NCBI GenBank assembly: GCA_007694185.1
Contig: RECD01000171.1
Coordinates: 1 to 44,164 of the forward strand
DNA: 44,164 nucleotides
DNA from: Planctomycetaceae bacterium
Lineage (GTDB): Bacteria; Planctomycetota; Planctomycetia; Pirellulales; Pirellulaceae
Direction of reading: 5' to 3'
Position numbers and translations under genes: made by a program. This document shows positions 1 to 44,164 of this stretch, one piece after another. A model generated the notes under the pieces. The model was not told the DNA's origin, did no database searches, and saw nothing but the letters and a program-made list of their open reading frames with translations. Within the stretch, counting starts at the first letter, position 1. The number at the start of each line of letters is the position of its first letter.

Positions 1-362
1 GGAATGTCATTCCAAAAAAACTATAAAAAACTGAGTAAAAACCGCAGAGTGTTTCGTGTCGCCTATAGGCGACACGGCTGTTTAGCTTTCCGGGTTCGAG
101 CGTGACGGCTGTTACGGGCGGAGATCGGGCCGTAGTGGGGGCAGAAGGGGCCGTCGCCGCAAATATGTGGCGTCAGCATGCGAGGCCGCGTGTGTCGCCA
201 CGTTCGGATAAACCCTTGGAACGGACGGGCTCCAGGCCAGGACGATACGAGCGGCGGTTGGTAGTGCAGGCGCGGCCCAGGCTCGATCCGGCCGCCAACC
301 TTGCAGGTCGTCGCCAGTGAACAAGCCGCCACGATCAAGCGGCGGTGTACAGCCGCCCGCGC
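1..362. other. Gene-free stretch downstream of hsdR
   Basis: No convincing gene is seen. The first 50 bases are A-rich and begin with a small hairpin, GGAAT-GTC-ATTCC. A perfect 20-bp palindrome, GTGTCGCCTATAGGCGACAC, lies at 56-75. The remainder is GC-rich, and the reading frames open on both strands look like high-GC noise. Near 327-346 there is a CCGCC/GGCGG stem without a T-run, so I do not call it a terminator of hsdR. Confidence 0.5.
56..75. repeat. Perfect 20-bp palindrome
   Basis: GTGTCGCC-TATA-GGCGACAC is fully self-complementary. It lies about 290 bases beyond the hsdR stop. It could be a protein binding site or a cruciform. No T-tract follows, so intrinsic termination is unlikely. 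Confidence 0.6.
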
Positions 363-3300
363 TCAAGCGTCCGGCGTGATCGATTGGTAGATCGCTTTGG
401 ACAGGACATCAAACGCCATGCTGCCGAACTCTTGGTCGTCCATGTACCGCGTGACGATCTGGTCGTTCTCAGCCATCCGCTGCACGATCAGGTTTTCGAG
501 GATGCCGCGCAGTCCGAGCTGGAACTTGTCGAGAGGATTCGCCTGCCGCATTTGAATCACCTGTTGGTTGGTGACGGCCTTCTGGTGGATCTGCTCGAAG
601 AACAACCGATCTTCCTCGGTAAAGGCCGTCCCGAACCGCTTGTTCAGCGCCGTGATGATCTCCGACAATGGGGCGAGTTTTTCTTCCGTCTGCCCTGTTC
701 CGACATCGGTGGGGCTTTTGACCGTTTGCGGATCACCTTCGCGAATCTCGATCGCGCCGTCGAACGTTTCCTGCATTCGGAAGTACTGAAGCTCGACCTC
801 GTCGTCGATCCGTACCTGCTCCGTATCGCGGTTCGTGGACAGTTCACGCAGCAGCAACCAACCGTAGCTGTAGAGCATCTCCAGCTCACTATCGGTGTAG
901 GGCATGATCTGGCTGAGGAACGCGTAGAGCCGCACGTAGCTTTGCAACCTGTCGCGAAACGCCTTCCGTTTGACTTCCTCCTCGATCGCCTGGAAACGGT
1001 CGATGGCGGGCTGGAGGTACTTTCGCAACTCGGCGTGATCCTTGGGACGCTGCCGCGCCGTCGGTTTGTAGAAAGCCTTGGCGAACGCCTCCACGTCGAT
1101 CCAGTGGTAGACCTGGGCCGCGTTCAATTCGTCTTTCAGTTTCTCCAGCTTGTGCGGGTCCGATACCTGCTCCAATCCGGTCGCGTCGTAGTAGGGCTTG
1201 AACGCCTTGTAGATGTCCTCCGACTTGTTGACGAAATCGAGCACGAACGGCTCGTCCTTCCCGGGAATCTTCCGGTTCAACCGGGAAAGGGTTTGCACCG
1301 CTTGGACGCCGTCCAGCCGCTTGTCGACGTACATGGCGCAGAGCAACGGCTGGTCGAAGCCGGTTTGGTACTTGTTGGCGACCAACAGCACCTGGTAATC
1401 GGGCGACGCGAACCGTTCGGGCAATTGCTTTTCGCTGATCGGCTTGCCGCTGACGCAATCGACGTTCATCCCGGGTTCGGTGTATTCGCCGCCGGTGTCG
1501 GGGTCGGTGACCTTCCCGCTGAACGCGACCAGCGGCCGGACATCGGGGATCTGGTTGTCCGCGATGTATCGCTGGAACGCCTCCATGTAGCGGACGGCGT
1601 GCAACCGAGACGAAGTCACCACCATCGCCTTGGCGCGTCCCTTGAGCCGCGTCATCACCTTTTGCCGAAAATGGGTGATGATCACCGCCGTTTTCTGTTC
1701 GATGTTGTGCGGATGCAGCGTCATGAACTTTGCCAGTTCCCGAGCCGCTTTCTTCGTCGGTAAGTTCGGGTCGTCGTCGATCGCCTTGACCAAGTTGAAG
1801 TAGGTGGCATAGGTCGTGTAGTACTGGAGCACGTCAAGGATGAAACCTTCCTCGATCGCCTGCCGCATCGAGTAGAGGTGGAACGGTTCCGGCAAACCGC
1901 CAGCACCCTTGCGTCCGAACAGCTCCAGTGTTTTTCCCTTGGGCGTGGCGGTGAAGGCAAAGAAGCTGAGGTTGGGCTGTTTGCCCCGAGACTGCATCAC
2001 CTGGTTCAGCCGATCCTGCCAATCCGGTTCCTCGTCGCCATCCTCGACGGTAGCGGACGCTCCCCCCAGGATCTCCTTCAGCTCGCGGGCCGTCTCGCCG
2101 GTCTGGCTGGAGTGCGCTTCGTCGACGATGACGGCATAGCGGCGGCTGGCGATCTCCGCTTCCCACGCTTTCGCCTGGGCCTTCTGGGCTGTCGTTGCCT
2201 GCTCGCCACGCTCGACCCCGGCCGCGTGCAGCAGCCCCTTCAGGACGAAGGGGAACTTCTGCAACGTCGTGATCACGATCTTGGTGCCGTCGATCAACGC
2301 CGCGGCGAGCTGCTTCGAGTCTTGGTCGATCGCCTTGACGACCCCTTGGGCATGCTCGATCTGGTAGATCGCGTCCTGCAACTGCCGGTCGAGCACTTGG
2401 CGATCGGTGATCACGACGACGCAATCGAAGACCTTCGTGTCCTGGGCGTCATGCAGGCTGGCCAGACGGTGTGACAACCAGGAAATGCTGTTGGTCTTGC
2501 CGCTGCCCGCCGAGTGCTGAATCAGGAAGTTGCGTCCCGGCCCTTCGCTTCGCGAGGCGGCGACCAGCTTGCGGACGGCATCCAATTGGTGATAGCGGGG
2601 AAAGATCATCGTCTCCTTGGTCACCCAGCGCTGCCCGCCCCGGCCGTCGTCGACCTTCTCGTCCGCCTTTTCCAGGAACAGGAAATGGCCGAGGATGTCC
2701 AAGAAGCTGTCGAACTGGAGCACCTCCTGCCAAAAGTAGCCGGACCGGTAACCCGAGGTGTGCTGCGGATTGCCTTTGCCGCAAATGATCTGGCCCGGAT
2801 GGCTGCCGCGATTGAAGGGTAGGAAATGGGTCTTCGCTCCGGCCAGTCGCGTCGTCATGTAAACCTGGTCGGGGTCGGCTGCGAAATGCACGAGCGCCCG
2901 CTTCTTGAAGTCAAACAGGGGGGCCCGCGGGTCGCGGTCCTCGCGGTACTGGCGGACGGCGTGCTGCCAGTTCTGGCCGGTACCGGGGTTTTTCAGCTCG
3001 ATCGTCGCCACGGGCACCCCGTTGACCGCCAACATCATGTCCAGCGTACGGGTGTCGCCGGGGTGACAGGGCGCCTGCCGCAGCACGGTCAGCCGGTTCT
3101 TGCCGTAGAGCCCCAGCACCTCCGCGTTGGCCCCGTGAGCGGGCTTGAAGTAGGCCAGCCGAAACGACTTGCCGTAGAACTTGAAACCGTGCCGCAGCAC
3201 GTGCAGCGAGCCCTTGGAGTCGAGTTCCTTGACCAGCGTGGTGAGCAGCAGTGGTTCCAGCCCCGTGCCGTGCAACGCCTGCATCTCGGCCCACAGCTTC

Positions 3301-3452
3301 GGCTGCGTGTCGGCGATGAACGCCATCACCTGAGCCGGGAACAGGGCCCGTCCCTTGTCCCAATCCGCGTGGCTAGCGCTCGTCCAGCCGCTCTCGGTCA
3401 GCAGGATCTCCTCGACGTAGGATTCGAAGGCCAGCTCGTTGGTTTGGTTCAT
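363..3452 (-). CDS. hsdR: Type I restriction enzyme R (HsdR) subunit
   Basis: A 1029-residue protein, the normal size for HsdR, the motor and nuclease subunit of a type I restriction-modification complex. The N-terminal PD-(D/E)xK nuclease is visible: an Asp in LDMML near 138, then ELK at 152-154, followed by a QY pair near 168. The helicase Walker A (SAGSGKT) ends near residue 320, a DEAH-type box (VDEAH) follows, and SF2 motifs such as TATPKG and QTLSRLNR are present. The ATG has no clear Shine-Dalgarno sequence. It is the last gene of the leftward hsd locus, 174 bp after the DUF4276 gene, and 11-bp repeats lie directly before its start, so it may be controlled separately. The reading frame looks intact. 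Confidence 0.96.
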   Translation of the reverse strand: MNQTNELAFESYVEEILLTESGWTSASHADWDKGRALFPAQVMAFIADTQPKLWAEMQALHGTGLEPLLLTTLVKELDSKGSLHVLRHGFKFYGKSFRLAYFKPAHGANAEVLGLYGKNRLTVLRQAPCHPGDTRTLDMMLAVNGVPVATIELKNPGTGQNWQHAVRQYREDRDPRAPLFDFKKRALVHFAADPDQVYMTTRLAGAKTHFLPFNRGSHPGQIICGKGNPQHTSGYRSGYFWQEVLQFDSFLDILGHFLFLEKADEKVDDGRGGQRWVTKETMIFPRYHQLDAVRKLVAASRSEGPGRNFLIQHSAGSGKTNSISWLSHRLASLHDAQDTKVFDCVVVITDRQVLDRQLQDAIYQIEHAQGVVKAIDQDSKQLAAALIDGTKIVITTLQKFPFVLKGLLHAAGVERGEQATTAQKAQAKAWEAEIASRRYAVIVDEAHSSQTGETARELKEILGGASATVEDGDEEPDWQDRLNQVMQSRGKQPNLSFFAFTATPKGKTLELFGRKGAGGLPEPFHLYSMRQAIEEGFILDVLQYYTTYATYFNLVKAIDDDPNLPTKKAARELAKFMTLHPHNIEQKTAVIITHFRQKVMTRLKGRAKAMVVTSSRLHAVRYMEAFQRYIADNQIPDVRPLVAFSGKVTDPDTGGEYTEPGMNVDCVSGKPISEKQLPERFASPDYQVLLVANKYQTGFDQPLLCAMYVDKRLDGVQAVQTLSRLNRKIPGKDEPFVLDFVNKSEDIYKAFKPYYDATGLEQVSDPHKLEKLKDELNAAQVYHWIDVEAFAKAFYKPTARQRPKDHAELRKYLQPAIDRFQAIEEEVKRKAFRDRLQSYVRLYAFLSQIMPYTDSELEMLYSYGWLLLRELSTNRDTEQVRIDDEVELQYFRMQETFDGAIEIREGDPQTVKSPTDVGTGQTEEKLAPLSEIITALNKRFGTAFTEEDRLFFEQIHQKAVTNQQVIQMRQANPLDKFQLGLRGILENLIVQRMAENDQIVTRYMDDQEFGSMAFDVLSKAIYQSITPDA

Positions 3453-3453
3453 C

Positions 3454-3585
3454 GTGTCAAACGACCGTCAAATAAGGCTGGGGGGCCGGTCCGTTGAAAA
3501 AACCTGGTAAATCCGGCGTGAAACGAGGCGTCCGGCCACCGCGGTGGGCTTGTAGGAGCCGTCCCATCAAATAACCGTCAAATAA
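3454..3585. repeat. Two tandem pairs of an 11-bp iteron before hsdR
   Basis: On the minus strand the motif TTATTTGACGG occurs in tandem pairs at 3454-3475 and 3564-3585. In each pair one copy is exact (3465-3475 and 3575-3585) and one is degenerate (3454-3464 and 3564-3574). The pairs are offset by exactly 110 bp, ten repeats of 11 bp. The first pair abuts the hsdR start codon at 3452. The 11-bp period and helical phasing suggest a regulator binding array. A duplication left by insertion of the upstream cassette is the alternative. TTTGACAC from the first pair recurs 21-28 bp upstream of the hsdM start (10005-10012). Confidence 0.55.
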
Positions 3586-3626
3586 GGCAACCACGCGGCG
3601 TCAGGCCCACCCGGACCGAGCGACGT

Positions 3627-4193
3627 TCACTTCATTCGCCTGACAAGGTCTCGCCAATTGCCGCATGACCAAGCAAGCGACGGGGGCAAGGGCGGATCGT
3701 TCGTTTGGTTCGCGCATCGATCCGCCAAGAACCTCGCAGCGTCGGCCGCCTGCCGGTTGTACTGAACACGGGGCCCCTCCTGCGACTCGTCCGTGCTGCC
3801 CGTGTGCAAGAATTGAATCCAGTTCTCTAAGCGATCCTTCGCGAACGCGAAGACGATCTGGGCAAACTCCGTTTCGGTGATCCCGGCATCGCGGGCAACC
3901 CGCCAAAACTCAGCCTTCAACGCTTCGCAATCCGGTTTGTCGTGATCGACATCGGCGAACACGACGAGGGTTGTATCGGCCCCCGCGCGGATGCAGGCTC
4001 GCAACGCCGCTGGAACCCGCTGGATCAACTCGCCGCGTCCGCCACAGGGGATGGGCCGAACCAGATTGCTGCCGACGAAGGGACGAATCCAACTCGGCTT
4101 GAGTGCTTTGACCAGGGCATTGATGAACACCGGGTCGATGCTGCGTCCCTGCTTCCCTTCATGCAGGCAGACGATCTGGGTCCGCTTAGCCAT
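3627..4193 (-). CDS. DUF4276-family, TOPRIM-like protein
   Basis: A 188-residue protein resembling DUF4276. The visible pattern is a short beta strand ending in HEGK (Glu12) and later a strand VVFADVDHD with Asp81, Asp83 and Asp85. A Glu followed by a DxD motif is the arrangement of TOPRIM metal sites. RLENWIQF fits the conserved R-x-E-x-W block of such proteins. I chose the ATG at 4193, preceded by a G-rich run, because upstream residues are low complexity. It overlaps the end of the ATPase gene by 8 bp, so the two are translationally coupled and probably act together. By analogy with OLD and PARIS-type pairs it may be the nuclease effector of a two-gene defence system; that role is inferred. 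Confidence 0.75.
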   Translation of the reverse strand: MAKRTQIVCLHEGKQGRSIDPVFINALVKALKPSWIRPFVGSNLVRPIPCGGRGELIQRVPAALRACIRAGADTTLVVFADVDHDKPDCEALKAEFWRVARDAGITETEFAQIVFAFAKDRLENWIQFLHTGSTDESQEGPRVQYNRQAADAARFLADRCANQTNDPPLPPSLAWSCGNWRDLVRRMK

Positions 4194-5280
4194 GGACCCA
4201 CCCCCGCGCGACCGCCTCGCCGGGGCTGAGACCGGCGGGTACCTGGAGCGGTCCGATTCGCGTCGGGGAGAGGTGAGTGTCACGCCACAGGTAGATGCCG
4301 TCCTCCTCGCCCGCGCTGCCGAGAATCTCGGGATGGTGGGAAATCAGGATCGCTTGATGGTGCTCGTCGAGCAGTTCGCGAATCGCCAGCACCCAGGGCT
4401 GCAACTCGGGCAGGCCGACGTAATTGTCGGGTTCGTCGATCACCAGCGTGCTCGCCGCGTTCGTTTCCAGGGCGGCACGAATCATGTACAGCCCGACAAG
4501 CGACTTCTCGCCGTCGGACAGCTCATGGAAGAATGTGTCGACGCCGTCGAAGCGGAGTTGCAACGCTTTCGTGTTCATCCCGGCGTCGACCAGCTTGAAC
4601 GACCGAAAGTCTGGCCAAACCGTCTGCAACGACTCGCGGAGGGCGTCGGTCCATTCCTGCTCCTGGGAGAGCGACCGGTACCAGGAAATCAGATTGGTCA
4701 GGTGGAACGAGGGGCTTTTCGCCTCGCCTCGGCTTTCCGGTTCCATTGCGGTGGGGTTGGGGCGGAGGATCAGGAGCCTGGCGAGCGCCGTTTGCAGGAT
4801 CTCGATCTCCCTCAGCGGACCGTTCGGTTGGATCGCCCCGAGCGCAGCCCGCCGCCAATCGAGCGGGAATTGTCCCGGGGTACCGTCCCACTTGGTGAAC
4901 CGGACGCCGTCCAGATCCCGCACGAACAGCTCTCGGCCGTCGCAGACCGCTCGCTCGCGGACGACGCGTGGTTTCAGGGCGTTATCCGCTTGTTCCAGAT
5001 CAAGCTGGTACTGGAACATGCGACCTTGGGACGTGACCTCCAGCTCGAACTGCTGCGTCGTCTGGTGGAGCCATTTGGTGAACTCCAGTTGCCGGACATC
5101 CTTGTCTCCGTCGCCCCCGAGGTAGGCGTCGCCCGTCGCCAGGTCGCGCAACAGCTTGATCGCTTCGATCACGGAGCTTTTGCCGGAGCCGTTCGGCCCG
5201 CACAGCACGCCGAAGGAAGCGAACTTGGCCTCGAAGGCGACGAGGCAACGGAAGTTGTTCGCGTAAAGTCGAGTGATCAT
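4186..5280 (-). CDS. ABC/AAA15-type ATPase, OLD/RecF-like
   Basis: A 364-residue ATP-binding protein of the RecF/OLD/SMC-like class. Walker A is GPNGSGKSS at 28-36, the ABC signature is LSDGEKS at 254-260, Walker B with the catalytic Glu is TLVIDEPDN at 278-286, and an H-loop (ISHHPEIL) lies near 313-320. It has no TOPRIM domain of its own; that function may be supplied by the overlapping downstream DUF4276 protein. The ATG at 5280 starts the family's typical MITRLYANNFRCL strand; the frame is open further upstream but that part looks like noise. It sits between hsdS and hsdR and is not a standard restriction component. A conflict-sensing or abortive defence role is inferred from context. Confidence 0.88.
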   Translation of the reverse strand: MITRLYANNFRCLVAFEAKFASFGVLCGPNGSGKSSVIEAIKLLRDLATGDAYLGGDGDKDVRQLEFTKWLHQTTQQFELEVTSQGRMFQYQLDLEQADNALKPRVVRERAVCDGRELFVRDLDGVRFTKWDGTPGQFPLDWRRAALGAIQPNGPLREIEILQTALARLLILRPNPTAMEPESRGEAKSPSFHLTNLISWYRSLSQEQEWTDALRESLQTVWPDFRSFKLVDAGMNTKALQLRFDGVDTFFHELSDGEKSLVGLYMIRAALETNAASTLVIDEPDNYVGLPELQPWVLAIRELLDEHHQAILISHHPEILGSAGEEDGIYLWRDTHLSPTRIGPLQVPAGLSPGEAVARGWVHG

Positions 5281-5440
5281 GCCATCGAACCGGTGAACGG
5301 AAAGGCGGAATAGCCGAATGAATTGTACTCGGGGGTGTCCGTCACGACGCACCCGCGTGCCGGACCGCGGGAACGCTCTCGGCAGGCCAGACTTCCCCAG
5401 GGTAAAGGATCGGCGGTGCGAGCGACGGGTGGCAAGGGAA

Positions 5441-6820
5441 TCATGCGACCGCCGCCTCGCGGACATCGATCTTGCCGGTGACGGCGGCGGTGATCAGGGC
5501 GGTGCGGTATTCCTGCAACCGCTCGATCGCCCCCTCGACCTTGGTGACCAACGCATCCAGCTTGGAGGTCTCGGCGTCGAGGTAGTCGGCGATCGCGGCT
5601 TGCTCGGGGAGGGGCGGTAGCAATGCCGGAAATCGATTGAGGACACCAGACTCCAGTTTTCGCGTACCGTGGGCGGATTCGTCCGCAAAACTCACGAAAG
5701 TCTTCTTGAATCCAATGAGCATCCATGCCAAATACAGCGGCGTAATGCGATTGCCGCATGTCAGTGCCTTCATGTCCTGATTGATCGTCACTGGAATTGA
5801 CGTTCGGGCTACTGGAAATGAGTGGGCGAGAATCATGCCACGAACGACAACCAAGACCGAATCAACTGGATGCAGGCTGAGCAGTCCTGCGTCAAGCACT
5901 TCCTGGGTAACGTGGTCTTCAGAATCAAGTATCAGGGGAACTTTCATATCTTTCGGTGTAACCCATGGAATCGTTCCCTCCCAAAAAACTGCTCGCGATT
6001 TATCTGGCGTGGCGCCGCCCCTGAATTGCACCAGATAGCCGAGAGGAACCGCCTCCCAGTGTTCCGGCATCTCCCCCAACCACTCGACGCCGGAGGGTTT
6101 GAGGGTTGGGTTTTCGGGGAGTCCGGCTTTTCGGGCGGCGGCTGGGGGCAGGCCTCGGGTGACGGTGCGGGCGATGAGCGCGGTCCGTTTCTCCTTCAGC
6201 CGCTCGATCAACTCCCGCTTCTTCCCCACCAACCGATCAATCCGCGCCGTCTCCCGATCCAAAAAGGCGGCGATGGCTCGTTGCTCGGTGAAAGGAGGAA
6301 AGGCTGCGGGCGTATCCAGGTAGCAATTGGAATCAAGGTTCTGAATCCCAGTCGTTTGCTTGATCGCGACGTAATTTAACTTCCCTCGATAGAGCGCTGC
6401 GTGAACGAAGCACCAGAACCTGGCGTCCATACCTTCTCGGACCGGCATTCGAGCAACAAAGTTTGAGCAAACCGCTGGAAACTCATGGCCGAAATAGACG
6501 ACCTGTCCGACAAGCTGCCGTTCTCCTCCACCAGATTTTTCTAGCAGCAGCTCTCCCTTTCGCAGTGCCCTGGTCCTCATTTGCGAGCGCTCAACAGATC
6601 GCATTGTCGACGACTCGGGATCAACCAAGAAGTTGTCTCGATCGAAGTCCGCCACACGTACACAAACGATGTCTTCGTCACCAGTGGGTTCTTCTCCCCA
6701 AGTACCATTGATGCAACCACGCACTGACCATTTGACTCTGGTCGTTTCCCAATGCTCCGGCACGTCCCCCAGCCATTCGATGCCGCTCGGCTTGTATACC
6801 GGATAGCGCCTGCGTTTCAT
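5441..6820 (-). CDS. hsdS: Type I restriction enzyme S (HsdS) specificity subunit
   Basis: A 459-residue specificity subunit with two target-recognition halves. Each half opens with the same motif, KPSGIEWLGDVPEHWE near residue 10 and KPSGVEWLGEMPEHWE near 242. Each ends in a conserved helical spacer, EQRAIAAFLDRETARID near 180-230 and EQAAIADYLDAETSKLD near 405-455. It sets the sequence recognised by HsdM and HsdR. The ATG at 6820 overlaps the TGA of the last repeat-array frame (ATGA) and uses the G-rich run GGGGGGAGAG supplied by the final repeat unit as its ribosome binding site. The 160 bp that follow, before the ATPase gene, contain no evident gene. It appears intact. Confidence 0.95.
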   Translation of the reverse strand: MKRRRYPVYKPSGIEWLGDVPEHWETTRVKWSVRGCINGTWGEEPTGDEDIVCVRVADFDRDNFLVDPESSTMRSVERSQMRTRALRKGELLLEKSGGGERQLVGQVVYFGHEFPAVCSNFVARMPVREGMDARFWCFVHAALYRGKLNYVAIKQTTGIQNLDSNCYLDTPAAFPPFTEQRAIAAFLDRETARIDRLVGKKRELIERLKEKRTALIARTVTRGLPPAAARKAGLPENPTLKPSGVEWLGEMPEHWEAVPLGYLVQFRGGATPDKSRAVFWEGTIPWVTPKDMKVPLILDSEDHVTQEVLDAGLLSLHPVDSVLVVVRGMILAHSFPVARTSIPVTINQDMKALTCGNRITPLYLAWMLIGFKKTFVSFADESAHGTRKLESGVLNRFPALLPPLPEQAAIADYLDAETSKLDALVTKVEGAIERLQEYRTALITAAVTGKIDVREAAVA

Positions 6821-7029
6821 CTCTCCCCCCTTCGCGTTTTCGCGTCTTCGCGTGACACGCCGGACCCCTGACTCACGCGAAGTCGCGAAGGCGCGAAGTT
6901 CGGATGCTGGTGTTCCAATCCCGTCATCCCGGTCTCCCCCTTCGCGTCTTCGCGTCTTCGCGTGACACCCCGGACCCGTGACTCGCGCGAAGTCGCGAAG
7001 TTCGGATGCTTGTGTTCCAATCCGGTCAT
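6817..7029 (-). CDS. Repeat-encoded small ORF B (two units)
   Basis: A 70-residue frame made entirely of two array units, each beginning MTGLEH-x-HPNFA and ending REDAK with a basic tail. Its ATG at 7029 overlaps the stop of ORF A (ATGA), and its own TGA overlaps the hsdS ATG (again ATGA). A GGGGGAGA run precedes the start. It may be a real translated peptide or a coupling device that carries ribosomes to hsdS. The first unit has a local frame change (ATSRESRVRGVT instead of APSRLRASQ), which argues against strict peptide selection. Function is unknown. Confidence 0.3.
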   Translation of the reverse strand: MTGLEHKHPNFATSRESRVRGVTRRREDAKGETGMTGLEHQHPNFAPSRLRVSQGSGVSREDAKTRRGER

Positions 7030-7425
7030 CCCCGTCTCCCCCTTCGCGGCTTCGCGTCTTCGCGTGACACCCCGGTCTCTTGACTCGCGCGAAGTCGCGA
7101 AGGCGCGAAGTTCGGATGCTTGTTTCCGAAGTCTTTCATCCCTCTCCCCTTCGCGTCTTCGCGTGACACCTCGGACCCTTGACTCGCGCGAAGTCGCGAA
7201 GGCGCGAAGTTCGGATGCTCGTGTTCCACTCCCGTCATGCCCGTCTCCCCCTTCGCGTCTTCGCGTGACACGCCGGACGCTTGACTCGCGCGAAGTCGCG
7301 AAGGCGCGAAGTTCGGATGCTTGTTCCCGACGTCTTTCATCCCTCTCCCCTTCGCGGCTTCGCGCCTTCGCGTGATACCCTCGGTTCCTGATTTACCCGT
7401 AGGCGGGATGACGCGGTATTCTTGT
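6824..7425. repeat. Tandem array of six ~100-bp units
   Basis: The forward motif CGTGACAC recurs at 6851, 6961, 7063, 7162 and 7264, and as CGTGATAC at 7371, giving steps of 110, 102, 99, 102 and 107 bp. On the minus strand each full unit reads: G-rich Shine-Dalgarno-like run, ATGA, about 30 variable bases, CATCCGAACTTC, CTTCGCG/CGCGAAG inverted repeats, then GAAGACGCGAAG. There are no unique spacers, so this is not CRISPR. The unit nearest 7425 is fused to the GxxExxY reading frame; the unit nearest 6824 supplies the ribosome binding site of hsdS. Two unit subtypes exist, coding MTG-x-EH and MKD-x-GN. Confidence 0.9.
7026..7340 (-). CDS. Repeat-encoded small ORF A (three units)
   Basis: A 104-residue frame covering three in-frame units (spacings of 99 and 102 bp). 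They begin MKDVGNKHPNF, MTGVEHEHPNF and MKDFGNKHPNF, and each continues APSRLRASQ and VSREDAK. Its ATG at 7340 overlaps the TGA of the GxxExxY gene (ATGA), and its stop overlaps the ATG of ORF B in the same way. The product would be strongly basic with no recognised domain. Whether it is a protein or only a translated linker cannot be decided from sequence. Confidence 0.33.
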   Translation of the reverse strand: MKDVGNKHPNFAPSRLRASQASGVSREDAKGETGMTGVEHEHPNFAPSRLRASQGSEVSREDAKGRGMKDFGNKHPNFAPSRLRASQETGVSREDAKPRRGRRG

Positions 7426-7837
7426 GATTGTTCACGATGCGTTTGGTTCCTTCCTTGAACGTTGCCGCCCCGAAATTAATTAGCAAGCCTAGCGGCAGGT
7501 TCAAAAGTCGAAGGTACGTGAGAACTTGCTTGGCGTGTACGGGCGCCAAATTCTCTACGGACTTGAGCTCCACCAACAACATTTCGTTCACGATCAAATC
7601 GGCTCGGAACCCTTCGTCGAATTTCAATCCCAAAAGCTCGATCGGCACCGCCGTTTGCCGCTGGACATGGAGGCCGCGCCGCTGGAGCATCTTCGCGAGG
7701 ACCACTTCGTAAACAGTCTCCAAAAGTCCTGGCCCAGCCTCGACGTGCAGTTTGAAGCTACAATCGACTACGATTTCAGACAGCTCCTCCACGTCCTTGG
7801 GTGGCGCTGCGCCATCGTGTGAGATGTCGTCGCTCAC
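7337..7837 (-). CDS. GxxExxY protein, PD-(D/E)xK nuclease-like, with repeat-derived tail
   Basis: A 166-residue protein of the GxxExxY family. The name motif is GLLETVY at 37-43. A nuclease-like core follows: FRADL (Asp80) and VELK (Glu90, Lys92), the D...ExK arrangement of PD-(D/E)xK enzymes. The start is GTG at 7837: it overlaps the hsdM stop by 4 bp (GTGA) and is preceded by the near-perfect Shine-Dalgarno sequence AAGGAGGTGAC. Residues from about 139 to 166 (tail motifs SRLRVNQ, VSREGAK, PRRGEG) are the translation of the first unit of the repeat array, so the C-terminus is repeat-derived. The family's cellular role is unsettled; its place between hsdM and hsdS suggests a defence or DNA-processing role. 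Confidence 0.85.
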   Translation of the reverse strand: MSDDISHDGAAPPKDVEELSEIVVDCSFKLHVEAGPGLLETVYEVVLAKMLQRRGLHVQRQTAVPIELLGLKFDEGFRADLIVNEMLLVELKSVENLAPVHAKQVLTYLRLLNLPLGLLINFGAATFKEGTKRIVNNHKNTASSRLRVNQEPRVSREGAKPRRGEG

Positions 7838-9984
7838 GCCGTCACCTCCTTGAGCATCTCCAGGATCTCGGCTTCCAACCGCTTGATGTCGGTCTCGATG
7901 ACTTCCAGCTCTCGCGGCGGCTCGTAGCGGTAAAAGTGGCGGTTGAGCGGGATCTCGTAGCCGATCTTCGTCTTGCTGGCGTCGATCCAAGCATCCGGCA
8001 CGTGCGGCAACACCTCCCGCCGAAAATAGTCCTCGATGTCCTCCTTCAGCGGCACGGTCTCGGTATCCCGCAACTCGGGGTCGGACTCGGGGTTGCCGTG
8101 CTTGTCGACGCAGATTTCGGCGCCGGAGTCCCGTTCGCCGAGCGCCGCCAGGATCAGCTTCTGTTCCGCGGCGCTCAGCCGCAGCTTGCGTTTGCGGACA
8201 AACTCCCCGAGTTCGTCGAGGAACTCTTGGCGGTCCAGGAACAATTTCTCGTTCGTCGCCTTGCCGAAGGCATTCAGCAGCTTGCGGATTTCCTGCTGCC
8301 GTTTTTCACCCGCCGCGATCTCCTGCTGGCGAACCGCCTCGGCCTTCTTGGCACTGGACGCCAGTTTCTTGAACGCGGACTGTTCATCCAGCAACGCGAT
8401 CCGATCGGGGCTGGGCATGAAGTTTAGCCGCAGGGGGCGTTCGACCGTGATCTTGGCGTAGCCGAAGTCCTCGTTGTCGAACACCTTGCTGACGACTCGC
8501 TGGCGCTGGACCGGCTGGTGGGTGATCGGGTCCTCCTCGGTGAAGGTGCGGGTCTGGCCGTTGCGGAAGTTGCCAAAGATCTTCGTCAGTTCGCCGATGT
8601 GGTCGGGGTCCTTCGCCTTGTCGGTCGGATCGCCGATGCGGCGGCGTTTGTTGCCGAGGCTCTTTTCCATCTGCACCCAGAACTGGCGAGCGTCGATCAG
8701 TTGCACCTTGCCCCGCCGTGGCTTCTCCTTGCGATTCGTCAGCACCCAGACGTAGGTCGAGATGCCGGTGTTGTAAAAGAGTTGCTCCGGCAGCGCGACG
8801 ATCGCCTCCAGCCAGTCGTTTTCGATGATCCAGCGGCGGATCTCGCTTTCCCCGCCCCCGGCGTCGCCCGTGAACAGCGGCGAGCCGTTGAACACGATCG
8901 CGATCCGGCTCCCTCCGTCATCGGCCGGACGCATCTTGGCGATCATGTGCTGGAGGAACAGCAGCGCCCCGTCATTCACGCGGGGGGTACCGGCGCCGAA
9001 GCGTCCGCCGAACGCCAGCGAGTCCCGTTCGTTCTCGACGTACTTCTGTTGCTGCTTCCATTCGACGCCAAAGGGCGGATTGGCAAGCATGTAGTCGAAG
9101 GTCCATTTCTTGCCGTCGGGGGCGCGGTCGAAGCCATCCTTGGTGAACGTGTCGCCGAGGATGATGTTATCGGCGTCCTCGCCCTTGATCAGCATGTCCG
9201 ACTTGCAGACCGCCCAGGCTTCGTCGTTCCAGTCCTGGCCAAACAGCTTCGGTTGAGCGTCGGCGTTCAGTTCGTGGATGTACTTCTCGGCGACTGACAG
9301 CATCCCGCCGGTGCCGCAGGCCGGGTCGTAGATCGTCTTGACGACGTGGCTGCGGGCAAGGTCCTTTTCGGGGGAGAGCAGCAGGTTGACCATCAACTTG
9401 ATCACCTCGCGCGGCGTGAAGTGCTCTCCGGCTTCCTCGTTCGATTGTTCCGCCCCGATCCGGATCAGCTCCTCGAACACGTAGCCCATTTGGACGTTAT
9501 CGACGCGATCCGGTGACAGGTCGATCGCCGCGAACTGCTTGACGACTAGGTAGAGCAGATCCTTGTCCGTCATCCTGGCGATCTGGGTCTCGAAGCCGAA
9601 CCGTTCCATGATCGCCCGGACGTTCGGCGAGAAGCCGTTGATGTAGTTGTTCAGGTTGGGGGCGAGCTGGTTCGCGTCGTCGAGCAACCCGTTCAACCCG
9701 CTCTTCTCGGGTGGTTTCGCCAGGGTGAACTTGGAGAGGTTGTAGAACGGCACGCCCGCGACCTGCGCCAAGCGATGGCGGATGATGTTGTCGCCCTTAC
9801 CCTTGAGCAACGCATGTTCCTTCAGTACGGCGGCCCTGGTCGGCGCCAGGATGCAATCGAAGCGGCGGAGGACGGTCAGCGGCAGGATGACCTTGCGGTA
9901 CTCGTTCCGCTTGTAGGGCCCACGCAGCAGGTTGCAGATACCCCAGATGAAGCTGGCGATTTGCGAGTGGTTCTCGGCGGCCAT
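7834..9984 (-). CDS. hsdM: Type I restriction enzyme M (HsdM) methyltransferase
   Basis: A 716-residue N6-adenine DNA methyltransferase, the modification subunit that also joins HsdR and HsdS in the restriction complex. The SAM-binding motif I is DPACGTGGM at 220-228 and the catalytic motif IV is NPPF at 302-305. The N-terminal helical domain (FIWGICNLLRGPYKRNEY) is typical. It is longer than classical HsdM of about 500-530 residues because of a C-terminal helical extension, as in the large-HsdM subgroup. The ATG at 9984 is the only good start. It is the first gene of the leftward operon, and its stop overlaps the next start (GTGA). Confidence 0.96.
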   Translation of the reverse strand: MAAENHSQIASFIWGICNLLRGPYKRNEYRKVILPLTVLRRFDCILAPTRAAVLKEHALLKGKGDNIIRHRLAQVAGVPFYNLSKFTLAKPPEKSGLNGLLDDANQLAPNLNNYINGFSPNVRAIMERFGFETQIARMTDKDLLYLVVKQFAAIDLSPDRVDNVQMGYVFEELIRIGAEQSNEEAGEHFTPREVIKLMVNLLLSPEKDLARSHVVKTIYDPACGTGGMLSVAEKYIHELNADAQPKLFGQDWNDEAWAVCKSDMLIKGEDADNIILGDTFTKDGFDRAPDGKKWTFDYMLANPPFGVEWKQQQKYVENERDSLAFGGRFGAGTPRVNDGALLFLQHMIAKMRPADDGGSRIAIVFNGSPLFTGDAGGGESEIRRWIIENDWLEAIVALPEQLFYNTGISTYVWVLTNRKEKPRRGKVQLIDARQFWVQMEKSLGNKRRRIGDPTDKAKDPDHIGELTKIFGNFRNGQTRTFTEEDPITHQPVQRQRVVSKVFDNEDFGYAKITVERPLRLNFMPSPDRIALLDEQSAFKKLASSAKKAEAVRQQEIAAGEKRQQEIRKLLNAFGKATNEKLFLDRQEFLDELGEFVRKRKLRLSAAEQKLILAALGERDSGAEICVDKHGNPESDPELRDTETVPLKEDIEDYFRREVLPHVPDAWIDASKTKIGYEIPLNRHFYRYEPPRELEVIETDIKRLEAEILEMLKEVTA
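7835..7851 (-). promoter_or_regulatory. Strong RBS and GTGA overlap starting the GxxExxY gene
   Basis: The minus strand reads AAGGAGGTGACGGCGTGAGC. AAGGAGGTGA matches the anti-Shine-Dalgarno sequence, and the GTG start shares its last two bases with the hsdM TGA. This decides the start and implies re-initiation after hsdM. Confidence 0.8.
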
Positions 9985-10012
9985 TCCAGTATTTCGTTCC
10001 TAGTGTGTCAAA

Positions 10013-11018
10013 AGTGGCGTCGGTGCCGTGTGACGCATCCGACGGCGCTGCCGGTCCAAGCCGAGCGGCGGATCATTTGCGACCCTGACGCCCTCCGCGA
10101 GGCCAAGCTCGGGCGGGGTTTCTGGGACGCGTCCATCTCGGCGGCTCGGTAGGTCGTCAGGGAACTCCGTCAGACCAGCGTAAACGCGTCCCAGCCCCAA
10201 GGTTGTCAGGTTTCAGGGATGCTGCGTGCCTGCGGCCAGCGGGCGTTCGGGCGGGCTTGTCACAGCATCCGCCTTTTCCCCCAGGCGTCGACATCGATCG
10301 GCAGGTAGCCTAACCCATCGCACGGGCCTCGATCACCCACGTGGTGAAGTTTGGCCCGCTGTCCGAAGCCCCGGGTCGGAGCGATCGCCATTTCGGCGGT
10401 CAGGTGTCCCGTCAGCGGCGAACGCACGGCGGATGTGTGGCGTCGCGACAGGGGTCAACAGCCTCGCCTCGCCCGAGCGTGCAACCGAAGCCACGGGGAC
10501 CACAGCGAAGCCGTAGGTTCGCCGCACACGTCCAGACTGGCGGGGACTGGTTTCGCTGGACGTGCTTGGCGGCGAACACGCGGCAGAGCCCGTTTCAGCA
10601 GGCCACGATCGGCCCTGCCGTGGATGGGGCTCCGTCGCGCCGGAGGCGGAACTCCAGCGGCGTCAACTCGAGCCACCGCGCCCAGCCCACGGGCCGGTGG
10701 GGACCGATTCGGCAGTCCCCATGGGCCGCAAAACGCGCGGGTTATCAATCCGCTGAACCGGCGGATTACGATCCCGATAGCGAAATCGACGAACGTGGTT
10801 GACCGGGCAGTAGCAATCCGGCTGGCTTTGCTCGCAGCCCAGGGTCGCGTTGTGTGTGCCGACTGCCCCAGCCGGTGGACCGGCAAGCGACTGGTGCGCC
10901 GCGATCAAGCAGAGCGCATGGCCCAAGCCGGGGACCATACGAGATCCGCGCGGCGGTCACCATTTGCGGTCAGGCTCGCTCGCGGCCTTCGGGCTGATCC
11001 CGCCGCGTGCTGATCGGC
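10013..11018. other. Gene-free 1-kb region rich in inverted repeats
   Basis: No believable gene is seen; frames open on both strands encode Arg/Ala/Pro-rich noise. Perfect inverted repeats are dense: 10122-10132 with 10184-10194 (11 bp), 10217-10224 with 10263-10270 (8 bp), 10517-10535 with 10556-10577 (two 9-bp blocks), 10698-10704 with 10715-10721 (7 bp), 10747-10753 with 10761-10767 (7 bp), and 10949-10956 with 11000-11007 (8 bp). GCGGCGG plus CATTTGCG occurs near both ends (10065-10104 and 10950-10987). It could hold a structured RNA, a replication or transfer origin of the island, or decayed sequence. Confidence 0.6.
10517..10577. repeat. Long two-block inverted repeat
   Basis: GTTCGCCGC-a-CACGTCCAG is followed 20 bases later by CTGGACGTG-cttg-GCGGCGAAC. 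Both 9-bp blocks pair perfectly, with a 1-versus-4-base internal loop. It is the strongest fold in the gene-free stretch beside hsdM. Confidence 0.75.
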
Positions 11019-11393
11019 TCACTTGCTCGGCTTGCTCCGAGAAGCCTTCTTTTTCGGCTTGCCGCTCGGCTTCGCTGTCCCTTCCCCATCCGTGGGGGCT
11101 GCGTACTTCGGCGCTTCCTCGGCGACGCGACCAAGCTCGTCGCGAGTGAAGCCGCTGGTTGACTGGCGACGGCCTCGTTCGACCACCTGACGATCGACCC
11201 CGATCATCCGTTCGAGGATCGATAGGCGAATCTCGGGCTTCCCGTAACGGGCGACAAAGGCCAGTACGGAAACCAGATCCGTTGCCTCGAGATTGCCGCG
11301 CACGACGTGCTGCGAAACCCCCGCCTTGGTTAGGCCGGTGATCTCCTGCAAATCCTTGTAGGTGAAGCTGAAGAGTTGGGGCTGGTGAGCCAT
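11019..11393 (-). CDS. Small helix-turn-helix DNA-binding protein with Lys-rich tail
   Basis: A 124-residue protein. Residues about 10-40 (FTYKDLQEITGLTKAGVSQHV) form a helix-turn-helix, and the C-terminus after about residue 100 is a Lys/Ser/Pro tail (KPSGKPKKKASRSKPSK) likely to bind nucleic acid. It is transcribed away from the excisionase-like genes across a 416-bp control region, the layout expected for an element's repressor or regulator. A possible promoter, TTGCTG-18-GACAAT, lies at 11438-11467 on the minus strand. No family name can be given with confidence. The regulatory role is inferred from position. Confidence 0.7.
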   Translation of the reverse strand: MAHQPQLFSFTYKDLQEITGLTKAGVSQHVVRGNLEATDLVSVLAFVARYGKPEIRLSILERMIGVDRQVVERGRRQSTSGFTRDELGRVAEEAPKYAAPTDGEGTAKPSGKPKKKASRSKPSK

Positions 11394-11658
11394 GGTTGAG
11401 TCCGCGTGTTTCGCGAGCAGGGAGATTCGGTAGACACATTGTCACCTCTGTGGCGTTGTCTCAGCAAGGGGGATGCCGCGGTTTTGCGAGGAGCGACGAT
11501 CGCGACCGACACGCGTTTGGTACCGACGATCGCTTGCTGGGGCGACGGACGGTTGGTAGGGAGCGGATGCGTTGCCATGGGCAGCAGCCGGGCCGGTGGC
11601 AGGAACGGGTTGAACTTCAGTCGATCCGACAGTTTCGCAAAAAACCGAAGAACAGTAG

Positions 11659-11686
11659 TTGACGCGGTGTCGCCTACCGGTAAGAT
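11659..11686 (+). promoter_or_regulatory. Promoter of the xis-like/Prim-Pol operon
   Basis: TTGACG (11659-11664), a 16-bp spacer and TAAGAT (11681-11686) match a sigma-70-type promoter well. Transcription would start near 11693, at the foot of the nested hairpin. Confidence 0.55.
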
Positions 11687-11696
11687 CCTGCGGTGA

Positions 11697-11736
11697 CGTG
11701 ACGGAGGCTGCTTCTCGCAGCCGGCATATCGTCACG
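11697..11736 (+). repeat. Nested hairpin in the operon leader
   Basis: Outer arms CGTGACG (11697-11703) and CGTCACG (11730-11736) enclose inner arms GGCTGC (11706-11711) and GCAGCC (11717-11722). All pairs are perfect. It has no T-tract. It may be an operator, an RNA control element or an origin structure. Confidence 0.6.
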
Positions 11737-11809
11737 TTGCGGTGAGGGCGGCGCACTTCGCGTCTCACCTTCGCCCGGTAGTACACAATCGTTTGCAGGA
11801 GACCGTCCG

Positions 11810-12382
11810 ATGGTCTTGTCCCCTAAAGAACTGGATGCAGTTGCCGAGGGCGTTGCTGCCCGAATTCCGATGCTTCTGAGCAGTCAACCGCGACTGCTCG
11901 ACCGCAATTCCCTTGCCGATCGCCTGGGCGTGTCCTTGGCAACGATCGAGCGATTGACTCGCTTTGGCAAAATCTCCGTGATCCGCGTTGGAAGCCGATG
12001 CCTGTACGACGCTGACCAAGTCGTCGCAGAGCTGGCCACAGGCCGTGGTTCCGAGCGCAAGGGGCGAGGCCCCAAGACGGCGCCGTCGACTCGCATGAAC
12101 CGACCCCTTTCCCTGCACGATATGGCTGAGTTGCTCGGAGTTTCCGATGCGTGCCTGGCTGAACATGCGGCTACGGGAGAGCTGCCGTCGCAACCCAACG
12201 GCAAGGAATTGCAGTTCGATCCGCTGGAGACCATCCATGCCGCCTGTGATTTGGCGGAGTTCCCGCTGTCGAAGGAGAAGCGGAAGTCTCTGCGTGTGAT
12301 GCTGGTCGCGGAACTCGCGGGCCGGGTTGATGGAACGACCGGCGAAGGGATCGAACGCGAGCGCAGCGGGGTGGTCCAATGA
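11810..12382 (+). CDS. Excisionase-like protein with two HTH segments
   Basis: A 190-residue DNA-binding protein. The first MerR/Xis-type helix-turn-helix is at about 33-75 (LADRLGVSLATIERLTRFGK, then IRVGSRCLYDADQVV). A second HTH-like segment lies near 100-127 (LHDMAELLGVSDACLAEHAATG). AGGAGA stands 7 bases before the ATG. Its stop overlaps the next start (ATGA). The N-terminal half is clearly paralogous to the next protein: both share PRLxDR, TIERLxRxG and YDxDQVV. It probably helps recombination directionality or regulates the element. Exact function is unknown. Confidence 0.75.
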   Translation: MVLSPKELDAVAEGVAARIPMLLSSQPRLLDRNSLADRLGVSLATIERLTRFGKISVIRVGSRCLYDADQVVAELATGRGSERKGRGPKTAPSTRMNRPLSLHDMAELLGVSDACLAEHAATGELPSQPNGKELQFDPLETIHAACDLAEFPLSKEKRKSLRVMLVAELAGRVDGTTGEGIERERSGVVQ

Positions 12383-12624
12383 TGACGCCAATCGACATGG
12401 ACAAACTCGGTGCGAAAGTCGCCGAGATCGTTACGGCCAAGCTAGCGAATCGCCCGCGCTTGGTCGATCGACACGAACTCGGACGCATCCTGAAATGCTC
12501 AGTTCCGACTATCGAGCGGTTGCAGAGGAAAGGTCTGTTTCCAGTGGTACGTCTTGGACGGACCGTTCGGTACGACGTTGACCAAGTCGTTGAGGCACTG
12601 ACAGCCAAGGGCGGTGGGGAATGA
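12379..12624 (+). CDS. Small excisionase/MerR-type HTH protein
   Basis: An 81-residue protein with one winged HTH of the excisionase type: LGRILKCSVPTIERLQRKGL followed by the wing RLGRTVRYDVDQVVEAL. It overlaps both neighbours by ATGA junctions (12379-12382 and 12621-12624), so the three genes form a coupled operon. It resembles a single-domain version of the preceding protein and probably arose by duplication. A directionality factor for the nearby integrase is the simplest role. Confidence 0.8.
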   Translation: MMTPIDMDKLGAKVAEIVTAKLANRPRLVDRHELGRILKCSVPTIERLQRKGLFPVVRLGRTVRYDVDQVVEALTAKGGGE

Positions 12625-13889
12625 TCACCGCAGAGCAGGTCCCACCAATTGGACACTCGACAGCGAGCAACGTCTCGCCCGGGTCAGTCGACGATGCCTA
12701 TCAACTGGCTCGGCTGTACGACTCATTGGGATTCTCCATGATTCCGATCCGACCGGGCACAAAGGTCGCTGCCAGTGGCTGGAAGCGAAATCAGACGGAA
12801 CGCGCGTCGATCGATGAGGTGCTCCCCTGGATCGCGGCCGGTAATGGCTTGGGTGTTGTGCTAGGGCAGGTCAGCAACGGCTGGGTTTGCCGTGATTTCG
12901 ATGACGAGAGCGCGTTCGAGCGTTGGGCGGAGGCATACCCGCAGTTGGCAGACTCTCTGCCGCGGTCAAGGACCGGAAGAGGGTTCCACGTTTACGTTCG
13001 CGTGGCCGAAAAAGCGAAAACCAAGGCCTGGCGCGATGGAGAATTACGGGGCGACGCCGCGTATGTTGTGATCCCGCCGTCTGAGCATCCAACAGCGGCT
13101 GGTGCATACCAGTGGATCATCCATCCGCATCAAGGGGAACCGGCAAGGGTTCTGGCAGCTACCGGCCTGAATCGATCCTGGCTTGTTACAGAGAAGATAG
13201 AGAAACAGAGTACACAAAATGGCTTTTCTGCCGACTCTGTCGTCTCTGTCTCTCTGTCGAAAACCGTTGGGGCCGTATCGGTAGGCCAGTGGGAGGCAAT
13301 TCAAGACGCTATTGAATTGACGGTGCCCCCGGCCATCGGCAACCGAAGCGGCGGTAAATTTAACGGGCTGTTCCGTCTCGCCAGGAAGGTGATCGCAATC
13401 CTTGGAGGACGGCCTGGCCCGGACTTAACGGAGCAAATCGGCATGGCTTGGTTCGAGGCGGCACAGCATGTTATCGGAACAGGTGATCCCGGCGTGACTT
13501 GCGCAGATTTCGCACATGCGATTGAGAGCGTCCGTGCGCCCGATTCTGGTGATCCTATCGCAATGGCGTTCGAAGCTTCGAAAGCATTGCCGATACCGCC
13601 ATTCGTTCAGCGGTTCGCGGCGTTCAACGAATCTGCTCCGACAATTCAGCTCGCAAAGCTGGTGGTGTCACTCGATCAACGATTCAGTGGCGGCGTCTGG
13701 TACTTGTCCTGCCACGTGGCTGGCAGGCTGGTGGGTATGAAACACTCGCACGCTCACAGCGTACTGAAAAAGTGGGTGAAAGATGGCATTCTCAAGATCG
13801 TCGAGCCTGGAAAACCTGGAAAACCAGGCAACAAAGCAACTCGTTACCAGTTCGTTGGTGGACGAGTCGAGAATTCGGCTGAAGCGTAG
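12621..13889 (+). CDS. Prim-Pol (bifunctional DNA primase/polymerase) protein
   Basis: A 422-residue replication protein with an N-terminal archaeo-eukaryotic-type Prim-Pol domain. Catalytic motifs are visible: CRDFDDE (DxD) near 92, RGFHVY near 118, and VVIPPSEH near 146 followed by GAYQW. The start ATG overlaps the previous stop, with a GGTGGGGA run upstream. The C-terminal 80 residues look like a winged helix (VWYLSCHVAGRLVGMKHSHAHSVLKKWVKDG). No helicase domain or helicase neighbour is present, so it would need a host or helper helicase. A lower-GC Ser/Thr-rich linker near 195-220 separates the halves. It suggests the island can replicate autonomously or semi-autonomously. Confidence 0.87.
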   Translation: MITAEQVPPIGHSTASNVSPGSVDDAYQLARLYDSLGFSMIPIRPGTKVAASGWKRNQTERASIDEVLPWIAAGNGLGVVLGQVSNGWVCRDFDDESAFERWAEAYPQLADSLPRSRTGRGFHVYVRVAEKAKTKAWRDGELRGDAAYVVIPPSEHPTAAGAYQWIIHPHQGEPARVLAATGLNRSWLVTEKIEKQSTQNGFSADSVVSVSLSKTVGAVSVGQWEAIQDAIELTVPPAIGNRSGGKFNGLFRLARKVIAILGGRPGPDLTEQIGMAWFEAAQHVIGTGDPGVTCADFAHAIESVRAPDSGDPIAMAFEASKALPIPPFVQRFAAFNESAPTIQLAKLVVSLDQRFSGGVWYLSCHVAGRLVGMKHSHAHSVLKKWVKDGILKIVEPGKPGKPGNKATRYQFVGGRVENSAEA

Positions 13890-14136
13890 GTCGAAATCCT
13901 ACCCATGTCCGCTGCTGATCCCAGAAGCAAAACAGTCGCCTGCTTGCGGCGTTGCAGCGAGTGGCAGACAGCAAAATACCTCCTTAACCACCGATGGACC
14001 GGCTTCGCAATGAAAGCTTCACGTTCCGGGCTGCTGGCGGTTGTACATCGTTACGGCGACGGCGCGATAACCAACACGCCAAGACCCATTCCCCCTTTTT
14101 TTTCGTTCATGGGCTGCATGCCCTGGAGTAATTGCA

Positions 14137-15423
14137 ATGGCAGGTGTGACACCTCTGGTCCGAGACGGCCGGGAAGGTTTTCGCGTTCGGTTCTACGATG
14201 CGGCCAAGCGGCGGCGGGAAATCTACCTGCCCGGATCGGGCCGATCGGTCCAGCGGCTGGCTAAAGCCGTGGCGGCCCACTGCGATGCCCTGGTCCAAGC
14301 AAAGGGGGCAAACGTCCCGGCCGATCCTGCGGCGATTGCCTGGGCCAATGGGACGGAGGGCAGGTTGCGGGAAAACCTGGTGGCGTGGGGGCTGGCCGAT
14401 CCCGTTTCCCCGAAGTTGGCGACCGATGCCGGTCGCTACCTGGGGGCGTTCGTCGATGCCTACATTGAAAGCCGAACCGATGTGAAGGAGTCAACCCAAA
14501 CCAACTACAAGCAAACCCGGCGGCTGTTGGTCGAGTTTTTTGGGGACCGTCAACTGCTGCGTTCCATCACTGCGGGGGACGGTGCCCGTTGGCGGCGATG
14601 GCTGTCGGCCGAAAGGGGGCTGGCCGTGGCGAGTTGTTCCAAGCACACGAAGCGGGCAAAAACCCTGTTTGCTGCTGCGGTGGCCGATCGACTGATTGCC
14701 GAGAGCCCGGTTGCCGGATTGAAGGGGGGCGACGAATCAAACCCGCTGCGGCGGCGATTCATCACCCCCGAAGTATCGGCCCGGGTGCTGGCGGCCTGCC
14801 CCGATGCCGATTGGCGGCTGATCTTCGCGCTGGCTCGGTGGTGCGGGCTGCGGTGCCCGTCCGAGGTGCGGGGGCTGCGGTGGTCCGATGTCGATTGGGA
14901 AGAGGACCGGTTGCGGATCGAGAGCCCGAAAACGGGTCTGCGGTTTTGTCCGATCTTCGCGGAGGTCCGGCCGGTGCTGGCCGAGGCGTTCGATCTGGCC
15001 CCGACGGGCTCGGAGTTTTGCGTGTCGCGGCACCGGGGCGGATTATCAAACCCGCGAACCCAATTCGGCCGGATTTTGAAACGGGCGGGGGTGGTGCCCT
15101 GGCCGAAGTTGTTCGTCAACCTGCGGTCGACCCGTCGGACGGAATTGCAGGAAATGTTTCCGGGGCATGTGGTCGATGCCTGGTTGGGCCATTCCGGGGC
15201 GGTGGCGGCCAAGCATTACCTACAAGTGACCGATGAGCACTGGGCGCGTGCGTCTGAATCCCGTCCCCCCACCAGTCCCCCCATCGTTGCCGATCCGAGC
15301 CCATCCGCGGCAATCACGGACATAAAAAAACCCCGGGAAAACCCGGGGTTTGATGGTTCCGGCTATCTGCCGGATGCTAGCGAAGTGACCCCTACGGGAC
15401 TCGAACCCGTGTTACCGCCGTGA
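14137..15423 (+). CDS. Tyrosine-type recombinase/integrase
   Basis: A 428-residue integrase. The N-terminal SAM-like core-binding region is near 105-200 and the catalytic domain near 205-370. The first catalytic Arg is in CGLRCPSEVRGLRW. The usual HxxR is replaced by NLRSTR. The later His is in WLGHSG and the nucleophile Tyr in AKHYLQ, as in integrases I associate with planctomycetes. GGAG lies 8 bases before the ATG. The last 35 or so codons run through a hairpin terminator and into the 3' half of tRNA-Glu (TGLEPVLPP is the tRNA read backwards), so the functional protein ends earlier in conservation terms. The position marks tRNA-Glu as the attachment site. Confidence 0.93.
   Translation: MAGVTPLVRDGREGFRVRFYDAAKRRREIYLPGSGRSVQRLAKAVAAHCDALVQAKGANVPADPAAIAWANGTEGRLRENLVAWGLADPVSPKLATDAGRYLGAFVDAYIESRTDVKESTQTNYKQTRRLLVEFFGDRQLLRSITAGDGARWRRWLSAERGLAVASCSKHTKRAKTLFAAAVADRLIAESPVAGLKGGDESNPLRRRFITPEVSARVLAACPDADWRLIFALARWCGLRCPSEVRGLRWSDVDWEEDRLRIESPKTGLRFCPIFAEVRPVLAEAFDLAPTGSEFCVSRHRGGLSNPRTQFGRILKRAGVVPWPKLFVNLRSTRRTELQEMFPGHVVDAWLGHSGAVAAKHYLQVTDEHWARASESRPPTSPPIVADPSPSAAITDIKKPRENPGFDGSGYLPDASEVTPTGLEPVLPP
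15324..15350 (-). terminator. Intrinsic terminator of tRNA-Glu
   Basis: On the minus strand CCCCGGG-TTTT-CCCGGGG is followed by a run of seven T. It lies 38 bases beyond the tRNA 3' end and inside the integrase reading frame. Confidence 0.85.
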
Positions 15424-15458
15424 AAGGGCGATGTCCTAGGCCGCTAGACGAAGGGGCC
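15386..15458 (-). tRNA. tRNA-Glu (anticodon TTC)
   Basis: A 73-base cloverleaf without encoded CCA. The acceptor GGCCCCT pairs with AGGGGTC with one G-T pair; the discriminator is A. The anticodon loop CTTTCAC carries TTC, and the T-loop is GGTTCGAGTC. Its 3' half overlaps the integrase 3' end, so it is the probable attachment site of the island, which extends to lower coordinates from its 3' end. A TGACGAT-cgaa-ATCGTCA hairpin lies just upstream at 15467-15484. Confidence 0.95.
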
Positions 15459-15728
15459 GTTTGACGTGACGATCGAAATCGTCAACGCCGCAAAGATTGA
15501 AACATGTCGGCCGGGAAGCGTCAAGGGGCTGGTTTCAGGCTTCTGCCGATTGGCAAGAAACTAAGAAATCAGCGGAAAACCGGTATCGGTGGCGTGCCAA
15601 AACCGGGCAGACACAACGCCACATCACGCTTGATGGTCAGTGGCGATGTGGAGCCCTGGATTCACTCGGACGAAATCGCCCCGGCAAAACGGGTCGACCG
15701 ATTCAGTCCGGACATGGCTGGTCGCTGA

Positions 15729-15929
15729 TCACGACTCCAATGCGGTGTCGCCCGTTTCCGCTTCCCGCTGGTCCTGAATCGCCTCGAAGACTTCGTGGCG
15801 ATGGACCGGAACTTCCCGAGGGGCCTCGACACCCAGTCGCACCTTGTCACCGCGGATTTCGACAACAACGATTCGGATATCGTTGTTGATCACGATGCTT
15901 TCGTTCTTTTTTCGTGACAGAACTAACAT
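15729..15929 (-). CDS. csrA: Carbon storage regulator CsrA
   Basis: A 66-residue RNA-binding regulator. It begins MLVLSRKKNESIVIN, continues with the five-strand core IRIVVVEIRGDKVRLGVEAP and has the conserved Arg/His region EVPVHRHEVFEAI. It binds GGA motifs in mRNA leaders and controls translation. The ATG is preceded by AAAGGAAT. The leader of about 125 bases contains five GGA motifs, two of them at the ribosome binding site, which suggests autoregulation. A good promoter lies upstream. It stands alone beside tRNA-Glu, the first core gene outside the island. Confidence 0.96.
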   Translation of the reverse strand: MLVLSRKKNESIVINNDIRIVVVEIRGDKVRLGVEAPREVPVHRHEVFEAIQDQREAETGDTALES

Positions 15930-16060
15930 AATTCCATTCCTTTGCTACCGCCGGTTGTTCCTCGGCTGCGGTATGACGGAGCCCCGCGGGCTTCCCAAAT
16001 CGTTTTGCAGGGCGGTACGATGACTCGGTTAGGCGATTCTCACGGCCGCTTCCACACCTT

Positions 16061-16145
16061 ACTCTACGACATCCCTCATCATCGTCAAGCGATTGCAACC
16101 CCTAATTTGTCTTTTTGATTGGTTTTTTTAGCGTTTTTTTCGATA
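16061..16145 (-). promoter_or_regulatory. csrA promoter with A-tract upstream element
   Basis: On the minus strand TTGACG (16088-16083), a 16-bp spacer and TAGAGT (16066-16061) form a promoter about 130 bases before csrA. Upstream, 16105-16145 holds A-tracts phased by about 11 bases, like an UP element. The rest of the interval to the DUF2203 gene holds nothing else recognisable. Confidence 0.55.
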
Positions 16146-16318
16146 AAGCCGGATTAATCTGTACCGATTTCGTCTCCGGATGTCGCCAGCGGCAGGTTTG
16201 CTGTCGATAATGGGTTGAAAGCGGTTCGGCGGCTGGCGGATCGCTCGGCTATCGATTTGCTTTCCTGCGGCCGGCTAGTCGTCGTTGCGTCCCCGGTTTT
16301 TCTGCGGTACCGAAGGTC

Positions 16319-16798
16319 ATGTTCGCTTACTCTCCTCGCAAAGGCCATCCGGCGTCGCAGCCTGATTCGATTCGGGATGGGATCGGGCGTGTGTTGCCGC
16401 AACCGGAGCGGTTTTTCACGGTGGAATCCGCCAATCGATTATTGCCGCTGGTTTGTCGGGTCGCGAGCGATTTGATCCTGTTGGATCAGAGTGCTCGCCA
16501 GCAATCGGACCAGTGGCGGGGGATCGAAGCCCTGCCGGCGACCAGCGACCTGCGTTTGTTTTCGGAGGAGTTGGCGAGTGTCAAAGACGCGTTCCGAGCC
16601 GATGAAGAGCGGCTCGACCGCGTGCGGGCTGAGTTGAGTTCACTTGGCGTGGAAGTCGATTCGCTAGCGGACGGGGCCTTTGACTTCCCGGCATTCCGCG
16701 ACCAACGGCCGGTGCGGCTCTGTTGGCGGTTGGGCGAGCCCGAAATCGGCCATTGGCATGAAGTCGGCGAATCGTTTCACGACCGACAACCTCTTTAG
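16319..16798 (+). CDS. DUF2203 family protein
   Basis: A 159-residue protein with the DUF2203 pattern: an N-terminal FFTVESANRLLPLVCRV, a central helical region, and the hallmark C-terminus VRLCWRLGEPEIGHWHEVGESFHDRQPL. The biochemical function is not known. The ATG at 16319 is the first in frame after an open upstream region. It converges on the aldo/keto reductase gene and their stop codons overlap by 4 bp. Confidence 0.85.
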   Translation: MFAYSPRKGHPASQPDSIRDGIGRVLPQPERFFTVESANRLLPLVCRVASDLILLDQSARQQSDQWRGIEALPATSDLRLFSEELASVKDAFRADEERLDRVRAELSSLGVEVDSLADGAFDFPAFRDQRPVRLCWRLGEPEIGHWHEVGESFHDRQPL

Positions 16799-17817
16799 TC
16801 GCTCGCCGGTGGTGACGGGATCACTGCGATCAGGCCGCGGCGGTGAAGCTGCGTCCAGACTTCGGGTGGAACAGGGTTGTGCGCGGCCGCGACGAGCGAT
16901 TCGACGCGCTCCGGTCGGCTGGTGCTCAGGGCCACTGACCGGATGCCCGTCGACGACCCGCCGAACGCCACGGCGACATGAAAGGGGTCGACCGCAAGTT
17001 CGCGACAGGCCTGATGAAACCGTTCTCGCCAGACCAACTTCGCCTGGTCGGCTGGTGAACCGGGATCGAGCCGACGATAGTCGCAGTGGTCGCCGCCGGT
17101 CAGGAATCCCCCGTGCATCAGTGCGGAGTTGATCACCCAGACGTCGCGGGAAGCCAGCGACGCGATGAATGCGATCAGTTCGGGGGGGTGTCGCATGATC
17201 GTGAAGCTGTTGGCCAGCATGACCCAGTCGAAGTCGCAATGCTGGTCGAGTTCGCGGATGATCGTCCAGTCCTTGGCGCCGACGCCGATCGCGGCAACTC
17301 GGCCCGCATCCCGCAGTTCCCTGATCGCCTGATAGGCCGAGATGATGTCGTCCAATCGGCGGCGGCGGTCGTCGGGGTCGGATGCGGCGGCCAGGTATTC
17401 GTCCGGGTCATGCACCGACAGCAGATCGGCGTGGTAGGGGGCTAGTAGTTCATCGCCTTCGGACCAGCAGCGGAGGATGCCTTCGCGGCTGATGTCTTGG
17501 ACGGCGTCGTGCCGGACGTCGACCCACGCCCCCGGTTCGAAAGTCGGCTCTGGTGTGGTCAGTGGCACGCGTCGCCAGCCGAGCTTGTTGCTGAGGATCA
17601 CTTCGGACGGGTCGATCTGGAGTGCGGCCAATTCGCGGCCGATCACTTCGAGGGACAGTCCCGCGCCGTATTTGCCTGCGGAATCGATCGCGACGGGCCA
17701 CGGGCCGAGTTGAAACCAGCGCCGGATCAGTTCTCGCTTTTGGGAGTCCGGGGGGGCAACGAACAGATTGCCCAGAGTGGTGGCGCCGAAAATCAGGCGG
17801 GGCAAGGCGAAGGGCAT
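16795..17817 (-). CDS. Aldo/keto reductase (L-fucose/aldose dehydrogenase type)
   Basis: A 340-residue NAD(P)-dependent oxidoreductase. Features are FGATTLGN at the N-terminus, DSAGKYG near 43 with the catalytic Asp and Tyr region, SNKLG with the catalytic Lys, LSVHD with the catalytic His, and IGVGAKDW. The pattern fits the D-threo-aldose/L-fucose dehydrogenase group. I chose the ATG at 17817; GTG at 17820 is an alternative. It follows the amidohydrolase gene by about 30 bp in the same direction, and together they would convert a sugar such as L-fucose through its lactone to the acid. Substrate is inferred from the pairing. Confidence 0.85.
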   Translation of the reverse strand: MPFALPRLIFGATTLGNLFVAPPDSQKRELIRRWFQLGPWPVAIDSAGKYGAGLSLEVIGRELAALQIDPSEVILSNKLGWRRVPLTTPEPTFEPGAWVDVRHDAVQDISREGILRCWSEGDELLAPYHADLLSVHDPDEYLAAASDPDDRRRRLDDIISAYQAIRELRDAGRVAAIGVGAKDWTIIRELDQHCDFDWVMLANSFTIMRHPPELIAFIASLASRDVWVINSALMHGGFLTGGDHCDYRRLDPGSPADQAKLVWRERFHQACRELAVDPFHVAVAFGGSSTGIRSVALSTSRPERVESLVAAAHNPVPPEVWTQLHRRGLIAVIPSPPASD

Positions 17818-17848
17818 CACGAAATCTCAGCGGCGACGGGTGGGGCGT

Positions 17849-18721
17849 TCACCCGGGATCGTTCGGGACGTCGAGCTTGTAGATTCGGGTAGCGTTGCCG
17901 GAGAAGAGGGCGAACCGTTCGGCGGGGCTGAGCGAGCCGGCGAGTTCTCCGACGGTTTCCAGCCAACGCGAGTAGGGCGTGCGGAGCAGGCAAACCGGCC
18001 AATCGCTGCCGAACATCAGTCGATTGGGGCCGAAGGCATCCAACGCGACATCCCAGTAACGGCGGATCTGCTCAACCGACCAGTCTTCGTCCCGATCTGT
18101 ATCGGCTGAGGGGCGGATTTCTGTGACGACGCCCGAGAACTTGCAACTGACGTGGGGGCGTTTGGCCAGTTCCCGAAAATCTCGTTCCCAAGCTACGTCG
18201 AACCGATCATCGGTGATGGTCGGCTTGGCGATGTGGTCCAGCACCATCGGCAGCGTCGGGTGGGCGTCGGCCATTTCGATCGCGGCCGGCAATTGCCGGG
18301 CATAGATCAGGATATCGTAGACCAAACCGAACTCGGGCAGCATCGCCAGGCCGCGGTTAAAGTCGGCTCGGAGCAGAAACCGGTCATCGGGCTCATCCTG
18401 GGCAACGTGACGGACGCCTTTCAGCCAGGGCGATGCGGCCAGTCGTCGGAGCGGTTCGTGTGCTGTCGGCGAAGCGAGCGGCACCCAGCCGACCACGCCG
18501 AGCACCCGCGGGAACCGCGCGGCGATCTCGATCAGCGACTCGGTCTCGGCGATCGATTGTCGGGCTTGGACCGTCACGAAGCCGTCGATGCCGGTCGAGC
18601 GGGCGACTTCTTCCAGATGTTCCGGCAAGAAGTCGTCCCGGAGGATCGCCATGTCCTCATCGATCCAAGGGTATTCCTCCGCGGAATAGGTCCACAGGTG
18701 ATGATGGCTGTCGATCAGCAT
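17849..18721 (-). CDS. Amidohydrolase-2 family, L-fuconolactonase-like
   Basis: A 290-residue TIM-barrel hydrolase of the COG3618 type. It opens IDSHHHLWTYSAEEYPWI with the HxH metal motif, has the strand PMVLDHIAKP with a conserved Asp-His, and ends with RLMFGSDWPVCLL carrying the late Asp. Such enzymes hydrolyse sugar lactones such as L-fuconolactone. The co-directional aldo/keto reductase directly downstream supports a sugar-oxidation pathway, plausible for a bacterium feeding on algal fucans. Confidence 0.85.
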   Translation of the reverse strand: MLIDSHHHLWTYSAEEYPWIDEDMAILRDDFLPEHLEEVARSTGIDGFVTVQARQSIAETESLIEIAARFPRVLGVVGWVPLASPTAHEPLRRLAASPWLKGVRHVAQDEPDDRFLLRADFNRGLAMLPEFGLVYDILIYARQLPAAIEMADAHPTLPMVLDHIAKPTITDDRFDVAWERDFRELAKRPHVSCKFSGVVTEIRPSADTDRDEDWSVEQIRRYWDVALDAFGPNRLMFGSDWPVCLLRTPYSRWLETVGELAGSLSPAERFALFSGNATRIYKLDVPNDPG

Positions 18722-18789
18722 GACGAAGGGCTCGCGGGGGACGACGCTTCATGGGTGGTCGCACGGATCGTGATCGATCCCAAGGACGC

Positions 18790-19488
18790 TCAGCCTTTGG
18801 CGTTGGCGAACAGTTGGTTGACGAAGTCCCAATTGACGACATTCCACCAGGCCTTGACGTAATCGCCACGCAGATTTTGGTACTTCAAGTAGTAGGCGTG
18901 TTCCCAAACGTCGATGCCCAGCAGCGGCGTCTTGCCCGCCGACACGGGGGTGTCTTGATTGGGCGTGCCGACGACTTCCAGCTTGTCCCCACTAGCAACC
19001 AGCCACGCCCAGCCGCTGCCGAACTGACCCAGGGCTGTCGTCGTGAAGGCCGTCTGGAAGTTTTCGAAGCTGTCGAAGGTGGAATCGATCGCTTGGCCGA
19101 TCGCGCCGCGGGCCCCGCCGCCACCGGGTTTCATCATCCGCCAGAACAACGAGTGATTCAGGTGCCCGCCACCGTTGTTGCGGACGGCGGTGCGGATCGA
19201 TTCGGGCAGGCCATCCAGGTCGGCGAGCAGTTTTTCGAGCGGCATCGCTTCCAGTTGTGGGAAGTCGGCCAACGCATTGTTCAAGTTGTTGATGTAGGCC
19301 TGGTGGTGTTTGCCGTGATGGATTTCCATCGTTTTGGCATCGATGTAGGGCTCCAACGCGTTGAACGCGTAGCCCAATTCGGGCAAAGTCGCGGCGGCGA
19401 GTGCCGGACGGGCGGACGCTCCGAACATCGCGGTTACCCCGCACGCACCGGCGATCGCCATCATTTCACGTCGATTCAAGTTGTTCAT
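18790..19488 (-). CDS. Superoxide dismutase (Mn/Fe), Tat-exported
   Basis: A 232-residue enzyme with a twin-arginine signal ([18 protein letters not shown], cleavage near ARPALA). Metal ligands are His in MEIHHGKHH, His in [10 protein letters not shown], and Asp and His in [13 protein letters not shown]. The GGH-x-NHxxFW form favours manganese. It ends with the usual [10 protein letters not shown] chose the ATG at 19488, which has AAAGGCA upstream and gives a proper signal peptide. It would detoxify superoxide outside the cytoplasm. Confidence 0.95.
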
Positions 19489-19709
19489 GTTCTGCCTTTG
19501 TGGGTTAGGAGGGCTCGGCGGCCATGGAAGACTTACCGGCCTCGCATTGTACACGGATGCACGGAGCAGGTCAGTTGTGGTCGCCCGGGGTGGACTCCAG
19601 GGTGGGCCGAGACGATGCGATCCGGATCGGGGAACTGAGCCGCGGAGGGGCCCGCAAGGCCAGGGGAGATCACTGGGCCGATTCGTTGGTGGGCGCCGAA
19701 GTCGGGCGG

Positions 19710-20390
19710 CTACCGCAAGATGTGCATCTTGGCGGCGTCGATCAGCAGCGTATTGAGTTCGCCGACGGAGACGTCGCCTTGGACGAGAACCACGGAATTT
19801 TTTTCCACCCCAAACAGTTTACGGGCATCGATCGGGAGCGGGTGGCCCTGTTCATCCAGGAATCGGACCATCCCCTTGGGGGCCTTCGCCGCTTTGCGTT
19901 TGCAGAACGGGCAGTTGTCGGCATCGTGCCCTTCGCCGTGTCCTTCGGCGGGCAATTCTGAAATCAAGAAAGCGGCCGAACCCGGTTCCCAGGGCTCGAA
20001 GTCGCCGGCAAAGATCCGACCGATCACCCACACCGAACCGGATGGGGCGATGCCCGGAACGGCGACGGGTTCTGCGGCCTGGTCGTCCGCCGGATCGACC
20101 GATTCCGTTGCCGCCTCGTTCGCCGAATCAACGGATGCGTCCGGCTCGCCAGCCCCGTCCGGCTCATCTGCGCCGGGCGTTTCACCAGGACCGCGTGGCT
20201 CACCCACCAAGGCAAGCATCAGTTCGCTGAGGGTGCGGGTGTCCTGCGGCGATGGGGTCGACGTCATCAGCAGTCGATCGCGAAGGTCGGCGTGCTCGGC
20301 ATCGGGGCCGACGCGGCCGCAGCCGGCGGCAAGCAGCAGCAAGCCTGTCGCGACGATCACGTGCCGGCGGCCGGTCGGGATACCATTCAT
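19710..20390 (-). CDS. Lipoprotein with acidic linker and CPFC motif
   Basis: A 226-residue predicted lipoprotein. A hydrophobic segment and lipobox LLLLAAGC occupy residues about 10-24. An acidic Ala/Glu/Asp/Pro linker (about 65-115) follows, then a compact domain starting [21 protein letters not shown] His-rich CPFC motif ([17 protein letters not shown]) suggests metal or redox chemistry. The ATG at 20390 has AAGGTGA upstream. An in-frame GTG at 20429 would overlap the previous gene by GTGA but gives an unusually long signal. It lies downstream of another lipoprotein gene. No family name is recognised. Confidence 0.75.
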
Positions 20391-20425
20391 GGCGGTCACC
20401 TTCGCAACGGATCTGTGGGGCCGGG

Positions 20426-20905
20426 TCACTCGGTCTTGGGTAGGTACATCCGCAATTGTTCCATCGCGGCCTCGACTTCCGCCTGGACTTCGGGATAGTC
20501 CTTGCCCTCTTTGTCGTGGAACTGGTCATCGACGGCACCGAAGGCCTCCATCAGCGTTTCGACGGCGGACTCGATCGCCGTGAGCCCTTCCTCACTGACG
20601 CCATCTTTCTTTGCCAATCGGACCAATTCGTCCAACACATGGCCTACCTCGTGCAGGGGGTCATGGGCGGCGTCGACGTCGCCGTCGGCGAAAGCTTTTG
20701 CGACCAGGCCCCGCATCTCATCGAGTTCGGCGACACCCTCGGCATAGGTTTCGGCGTGTACGTGGTCCGCTTGGTGTTGTTCCAGTTCGTCGATTGTCAC
20801 GGGTGGGGCATCGCCGGTCGGTTGGGTGCCACCCCCACAGCCGATCAGGGGCAGGCAGGCCGTAGCGGCCAGCGACAGAAACAGCGGGCGAAAGTCTCGG
20901 AACAT
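20426..20905 (-). CDS. Helical lipoprotein of unknown function
   Basis: A 159-residue predicted lipoprotein with lipobox LPLIGC near 18-23. The mature part is mostly acidic alpha helix with His residues (QHQADHVHAETYAEGV, AHDPLHEVGHVLDEL, DDQFHDKEGKDYPEV), resembling small periplasmic helical-bundle proteins of the cytochrome c'/b562-like shape, though no haem motif is seen. GGAGG lies 8 bases before the ATG at 20905. It is first of a two-lipoprotein operon. Confidence 0.75.
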   Translation of the reverse strand: MFRDFRPLFLSLAATACLPLIGCGGGTQPTGDAPPVTIDELEQHQADHVHAETYAEGVAELDEMRGLVAKAFADGDVDAAHDPLHEVGHVLDELVRLAKKDGVSEEGLTAIESAVETLMEAFGAVDDQFHDKEGKDYPEVQAEVEAAMEQLRMYLPKTE

Positions 20906-21091
20906 CGTCAATTCCTCCGGATCGAAAAAACGGCCTTCGGGGCAGCCCCCTGCGGATCATTGTGGACGGGTTTATGAGAAAAAACAACGGCGAATCGGCG
21001 GCCTTTGCACTCGAATTGCAACTAATCCGGCGCTGGGGTGGTCGGCAGGGGCTTCGTGGTCGGAGCGGGCCGCAGCCTGCCGGGAGCAAAT

Positions 21092-23122
21092 TCAGATCTT
21101 CCGGATGTACCGTTCGGCGTAGGAGCGGACTTCCTTGCCGTTGAGCACATGAACCATCCGCAGTTGCTGAACCTGCTCGTTGCTGAACGCCCCGAGCGGG
21201 ACATGGATCAGTTGTTTTTTGAAGCGTCGGGCGATGCTTCGCCAAGCGGCCCCGGGGGGGAGGTTGGCGAGCAGCGCGACTTGGTTGCCACGGGAGTAGA
21301 GGCAGGCGGCGGCGATCAGGCGTTCCTCGAGGGTGGTCGCGAAGTCGATCCGGCGATCGTCCCAAACGTCGGGGATCTGGACCGGCGGAAACAGGAACAT
21401 CGCACCGCCGTAGGTCGCCAGGGCGATCCCCGGTCCGATCATTTCCTGACGGAAATCGCTCGCGAAAAAAGCCAATGTCGATTCGGCGGCGTGTTCGGCA
21501 AACCAGGTGGCCCGCCAGGGATAATCGCGGGGATCGGCGGGGCTGTCGAACAGCATCACGCAGGCATCGAGTGTGCCGCGTTGGGGCGGCAGCACCTTGA
21601 CGTAGATTTGCTTCTCGTACCAATGCCGCAAGGTATCGCGGATGTCGATCCCGTCTTTGACACTGGTCGTGAACTTTTCGGTCCGGGCCAGGTCCGCGCC
21701 GGAGATCGCCAGTGCCCGTTCGAAGACACGGTTGCGGAACGATTCGATCAGGTGGTCTTCGGGAGGGTAGCTGCACTGGCCGAAAGGGTTCCACCGGTAG
21801 GCCCACTTTTCTCGTTCGTCGGGGGTCGGGCGGCGATGGAGTTCGATCGTCCGCCACATCCGCGGCGGCCCGGGCAGGCGGTTGACGAGCGACACGGTAT
21901 CGCCGTTGGGCAGCCTCGCCATGTCGATGCCGAGAGTGGCTCCCTCGCCTTCCTCCGGCGGTTCGATCCCGACGATGCCGAAGTAGTCACGCGCGCGTTC
22001 CACGACATGGATCGCGAACGGATCGCCGAGAATCTGCTTGGCGGCGATCACGATCGTCGCCAGGTCGGGAGTCAGCCGACGTTGGATCAGCGACAGGTTG
22101 CGGATGTACTTCAGGCATTGGCGGAGCAGCAGCGGTGGTGTCCGTCGGCCGCGCGAACCGAATTCCGCTCGATAGGTGTCGCGGGCGGCGAGCAACAACT
22201 CCTTCACGCCGTCGATCGACAGGTTTTCGTCGTCTTCCAGTTTCGCCCGAGCCCGTTCGTACAGGCCGGTGATGAACGGCAGTTCGTCGAACAGGAACAG
22301 GAGCGTTTTGGGGTCGACGTTGTGTACGACCGGGTCCAGCACCGCGTCGTGCTGGGGCCGTGTCCCTTGGGCGGCGCGATCATCCCCTTGGGCGATCCGC
22401 AGGTTTTGGTAAGCCTCGTGCAGCCAGGGCCAGTCGAGCACGCTGGCGACAACCAGGATACGGGCATGCTGTCGCTCCAGTTCCCGCAGGCGGATCGCCA
22501 TGTGCAGGATCCGATTTCGCGTCTGTTCGTCAGGGGGGCGGCTGATGCTGGGGAGCAACGCGGCGGCGAACCTTTCGGGCGGCACGTCGCGGAGCGCGAA
22601 CGGGTCGGGCATCACCGCGGCATGTGGCAGAAACGGATCGGTTTCTAGGTCGATGTATTCCCGTGGGATGTGTTCCCCCATCGCCGCACGGATCGCCATG
22701 ATCACCGGTTGGCAGGGATCGATCGGGACGTAGCTGCAGGGTGGGGGTTGGCCGTCGACGTCATCTTCTTCTTCGGACCAGCCGCCCGACGCCCCCGCTT
22801 CCCGGTCCTCCCCGGGAGCCTCTTCGGAATAGCCGTAAGGTTCGTCGGAAAAGCCCGAGCCCGGGTAACGCGACTCGCCGTAATCGGCCGAATCGTATCG
22901 CGGGTGAGAAGGCTGGATCACGATCGAGGGTTTGGGCAGTTCCAAGACCGCGCGTTCCACCGGTTCGCGGAAGGATGGTGGCAACGGCACGGCCACGGAA
23001 TCGAACGGATGTTCGAGCATCCAGCGACGGACCGAGAGCGCACATTGGCCACTACCATGAATGATCGGCAGCACCGAGATGCGGTTGCTGATGCGGAGCA
23101 GATCTGGGATTTCCGAGGCCAT
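21092..23122 (-). CDS. Large conserved protein of unknown function
   Basis: A 676-residue protein I cannot assign. The N-terminus ISNRISVLPIIHGSGQCAL and FDSVAVPLPPSF looks like the start of an alpha/beta domain. An acidic Ser/Glu/Asp/Gly-rich linker (about 100-150, including SEEEDDVDG) follows, then a long mixed region with Leu-rich helices and the segment RILVVASVLDWPWL. I see no signal peptide, transmembrane helix or nucleotide-binding loop. The ATG at 23122 was chosen because upstream codons are Arg-rich noise. It follows the zinc-ribbon membrane protein gene, overlapping its far end region by none and lying 8 bp beyond its stop. Confidence 0.7.
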   Translation of the reverse strand: MASEIPDLLRISNRISVLPIIHGSGQCALSVRRWMLEHPFDSVAVPLPPSFREPVERAVLELPKPSIVIQPSHPRYDSADYGESRYPGSGFSDEPYGYSEEAPGEDREAGASGGWSEEEDDVDGQPPPCSYVPIDPCQPVIMAIRAAMGEHIPREYIDLETDPFLPHAAVMPDPFALRDVPPERFAAALLPSISRPPDEQTRNRILHMAIRLRELERQHARILVVASVLDWPWLHEAYQNLRIAQGDDRAAQGTRPQHDAVLDPVVHNVDPKTLLFLFDELPFITGLYERARAKLEDDENLSIDGVKELLLAARDTYRAEFGSRGRRTPPLLLRQCLKYIRNLSLIQRRLTPDLATIVIAAKQILGDPFAIHVVERARDYFGIVGIEPPEEGEGATLGIDMARLPNGDTVSLVNRLPGPPRMWRTIELHRRPTPDEREKWAYRWNPFGQCSYPPEDHLIESFRNRVFERALAISGADLARTEKFTTSVKDGIDIRDTLRHWYEKQIYVKVLPPQRGTLDACVMLFDSPADPRDYPWRATWFAEHAAESTLAFFASDFRQEMIGPGIALATYGGAMFLFPPVQIPDVWDDRRIDFATTLEERLIAAACLYSRGNQVALLANLPPGAAWRSIARRFKKQLIHVPLGAFSNEQVQQLRMVHVLNGKEVRSYAERYIRKI

Positions 23123-23130
23123 CGGCCGGT

Positions 23131-23823
23131 TCAGCTTGAGGTGAGGGACATCAGCGGCACGCCGGCGATCAGAGCCAGGGCGAGGGTCGCTGTCAGGTAG
23201 ACGCCGGCGATGATCAGGCCGCCGGAAAATTCGAGTTCGAAGGTGAGCATCGCGGCGACCGACCCGAACCCGAGCATCACGAGCAACGTGATCCCGCCGA
23301 AGAGCAGCGGCAGCTCCGAGGCCCGGTCGTAGTCGAAGACGTAGGGGGCGATCAGCACGTAGATCAACCAAGTCGCGACCAGTACCGCGGAGGAGATCAG
23401 GACGCGGACCAACAGTTCCGTGCTGTAGAACGGCTCCAGTTCGGAATCTCGGGAGATCGCGTAGCCGAAGCGAACTAGGGGCGGGGCCACCAGCACCGCC
23501 ACCAAGGCGATCACGGCGGCTGGGGGGCCGCCGGTCAGCCGCATCGCGATGGCCAATCCGATCGCGCCGACCACCCCGCCGACGCTGCCGAGGATCAAGC
23601 CGCGACCGATTTTCACCTCGCGGCGTTTGATCGGCTTGAGAACGCTCTGGCCCTTGCTATCCTTGGGGGCCACATCCGGCGGCGCGTGAATGACGACCTG
23701 TTCGGACAATTCCGGAACGGTGATTTCGAACTTGCACTTGGGGCATGGCCCCTTTTTGCCGGCAAACTTTTCGCTTACCGAAAACCGGGTCAAACATTTA
23801 GGACAGGTGACTGCGATCGGCAT
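23131..23823 (-). CDS. Zinc-ribbon membrane protein
   Basis: A 230-residue protein. An N-terminal zinc ribbon (CPKC near 7-10 and CPKC near 27-30) is followed by a hydrophilic linker and about five hydrophobic segments between residues 75 and 230. Such MJ0042-type finger plus membrane-domain proteins are common in planctomycetes and are not functionally defined. The ATG at 23823 shares the tetranucleotide CATG with the divergent trmL start. Confidence 0.78.
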   Translation of the reverse strand: MPIAVTCPKCLTRFSVSEKFAGKKGPCPKCKFEITVPELSEQVVIHAPPDVAPKDSKGQSVLKPIKRREVKIGRGLILGSVGGVVGAIGLAIAMRLTGGPPAAVIALVAVLVAPPLVRFGYAISRDSELEPFYSTELLVRVLISSAVLVATWLIYVLIAPYVFDYDRASELPLLFGGITLLVMLGFGSVAAMLTFELEFSGGLIIAGVYLTATLALALIAGVPLMSLTSS

Positions 23824-24358
23824 GGGTGCAACGGGAGCGGATGACGAGGGGTGTGCTACGGACGGGGCTGGCGGCCCGTCGCCGCTCGCCCACGTGGTAC
23901 TGTACCAGCCGCAGATTCCCCAAAACACGGGTAACATCGGGCGGACGTGCGTCGCCACCGACTCGATGTTGTGGATCGTCCAGCCGGCCGGGTTTCAAAT
24001 CGACGAAAAGCGGGTCCGGCGGGCAGGTCTCGATTATTGGCAATACCTCCGCTGGGCCGAGGTGCCCAACTGGGAGACACTGAAATCCCGGTTGCCCGGC
24101 AAGCGATTTTGGTATTTCAGCCGGTTCGCGCGGCAGACGATCTGGGACGCCGATTTTCGCGCCGGCGACGCGATCGTCTTCGGCAGCGAGTCGGACGGTT
24201 TGCCACGAACGATCTTCGACCCGCAAGCCGATGACGCGGTCCGGTTGCCGACCGATCCGCGGGTCCGCAGCCTGAACCTGTCGGCCACCGCGGCGGTGGT
24301 ACTGTATGAAATGCTGCGGCGGCAAACCGCCGGCGGCCGTCGCGATCCTGCCGGTTAG
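23822..24358 (+). CDS. trmL: tRNA (cytidine(34)-2'-O)-methyltransferase TrmL
   Basis: A SpoU/TrmH-family (SPOUT) methyltransferase of 178 residues. It has HVVLYQPQIPQNTGNIGRTC, the motif VFGSESDGLPRTI and the knot motif RSLNLSATAAVVLYEMLRR, all typical of TrmL, which methylates the ribose at tRNA position 34. The ATG at 23822 gives about 25 extra N-terminal residues compared with the family; the core begins at HVVLYQP, so the true start may be an alternative codon further in. The start overlaps that of the divergent zinc-ribbon gene. Confidence 0.9.
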   Translation: MGATGADDEGCATDGAGGPSPLAHVVLYQPQIPQNTGNIGRTCVATDSMLWIVQPAGFQIDEKRVRRAGLDYWQYLRWAEVPNWETLKSRLPGKRFWYFSRFARQTIWDADFRAGDAIVFGSESDGLPRTIFDPQADDAVRLPTDPRVRSLNLSATAAVVLYEMLRRQTAGGRRDPAG

Positions 24359-24364
24359 GATCGT

Positions 24365-24405
24365 GCGGTAAAAAAGTGCCCGGAACCTTTTGTGCAAAGC
24401 ACCCG
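24365..24405. repeat. Dispersed 41-bp imperfect palindrome, copy 1
   Basis: The segment opens GCGGTAAAAAAGTGCC and closes TGCAAAGCACCCG. It closely matches 31368-31408 over its full length. It lies just after trmL and could fold weakly through its A- and T-runs. Confidence 0.75.
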
Positions 24406-24562
24406 ATCTTTCGCCAGCCTTCACTGGCCTTCGCCGGCAGACAATTCTCGTTGAATCGCTCGGTCGCCTTGTGGGGGGCAGCGTGTTAACATCGTTATGT
24501 CAGGACCTGATTTTTTGTCATGACAATCGGTGCCCCGTCCGAGTTTCTTGGAGATGAACAAA

Positions 24563-25015
24563 ATGCGATGGTTGATCTGGATCGGCTTGGTTCTGGGCAG
24601 CGGTATCACCTCCGGTCACGCGGCGGACCCGGCTACGGAGGAGGCTCCGCGGGAAGAGCGGATCGTTAAGTATTTGAGCGGCGCGAAGTTTGTTGGTCGC
24701 TACACGACCGACCGTGAAGACTCGGGTGCCGCCAAACCCGAAACTTATACGATCAGCAAAGTCGAAAAGCTTCCGGAGGCGAACCGATATCGGTTGACGA
24801 GTCGGATTCAATACGGCGAGACCGATAGCGAGGTGCCGATCGACCTGGAAATCTTGTGGTCGGGCAACACCCCCGTGATCACGCTGGACAACCTCTTCAT
24901 CCCCGGCATGGGACGCTTCTCGGCTCGGGTATTGATCCATGAGGGGCGGTACAGCGGCACCTGGGCGCATGACGAGAAGGGCGGGCATCTGTTCGGACGC
25001 GTCGTCAAGGAGTGA
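24563..25015 (+). CDS. Small secreted protein of unknown function
   Basis: About 150 residues. The signal peptide is MRWLIWIGLVLGSGITSGHA with cleavage before ADP. The mature part is beta-rich: RIVKYLSGAKFVGRYTTD, YTISKVEKL, RYRLTSRIQYG, DLEILWSGNTPVITLDNLFIPGMGRFSARVLIHEGRYSGTW. This looks like a lipocalin-like small barrel found in planctomycete secreted proteins, but no family is claimed. GGAG stands 9 bases before this ATG; another ATG at 24554 is too close to it. Confidence 0.75.
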   Translation: MRWLIWIGLVLGSGITSGHAADPATEEAPREERIVKYLSGAKFVGRYTTDREDSGAAKPETYTISKVEKLPEANRYRLTSRIQYGETDSEVPIDLEILWSGNTPVITLDNLFIPGMGRFSARVLIHEGRYSGTWAHDEKGGHLFGRVVKE

Positions 25016-25062
25016 GCCCGGCAGCGGGAATTCACGCGGGCCTTTCGAGACGGGTAAGCTGC

Positions 25063-25878
25063 TCAGTCCGCCTCCTCCGGAGGCAGGGCGAGCAGGCGAT
25101 TCATCAGCGGCGGACAGATACGGTCTGCATAGACCAAGGCCTTGCCGCCGAGGCTGAGGATCACCTCACTGCGCCGCGCCTGGATCGCCGCCAACGTCGC
25201 CACCGCTACTCGCTCGGGCGACCAACTGCCCCAATTCGGCGAGGTCGTCCCCGGCGTGGAATCGATCACCGAGTCGAAGAACTCGCTTCGAGTCGTGCTG
25301 GGGCTGACCAGCGTCACTTGAATCCCCAGCGGTCTCAATTCGGCTCGCAGCGAATCAGACCAACCGTGCAACGCAAACTTGCTTGCGCAGTATTCGCTCT
25401 TGTTCGGCACGGCACGATGCCCCAGCACGCTGCCGAGGTTGCAGATCACGGCGTGGCGACCCTGCTTGAGCAGCGGCAGGGCGGCGCGGGTCAATTCGAC
25501 CGGGGCAAAAAAATTGACTTCCATGATCCGCCGCAACCGCTCGGGCGTCGCCAGTTCGAAGGGGCCGATCCCGCCGACGCCGGCGTTGTTCACCAGCAAA
25601 TCCAACCGGCCGTCGCCCAGTTCCGCAGCTCGTCGGACGAGCCGTTCGCGAACTTCCGGGTCCGACACGTCGCCCACAACCGGTTCGGGCAGCGGTACGG
25701 CGGGGACGATTCGGGCCAATTCGTCACGGAGTTCGGACAGGCGTCGCTCGCGGCGGGCGTTGGCGATGACGATCGTACCGGCGCGGGCCAGCCGCCGCAC
25801 CAATTCACGACCGATGCCTCCGGAAGCGCCGGTTACGATCGCGATCGCTCCTTGCGGATCGAATCGGGCCACCGTCAC
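25063..25878 (-). CDS. Short-chain dehydrogenase/reductase
   Basis: A 271-residue SDR oxidoreductase. The cofactor loop is TGASGGIG, followed by NNAGVGG, the catalytic Ser region CNLGSVLG and YCASK with the catalytic Tyr and Lys. The C-terminus has a hydrophobic helix typical of membrane-associated SDRs. The GTG start overlaps the hflX stop (GTGA at 25875-25878), with GAGGT upstream, so it is translated after hflX. Substrate unknown. Confidence 0.9.
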   Translation of the reverse strand: MTVARFDPQGAIAIVTGASGGIGRELVRRLARAGTIVIANARRERRLSELRDELARIVPAVPLPEPVVGDVSDPEVRERLVRRAAELGDGRLDLLVNNAGVGGIGPFELATPERLRRIMEVNFFAPVELTRAALPLLKQGRHAVICNLGSVLGHRAVPNKSEYCASKFALHGWSDSLRAELRPLGIQVTLVSPSTTRSEFFDSVIDSTPGTTSPNWGSWSPERVAVATLAAIQARRSEVILSLGGKALVYADRICPPLMNRLLALPPEEAD

Positions 25879-27374
25879 CCGACCTCATCCGTAGCATCGT
25901 GCACGACGCTACCAAGATCGTCCGAGCCCTGTTGGGCTCGCACGGTTTCGGTCGGGGGAACGTCATCCCGGGGGCCTGGCGATTCGGCTTCCGGGGTGAT
26001 CGCGGGTGTCGTGGCAGCGTTTGGCGAGTCCGGGTCGGTCGAGGGTGGGCTCGGCAAGGCGAGCGGCCGGATCGACAGGGCGCGCTGGCGAACCATCCCC
26101 ATGGCGGCGGCCGGCAGGCGGACATGCAGCGTCACCGATTCGTCGGAGTAACTCTGTGAGAGGATTTCGCCTTGAGCGGCGAGGTAGGCCAACAGTTTGC
26201 CATCCGACGACGAGACCTCAACTTCCAGATCGAGAAAATTTTCGCTCAACGCCCTGCCGACGGCTTCGGCCAACGGTCCCAATCCCTTGCCACTTTTGGC
26301 ACTCACGGGGATCGCGTGTGGGTAGCGATCGAGGACTCGGTTGAGCACTGCGGTGGAGCGGATGGCGTCGATCTTGTTAAGCACCAAGAGCGTGTCCTTT
26401 TCCTCGATCCCGAGTTCCTGGAGGACGTTGTAGACCGAAGCGATCTGATCGAACACGACGGGGCTGGAGGCATCCGCGACATGCAGCAGTAGCGCCGCTT
26501 GGCGGGTTTCCTCCAGCGTCGACTTGAAGCTGGCCACCAACGAGTGGGGCAGGTCACGGATGAACCCCACCGTGTCGCTGAGCAAAACGATTCCCCACCC
26601 CTTCAGCTCCCAGCGGCGGGTGCGGGTATCGAGCGTGGCAAACAGTCGGTCGGCCGCTTCGACGCCGGCACCGGTCAGCGCGTTCATCAGGGTGCTTTTG
26701 CCGGCATTCGTGTAGCCGACCAGCGAGACCGTCGCGACGCCATCTCGCGAGGCGACCTGGCGTTCGCGACGGTGTTCGACCTGACGCAATTCCTGTTTCA
26801 GATCGTGGATCCGCTTGAGCGCCAGGCGGCGGTCGGTTTCGAGTTGCTTTTCACCGGGACCGCGGGCACCCACCCCCATTTTTTGCCGAGACAGGTGGGT
26901 CCACATCCGCTTCAGCCGCGGGAGCGAATACTCCAATTGGGCTAGTTCCACGGCCAGCCGGGCCTCGTGACTCCGGGCGCCCGCCGCGAAGATGTCGAGG
27001 ATCAACTCGGTGCGGTCGATCACCTTGCACTCGACCGCCTGTTCGAGATTTCGCGTTTGTGCCGGCGTCAGGTTGTTGTCGAAGATGACAAGATCGGCGT
27101 CGGTCTGATCGACCAACTCCTTCAGTTCGGCGACCTTGCCCTTACCGAGCAGGGTCGTCTTATCAGGCCGGGCACGCTGTTGAACCAACTCCTCGACCAC
27201 CTCGGTGCCGGCGGTGGTTGCCAGGCGGTAGAGTTCCTCGAGCGGGTCGTCCTCGGGCGGCGAGTCGTTGAACACGACGCGGGCGAGCACGCTTTTTTCT
27301 TTTTCCAGGTTGTCGAGTCGGTTTGCCTCATGCACGGTGGGGGTGGTATCTCCTGCGGGTTCGAAAGGTGTCAC
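25875..27374 (-). CDS. hflX: GTPase HflX
   Basis: A 499-residue ribosome-associated GTPase that splits stalled ribosomes. The N-terminal domain shows LLGKGKVAEL and VIFDNNLTPAQTRNLE, the glycine-rich segment GVGARGPGEKQLETDRR, then the G domain with G1 GYTNAGKST, G3 DTVGFIRDLP and G4 NKID. The C-terminus past about 430 is a Pro/Ser/Thr-rich tail absent from most HflX. The start is probably GTG at 27374; a GTG at 27335 is possible. It is coupled to the downstream SDR gene. Confidence 0.95.
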   Translation of the reverse strand: MTPFEPAGDTTPTVHEANRLDNLEKEKSVLARVVFNDSPPEDDPLEELYRLATTAGTEVVEELVQQRARPDKTTLLGKGKVAELKELVDQTDADLVIFDNNLTPAQTRNLEQAVECKVIDRTELILDIFAAGARSHEARLAVELAQLEYSLPRLKRMWTHLSRQKMGVGARGPGEKQLETDRRLALKRIHDLKQELRQVEHRRERQVASRDGVATVSLVGYTNAGKSTLMNALTGAGVEAADRLFATLDTRTRRWELKGWGIVLLSDTVGFIRDLPHSLVASFKSTLEETRQAALLLHVADASSPVVFDQIASVYNVLQELGIEEKDTLLVLNKIDAIRSTAVLNRVLDRYPHAIPVSAKSGKGLGPLAEAVGRALSENFLDLEVEVSSSDGKLLAYLAAQGEILSQSYSDESVTLHVRLPAAAMGMVRQRALSIRPLALPSPPSTDPDSPNAATTPAITPEAESPGPRDDVPPTETVRAQQGSDDLGSVVHDATDEVG

Positions 27375-27428
27375 AAGGATCGGCGAGGGGGCGGAATGCC
27401 GCCCCGGTCACAGGCGATGCGGGTCAAA

Positions 27429-28547
27429 TCAGGGCGTCTTGATCGCGACCCGGCACAAGCGGCTGTCGGCGGTGATGTACAGCCAACCGCCGTCGGGCGT
27501 GAGGGCGCAATTGCTGGTCCGGCCTTCGGTCACGATCCGTCCCAACAATTTGCCGTCGGGGTGCAGGACGTAAATGCCGCCGGGACCACTGCCAAAAATC
27601 GTCCCATCGGCACCGACCGCTAAGCCGTCGGGCAAACCGGGGAACTCTTTCATCGCTTCCTTCGCATTGTACAGGACACGGCCTTCGCCGAGTGTTTTGT
27701 CCTCGCGAATCGGGAAGGCCATCCAGATCGGCAGTTCGGGGTCACTTTGGGCGACGTAGAGCGTTTGCTGGTCAGGGGACAGCCCGATGCCGTTGGGCCG
27801 CGCCAACTGCTTCGTCAGCAGCGTCAATTTCCCGTCCGGGTCGAGTCGGAATACGCCGCAAAAATCGAGTTCTCGGCGAGGGTCGTCAGCCCGCTCGGGC
27901 AAGCCGTAGGGCGGGTCGGTGAAGTAGATCGAACCGGTGGAGTCAAAACAGAGGTCATTCGGGCTGTTCAGTCGCTTTCCCTCGAACGAATCGACCAGGG
28001 TCATTTTGCCGCCTCCTGGCGTCAGCACCGACAGGCGTCGGTCACCATGTTCGCAGGCGACGAGCCGTCCGTGGGGATCGATCGCGAGACCATTGGCGCC
28101 GGGTTCCAAGCCGTAAAAGCTGACTCCGGTGTAGCCGCTGGGGTGCATGAACAGTTCGATGCCGCGGGCGGCGGTCCAGCGAAAGATGCTGTTGCGGGGG
28201 ATGTCGGTGAACAGCAGGTGCCCGCCCTGTTCGTCTTCGACCCAGACCGGCCCTTCGGTCCAAGTGAAACCTGAGGCCAGGACCTCGATTTTGGCACCGG
28301 GGGCGACGATCCCGTCAAAAGCGTCATCCAGTTTTTCGATCCGGCCGATCGTATCCTCCGAGACGGCGGAACGGGTCGGCAGCGATGCGAAAGCGAAGGC
28401 AAGCAGCGTCAACAGCCAAGGCGAGTAGCGACGGGTGGCAGCGCCTTGCGGATGAAGCGGGCGAGCGGTCTGCACGGCGGGGCGGGCTTGTTTCACGGTG
28501 AGGCTCTCGGGAGAAGGGGAAGGAGGCGCGATGTCAGCGCAACCCAT
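27429..28547 (-). CDS. SMP-30/gluconolactonase-like secreted protein
   Basis: A 372-residue six-bladed beta-propeller of the SMP-30/LRE family, which usually hydrolyses sugar lactones. Characteristic blocks are TEGPVWVEDEQGGHLLFTDIP, the metal-site stretch NSPNDLCFDSTGSIYFTDPPYG, NGIGLSPDQQTLYVAQ and LPDGLAVGADGTIFGSGPGG. A hydrophobic signal (WLLTLLAFAFASLPTRSA) sits at about 43-60, preceded by a long polar lead, so a GTG at 28496 may be the real start. It probably acts outside the cytoplasm. Confidence 0.88.
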   Translation of the reverse strand: MGCADIAPPSPSPESLTVKQARPAVQTARPLHPQGAATRRYSPWLLTLLAFAFASLPTRSAVSEDTIGRIEKLDDAFDGIVAPGAKIEVLASGFTWTEGPVWVEDEQGGHLLFTDIPRNSIFRWTAARGIELFMHPSGYTGVSFYGLEPGANGLAIDPHGRLVACEHGDRRLSVLTPGGGKMTLVDSFEGKRLNSPNDLCFDSTGSIYFTDPPYGLPERADDPRRELDFCGVFRLDPDGKLTLLTKQLARPNGIGLSPDQQTLYVAQSDPELPIWMAFPIREDKTLGEGRVLYNAKEAMKEFPGLPDGLAVGADGTIFGSGPGGIYVLHPDGKLLGRIVTEGRTSNCALTPDGGWLYITADSRLCRVAIKTP

Positions 28548-28654
28548 CCGGCGGCCGGGTCGTTCGCCGGCAGCCGCAGGTTGCTGATCCGAACCCCATT
28601 TTAATCGGCCGGGAGTCGCCGGAGTAGCAAAAAGCTGCGTCGTCAGCGCGGGGC

Positions 28655-29956
28655 TTAGCGGCGACGGCGGGTCGACGGTCGGTTCATCGGGTTGAGCCGT
28701 CGTGGGGCGTCGACCGGCACGACTTGGGCCGCCGCTTCCGTCTCGGCCGCTTCGACCTTGGCTCGCGAGAACGACACCCCGGTCGGCTCGAAGCCTTCCA
28801 ACTTGTCGCGGATCAGCTCGCGATTGATCCGCTGCTCGATCGCCGTCAGGATGTCCCCTTCGCCGGGCATCACGAAGGTGTACGCGACACCGTCTCGTCC
28901 CATCCGGCCGGTGCGGCCGACGCGGTGAACGTAATCGTCGCAGTCTTGCGGGACGTCGAAGTTGACGATGTGCGAGATCGTGCTGATGTCGATCCCCCGG
29001 CCAACCACGTCGGTAGCGACCAGGATCTTCAGCTTGCCGTCGCGGAGCCGCTGCAGCACCCGGTCTCGATCCCGCTGGGCCATATCACCATGCATGCAAG
29101 CCGTTTCGGGAAAGTCCTCTGACAATTTCCGCTGCAACTTGTCGGTCCCGCGGCGTGTGCGGCAGAAGACGATCGCCTGAGCGGGTTGTTCGCGGCGGAG
29201 CAACCGGACCAGCAGTTCGATTTTGCGTTCGGGATCGACCGTGAAGTATCGCTGTTCGATCGTGTCGACCGCCATCGCCGTGGTGCTGCAGTCGACCACC
29301 AGCGGGTGGTGCATGTAGGACTCGGCGAGTCGGCGAACGGTCGGTGGCAAGGTCGCGGAGAGGAGCAAGGTTTGGCGATCCTTGGGGCACTTTCGCAAGA
29401 TCCGTTCGATCTGCGGCCGAAAACCGATGTCGAGCATCCGGTCGGCCTCATCGAGGACGACGCACCAGATCGAGTCGGTGCGGAGCGATCCCCGTTGCAG
29501 GTGATCGTGAACGCGACCGGGGGTACCGACCACGACTTGGACGCCATTTTGAAGCTGACGCAGCTGACCCGTCATGTTCTTGCCGCCGGCCAACACGGCG
29601 ATTTCCGTTGGCACCCCATAGGCGAGTCGTTCGGCTTCTTTGCCGACCTGATCGGCCAGTTCTCGTGTCGGAACGAGGATCAGGGCTTGTGGGTCGCGGG
29701 TTTCTTCTAAGGAGTCGAGTTGTTCCAAGATCGGAATCGAGAAGGCTGCGGTCTTGCCGGTTCCTGTCCGAGCCTGGCCGATGACGTCGTAGCCTTCCAG
29801 GGCCAACGGGATCAACGCGGACTGGATCGGGGTGGCCTCTGTGAAGCCGGCATGTTTCAGAGCCCGATGGGTGACGGGCGACAGATCAAGCTCGGAGAAC
29901 AGCTTGCCCTGGGGAACGGGAATGGGGGCAGTCGGGGTATCCATTAACGATGGCAT
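28655..29956 (-). CDS. DEAD-box RNA helicase (RhlE-like)
   Basis: A 433-residue ATP-dependent RNA helicase. The Q motif is FTEATPIQ, motif I ARTGTGKT, motif Ia PTRELADQ, motif II VLDEADRML, motif III SATLPP, and motif VI HRVGRTGRMGRDG. The C-terminus is short and ends in RPSTRRRR. I chose ATG at 29956 (next ATG 29944); the frame stays open upstream, but that part is not helicase-like. No clear ribosome binding site is seen. Likely roles are ribosome assembly or RNA decay. Confidence 0.94.
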   Translation of the reverse strand: MPSLMDTPTAPIPVPQGKLFSELDLSPVTHRALKHAGFTEATPIQSALIPLALEGYDVIGQARTGTGKTAAFSIPILEQLDSLEETRDPQALILVPTRELADQVGKEAERLAYGVPTEIAVLAGGKNMTGQLRQLQNGVQVVVGTPGRVHDHLQRGSLRTDSIWCVVLDEADRMLDIGFRPQIERILRKCPKDRQTLLLSATLPPTVRRLAESYMHHPLVVDCSTTAMAVDTIEQRYFTVDPERKIELLVRLLRREQPAQAIVFCRTRRGTDKLQRKLSEDFPETACMHGDMAQRDRDRVLQRLRDGKLKILVATDVVGRGIDISTISHIVNFDVPQDCDDYVHRVGRTGRMGRDGVAYTFVMPGEGDILTAIEQRINRELIRDKLEGFEPTGVSFSRAKVEAAETEAAAQVVPVDAPRRLNPMNRPSTRRRR

Positions 29957-30245
29957 CTGTGGCGTAGCGGTGGCTGGTTCGAACGGGGAATGGGTGCCCC
30001 ATCCGATGTGGGTGGGCTGCTGTCCGTCGATGCCATCGCCGAGCCGGTGCAGCAGGGCTGAGGCCGTGCGGCGTGGGATGGGCTGCGACGCGGGACGATG
30101 AGACGGGACACGTTCGGCACTTTGGCCGCTTAGTATAAAGCATCGAAGGCCAATGGGGTATCGTAGAAAACATCCTTTTGGGCCGTCCGCCGGCGTTCTT
30201 ATTTCTCCACCAGCCCGCACGATTCGGTGTACCCGTCGAACCGGA

Positions 30246-31346
30246 TCAGTAGGAACGGGCGACAGCGAAATCGGCCAAAGCATCCAGCGAGTCTCGGGCT
30301 TCACCGGCAGGCAATGCCGACAGCGAGCCTTTGGCGCGGTCGCGGTGTACTTCGGCAACTCGAAGGGTGTATGCCTGCGCGTCACCTCGTTCCATCAACG
30401 GTCGAGCTTCTTCCGCCCTCCGCTCGGGAGGCCCGCTCAAAATCGCTACGAGCGCAGCGCGGTCAATCGAAGATGCCGTTTGCAGCGTTCGCAGCACCGG
30501 TAGGGTCCACTTCCCTTGGAGCAGGTCCGAACCGAGCGTTTTGCCCATCGCCTGGTCGTCGCCCCACAGGTCGAGGTAGTCGTCGGCGATCTGGAAGGCG
30601 ATCCCTAATTCCTCGCCATACCGTTGCAGGGCGGCGATCTGCTGGGGCGAACCACCGGCGAAGTGACTTCCCAATCGGCAAGCGACCCCGCACAATTCGG
30701 CGGTCTTTCCGCGGATCATTTCGACGTAGGTCGCTTCGTCCAGATCGAGAGCGTCGCGAGCCAAAACCTGGCGCAATTCGCCCTCGCAGACCTGGCGGGC
30801 CGCTTCGCCGATCCAGCGGCAGGCGACGGTCGAGGGGAGGGTCGCGGCTAGGCGGAAGGCCTGAGAAAACAGGTAGTCGCCGAGTAAGATCGCCGCGTGT
30901 TCGCCCCAGATCGAATGCACCGTCGGCGACCGACGTCGCAATTCGGCCTCGTCCAGCACGTCATCATGGATCAGGGTCGCGGTGTGGACCATTTCCAGCA
31001 CCACCCCCAACCGGACATGGCTTTCCGAAACCCGGCCCGGATCGATCACTGCGGCGGAGAGCAGCACCAGAGCGGGGCGAAGCCGTTTGCCTCCCAACTG
31101 CGCCCCATGACGCAACAACGGCGCGACCGACTCATAGCGGCTCTGCAATTCCGTTTGCAAAGCTTCCTCGACGCGGGGCATCCAGTCGCTTATCGGACCG
31201 TAGAGTCGCGACTTCAGTTTCTCACGAGGATCTAGCACGCCGAGCGCGGTCCCACGACCCGTGATCATCGGACCGCTCCGGTCGCTCGACGCATTGGAGA
31301 GCCTTGCGGATGGATTCGTACCACCGGTTGTCGTTGCGATACCCAT
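30246..31346 (-). CDS. Polyprenyl diphosphate synthase (trans, long chain)
   Basis: A 366-residue prenyltransferase. It has GGKRLRPAL, the first aspartate motif LIHDDVLDE, the EGE motif (CEGELRQV), and the second aspartate motif QIADDYLD. It elongates allylic diphosphates with isopentenyl diphosphate to make the side chain of menaquinone or a similar lipid. GAGG lies 5 bases before the ATG at 31346. The extra 50 or so N-terminal residues are low complexity. It lies divergent from apbE across a 380-bp gap that holds the dispersed palindromes. Confidence 0.93.
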   Translation of the reverse strand: MGIATTTGGTNPSARLSNASSDRSGPMITGRGTALGVLDPREKLKSRLYGPISDWMPRVEEALQTELQSRYESVAPLLRHGAQLGGKRLRPALVLLSAAVIDPGRVSESHVRLGVVLEMVHTATLIHDDVLDEAELRRRSPTVHSIWGEHAAILLGDYLFSQAFRLAATLPSTVACRWIGEAARQVCEGELRQVLARDALDLDEATYVEMIRGKTAELCGVACRLGSHFAGGSPQQIAALQRYGEELGIAFQIADDYLDLWGDDQAMGKTLGSDLLQGKWTLPVLRTLQTASSIDRAALVAILSGPPERRAEEARPLMERGDAQAYTLRVAEVHRDRAKGSLSALPAGEARDSLDALADFAVARSY

Positions 31347-31367
31347 TTTGCCTCACCTTAGCCGTGA

Positions 31368-31449
31368 GCGGTAAAAAAGTGTCCGTCACCTTTTTTGCAA
31401 AGCACCCGGAGGGTGAGTTCCTCGCAAAAGGTACCGGACGCTTATTTCC
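31368..31449. repeat. Dispersed palindrome copies 2 and 3, inverted pair
   Basis: Copy 2 (31368-31408) nearly equals the copy at 24365. Copy 3 (31424-31449, GCAAAAGGTACCGGACGC and following bases) is the same element in reverse orientation. Together they form a large inverted pair between two divergent genes, so they are not a terminator here. The rest of 31347-31726 shows no gene. Confidence 0.72.
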
Positions 31450-31726
31450 CTCACGATCCTTAGCCCTCAGACCTCTAAACCTCGCCGGGTCAACCGCAAA
31501 CGGCCCGGAGCGGCAACGCCCCCAGTGACCAAAACCGGGCAATCCTCCTTGCTCTGACCCTTCGGCATGGGCGTGGGGCCTGTTTCCGTTTGGGTTTCGG
31601 GCGGGGCTGGGTCGAATCGGCTCGGACTCCTAGAATGGGCGTGGGACCGGTTGATCGTCAGAACGAGCCCTTTGCCTGGTCCTTTTTGCTTCGCAGGAAC
31701 GCACCTTTCAACCCGAGAACCTTGTC

Positions 31727-33118
31727 GTGCCTGGCCTACGCCGTTGCGTCTTGACAGTGATGATCGCCCTGTTCTTGCCGGCGTTGCCTTTCGCCGAGCC
31801 GGCGTCCGCCCAGGCGCCATCCGAGACTGCGGCACCGATCTTGGAGACGCGTGGGCCGACAATGGGGACGGTCTACATGGTCAAAATCTTTAACCCTCCG
31901 CCCGGTTTGCCGGAGGATTGGAGAGAGCAGATCGATCGGGAGCTTCGGCAGGTCAATGACCAGATGTCGACCTATTTGGAGGATTCCGAGATCAGCCGTT
32001 TCAACCGATCGGAGTCGACCGAGTGGTTTGAGGTCAGTGCGGCGACGGCGTTGGTGGTCGGCAAGGCGTTGGAAATTCATCAGGCCAGCGGCGGCGCCTT
32101 TGACATCACGGTCGCCCCGTTGGTCAACGCTTGGAGCTTCGGGCCTGGGAAGCGATCGCTCGCCCCGCCGGAACCGGAGCGGATCCGCGAATTGCTCGAT
32201 CGGGTCGGATCGGCGCAGCTCGAAGTTCGGGAGCAGCCGCCCGCGATCCGCAAGGCGCGGGGCGACCTGACGATCGATCTGTCCGCGATCGCCAAGGGGC
32301 ATGGCGTCGATCGGGTTGTCGAACGGTTGGGGACTTGGGGGGCCGACAACGTGTTCGTCGAAATCGGGGGAGACCTGCGGGTCCGCGGCGACAAGGGGGG
32401 CCGACCTTGGATGGTGGGGATTCAACAACCGGATGTCGCCGGCGACGTCGTAGCCAGGGCGATCCCGCTGCGGGATCTGGCGATCGCGACCAGCGGTGAC
32501 TACCGGAACTTTTTCGAACACGAGGGCCGGCGTTATTCCCACACCATCGACCCGCGGACGGGCGAGCCGATCCGGCACGCTACCGCTTCGGTTTCGGTGA
32601 TCGCGGAGGATTGCATGACGGCCGACGGTTGGGCGACCGCGATCAACGTCCTAGGGCCTGATGAGGCGCTGGAAGTCGCGGAGCGAAACGGACTGGATGC
32701 GTTGGTGATGGTTCGTGGCGAAGACGGTTCGCTAGCTGCCGTCACGAGCGGGTCGTTGTTGGTGCCTGACGACAACCCGACCGTTGAGCCCTCCGCAGTT
32801 GCCGCGGGTCTGGGAGTCGGTGCGGGTGAAGCGGCTGCCGGGGAGGCCGGCCGAGACGCGGGTGGCAGCACCGCCGTCGGCCGCTGGTTTCCTGTCGTTC
32901 TCGTCACCGCGTTCGCGTTTGCAGCGGCCCTCGGGGCGATGGCGATCGGCGTGATCTTCGGCCGTCGCTCGATCAGCGGTTCCTGCGGCGGGTTGGCCAA
33001 TCGTCCCGACGGCGAAGGGGGAAGTCGCTGCTCCCTGTGCAGCCAGCCGGACGAGGCGTGCAGTCGCCTGCGGGAAGCGGCGGCCAATGCGAGTTCATCA
33101 GGGTCCGAAGGGGTCTGA
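31727..33118 (+). CDS. apbE: FAD:protein FMN transferase (ApbE) fused to an NqrM-like tail
   Basis: A 463-residue protein. A signal peptide ends near residue 29 (PASAQA). The ApbE domain (about 40-345) shows TMGTVYMV, MSTYLEDSEISRFN, FDITVAPLVNAW, DLSAIAKGHGVDRV, VEIGGDLRV, ATSGDYRNFF, HTIDPRTGEP and the metal-site block AEDCMTADGWATA. After a Gly/Ala linker comes a transmembrane helix (about 387-411), then GRRSISGSCGG and CSLCSQPDEAC with Cys420, 435, 438 and 445. This helix plus GSCGG plus four-cysteine order is that of NqrM, the iron-delivery factor for Na+-NQR. ApbE attaches FMN to NqrB/NqrC, so one chain may combine both maturation steps. The start GTG at 31727 is likely. Confidence 0.88.
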   Translation: MPGLRRCVLTVMIALFLPALPFAEPASAQAPSETAAPILETRGPTMGTVYMVKIFNPPPGLPEDWREQIDRELRQVNDQMSTYLEDSEISRFNRSESTEWFEVSAATALVVGKALEIHQASGGAFDITVAPLVNAWSFGPGKRSLAPPEPERIRELLDRVGSAQLEVREQPPAIRKARGDLTIDLSAIAKGHGVDRVVERLGTWGADNVFVEIGGDLRVRGDKGGRPWMVGIQQPDVAGDVVARAIPLRDLAIATSGDYRNFFEHEGRRYSHTIDPRTGEPIRHATASVSVIAEDCMTADGWATAINVLGPDEALEVAERNGLDALVMVRGEDGSLAAVTSGSLLVPDDNPTVEPSAVAAGLGVGAGEAAAGEAGRDAGGSTAVGRWFPVVLVTAFAFAAALGAMAIGVIFGRRSISGSCGGLANRPDGEGGSRCSLCSQPDEACSRLREAAANASSSGSEGV

Positions 33119-33157
33119 TCCGCGATCGAGGAGTCGGAGCTTTCGTCTCAACGAACG

Positions 33158-33191
33158 AACCCCGCCCGGGATTGATATCCCGAACGGGGTT
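33158..33191. terminator. Strong stem-loop between convergent apbE and wza genes
   Basis: AACCCCG-CC-CGGGAT-TGAT-ATCCCG-AA-CGGGGTT pairs perfectly in two blocks (7 and 6 bp). It sits between two convergent stop codons and probably ends both transcripts, though no T-run follows on either strand. Confidence 0.55.
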
Positions 33192-33259
33192 GGACGTTGA
33201 TCAAGTTTCCCGGTGTTGCCACCGCGACTCACTGCGACCCACCGCCGGTCGGGCGGAGG

Positions 33260-34648
33260 TCACCGGCGGCCGCGGAACAGTTCCTGGATACCGAAGATGA
33301 AGAAGGTGCTGATCCCGAAGTTCACCAACTCTTCCTCGCACTTGTATTGCAGGATCAGGTAGTCGCCGGCTTGAACCAGCGGCCGTTGACGCGGGTCGTT
33401 GATGGCCCTGCTCAAGTCGACTTCGATCGCGACTTGGCCGTTGCAGGGGGTTTGCCGCAGGATGTACAGCATACCCGGCGGAACGATCTGGCCCATGCCG
33501 CCGCCCATGCCGCCCATCTGCATCCCGCCGCCGCCACCTCGACCGGCCGTCCCGGCTACACCCATGCCGGCTAGCGAGATCGCCCCCAGCACGTCGAGGT
33601 CGTAGTCACGAGGCAGCGGGAACTCGCCGCCCGGCAACAGGCCGCCGGTGTAGTAAACTTCGGAATCGCGGGCCTCGATGTAGACGATGTCGCCATGATC
33701 CAATCGGACGTCGTTCGGGGTGATCTGCGGGACGACGCCGGGCGGGACTCGCAGCGGGATCCGCAGCACCGTCGGGTCATCCGGCATTTCAGGCGGGCAA
33801 GCACAGGGGTCGAGCAGGGCGGCTTGTTGCTGGGCGCCAAAGGCTCGCATGAACTCTGCCCGCTTGCGACGGTCGGCATCTTTGGCCCGCAGCACCTTGA
33901 CTTCGTTTCTGGCGTTCAAACCGGGCATCCCGCCGGTTTCGACCAACGCATGCAGGATGTCGTTCTGACCCGCCGGCAGCTTGACCTGGGACGCGTTCGC
34001 ACTCAGGTCGCTTGTCCCGCGGATCACGCCGGATTGGCCTGCCAGGCCGCCCAAGCGGGCGCCACCATCTTGCCGCACCACGATCACGTTGTAAGTCCGT
34101 TCCTTGATCAAGCTTACCAACGGCCGGGCCTTCTCGGGACGCAGGATGTCGGTTTCGATGTAGGCCTCGCGGACCCGATCGCGGATCTGGTCGATCGTCA
34201 GGCCGCGAACGTTCAGCGGTTCGATCAGCGGCAGGGAGATCGTGCCGTCCTCCTGCACCGCGATCGGAAACCCGAGCGACGGGGGCAGCAGGCTGTTCTG
34301 GTCGGGGAAATTGATCGGCGGCGGTGTCGGCGGCACGTTGGGATCGTTGAAGGGGAGCACCCCTTCGATGTACATCCCCAAGATGTCGCCGCTATCGACT
34401 TGGTATTCCCGTGGCGGCTCGAGCGACAATAGCGAGATGTCGACCGGCACCATGTTGTTCTTCGGCTGGCCGAAGAATTCGGGAGGCAACCGTCTCGCCG
34501 GCACGCCGTCGATCGGCGACAGCAGCGCCGTGCAACCTGTCAGTGTGACGGACGCCAGCATCGCGGTGAGCGATGCCGCCCGCCGGGCACGTCGGATGGT
34601 GGCCGACCCAAGTTTTTCAGAACAGAGGTTCATCGTACTTCCACTCAT
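33260..34648 (-). CDS. Wza-type polysaccharide export lipoprotein
   Basis: A 462-residue outer-membrane exporter. A long basic N-region precedes the lipobox LTGC. The export domain begins YQVDSGDILGMYIEG, followed by SLPLIEPLNVRGLTIDQIRDRV and SLIKERTYNVIVVRQDGG, then SLBB-like stretches (LVETGGMPGLNARNEVKVLR). A Gly/Met-rich loop (GRGGGGGMQMGGMGGG) near 360-380 is unusual. The C-terminus YKCEEELVNFGISTFF is preserved. GAGGG lies 8 bases before the ATG at 34648; 34633 is an alternative. It would form the pore for exopolysaccharide made by neighbouring gene products. Confidence 0.9.
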   Translation of the reverse strand: MSGSTMNLCSEKLGSATIRRARRAASLTAMLASVTLTGCTALLSPIDGVPARRLPPEFFGQPKNNMVPVDISLLSLEPPREYQVDSGDILGMYIEGVLPFNDPNVPPTPPPINFPDQNSLLPPSLGFPIAVQEDGTISLPLIEPLNVRGLTIDQIRDRVREAYIETDILRPEKARPLVSLIKERTYNVIVVRQDGGARLGGLAGQSGVIRGTSDLSANASQVKLPAGQNDILHALVETGGMPGLNARNEVKVLRAKDADRRKRAEFMRAFGAQQQAALLDPCACPPEMPDDPTVLRIPLRVPPGVVPQITPNDVRLDHGDIVYIEARDSEVYYTGGLLPGGEFPLPRDYDLDVLGAISLAGMGVAGTAGRGGGGGMQMGGMGGGMGQIVPPGMLYILRQTPCNGQVAIEVDLSRAINDPRQRPLVQAGDYLILQYKCEEELVNFGISTFFIFGIQELFRGRR

Positions 34649-34785
34649 TGGCTTGCCCTCTCGGTGGAGCACCGACAGGCGGGATTAACTCAGGTTCCAA
34701 CAGGCATTCCGTCCGCGCGTCCGAGAGCGATCTCGGTTGGCGTCTCGCATCGATCACTTGTCGGCTCGACCGCGGTCGAGCGGGG

Positions 34786-35571
34786 TCAATTCGTTGTCGG
34801 CAGGTTCAACTCGACCGACCGACCAGATGGCGGCGGGTTTTCGACCGGCAGCCGATTGGAAACCGGTGAGGCGTTGAACGGCATACCGGCAGTCGGCAGC
34901 TTGATTGAGGGCTGGCCCAGCGGTTCGGGGTTCGCCGGCGTCGGGATCGACTCGGGCATGAAGTTCGGGTCCGGGACCGGCGACAAGGGCTTCGGGCCAC
35001 CGCCGGGATGATCTTCCGTCCAGGGGGGCATCGTCCCCTCAGGGTTTTGGGCCGGCGAATGGAACGAGGTCACGACGGCACCCCAATGGGCGATACCGTC
35101 CTGCTCGGCGGCACGAACCCCCAACGGGTAGCCTTCGAACCAGGCGTTCATGCGTTTTTGGCCGTCGGGCGATTGGTATTGCCAACCCCAATAAGACCTT
35201 GGGCAGACCGGCGGCGTGCATCCGCTGCCGCCCGCGGCGACGTCTTCGTAGCCTTGTCGGAACCCGGCTTCCAAGTCGGCTTTATAGGGATGATGTCGGT
35301 AACCCTGCTGGTTGCACAGCCAGGCCCGGGCCGACCACGCCCGGTTGCGATGACTGACCAGGAACTCGTCCATGCCGTCGTGTCGGCCCAAGTTTTTCTG
35401 GGCGTTGGCCAGCATGGTGCAGCCGGCATGAGGAATCAACACCGACGCCAGCAGCGCGGCGGCGAAAGCACGCTTGGCCAGCCGAGCCTTGCCACGATCG
35501 GCCGTCGGGACGGCCTGGCTGGGCTCACCCGGCGCGGAGTCGGTTGCATGTGATGCGAAGCGAAACGCCAT
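34786..35571 (-). CDS. Lipoprotein linked to the exopolysaccharide group
   Basis: A 261-residue predicted lipoprotein: hydrophobic segment and lipobox (LLASVLIPHAGC) near 40-51. The mature N-terminus has conserved aromatic and Cys residues (NRAWSARAWLC, GFRQGYEDVAAGGSGCTPPVCPRSYWGWQYQ, RMNAWFEGYPLGVRAAEQDG). The C-terminal third is Pro-rich and probably disordered. AGGGGGA precedes the ATG at 35571. It lies upstream of the wza-like gene and points the same way. Function unknown, probably periplasmic or outer-membrane support of polysaccharide export. Confidence 0.78.
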   Translation of the reverse strand: MAFRFASHATDSAPGEPSQAVPTADRGKARLAKRAFAAALLASVLIPHAGCTMLANAQKNLGRHDGMDEFLVSHRNRAWSARAWLCNQQGYRHHPYKADLEAGFRQGYEDVAAGGSGCTPPVCPRSYWGWQYQSPDGQKRMNAWFEGYPLGVRAAEQDGIAHWGAVVTSFHSPAQNPEGTMPPWTEDHPGGGPKPLSPVPDPNFMPESIPTPANPEPLGQPSIKLPTAGMPFNASPVSNRLPVENPPPSGRSVELNLPTTN

Positions 35572-35920
35572 CGGAGTCCCCCTGGCGACTGACGGTATCC
35601 AAAGAATCTGCGGTCCAGCCGAGTCCGTCTGCGACTGCGGCAAAACGGCTGTTGTCCTTTTTATCGCCTAGAGGGAAGGTGATAGTTGAAGCAAAGTTGA
35701 CGAAATGCGCGGCTGTGACGGTCGCAGCGGTTCGGCCGGGGACGCTGGACCCGCCGCCCGTTTTGTCTCATGATCGATCGAGCCGCCTGTCACGATGCGA
35801 CGATTCGACAATGCCGGTTGCCTGAGCGGGCCGTTGCGGTTCCAGCCACGTACTCGCGAATAGCGTCCGGCCGTCAGCCATTCACCCTTCGCACCGGGGC
35901 CATGCCCGGGCCTGTCAACC

Positions 35921-36493
35921 ATGCCGATCCTCAGTTCCGAACCTGATTGTTTTCCTGAAAACCTGCTGGAACAGCCCGCAGGCGATTACCAGTGGTGGGC
36001 CTGTTACACCCGGTCTCGTCAGGAAAAGCAGTTGATGCGATTGCTTCGGCAGGACCAGATCGCACACTACGCACCCGTCATCTCACGGCGATATCGCTCG
36101 CCTGCCGGTCGGATTCGCGAGTCATTTTTGCCGCTGTTCAGCAACTATGTCTTCGTCCGTGGCGATGAGATGGCCCGCTACCATGCCGTCTGCAGCGGTT
36201 GCGTTTCCAATTCGCTCGCCGTGGTCGATACGGCCCAATTGGTCGAGGACCTCGCTCGCATTCAGCAGTTGGTCCGCACCGGTGCGCCGCTCTCCCCGGA
36301 AGCGAGAATCGAGTCGGGCGACTGGGTGCGGGTCCGTACCGGGCGATTCGCCGGCTTCGAAGGCACGGTGATCCGACGGCACCAAAAGACGCTGCTGATC
36401 GTGGAGGTTCGGTTCATGAACCAGGGGGCATCCGTGGCGCTCGACGACTGCCAGTTCGATTTGCTGAAAAAGGCTGATCCGGAACCGGAATGA
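35921..36493 (+). CDS. NusG/RfaH-like transcription antitermination factor
   Basis: A 190-residue NusG paralogue. The NGN domain starts QWWACYTRSRQEKQLMRLL and continues PLFSNYVFVRGD. A C-terminal KOW motif follows (SGDWVRVRTGRFAGFEGTVIRRHQKTLLIVEVRF). Specialised NusG paralogues of this kind sit in polysaccharide clusters and keep RNA polymerase going through long operons. It diverges from the lipoprotein/wza genes and precedes a UDP-sugar dehydrogenase. No clear ops-like pause element was recognised near it. Confidence 0.9.
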   Translation: MPILSSEPDCFPENLLEQPAGDYQWWACYTRSRQEKQLMRLLRQDQIAHYAPVISRRYRSPAGRIRESFLPLFSNYVFVRGDEMARYHAVCSGCVSNSLAVVDTAQLVEDLARIQQLVRTGAPLSPEARIESGDWVRVRTGRFAGFEGTVIRRHQKTLLIVEVRFMNQGASVALDDCQFDLLKKADPEPE

Positions 36494-36734
36494 GACTGAT
36501 TCGTCGGCCCGTCCGTCGGGTGTGCCGTAGGTCATACCGCTAGCGACCTTTTGGGATGCCCGGGAAATTGGCCGATGGGGAAGTTCGTGGGGCTCGACCG
36601 GCGGCCCGGACACCGCGTCCCCTGTCGGTTGCGTTTGTGATCGCTGTTTACGTTCACTCGTGTGTTTCTCCGCTTGTCGTTGCCTCCAACGTGGCGTTAG
36701 GCCACGAACCTCCACCCGTCGAATTGAAACCAAC

Positions 36735-38015
36735 ATGATCGCGATCATCGGGCTCGGTTACGTCGGTCTGCCACTGGGGATCCAATTCGCCAGCCGGGGT
36801 GAAAAGGTCTTGGGGGTCGATGTCGATGCGGGCAAGGTCGCCAAGATCCGTGCCGGGCAGTCCTACATTCGACACATCCCGGCGGACCGGATTCGCGCCG
36901 AGTTGGACGCCGGCCGGCTGGACGCCACCGCCGACTTGTCGAGGGTTGCGGAGTGCGAGGCCGTGATCATCTGTGTGCCGACCCCGCTGAGCAAGAACCG
37001 CGAACCGGACATCTCGTTCATTCTGAATACCGGTGCGGGGATCGGCCCACACCTGCGGCGTGGCATGCTCGTCGTGCTCGAATCGACCACCTACCCCGGC
37101 ACGACCGACGGGGAACTCCGGCAAGTGCTCGAAGCGAGTTCCGGGATGGTCGCCGGCCAGGACTTTCACCTCGCCTTCTCGCCCGAACGCGAGGACCCTG
37201 GCAATCCGCGCAGCCAGGTCGCGGACATCCCGAAGGTGGTCGGCGGGCTGACCCCCGCTTGCTGTCAACGGGCCTCGGAGCTCTATCTCCGGGCGGTCCG
37301 GCAAGTCGTGCCGGTATCGAGTTGTCGCGCCGCCGAAGCGACCAAGTTGCTGGAAAACATTTTCCGCAGCGTCAACATCGCCTTGGTCAACGAATTGAAA
37401 CTCGTTTATGGCGCGATGGGGATCGACGTCTGGGAGATCATCGAGGCCGCGAAGACGAAGCCCTTTGGCTACATGCCGTTTTATCCCGGACCGGGGCTCG
37501 GCGGACACTGCATCCCGATCGACCCCTTCTACTTGACCTGGAAGGCTCGGGAATATGGCCAGGCGACCCGCTTCATCGAGTTGGCGGGCGAGATCAACAC
37601 GTCGATGCCCAAGCATGTCGTCGGCCGCGTCGCCGAGGCGCTCAACCTGCACCGCAAACCGCTCAACGGCAGTCGCGTCTTGTTGATCGGCTTGGCCTAC
37701 AAGGCGAACGTCGACGATGACCGCGAATCACCCAGCTACGTCTTGATGGACCTGCTGCACGATGCCGGGGCGGAGGTCGCTTACCACGACCCGTTCGTTC
37801 CCCGCATCCGGAAAAATCGCGAGCATCCTCACTGGGCCGGGTTGGCTAGCGTCCCCTGGAACGAGCCAACGGTCTCCGGGTTCGACGCCGTGTTGATCGT
37901 CACCGCCCACGACGCGGTCGATTTTCAGCAGCTCGTCGATTGGGCACCGTTGGTGATCGATACCCGCAACGCCACTCAGGGGTTGGTCGGCAAGGCGGTC
38001 GTCCGCAAGGCTTGA
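36735..38015 (+). CDS. Nucleotide-sugar dehydrogenase (UDP-GlcNAc/ManNAc type)
   Basis: A 426-residue UDP-sugar 6-dehydrogenase. The Rossmann start is IIGLGYVGLPLG, followed by VPTPLSKNREPD, ESTTYPGTT, LAFSPEREDPGN, the catalytic GGHCIPIDPFYLTWKA with Cys, and LIGLAYKANVDDDRESPS. The IPIDPFYL form fits the WbpA/TviB/WecC branch rather than plain UDP-glucose dehydrogenase. It makes uronic-acid precursors for exopolysaccharide. I chose ATG at 36735, where the Rossmann fold begins. Confidence 0.92.
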   Translation: MIAIIGLGYVGLPLGIQFASRGEKVLGVDVDAGKVAKIRAGQSYIRHIPADRIRAELDAGRLDATADLSRVAECEAVIICVPTPLSKNREPDISFILNTGAGIGPHLRRGMLVVLESTTYPGTTDGELRQVLEASSGMVAGQDFHLAFSPEREDPGNPRSQVADIPKVVGGLTPACCQRASELYLRAVRQVVPVSSCRAAEATKLLENIFRSVNIALVNELKLVYGAMGIDVWEIIEAAKTKPFGYMPFYPGPGLGGHCIPIDPFYLTWKAREYGQATRFIELAGEINTSMPKHVVGRVAEALNLHRKPLNGSRVLLIGLAYKANVDDDRESPSYVLMDLLHDAGAEVAYHDPFVPRIRKNREHPHWAGLASVPWNEPTVSGFDAVLIVTAHDAVDFQQLVDWAPLVIDTRNATQGLVGKAVVRKA

Positions 38016-38027
38016 GCCGCCCCGGAC

Positions 38028-38046
38028 GTCGCGGTTGCCCCGCGAC
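38028..38046. terminator. Stem-loop between convergent dehydrogenase and uvrB
   Basis: GTCGCGG-TTGCC-CCGCGAC is a perfect 7-bp GC-rich hairpin midway in the 55-bp gap between two convergent stops. No T-run follows. Confidence 0.45.
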
Positions 38047-38070
38047 CACGCCGGAGTCGACCGAGTCGCA

Positions 38071-40176
<2,106 letters not shown>

Positions 40177-40272
40177 CGGCAAATGCAAAGATTCGACGGG
40201 GCGGACGGGTCCCAGCGGGCCGTTCACTGTTGCCGTCGAGACGGGCGTTGACAAGTCGTCTCGGTTTCGGTT

Positions 40273-43035
40273 TCAGTCGAGTTGTCGCAGGACGGGGCCC
40301 GCCGCGCGATCCTCGGGGCTCCAATCGCGGATCTGAACGTCGTCGATCACGACCTCCCCGGCCCCGATCAGCTCGAACCGGACCGACACTTCCGCGTCCT
40401 CCAGCGTTTGGCGATACAGCCGCACCGTCTGCCACTGCGGCGTCGCCCGCACCAGGACGCCCAATTCGGGCCCGGCGATGCTATCATGGACCAGCACCCC
40501 TTGGTCCGCGCCGCCGAATCCGAGCGTCCGAACCTTGGCGTCGATGCGGATCGCCGTCTTGGGAGCGAACCGAACGCCGGGGCTGCGGATTTGCAACGTC
40601 GTCCCGGCAAAGCCGCCTGTCAAAGCTTGCGGCGTCGACGCGGTGACGGTGGCCAACAAACACCCCGCCCCTTCCACTTGCGGCCCGTTGACGATGCCGA
40701 CCTGCGACTCGATTCCCGGCGGGGCATCGGGGCGTTTCCCCACGACCCATCCGGCATCACCGAGCAGGTCTGCCGAATCGAGTGAACCGCCGACCAACCG
40801 ATTGCTTCCCCAAGGGGCGTCTTCCATGAGCGGCCACCACATGACCTGCGCGGCCAAACCGCCGACGGACAGTAGCGGCGGGCAACTGACTAACGGGTCG
40901 AGTACGCGGCCGGGCGCCAGTGCCGTGTGAAGTTGCCACTGGGCGCGGAGCGCCCACGCGTCTGCCCGCCGCGCCATCCGCAACGCCGATCCGGCGTCGC
41001 CCGACCGCAGCAAAGGCTGAGCGTCTCGCAGCGACCGTTCGGCCGCCCGAAGCAACTCTGGCGCCGATCCACCCGCCGGTACGATCCGGCTGGTAACCGC
41101 CAACCGGGTGTCGTCGCTGATCCGGTCGAGCCCTTCGCGGGAGAGCTGCAAGCGGTCCATCGCCGCCCGCTCCGCCAGTTCCGACAAAGCCCGCGAAAGC
41201 CTACCGCCCGCGGCCGGGTCTCCGGTCAGGACGATAGTCTCGAGCAGGTCGGGAGAGACCACCTCCAGGAAGGCCTTCCCGCCGGATCGCTGGACCGCCA
41301 ACCGTTCGGCCGTGAAATGGGTCAGTCGCCAGGCGAGCTGACTGGACTGATCTGACGGCAGGTCGATCCGCAAAGCGTCCCCGTCACCCGCCAGCGCCAA
41401 CCCGCGATGTTGGGTGCGCGTGGTCGCGATCCACAGTCGGCCGCCCGGGAACGTCAAGCCACCCACCTCGTACGCCGCGCCGCTCGATTCGGGCTGCGGT
41501 GCGGGTTTGCCGGCGGCAACCATCCCGCCGACCGCGTCGAGGTAGCGATTGACATAGCTCAACGCCACCGAACGGACTTGGTCCTCCGGACGACCGCCGG
41601 TCAATGGCCGGTCTGAACGGAAGACGATCGCGCGGGGGGCCGTCTGCAGGGCGCGGGCGACCTGCAACAGGGTCGCTTGCCAGAACAGGTCCGTCCCTCG
41701 CGGCGCCCCGATCGCGGTGCTGATCGCGTCAAGCTGGACGCGCAGTCCCGCCGGAACATCGGTCCGGATCCCGACCGCGTCCAATCCGGTGCGGCCCAGC
41801 CTGCCGGGCGAATCGGTCAGGATCGAAATTTCCTCCGCACCGGACAATCCGCGGATCGGGGGGGGGAGATCGAACACCAAACCGTCTGCGATCGCCGCGT
41901 ATCGGCGTGTCGCCTCGGCCGGAGCGGCGATCAGGGGTCGCTGCCACAATTCGGGCCAGCCCGCCAACCGTTCGGCCTCCGCCACGGCGACCGGCAAACG
42001 GGCCTGCGACATCGAGGTTCCCAAGTAGTACCCCGCCAGCGGTTCCAGCAGCGGCACCAGCCCGGGGTCGGGGGCTGTCGGCAGGGGCGAATAGACCTGC
42101 ACGCCGGTCCGCATCGCTTCGCTCAAAATCGCTCGGTCCAGCGGCTTGCTCAGCAGAATCGCGTCAAACCCCAGGCTCTTGACCCAATCGAGCGGCTCGC
42201 CGTTGTGTTGCAAAATCCGCGTCACCTTCCCGGCCGGAAAGGCGGACCGCGGAGTACGTTGACGGCTGCCGGCAGCTATCGTCCGCCCACGGCCTGCGCC
42301 GGCACCCGCGCCCGTCGCGAACCCGCGGCCTGCGTCCGGCTCGGCCGCGGCCAAGTCTCGCATCGAGACCAGCGGCACCATCCCGTCCACGGTCAAGTTG
42401 TCGATCCCCAGGGTCATGTCACCAGGGCCGGTGTAGGCATTGATCACCACCGCGTCGACATACGGATCGCCCAGGTCGGCCGTGGACCCGTGTGCTTGGC
42501 GAAGAGCGAACGTCTTTAACCGCAAAGGGGCCTCGATCATCCCGACCCCGATCCGCTGCCAACTTCCCGCCTCCCGGTAGCTCGCGCCCGAGATGATCAC
42601 GAACAGCGATTGTCCCGTTTCCGGGTCGAGCATCCGGGGGAAGCGAACGCGCAGCCCGATCGACGCACCCGTCCGAATCGACTTGACGTAAACCCGGGCC
42701 GTCAACTCGTCGATGACCCGCGTCGGTTCAATCCTGTACTCGAGCGTCGCGTGGGTTCCATGGCCACAGCGGAGCGTGATCGATTCGCAACCGCCGTCTC
42801 CCAGGCCGCCACTCGGGTCGTGCCCCTGCCGAACCACGCGGGCGTCACAATCTGAATCGGCCAGCCGCCAACGCGGCGGGTAAGCGTCCAGCGGGTCAAC
42901 CAGTTGAGCCGCGGCGGTCGACCCGAACGTCGTCAGAAGCGACCAAACGAGCAGGACCCCGAGCCCTCGCCTGACCCGGCGGGTTTCCCCGATCCGTCGA
43001 TGCGTCACCCGATCGGGTCGATTTGGATATCCCAT
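40273..43035 (-). CDS. Large secreted protein of unknown function
   Basis: A 920-residue predicted exported protein. A long basic lead and hydrophobic core (LGVLLVWSLLTTFGSTAAA) form the signal, cleaved before QLVDPLDAYPP. Residues about 45-225 look like a carbohydrate-binding beta-sandwich (ATLEYRIEPTRVIDELTARVYVKS, then MTLGIDNLTVDG). A central alpha/beta region follows (SLGFDAILLSKPLDRAIL). The last 170 residues resemble another binding module ending EVVIDDVQIRDW. I cannot name a family; a cell-surface or polysaccharide-binding role is plausible. ATG at 43035 has no good ribosome binding site. Confidence 0.75.
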   Translation of the reverse strand: MGYPNRPDRVTHRRIGETRRVRRGLGVLLVWSLLTTFGSTAAAQLVDPLDAYPPRWRLADSDCDARVVRQGHDPSGGLGDGGCESITLRCGHGTHATLEYRIEPTRVIDELTARVYVKSIRTGASIGLRVRFPRMLDPETGQSLFVIISGASYREAGSWQRIGVGMIEAPLRLKTFALRQAHGSTADLGDPYVDAVVINAYTGPGDMTLGIDNLTVDGMVPLVSMRDLAAAEPDAGRGFATGAGAGAGRGRTIAAGSRQRTPRSAFPAGKVTRILQHNGEPLDWVKSLGFDAILLSKPLDRAILSEAMRTGVQVYSPLPTAPDPGLVPLLEPLAGYYLGTSMSQARLPVAVAEAERLAGWPELWQRPLIAAPAEATRRYAAIADGLVFDLPPPIRGLSGAEEISILTDSPGRLGRTGLDAVGIRTDVPAGLRVQLDAISTAIGAPRGTDLFWQATLLQVARALQTAPRAIVFRSDRPLTGGRPEDQVRSVALSYVNRYLDAVGGMVAAGKPAPQPESSGAAYEVGGLTFPGGRLWIATTRTQHRGLALAGDGDALRIDLPSDQSSQLAWRLTHFTAERLAVQRSGGKAFLEVVSPDLLETIVLTGDPAAGGRLSRALSELAERAAMDRLQLSREGLDRISDDTRLAVTSRIVPAGGSAPELLRAAERSLRDAQPLLRSGDAGSALRMARRADAWALRAQWQLHTALAPGRVLDPLVSCPPLLSVGGLAAQVMWWPLMEDAPWGSNRLVGGSLDSADLLGDAGWVVGKRPDAPPGIESQVGIVNGPQVEGAGCLLATVTASTPQALTGGFAGTTLQIRSPGVRFAPKTAIRIDAKVRTLGFGGADQGVLVHDSIAGPELGVLVRATPQWQTVRLYRQTLEDAEVSVRFELIGAGEVVIDDVQIRDWSPEDRAAGPVLRQLD

Positions 43036-43288
43036 CGTGCGGATTCATTGACCATGTGGCAGGCCGTGAACACACTCCATTAGCGGCCTGGCGTCGTGGC
43101 GAACAACAGGTCGCCGTGGCGATCACGGCGGGACGGATGTCGGCAGGCTTTCCTCGGCTGTGGAGAGCTCGCCGGTGCGATGTCCGCGCCGGAGTCTACG
43201 GTGATCGGTCGCCCGCGGCCAAGTTCAATCGTCCCGTTTCTGCCAGCCATCGCGTCAGTCCCTACGTTTAGGCTTATTCGAGACCCCG

Positions 43289-43576
43289 ATGCACCCATCG
43301 TCACGCCCTGTCGAACCGACTGCCGAGCCGATTCCCGCCGAATTGCGAGAATTAGCCGGTCTGATCGGTCACCTTCCTGCCCGTTACCGCGATCACCTGC
43401 TGCCGGCGATCGACCGCGCGATCGATGCCGGCATCCGCCGACGGCGGATTTTGAACCTCGTTCAGGAAGCTTTGGCCCAATTGCGACTCGACATGAAGTA
43501 CTTGATCTTCGACCTGGAGGCGACCCGTCGGGAGCGGGACCGGTACAAGGCGATGCTCGACGAGCCACGGGATTGA
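43289..43576 (+). CDS. Small conserved helical protein
   Basis: A 95-residue protein. After a Pro/Glu-rich start it has conserved helices: LAGLIGHLPARYRDHLLPAIDRAIDAG, then RRRILNLVQEALAQLRLDMKYLIFDLEATRRERD. The C-terminus is charged and may be a coiled coil. I recognise no named family. It precedes the Fur-box-like site and hemP. Confidence 0.72.
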   Translation: MHPSSRPVEPTAEPIPAELRELAGLIGHLPARYRDHLLPAIDRAIDAGIRRRRILNLVQEALAQLRLDMKYLIFDLEATRRERDRYKAMLDEPRD

Positions 43577-43599
43577 CCGCCGCCTGGCCAGTCGTTGTT

Positions 43600-43618
43600 G
43601 ATAATAGTTCTCATTATT
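43600..43618. promoter_or_regulatory. Fur-box-like operator upstream of hemP
   Basis: GATAATAGTTCTCATTATT agrees with the classical 19-bp Fur box (GATAATGATAATCATTATC) at 14 of 19 positions, with both outer hexamers nearly intact. It overlaps TTGACT (43617-43622), a possible -35 box. It stands out as AT-rich in GC-rich surroundings. Confidence 0.68.
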
Positions 43619-43745
43619 GACTTGCGGCGGCCCGGTGATTCGACAATAATGCCTGTCGAAATCGGGTTGGGCAGCGTGCTCGGCCCGGAGTCGGGCCGGC
43701 AATCGTCGGCTCGCGGCCTTTTCCTGCCGTGACCGCAGTCGCCAG

Positions 43746-44000
43746 ATGACGAATGAGCCCCCCGCGGAACCGTCGGATGCCGGCCCCGCTCCGGCAATCG
43801 CGAGGAATCGGCCCCCGACCGACGGCCCCGATGGGGCGTCCGAGGTCATCCGGGCCGGTTCGGGGGTCAATCCCTCGCTCCCCAAAATCATCCCGTTTCA
43901 GACTCTGGCCCGCTGCGGGGAGGAGATTTGGATCGAAAACGACGGCCAGATCTACCGCTTGCGGCGGACGAGGCAGGGAAAATTGATCCTGACCAAGTGA
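43746..44000 (+). CDS. hemP: Hemin uptake protein HemP
   Basis: An 84-residue protein whose last 40 residues carry the HemP signature: IPFQTLARCGEEIWIENDGQ then YRLRRTRQGKLILTK. The first 44 residues are a Pro/Ala-rich extension. HemP proteins act in haem/iron acquisition or its regulation and are usually Fur-controlled; a Fur-box-like site 130 bp upstream fits. No haem-uptake genes are visible before the window ends. Confidence 0.88.
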   Translation: MTNEPPAEPSDAGPAPAIARNRPPTDGPDGASEVIRAGSGVNPSLPKIIPFQTLARCGEEIWIENDGQIYRLRRTRQGKLILTK

Positions 44001-44109
44001 TCAAATCGGCGAAAAAAGTTGAAATAACCGCTGATTTTTGCCTGCTTGCCCCCCGAATCCGTCTTGCCTCGGACGCTGGGATCGGTAAACTCTGCATCCC
44101 GTCCAACCG

Positions 44110-44164
44110 GCCAGCGTAGCTCAGTTGGCAGAGCAGCGGTTTTGTAAACCGCCGGTCGTGGGTT
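44110..44164 (+). tRNA. tRNA-Thr (anticodon TGT), cut by window end
   Basis: The 5' 55 bases of a tRNA: acceptor GCCAGCG, D-arm AGCTCAGTTGGCAGAGC, and anticodon stem GCGGT/ACCGC with loop TTTGTAA giving anticodon TGT. The sequence stops inside the T-arm. Confidence 0.92.

What the first reader, a model, noticed from the sequence alone, without database searches (positions are those of the whole stretch)
6817..7837. Self-resetting repeat array: an unbroken chain of start/stop overlaps from hsdM to hsdS
Seen directly: hsdM and the GxxExxY gene overlap by GTGA (7834-7837). GxxExxY and ORF A overlap by ATGA (7337-7340), ORF A and ORF B by ATGA (7026-7029), and ORF B and hsdS by ATGA (6817-6820). 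Each repeat unit has a G-rich Shine-Dalgarno-like run directly before ATGA. A ribosome arriving in frame reads through into the next unit; one arriving in the frame that reads TGA stops and can restart on the overlapping ATG. Units of 99 and 102 bp keep the frame; units of 107 and 110 bp do not, and the restart absorbs the shift. I infer a device that keeps the M:S subunit ratio coupled whatever the repeat number, with repeat number possibly tuning HsdS level.
Basis: partly seen in the sequence, partly recalled or inferred. Interest (0 to 1): 0.78.

Follow-up and report, generated by a model that had tools for sequence, protein, structure and literature searches.

The report
Repeat array relaying translation to hsdS
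Between two genes of a bacterial DNA-defence system lies a string of copied gene junctions, each with its own stop-and-restart signal, so that protein synthesis can probably pass through the repeats to the last gene; the coupling itself is ordinary for such genes, but a repeat array carrying it is unusual.

Summary
Comparison explains most of it. In 55 scored loci of the order, hsdS overlaps the ORF before it in 30 of 32 cases directly after hsdM and in 20 of 23 with something between; the same rule at random positions gives 27% NTGA. So the chain is normal hsdM-hsdS translational coupling carried through an insertion. The same genome holds a second hsdM-GxxExxY / array-hsdS system (across a contig break) with a different 173-bp unit, which is a tandem duplication across the GxxExxY/hsdS junction: one unit matches the GxxExxY tail at 73 of 75 positions, and the units begin with a copy of the hsdS start. 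Copying the junction copies the restart signal. In silico, all 32 subsets of the window's units lead to hsdS in frame. Translation of the array and tuning of HsdS by unit number are untested, and unit openness alone is not significant. Verdict: a new variant of known coupling, built from a nuclease-associated palindromic repeat.

The parts
7834..9984 (-). hsdM (type I modification subunit), stop overlaps next start by GTGA
   Evidence: PF02384/PF12161; sequence
7337..7837 (-). GxxExxY protein (PD-(D/E)XK_3 nuclease family), GTG start with strong SD AGGAGGTGA; its 3' end is part of the repeat
   Evidence: TIGR04256/PF13366; D, E and K of the motif invariant in 9 aligned sequences (catalytic role recalled); SD -14.1 kcal/mol; TRF row to 7380
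6821..7340 (-). tandem array of five units (102, 99, 110, 102, 107 bp), each ATGA + short head + octamer palindrome + G-rich run
   Evidence: TRF; unit table
7026..7340 (-). ORF A, 104 aa, three units read in one frame
6817..7029 (-). ORF B, 70 aa, two units read in one frame
7834..7837 (-). GTGA overlap hsdM/GxxExxY
7337..7340 (-). ATGA overlap GxxExxY/ORF A
7026..7029 (-). ATGA overlap ORF A/ORF B
6817..6820 (-). ATGA overlap ORF B/hsdS, SD -10.6 kcal/mol
5441..6820 (-). hsdS (specificity subunit)
   Evidence: PF01420
363..3452 (-). hsdR (restriction subunit), same direction
   Evidence: PF04313, PF18766

Best explanation
A type I restriction operon whose hsdM and hsdS are translationally coupled by a short overlap (ancestral; inferred from relatives) acquired a GxxExxY gene between them, with its octamer-repeat ends. 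The GxxExxY-tail/hsdS-start junction was then duplicated in tandem several times. Each copy carries a G-rich Shine-Dalgarno-like run and an ATGA, so a ribosome leaving hsdM can be handed on by successive termination-reinitiation, or by in-frame read-through where the unit is a multiple of 3, until it reaches hsdS. Selection for coupling keeps arrays whose chain is unbroken. Shown: the anatomy, the second array, the duplication origin of the second array, and the overlap rule in relatives. Inferred: that the array is translated, that coupling is what selection preserves, and that the window array arose in the same way as the better-preserved one on C272.
For: Overlaps and units. Survey: of 55 scored loci, direct neighbours 28 NTGA + 2 one-nt of 32; separated 20 NTGA of 23. 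Null: same picking rule at random positions of these loci, 900 NTGA of 3300 (27.3%); single ATGs 804 of 6279 (12.8%). Second array: C192 has hsdM-TTGA-GxxExxY-ATGA and C272 has units of 173, 173, 173 bp, then hsdS-GTGA-hsdR. The 3' parts of the C272 units match the C192 GxxExxY tail at 70/75, 73/75 and 63/67 (from the scores and the printed alignment); 5' parts match hsdS at 36/41 (one unit aligned) or 65, 61 and 64 of 105 ungapped. In the window 5 of 5 units align with the GxxExxY tail above all 500 mononucleotide shuffles. Repeat insertions before hsdS with the overlap kept: window, C272, G080 (L166), G136 (L182), G013 (L221), G146 (L215). 32 of 32 unit subsets reach hsdS in frame in silico. 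Literature: EcoKI hsdM/hsdS overlap by 1 nt and are coupled (PMC3510504, passages); in E. coli coupling is almost abolished at +38 nt and the last 15 nt of the upstream gene suffice (PMC10666635, passages), so a 520-nt untranslated insert should uncouple hsdS.
Against: No expression data. The window unit's head does not match hsdS (10-12 of 29), and the match of its palindrome part to the GxxExxY tail is partly what any two octamer tracts would give. Unit openness is not significant. Two of six array SD duplexes are weak in strength and spacing. Duplication copies ATGA anyway, so retention may need little selection. C192 and C272 adjoin only by inference. The six repeat insertions are hand-picked: the periodicity scan flagged only L182 of the 23 separated loci; L166, L215 and L221 were read by eye. 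One array outside hsd (L263) also has chained ATGA ORFs, though they stop 64 nt short of the next gene. Some separated loci have short hsdS frames (L204 50, L217 59, L174 159 codons).
Confidence: 0.62

Rival explanations
1. By-product: the palindromic repeat spread and expanded here by slippage, and the ATGA chain merely reflects what was copied; coupling is not needed and the array does nothing.
For: Octamer tracts are dispersed in the genome and in relatives; stop-free units are expected from composition; duplication copies the junction automatically.
Against: hsdS overlaps the preceding ORF also where the insert is a gene without a flagged octamer tract (most of the 20 of 23 separated loci); in 8 of 9 loci with octamer arrays elsewhere at most one chained ORF was found per tested stretch (whether those reach the next gene was looked at only for L263).
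Confidence: 0.2
2. hsdS is expressed independently (own promoter or strong de novo initiation at its SD), and the array is an untranslated spacer.
For: hsdS has a good SD of its own, -10.6 kcal/mol.
Against: No sigma-70-like promoter at 5300-10300, but shuffles also give only 0.9 on average, so this says little; the chain would be superfluous, yet overlap is the rule in relatives. In the second system hsdS has a weaker SD (-5.0) than its units (-10.3 to -11.4).
Confidence: 0.08
3. RNA-structure rheostat: each octamer arm can pair within its unit (SD and ATGA free) or with the next unit (SD and ATGA in the loop), so translation opens restarts and unit number sets HsdS output.
For: Predicted hairpins: five intra-unit -27.3 to -39.7 and four inter-unit -32.4 to -45.8 kcal/mol, competing for the same arms; 6817-7385 folds better than all 100 shuffles, z -5.57.
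Against: Any palindromic repeat gives such energies; no consistent preference for one pairing; no strains with other unit numbers were available.
Confidence: 0.1

Closest known systems
hsdM-hsdS translational coupling, e.g. EcoKI (PMC3510504, passages)
   Same: overlapping stop and start codons, M and S in one transcript and different frames
   Different: here a nuclease gene and a repeat array lie between, with four overlaps in place of one
Termination-reinitiation at ATGA/TGATG gene pairs (PMC6728339, PMC10666635, passages)
   Same: ATGA junctions with SD-like runs, subunits of one complex
   Different: relay over repeat-coded mini-ORFs; the passages seen treat single junctions of gene pairs
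Rickettsia palindromic elements and other in-frame MITEs (recalled; PMC10969869 seen in search listing only)
   Same: dispersed palindromic repeat compatible with translation
   Different: not inside one ORF; carries stop/restart signals; lies beside a GxxExxY gene
Repeat-number variation in type I systems (EcoR124 spacer repeats, recalled; M. pneumoniae subunit S repeats, PMC8836594 listing only)
   Same: tandem repeats in a type I system
   Different: those lie inside hsdS; here they lie between genes and hsdS is unchanged

Membership tests
Type I restriction-modification operon | hsdM, hsdS and hsdR with their domains | tested here: met
Translationally coupled gene pair (termination-reinitiation) | stop/start overlap or spacing within about 10 nt | tested here: met
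   GTGA, ATGA, ATGA, ATGA
Translationally coupled gene pair (termination-reinitiation) | downstream translation depends on upstream translation | not testable with these tools
   needs reporter or ribosome profiling
GxxExxY (TIGR04256) | family score over cut-off | tested here: met
   123.8 bits, cut-off 35
MITE / REP-like palindromic repeat | dispersed copies with inverted arms in the genome | tested here: inconclusive
   octamer-pair matches on 11 contigs, of which C42 and C106 look like coding coincidences; both arms together seen in the window, C192, C272 and C99; several others show one arm (by eye)
MITE / REP-like palindromic repeat | mobility: target duplications or empty sites | not tested
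   no empty site compared
Phase-variable repeat locus | change of repeat number switches the frame of the gene | tested here: not met
   in silico 32 of 32 subsets of the five units lead to hsdS in frame; no strains compared

The most novel reading that the evidence does not exclude
The array is a frame-proof variable-number repeat that works as a translational rheostat: added units insert further reinitiation steps and so set the HsdS:HsdM ratio without ever switching hsdS off. It is built by a widespread, unnamed mobile cassette (a GxxExxY nuclease gene with inverted octamer-tract ends) whose ends carry start signals that let it enter operons without uncoupling them.
Probability: 0.15. Interest if true: 0.8.

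Novelty: new variant of a known kind. Interest (0 to 1): 0.52.

Why it matters
Tandem repeats in restriction systems are usually read as switches that break reading frames (recalled). Here repeats sit in an operon in a form in which any number of the present units leads to the next gene's start, and the reason is visible in the second array: the unit is a copied gene junction. If translated, it is a natural multi-step reinitiation relay, a direct way to measure how much each restart costs and whether subunit ratio limits restriction. It also points to a GxxExxY-repeat cassette, found in several phyla, for which the searches made (open-licence papers only, listings capped) showed no description.

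Tried and rejected
Openness of the units as evidence for coding: rejected, 2000 shuffles per unit give P 0.26-0.65. Conservation of the C272 unit peptides: weak; pN/pS 0.97, 0.33 and 0.38 on 16-19 differences against 0.81-1.24 in the two other frames (three pairs of three units, not independent). Independent promoter: none found by a sigma-70 scan, uninformative. Rfam: two tRNAs in the window at gathering thresholds. Same unit in relatives: the unit-2 peptide shows tandem copies only in this genome among 241 family genomes; the 102-nt unit DNA matches 27 other genomes of the 241 only in part, mostly its octamer tract, with three candidates scored per genome. Unit lengths avoiding 1 mod 3: seven distinct lengths seen (99, 102, 107, 110, 114, 152, 173), none 1 mod 3, but (2/3)^7 is about 0.06 and they are not independent; not counted as proof. 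Window unit head as an hsdS copy: not supported, 10-12 of 29. My first null for the overlap count (12.8% of ATGs) was too low for the picking rule, which may choose among start codons near the expected place; the matching null is 27.3%. Structure prediction and fold search were not used.

Rows dropped before the count: all rows outside the window's genome were fetched except G512:C103. Of the loci fetched, L222-L225 were not given to the count and 5 were dropped as short or replaced by longer copies (L167, L189, L194, L200, L227). Of the 71 given, 8 had no HsdM match (L215, L216, L218-L221, L242, L243, all fetched for other reasons) and 8 no HsdS match, leaving 55. L217 entered through an hsdS hit. 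L184/L185 are near-identical loci of two genomes and L207/L209 come from one genome, so the 55 are not independent. The two systems of the window's genome are not in the 55.

Full report
What is there. On the minus strand the window carries a type I restriction operon: hsdM (9984..7834), a GxxExxY gene (7837..7337), a five-unit tandem array (7340..6821), hsdS (6820..5441), an AAA ATPase gene and hsdR (363..3452). Each of the four claimed overlaps is real and at the stated place. The six ATGs of the array and of hsdS are all ATGA, each after a G-rich run. The best pairing with the genome's own 16S tail is -7.7 to -10.6 kcal/mol against a background median of -3.2 and a 5% point of -8.5; the two -7.7 sites pair directly against the ATG and are weak. 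Unit lengths are 102, 99, 110, 102 and 107.

What is chance. From a unit ATG there is no stop other than the junction TGA, but 2000 shuffles per unit show that this is expected from composition (P 0.26-0.65). The openness of the ORFs is therefore not evidence; the junctions are. Because every junction is ATGA and lengths are 0 or 2 mod 3, any subset of the five units leads to hsdS in frame (32 of 32 in silico). A unit of 1 mod 3 near the end would not.

The rule in relatives. I searched the last 73 residues of HsdM in 241 genomes of the family (42 with a match) and 396 of the order (37 with a match; the sets overlap and include the window's genome), fetched stretches behind the matches and scored 55 of 71 loci given (dropped rows are listed under Tried and rejected). 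Where hsdS follows hsdM directly, 28 of 32 overlap by NTGA and 2 by one base. Where something lies between, 20 of 23 hsdS starts overlap the ORF before them by NTGA, and 19 of 23 hsdM stops are NTGA. The same rule at random positions of these loci finds NTGA in 900 of 3300 (27.3%). The inserts differ: genes of 119 to 617 codons and mini-ORFs. Four loci (L174, L179, L181, L213) carry what looks, by eye, like a copied hsdM 3' tail just before hsdS; in L181 no hsdS overlap was called. Coupling of hsdM to hsdS is known from EcoKI (PMC3510504, passages read). Experiments on other gene pairs show that coupling is almost abolished at +38 nt spacing (PMC10666635, passages read), so an insert keeps hsdS coupled only if it is itself translated (inference).

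The second array. The same genome has contigs C192 and C272. C192 holds hsdM-TTGA-GxxExxY and breaks off at ATGAT. C272 starts inside a unit, has three complete units of 173 bp (2 mod 3), each ending on ATGA, then hsdS and, by GTGA, hsdR. The contigs probably adjoin (inferred: they end in the same repeat). The origin of this unit is readable. Its last part matches the GxxExxY tail of C192 at 70/75, 73/75 and 63/67 positions in the three units, and its first part matches the start of hsdS at 36 of 41 in the unit aligned or 65, 61 and 64 of 105 without gaps. It is a tandem duplication across the GxxExxY/hsdS junction, which copies the Shine-Dalgarno run and the ATGA each time. The units' SD runs (-10.3 to -11.4) are stronger than that of hsdS itself (-5.0). 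In the window the palindrome part of 5 of 5 units aligns with the window's own GxxExxY tail above all 500 shuffles, partly because both are octamer tracts; the 29-nt head has no clear source.

Other insertions before hsdS. Repeats between hsdM or GxxExxY and hsdS were also seen in G080 (L166), G136 (L182), G013 (L221) and G146 (L215). Only L182 was flagged there by the periodicity scan; the others were read by eye, so this is a hand-picked set. With the two arrays of this genome, hsdS starts on NTGA in 6 of 6. In L166 no GxxExxY was found and the mini-ORF begins with what looks like a diverged hsdS start. In L182 the chain runs ATGA-21 aa-ATGA-GxxExxY-ATGA-38 codons in frame with hsdS; an earlier link there is a 26-nt overlap. 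In L221 one link is a 14-nt overlap and the contig begins inside GxxExxY, so hsdM is not seen. In L215 hsdM and GxxExxY read as one ORF. As a contrast I fetched 20 loci with unit matches elsewhere in relatives: 9 hold octamer tandem arrays, of which 8 show at most one chained ORF per tested stretch; one (L263) has five, but its chain stops 64 nt short of the next gene. Only for L263 was the next gene looked at.

The repeat itself. Octamer tracts follow GxxExxY genes widely. Of 76 usable loci of the 80, 53 have an octamer-periodic tract within 250 nt after the domain, against 12 of 1297 random windows. In 44 of 72 usable loci the two sides of the gene share an inverted 13-mer, against 9 of 1154 random placements; a direct 13-mer is shared in 16 of 72 against 19 of 1154. 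Several of these loci, such as those of sphingomonads before one and the same gene, are not independent. In general GxxExxY stops are NTGA in only 30 of 76, so the unbroken chain belongs to the operon context and not to the gene.

How it most likely works. A ribosome finishing hsdM restarts on GxxExxY, then on ORF A, ORF B and hsdS, with units of 99 and 102 read through in frame and units of 107 and 110 ending on the next ATGA. Shown: anatomy, copied junctions in the second array, overlap rule in relatives. Inferred: translation of the array and selection for coupling. Untested: any effect of unit number on HsdS. Competing hairpins of -27 to -46 kcal/mol within and between units are predicted and could add a further layer, but any palindromic repeat would show them.

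Literature. Searches for GxxExxY (two papers; one read in its passage, a passing mention; the other seen in the listing), for PF13366/TIGR04256 (one paper, listing only), for hsdM/hsdS with coupling, tandem or intergenic repeats (listings, the last capped at 10 of 33) and for planctomycete or REP-like repeats (none, 20 of 59 listed) showed no description of such an array. The library holds open-licence papers only.

On recount I replaced the null by the stricter 27.3%, corrected the hsdS match to 36 of 41, added the two other units' matches, and marked which insertions were read by eye.

Noticed in passing
L056-L135: GxxExxY genes of several phyla are flanked by inverted octamer tracts (44 of 72 loci share an inverted 13-mer, 9 of 1154 at random), like the ends of a mobile cassette; in many the tract codes the C-terminus (such as ASSRLRVNQ).
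   Followed up: partly
L174, L179, L181, L213, just before hsdS: Apparent copies (by eye) of the hsdM 3' tail precede hsdS behind inserted genes, as if the coupling junction itself is duplicated when genes enter.
   Followed up: partly
window 12621-15458: Prim-Pol gene, phage-type integrase gene and a tRNA overlapping the integrase ORF's end on the other strand: the operon may lie on an integrated element.
   Followed up: no
window 4186-5280 (-): AAA/SMC-like ATPase gene between hsdS and hsdR.
   Followed up: no
L215 (G146:C146): A truncated hsdM and a GxxExxY domain read as one ORF whose ATGA opens hsdS.
   Followed up: no
L027 (G037:C21): GxxExxY stop overlaps by ATGA the start of a gene that looks like a restriction helicase (recalled from its N-terminus, not tested); another operon insertion of the cassette.
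   Followed up: no
L261 (G248) 2259-3434 and L263 (G226) 1-528: Octamer-palindrome tandem arrays of 186-bp and 177-bp period; no hsd gene was seen in L263, L261's neighbours were not examined.
   Followed up: partly
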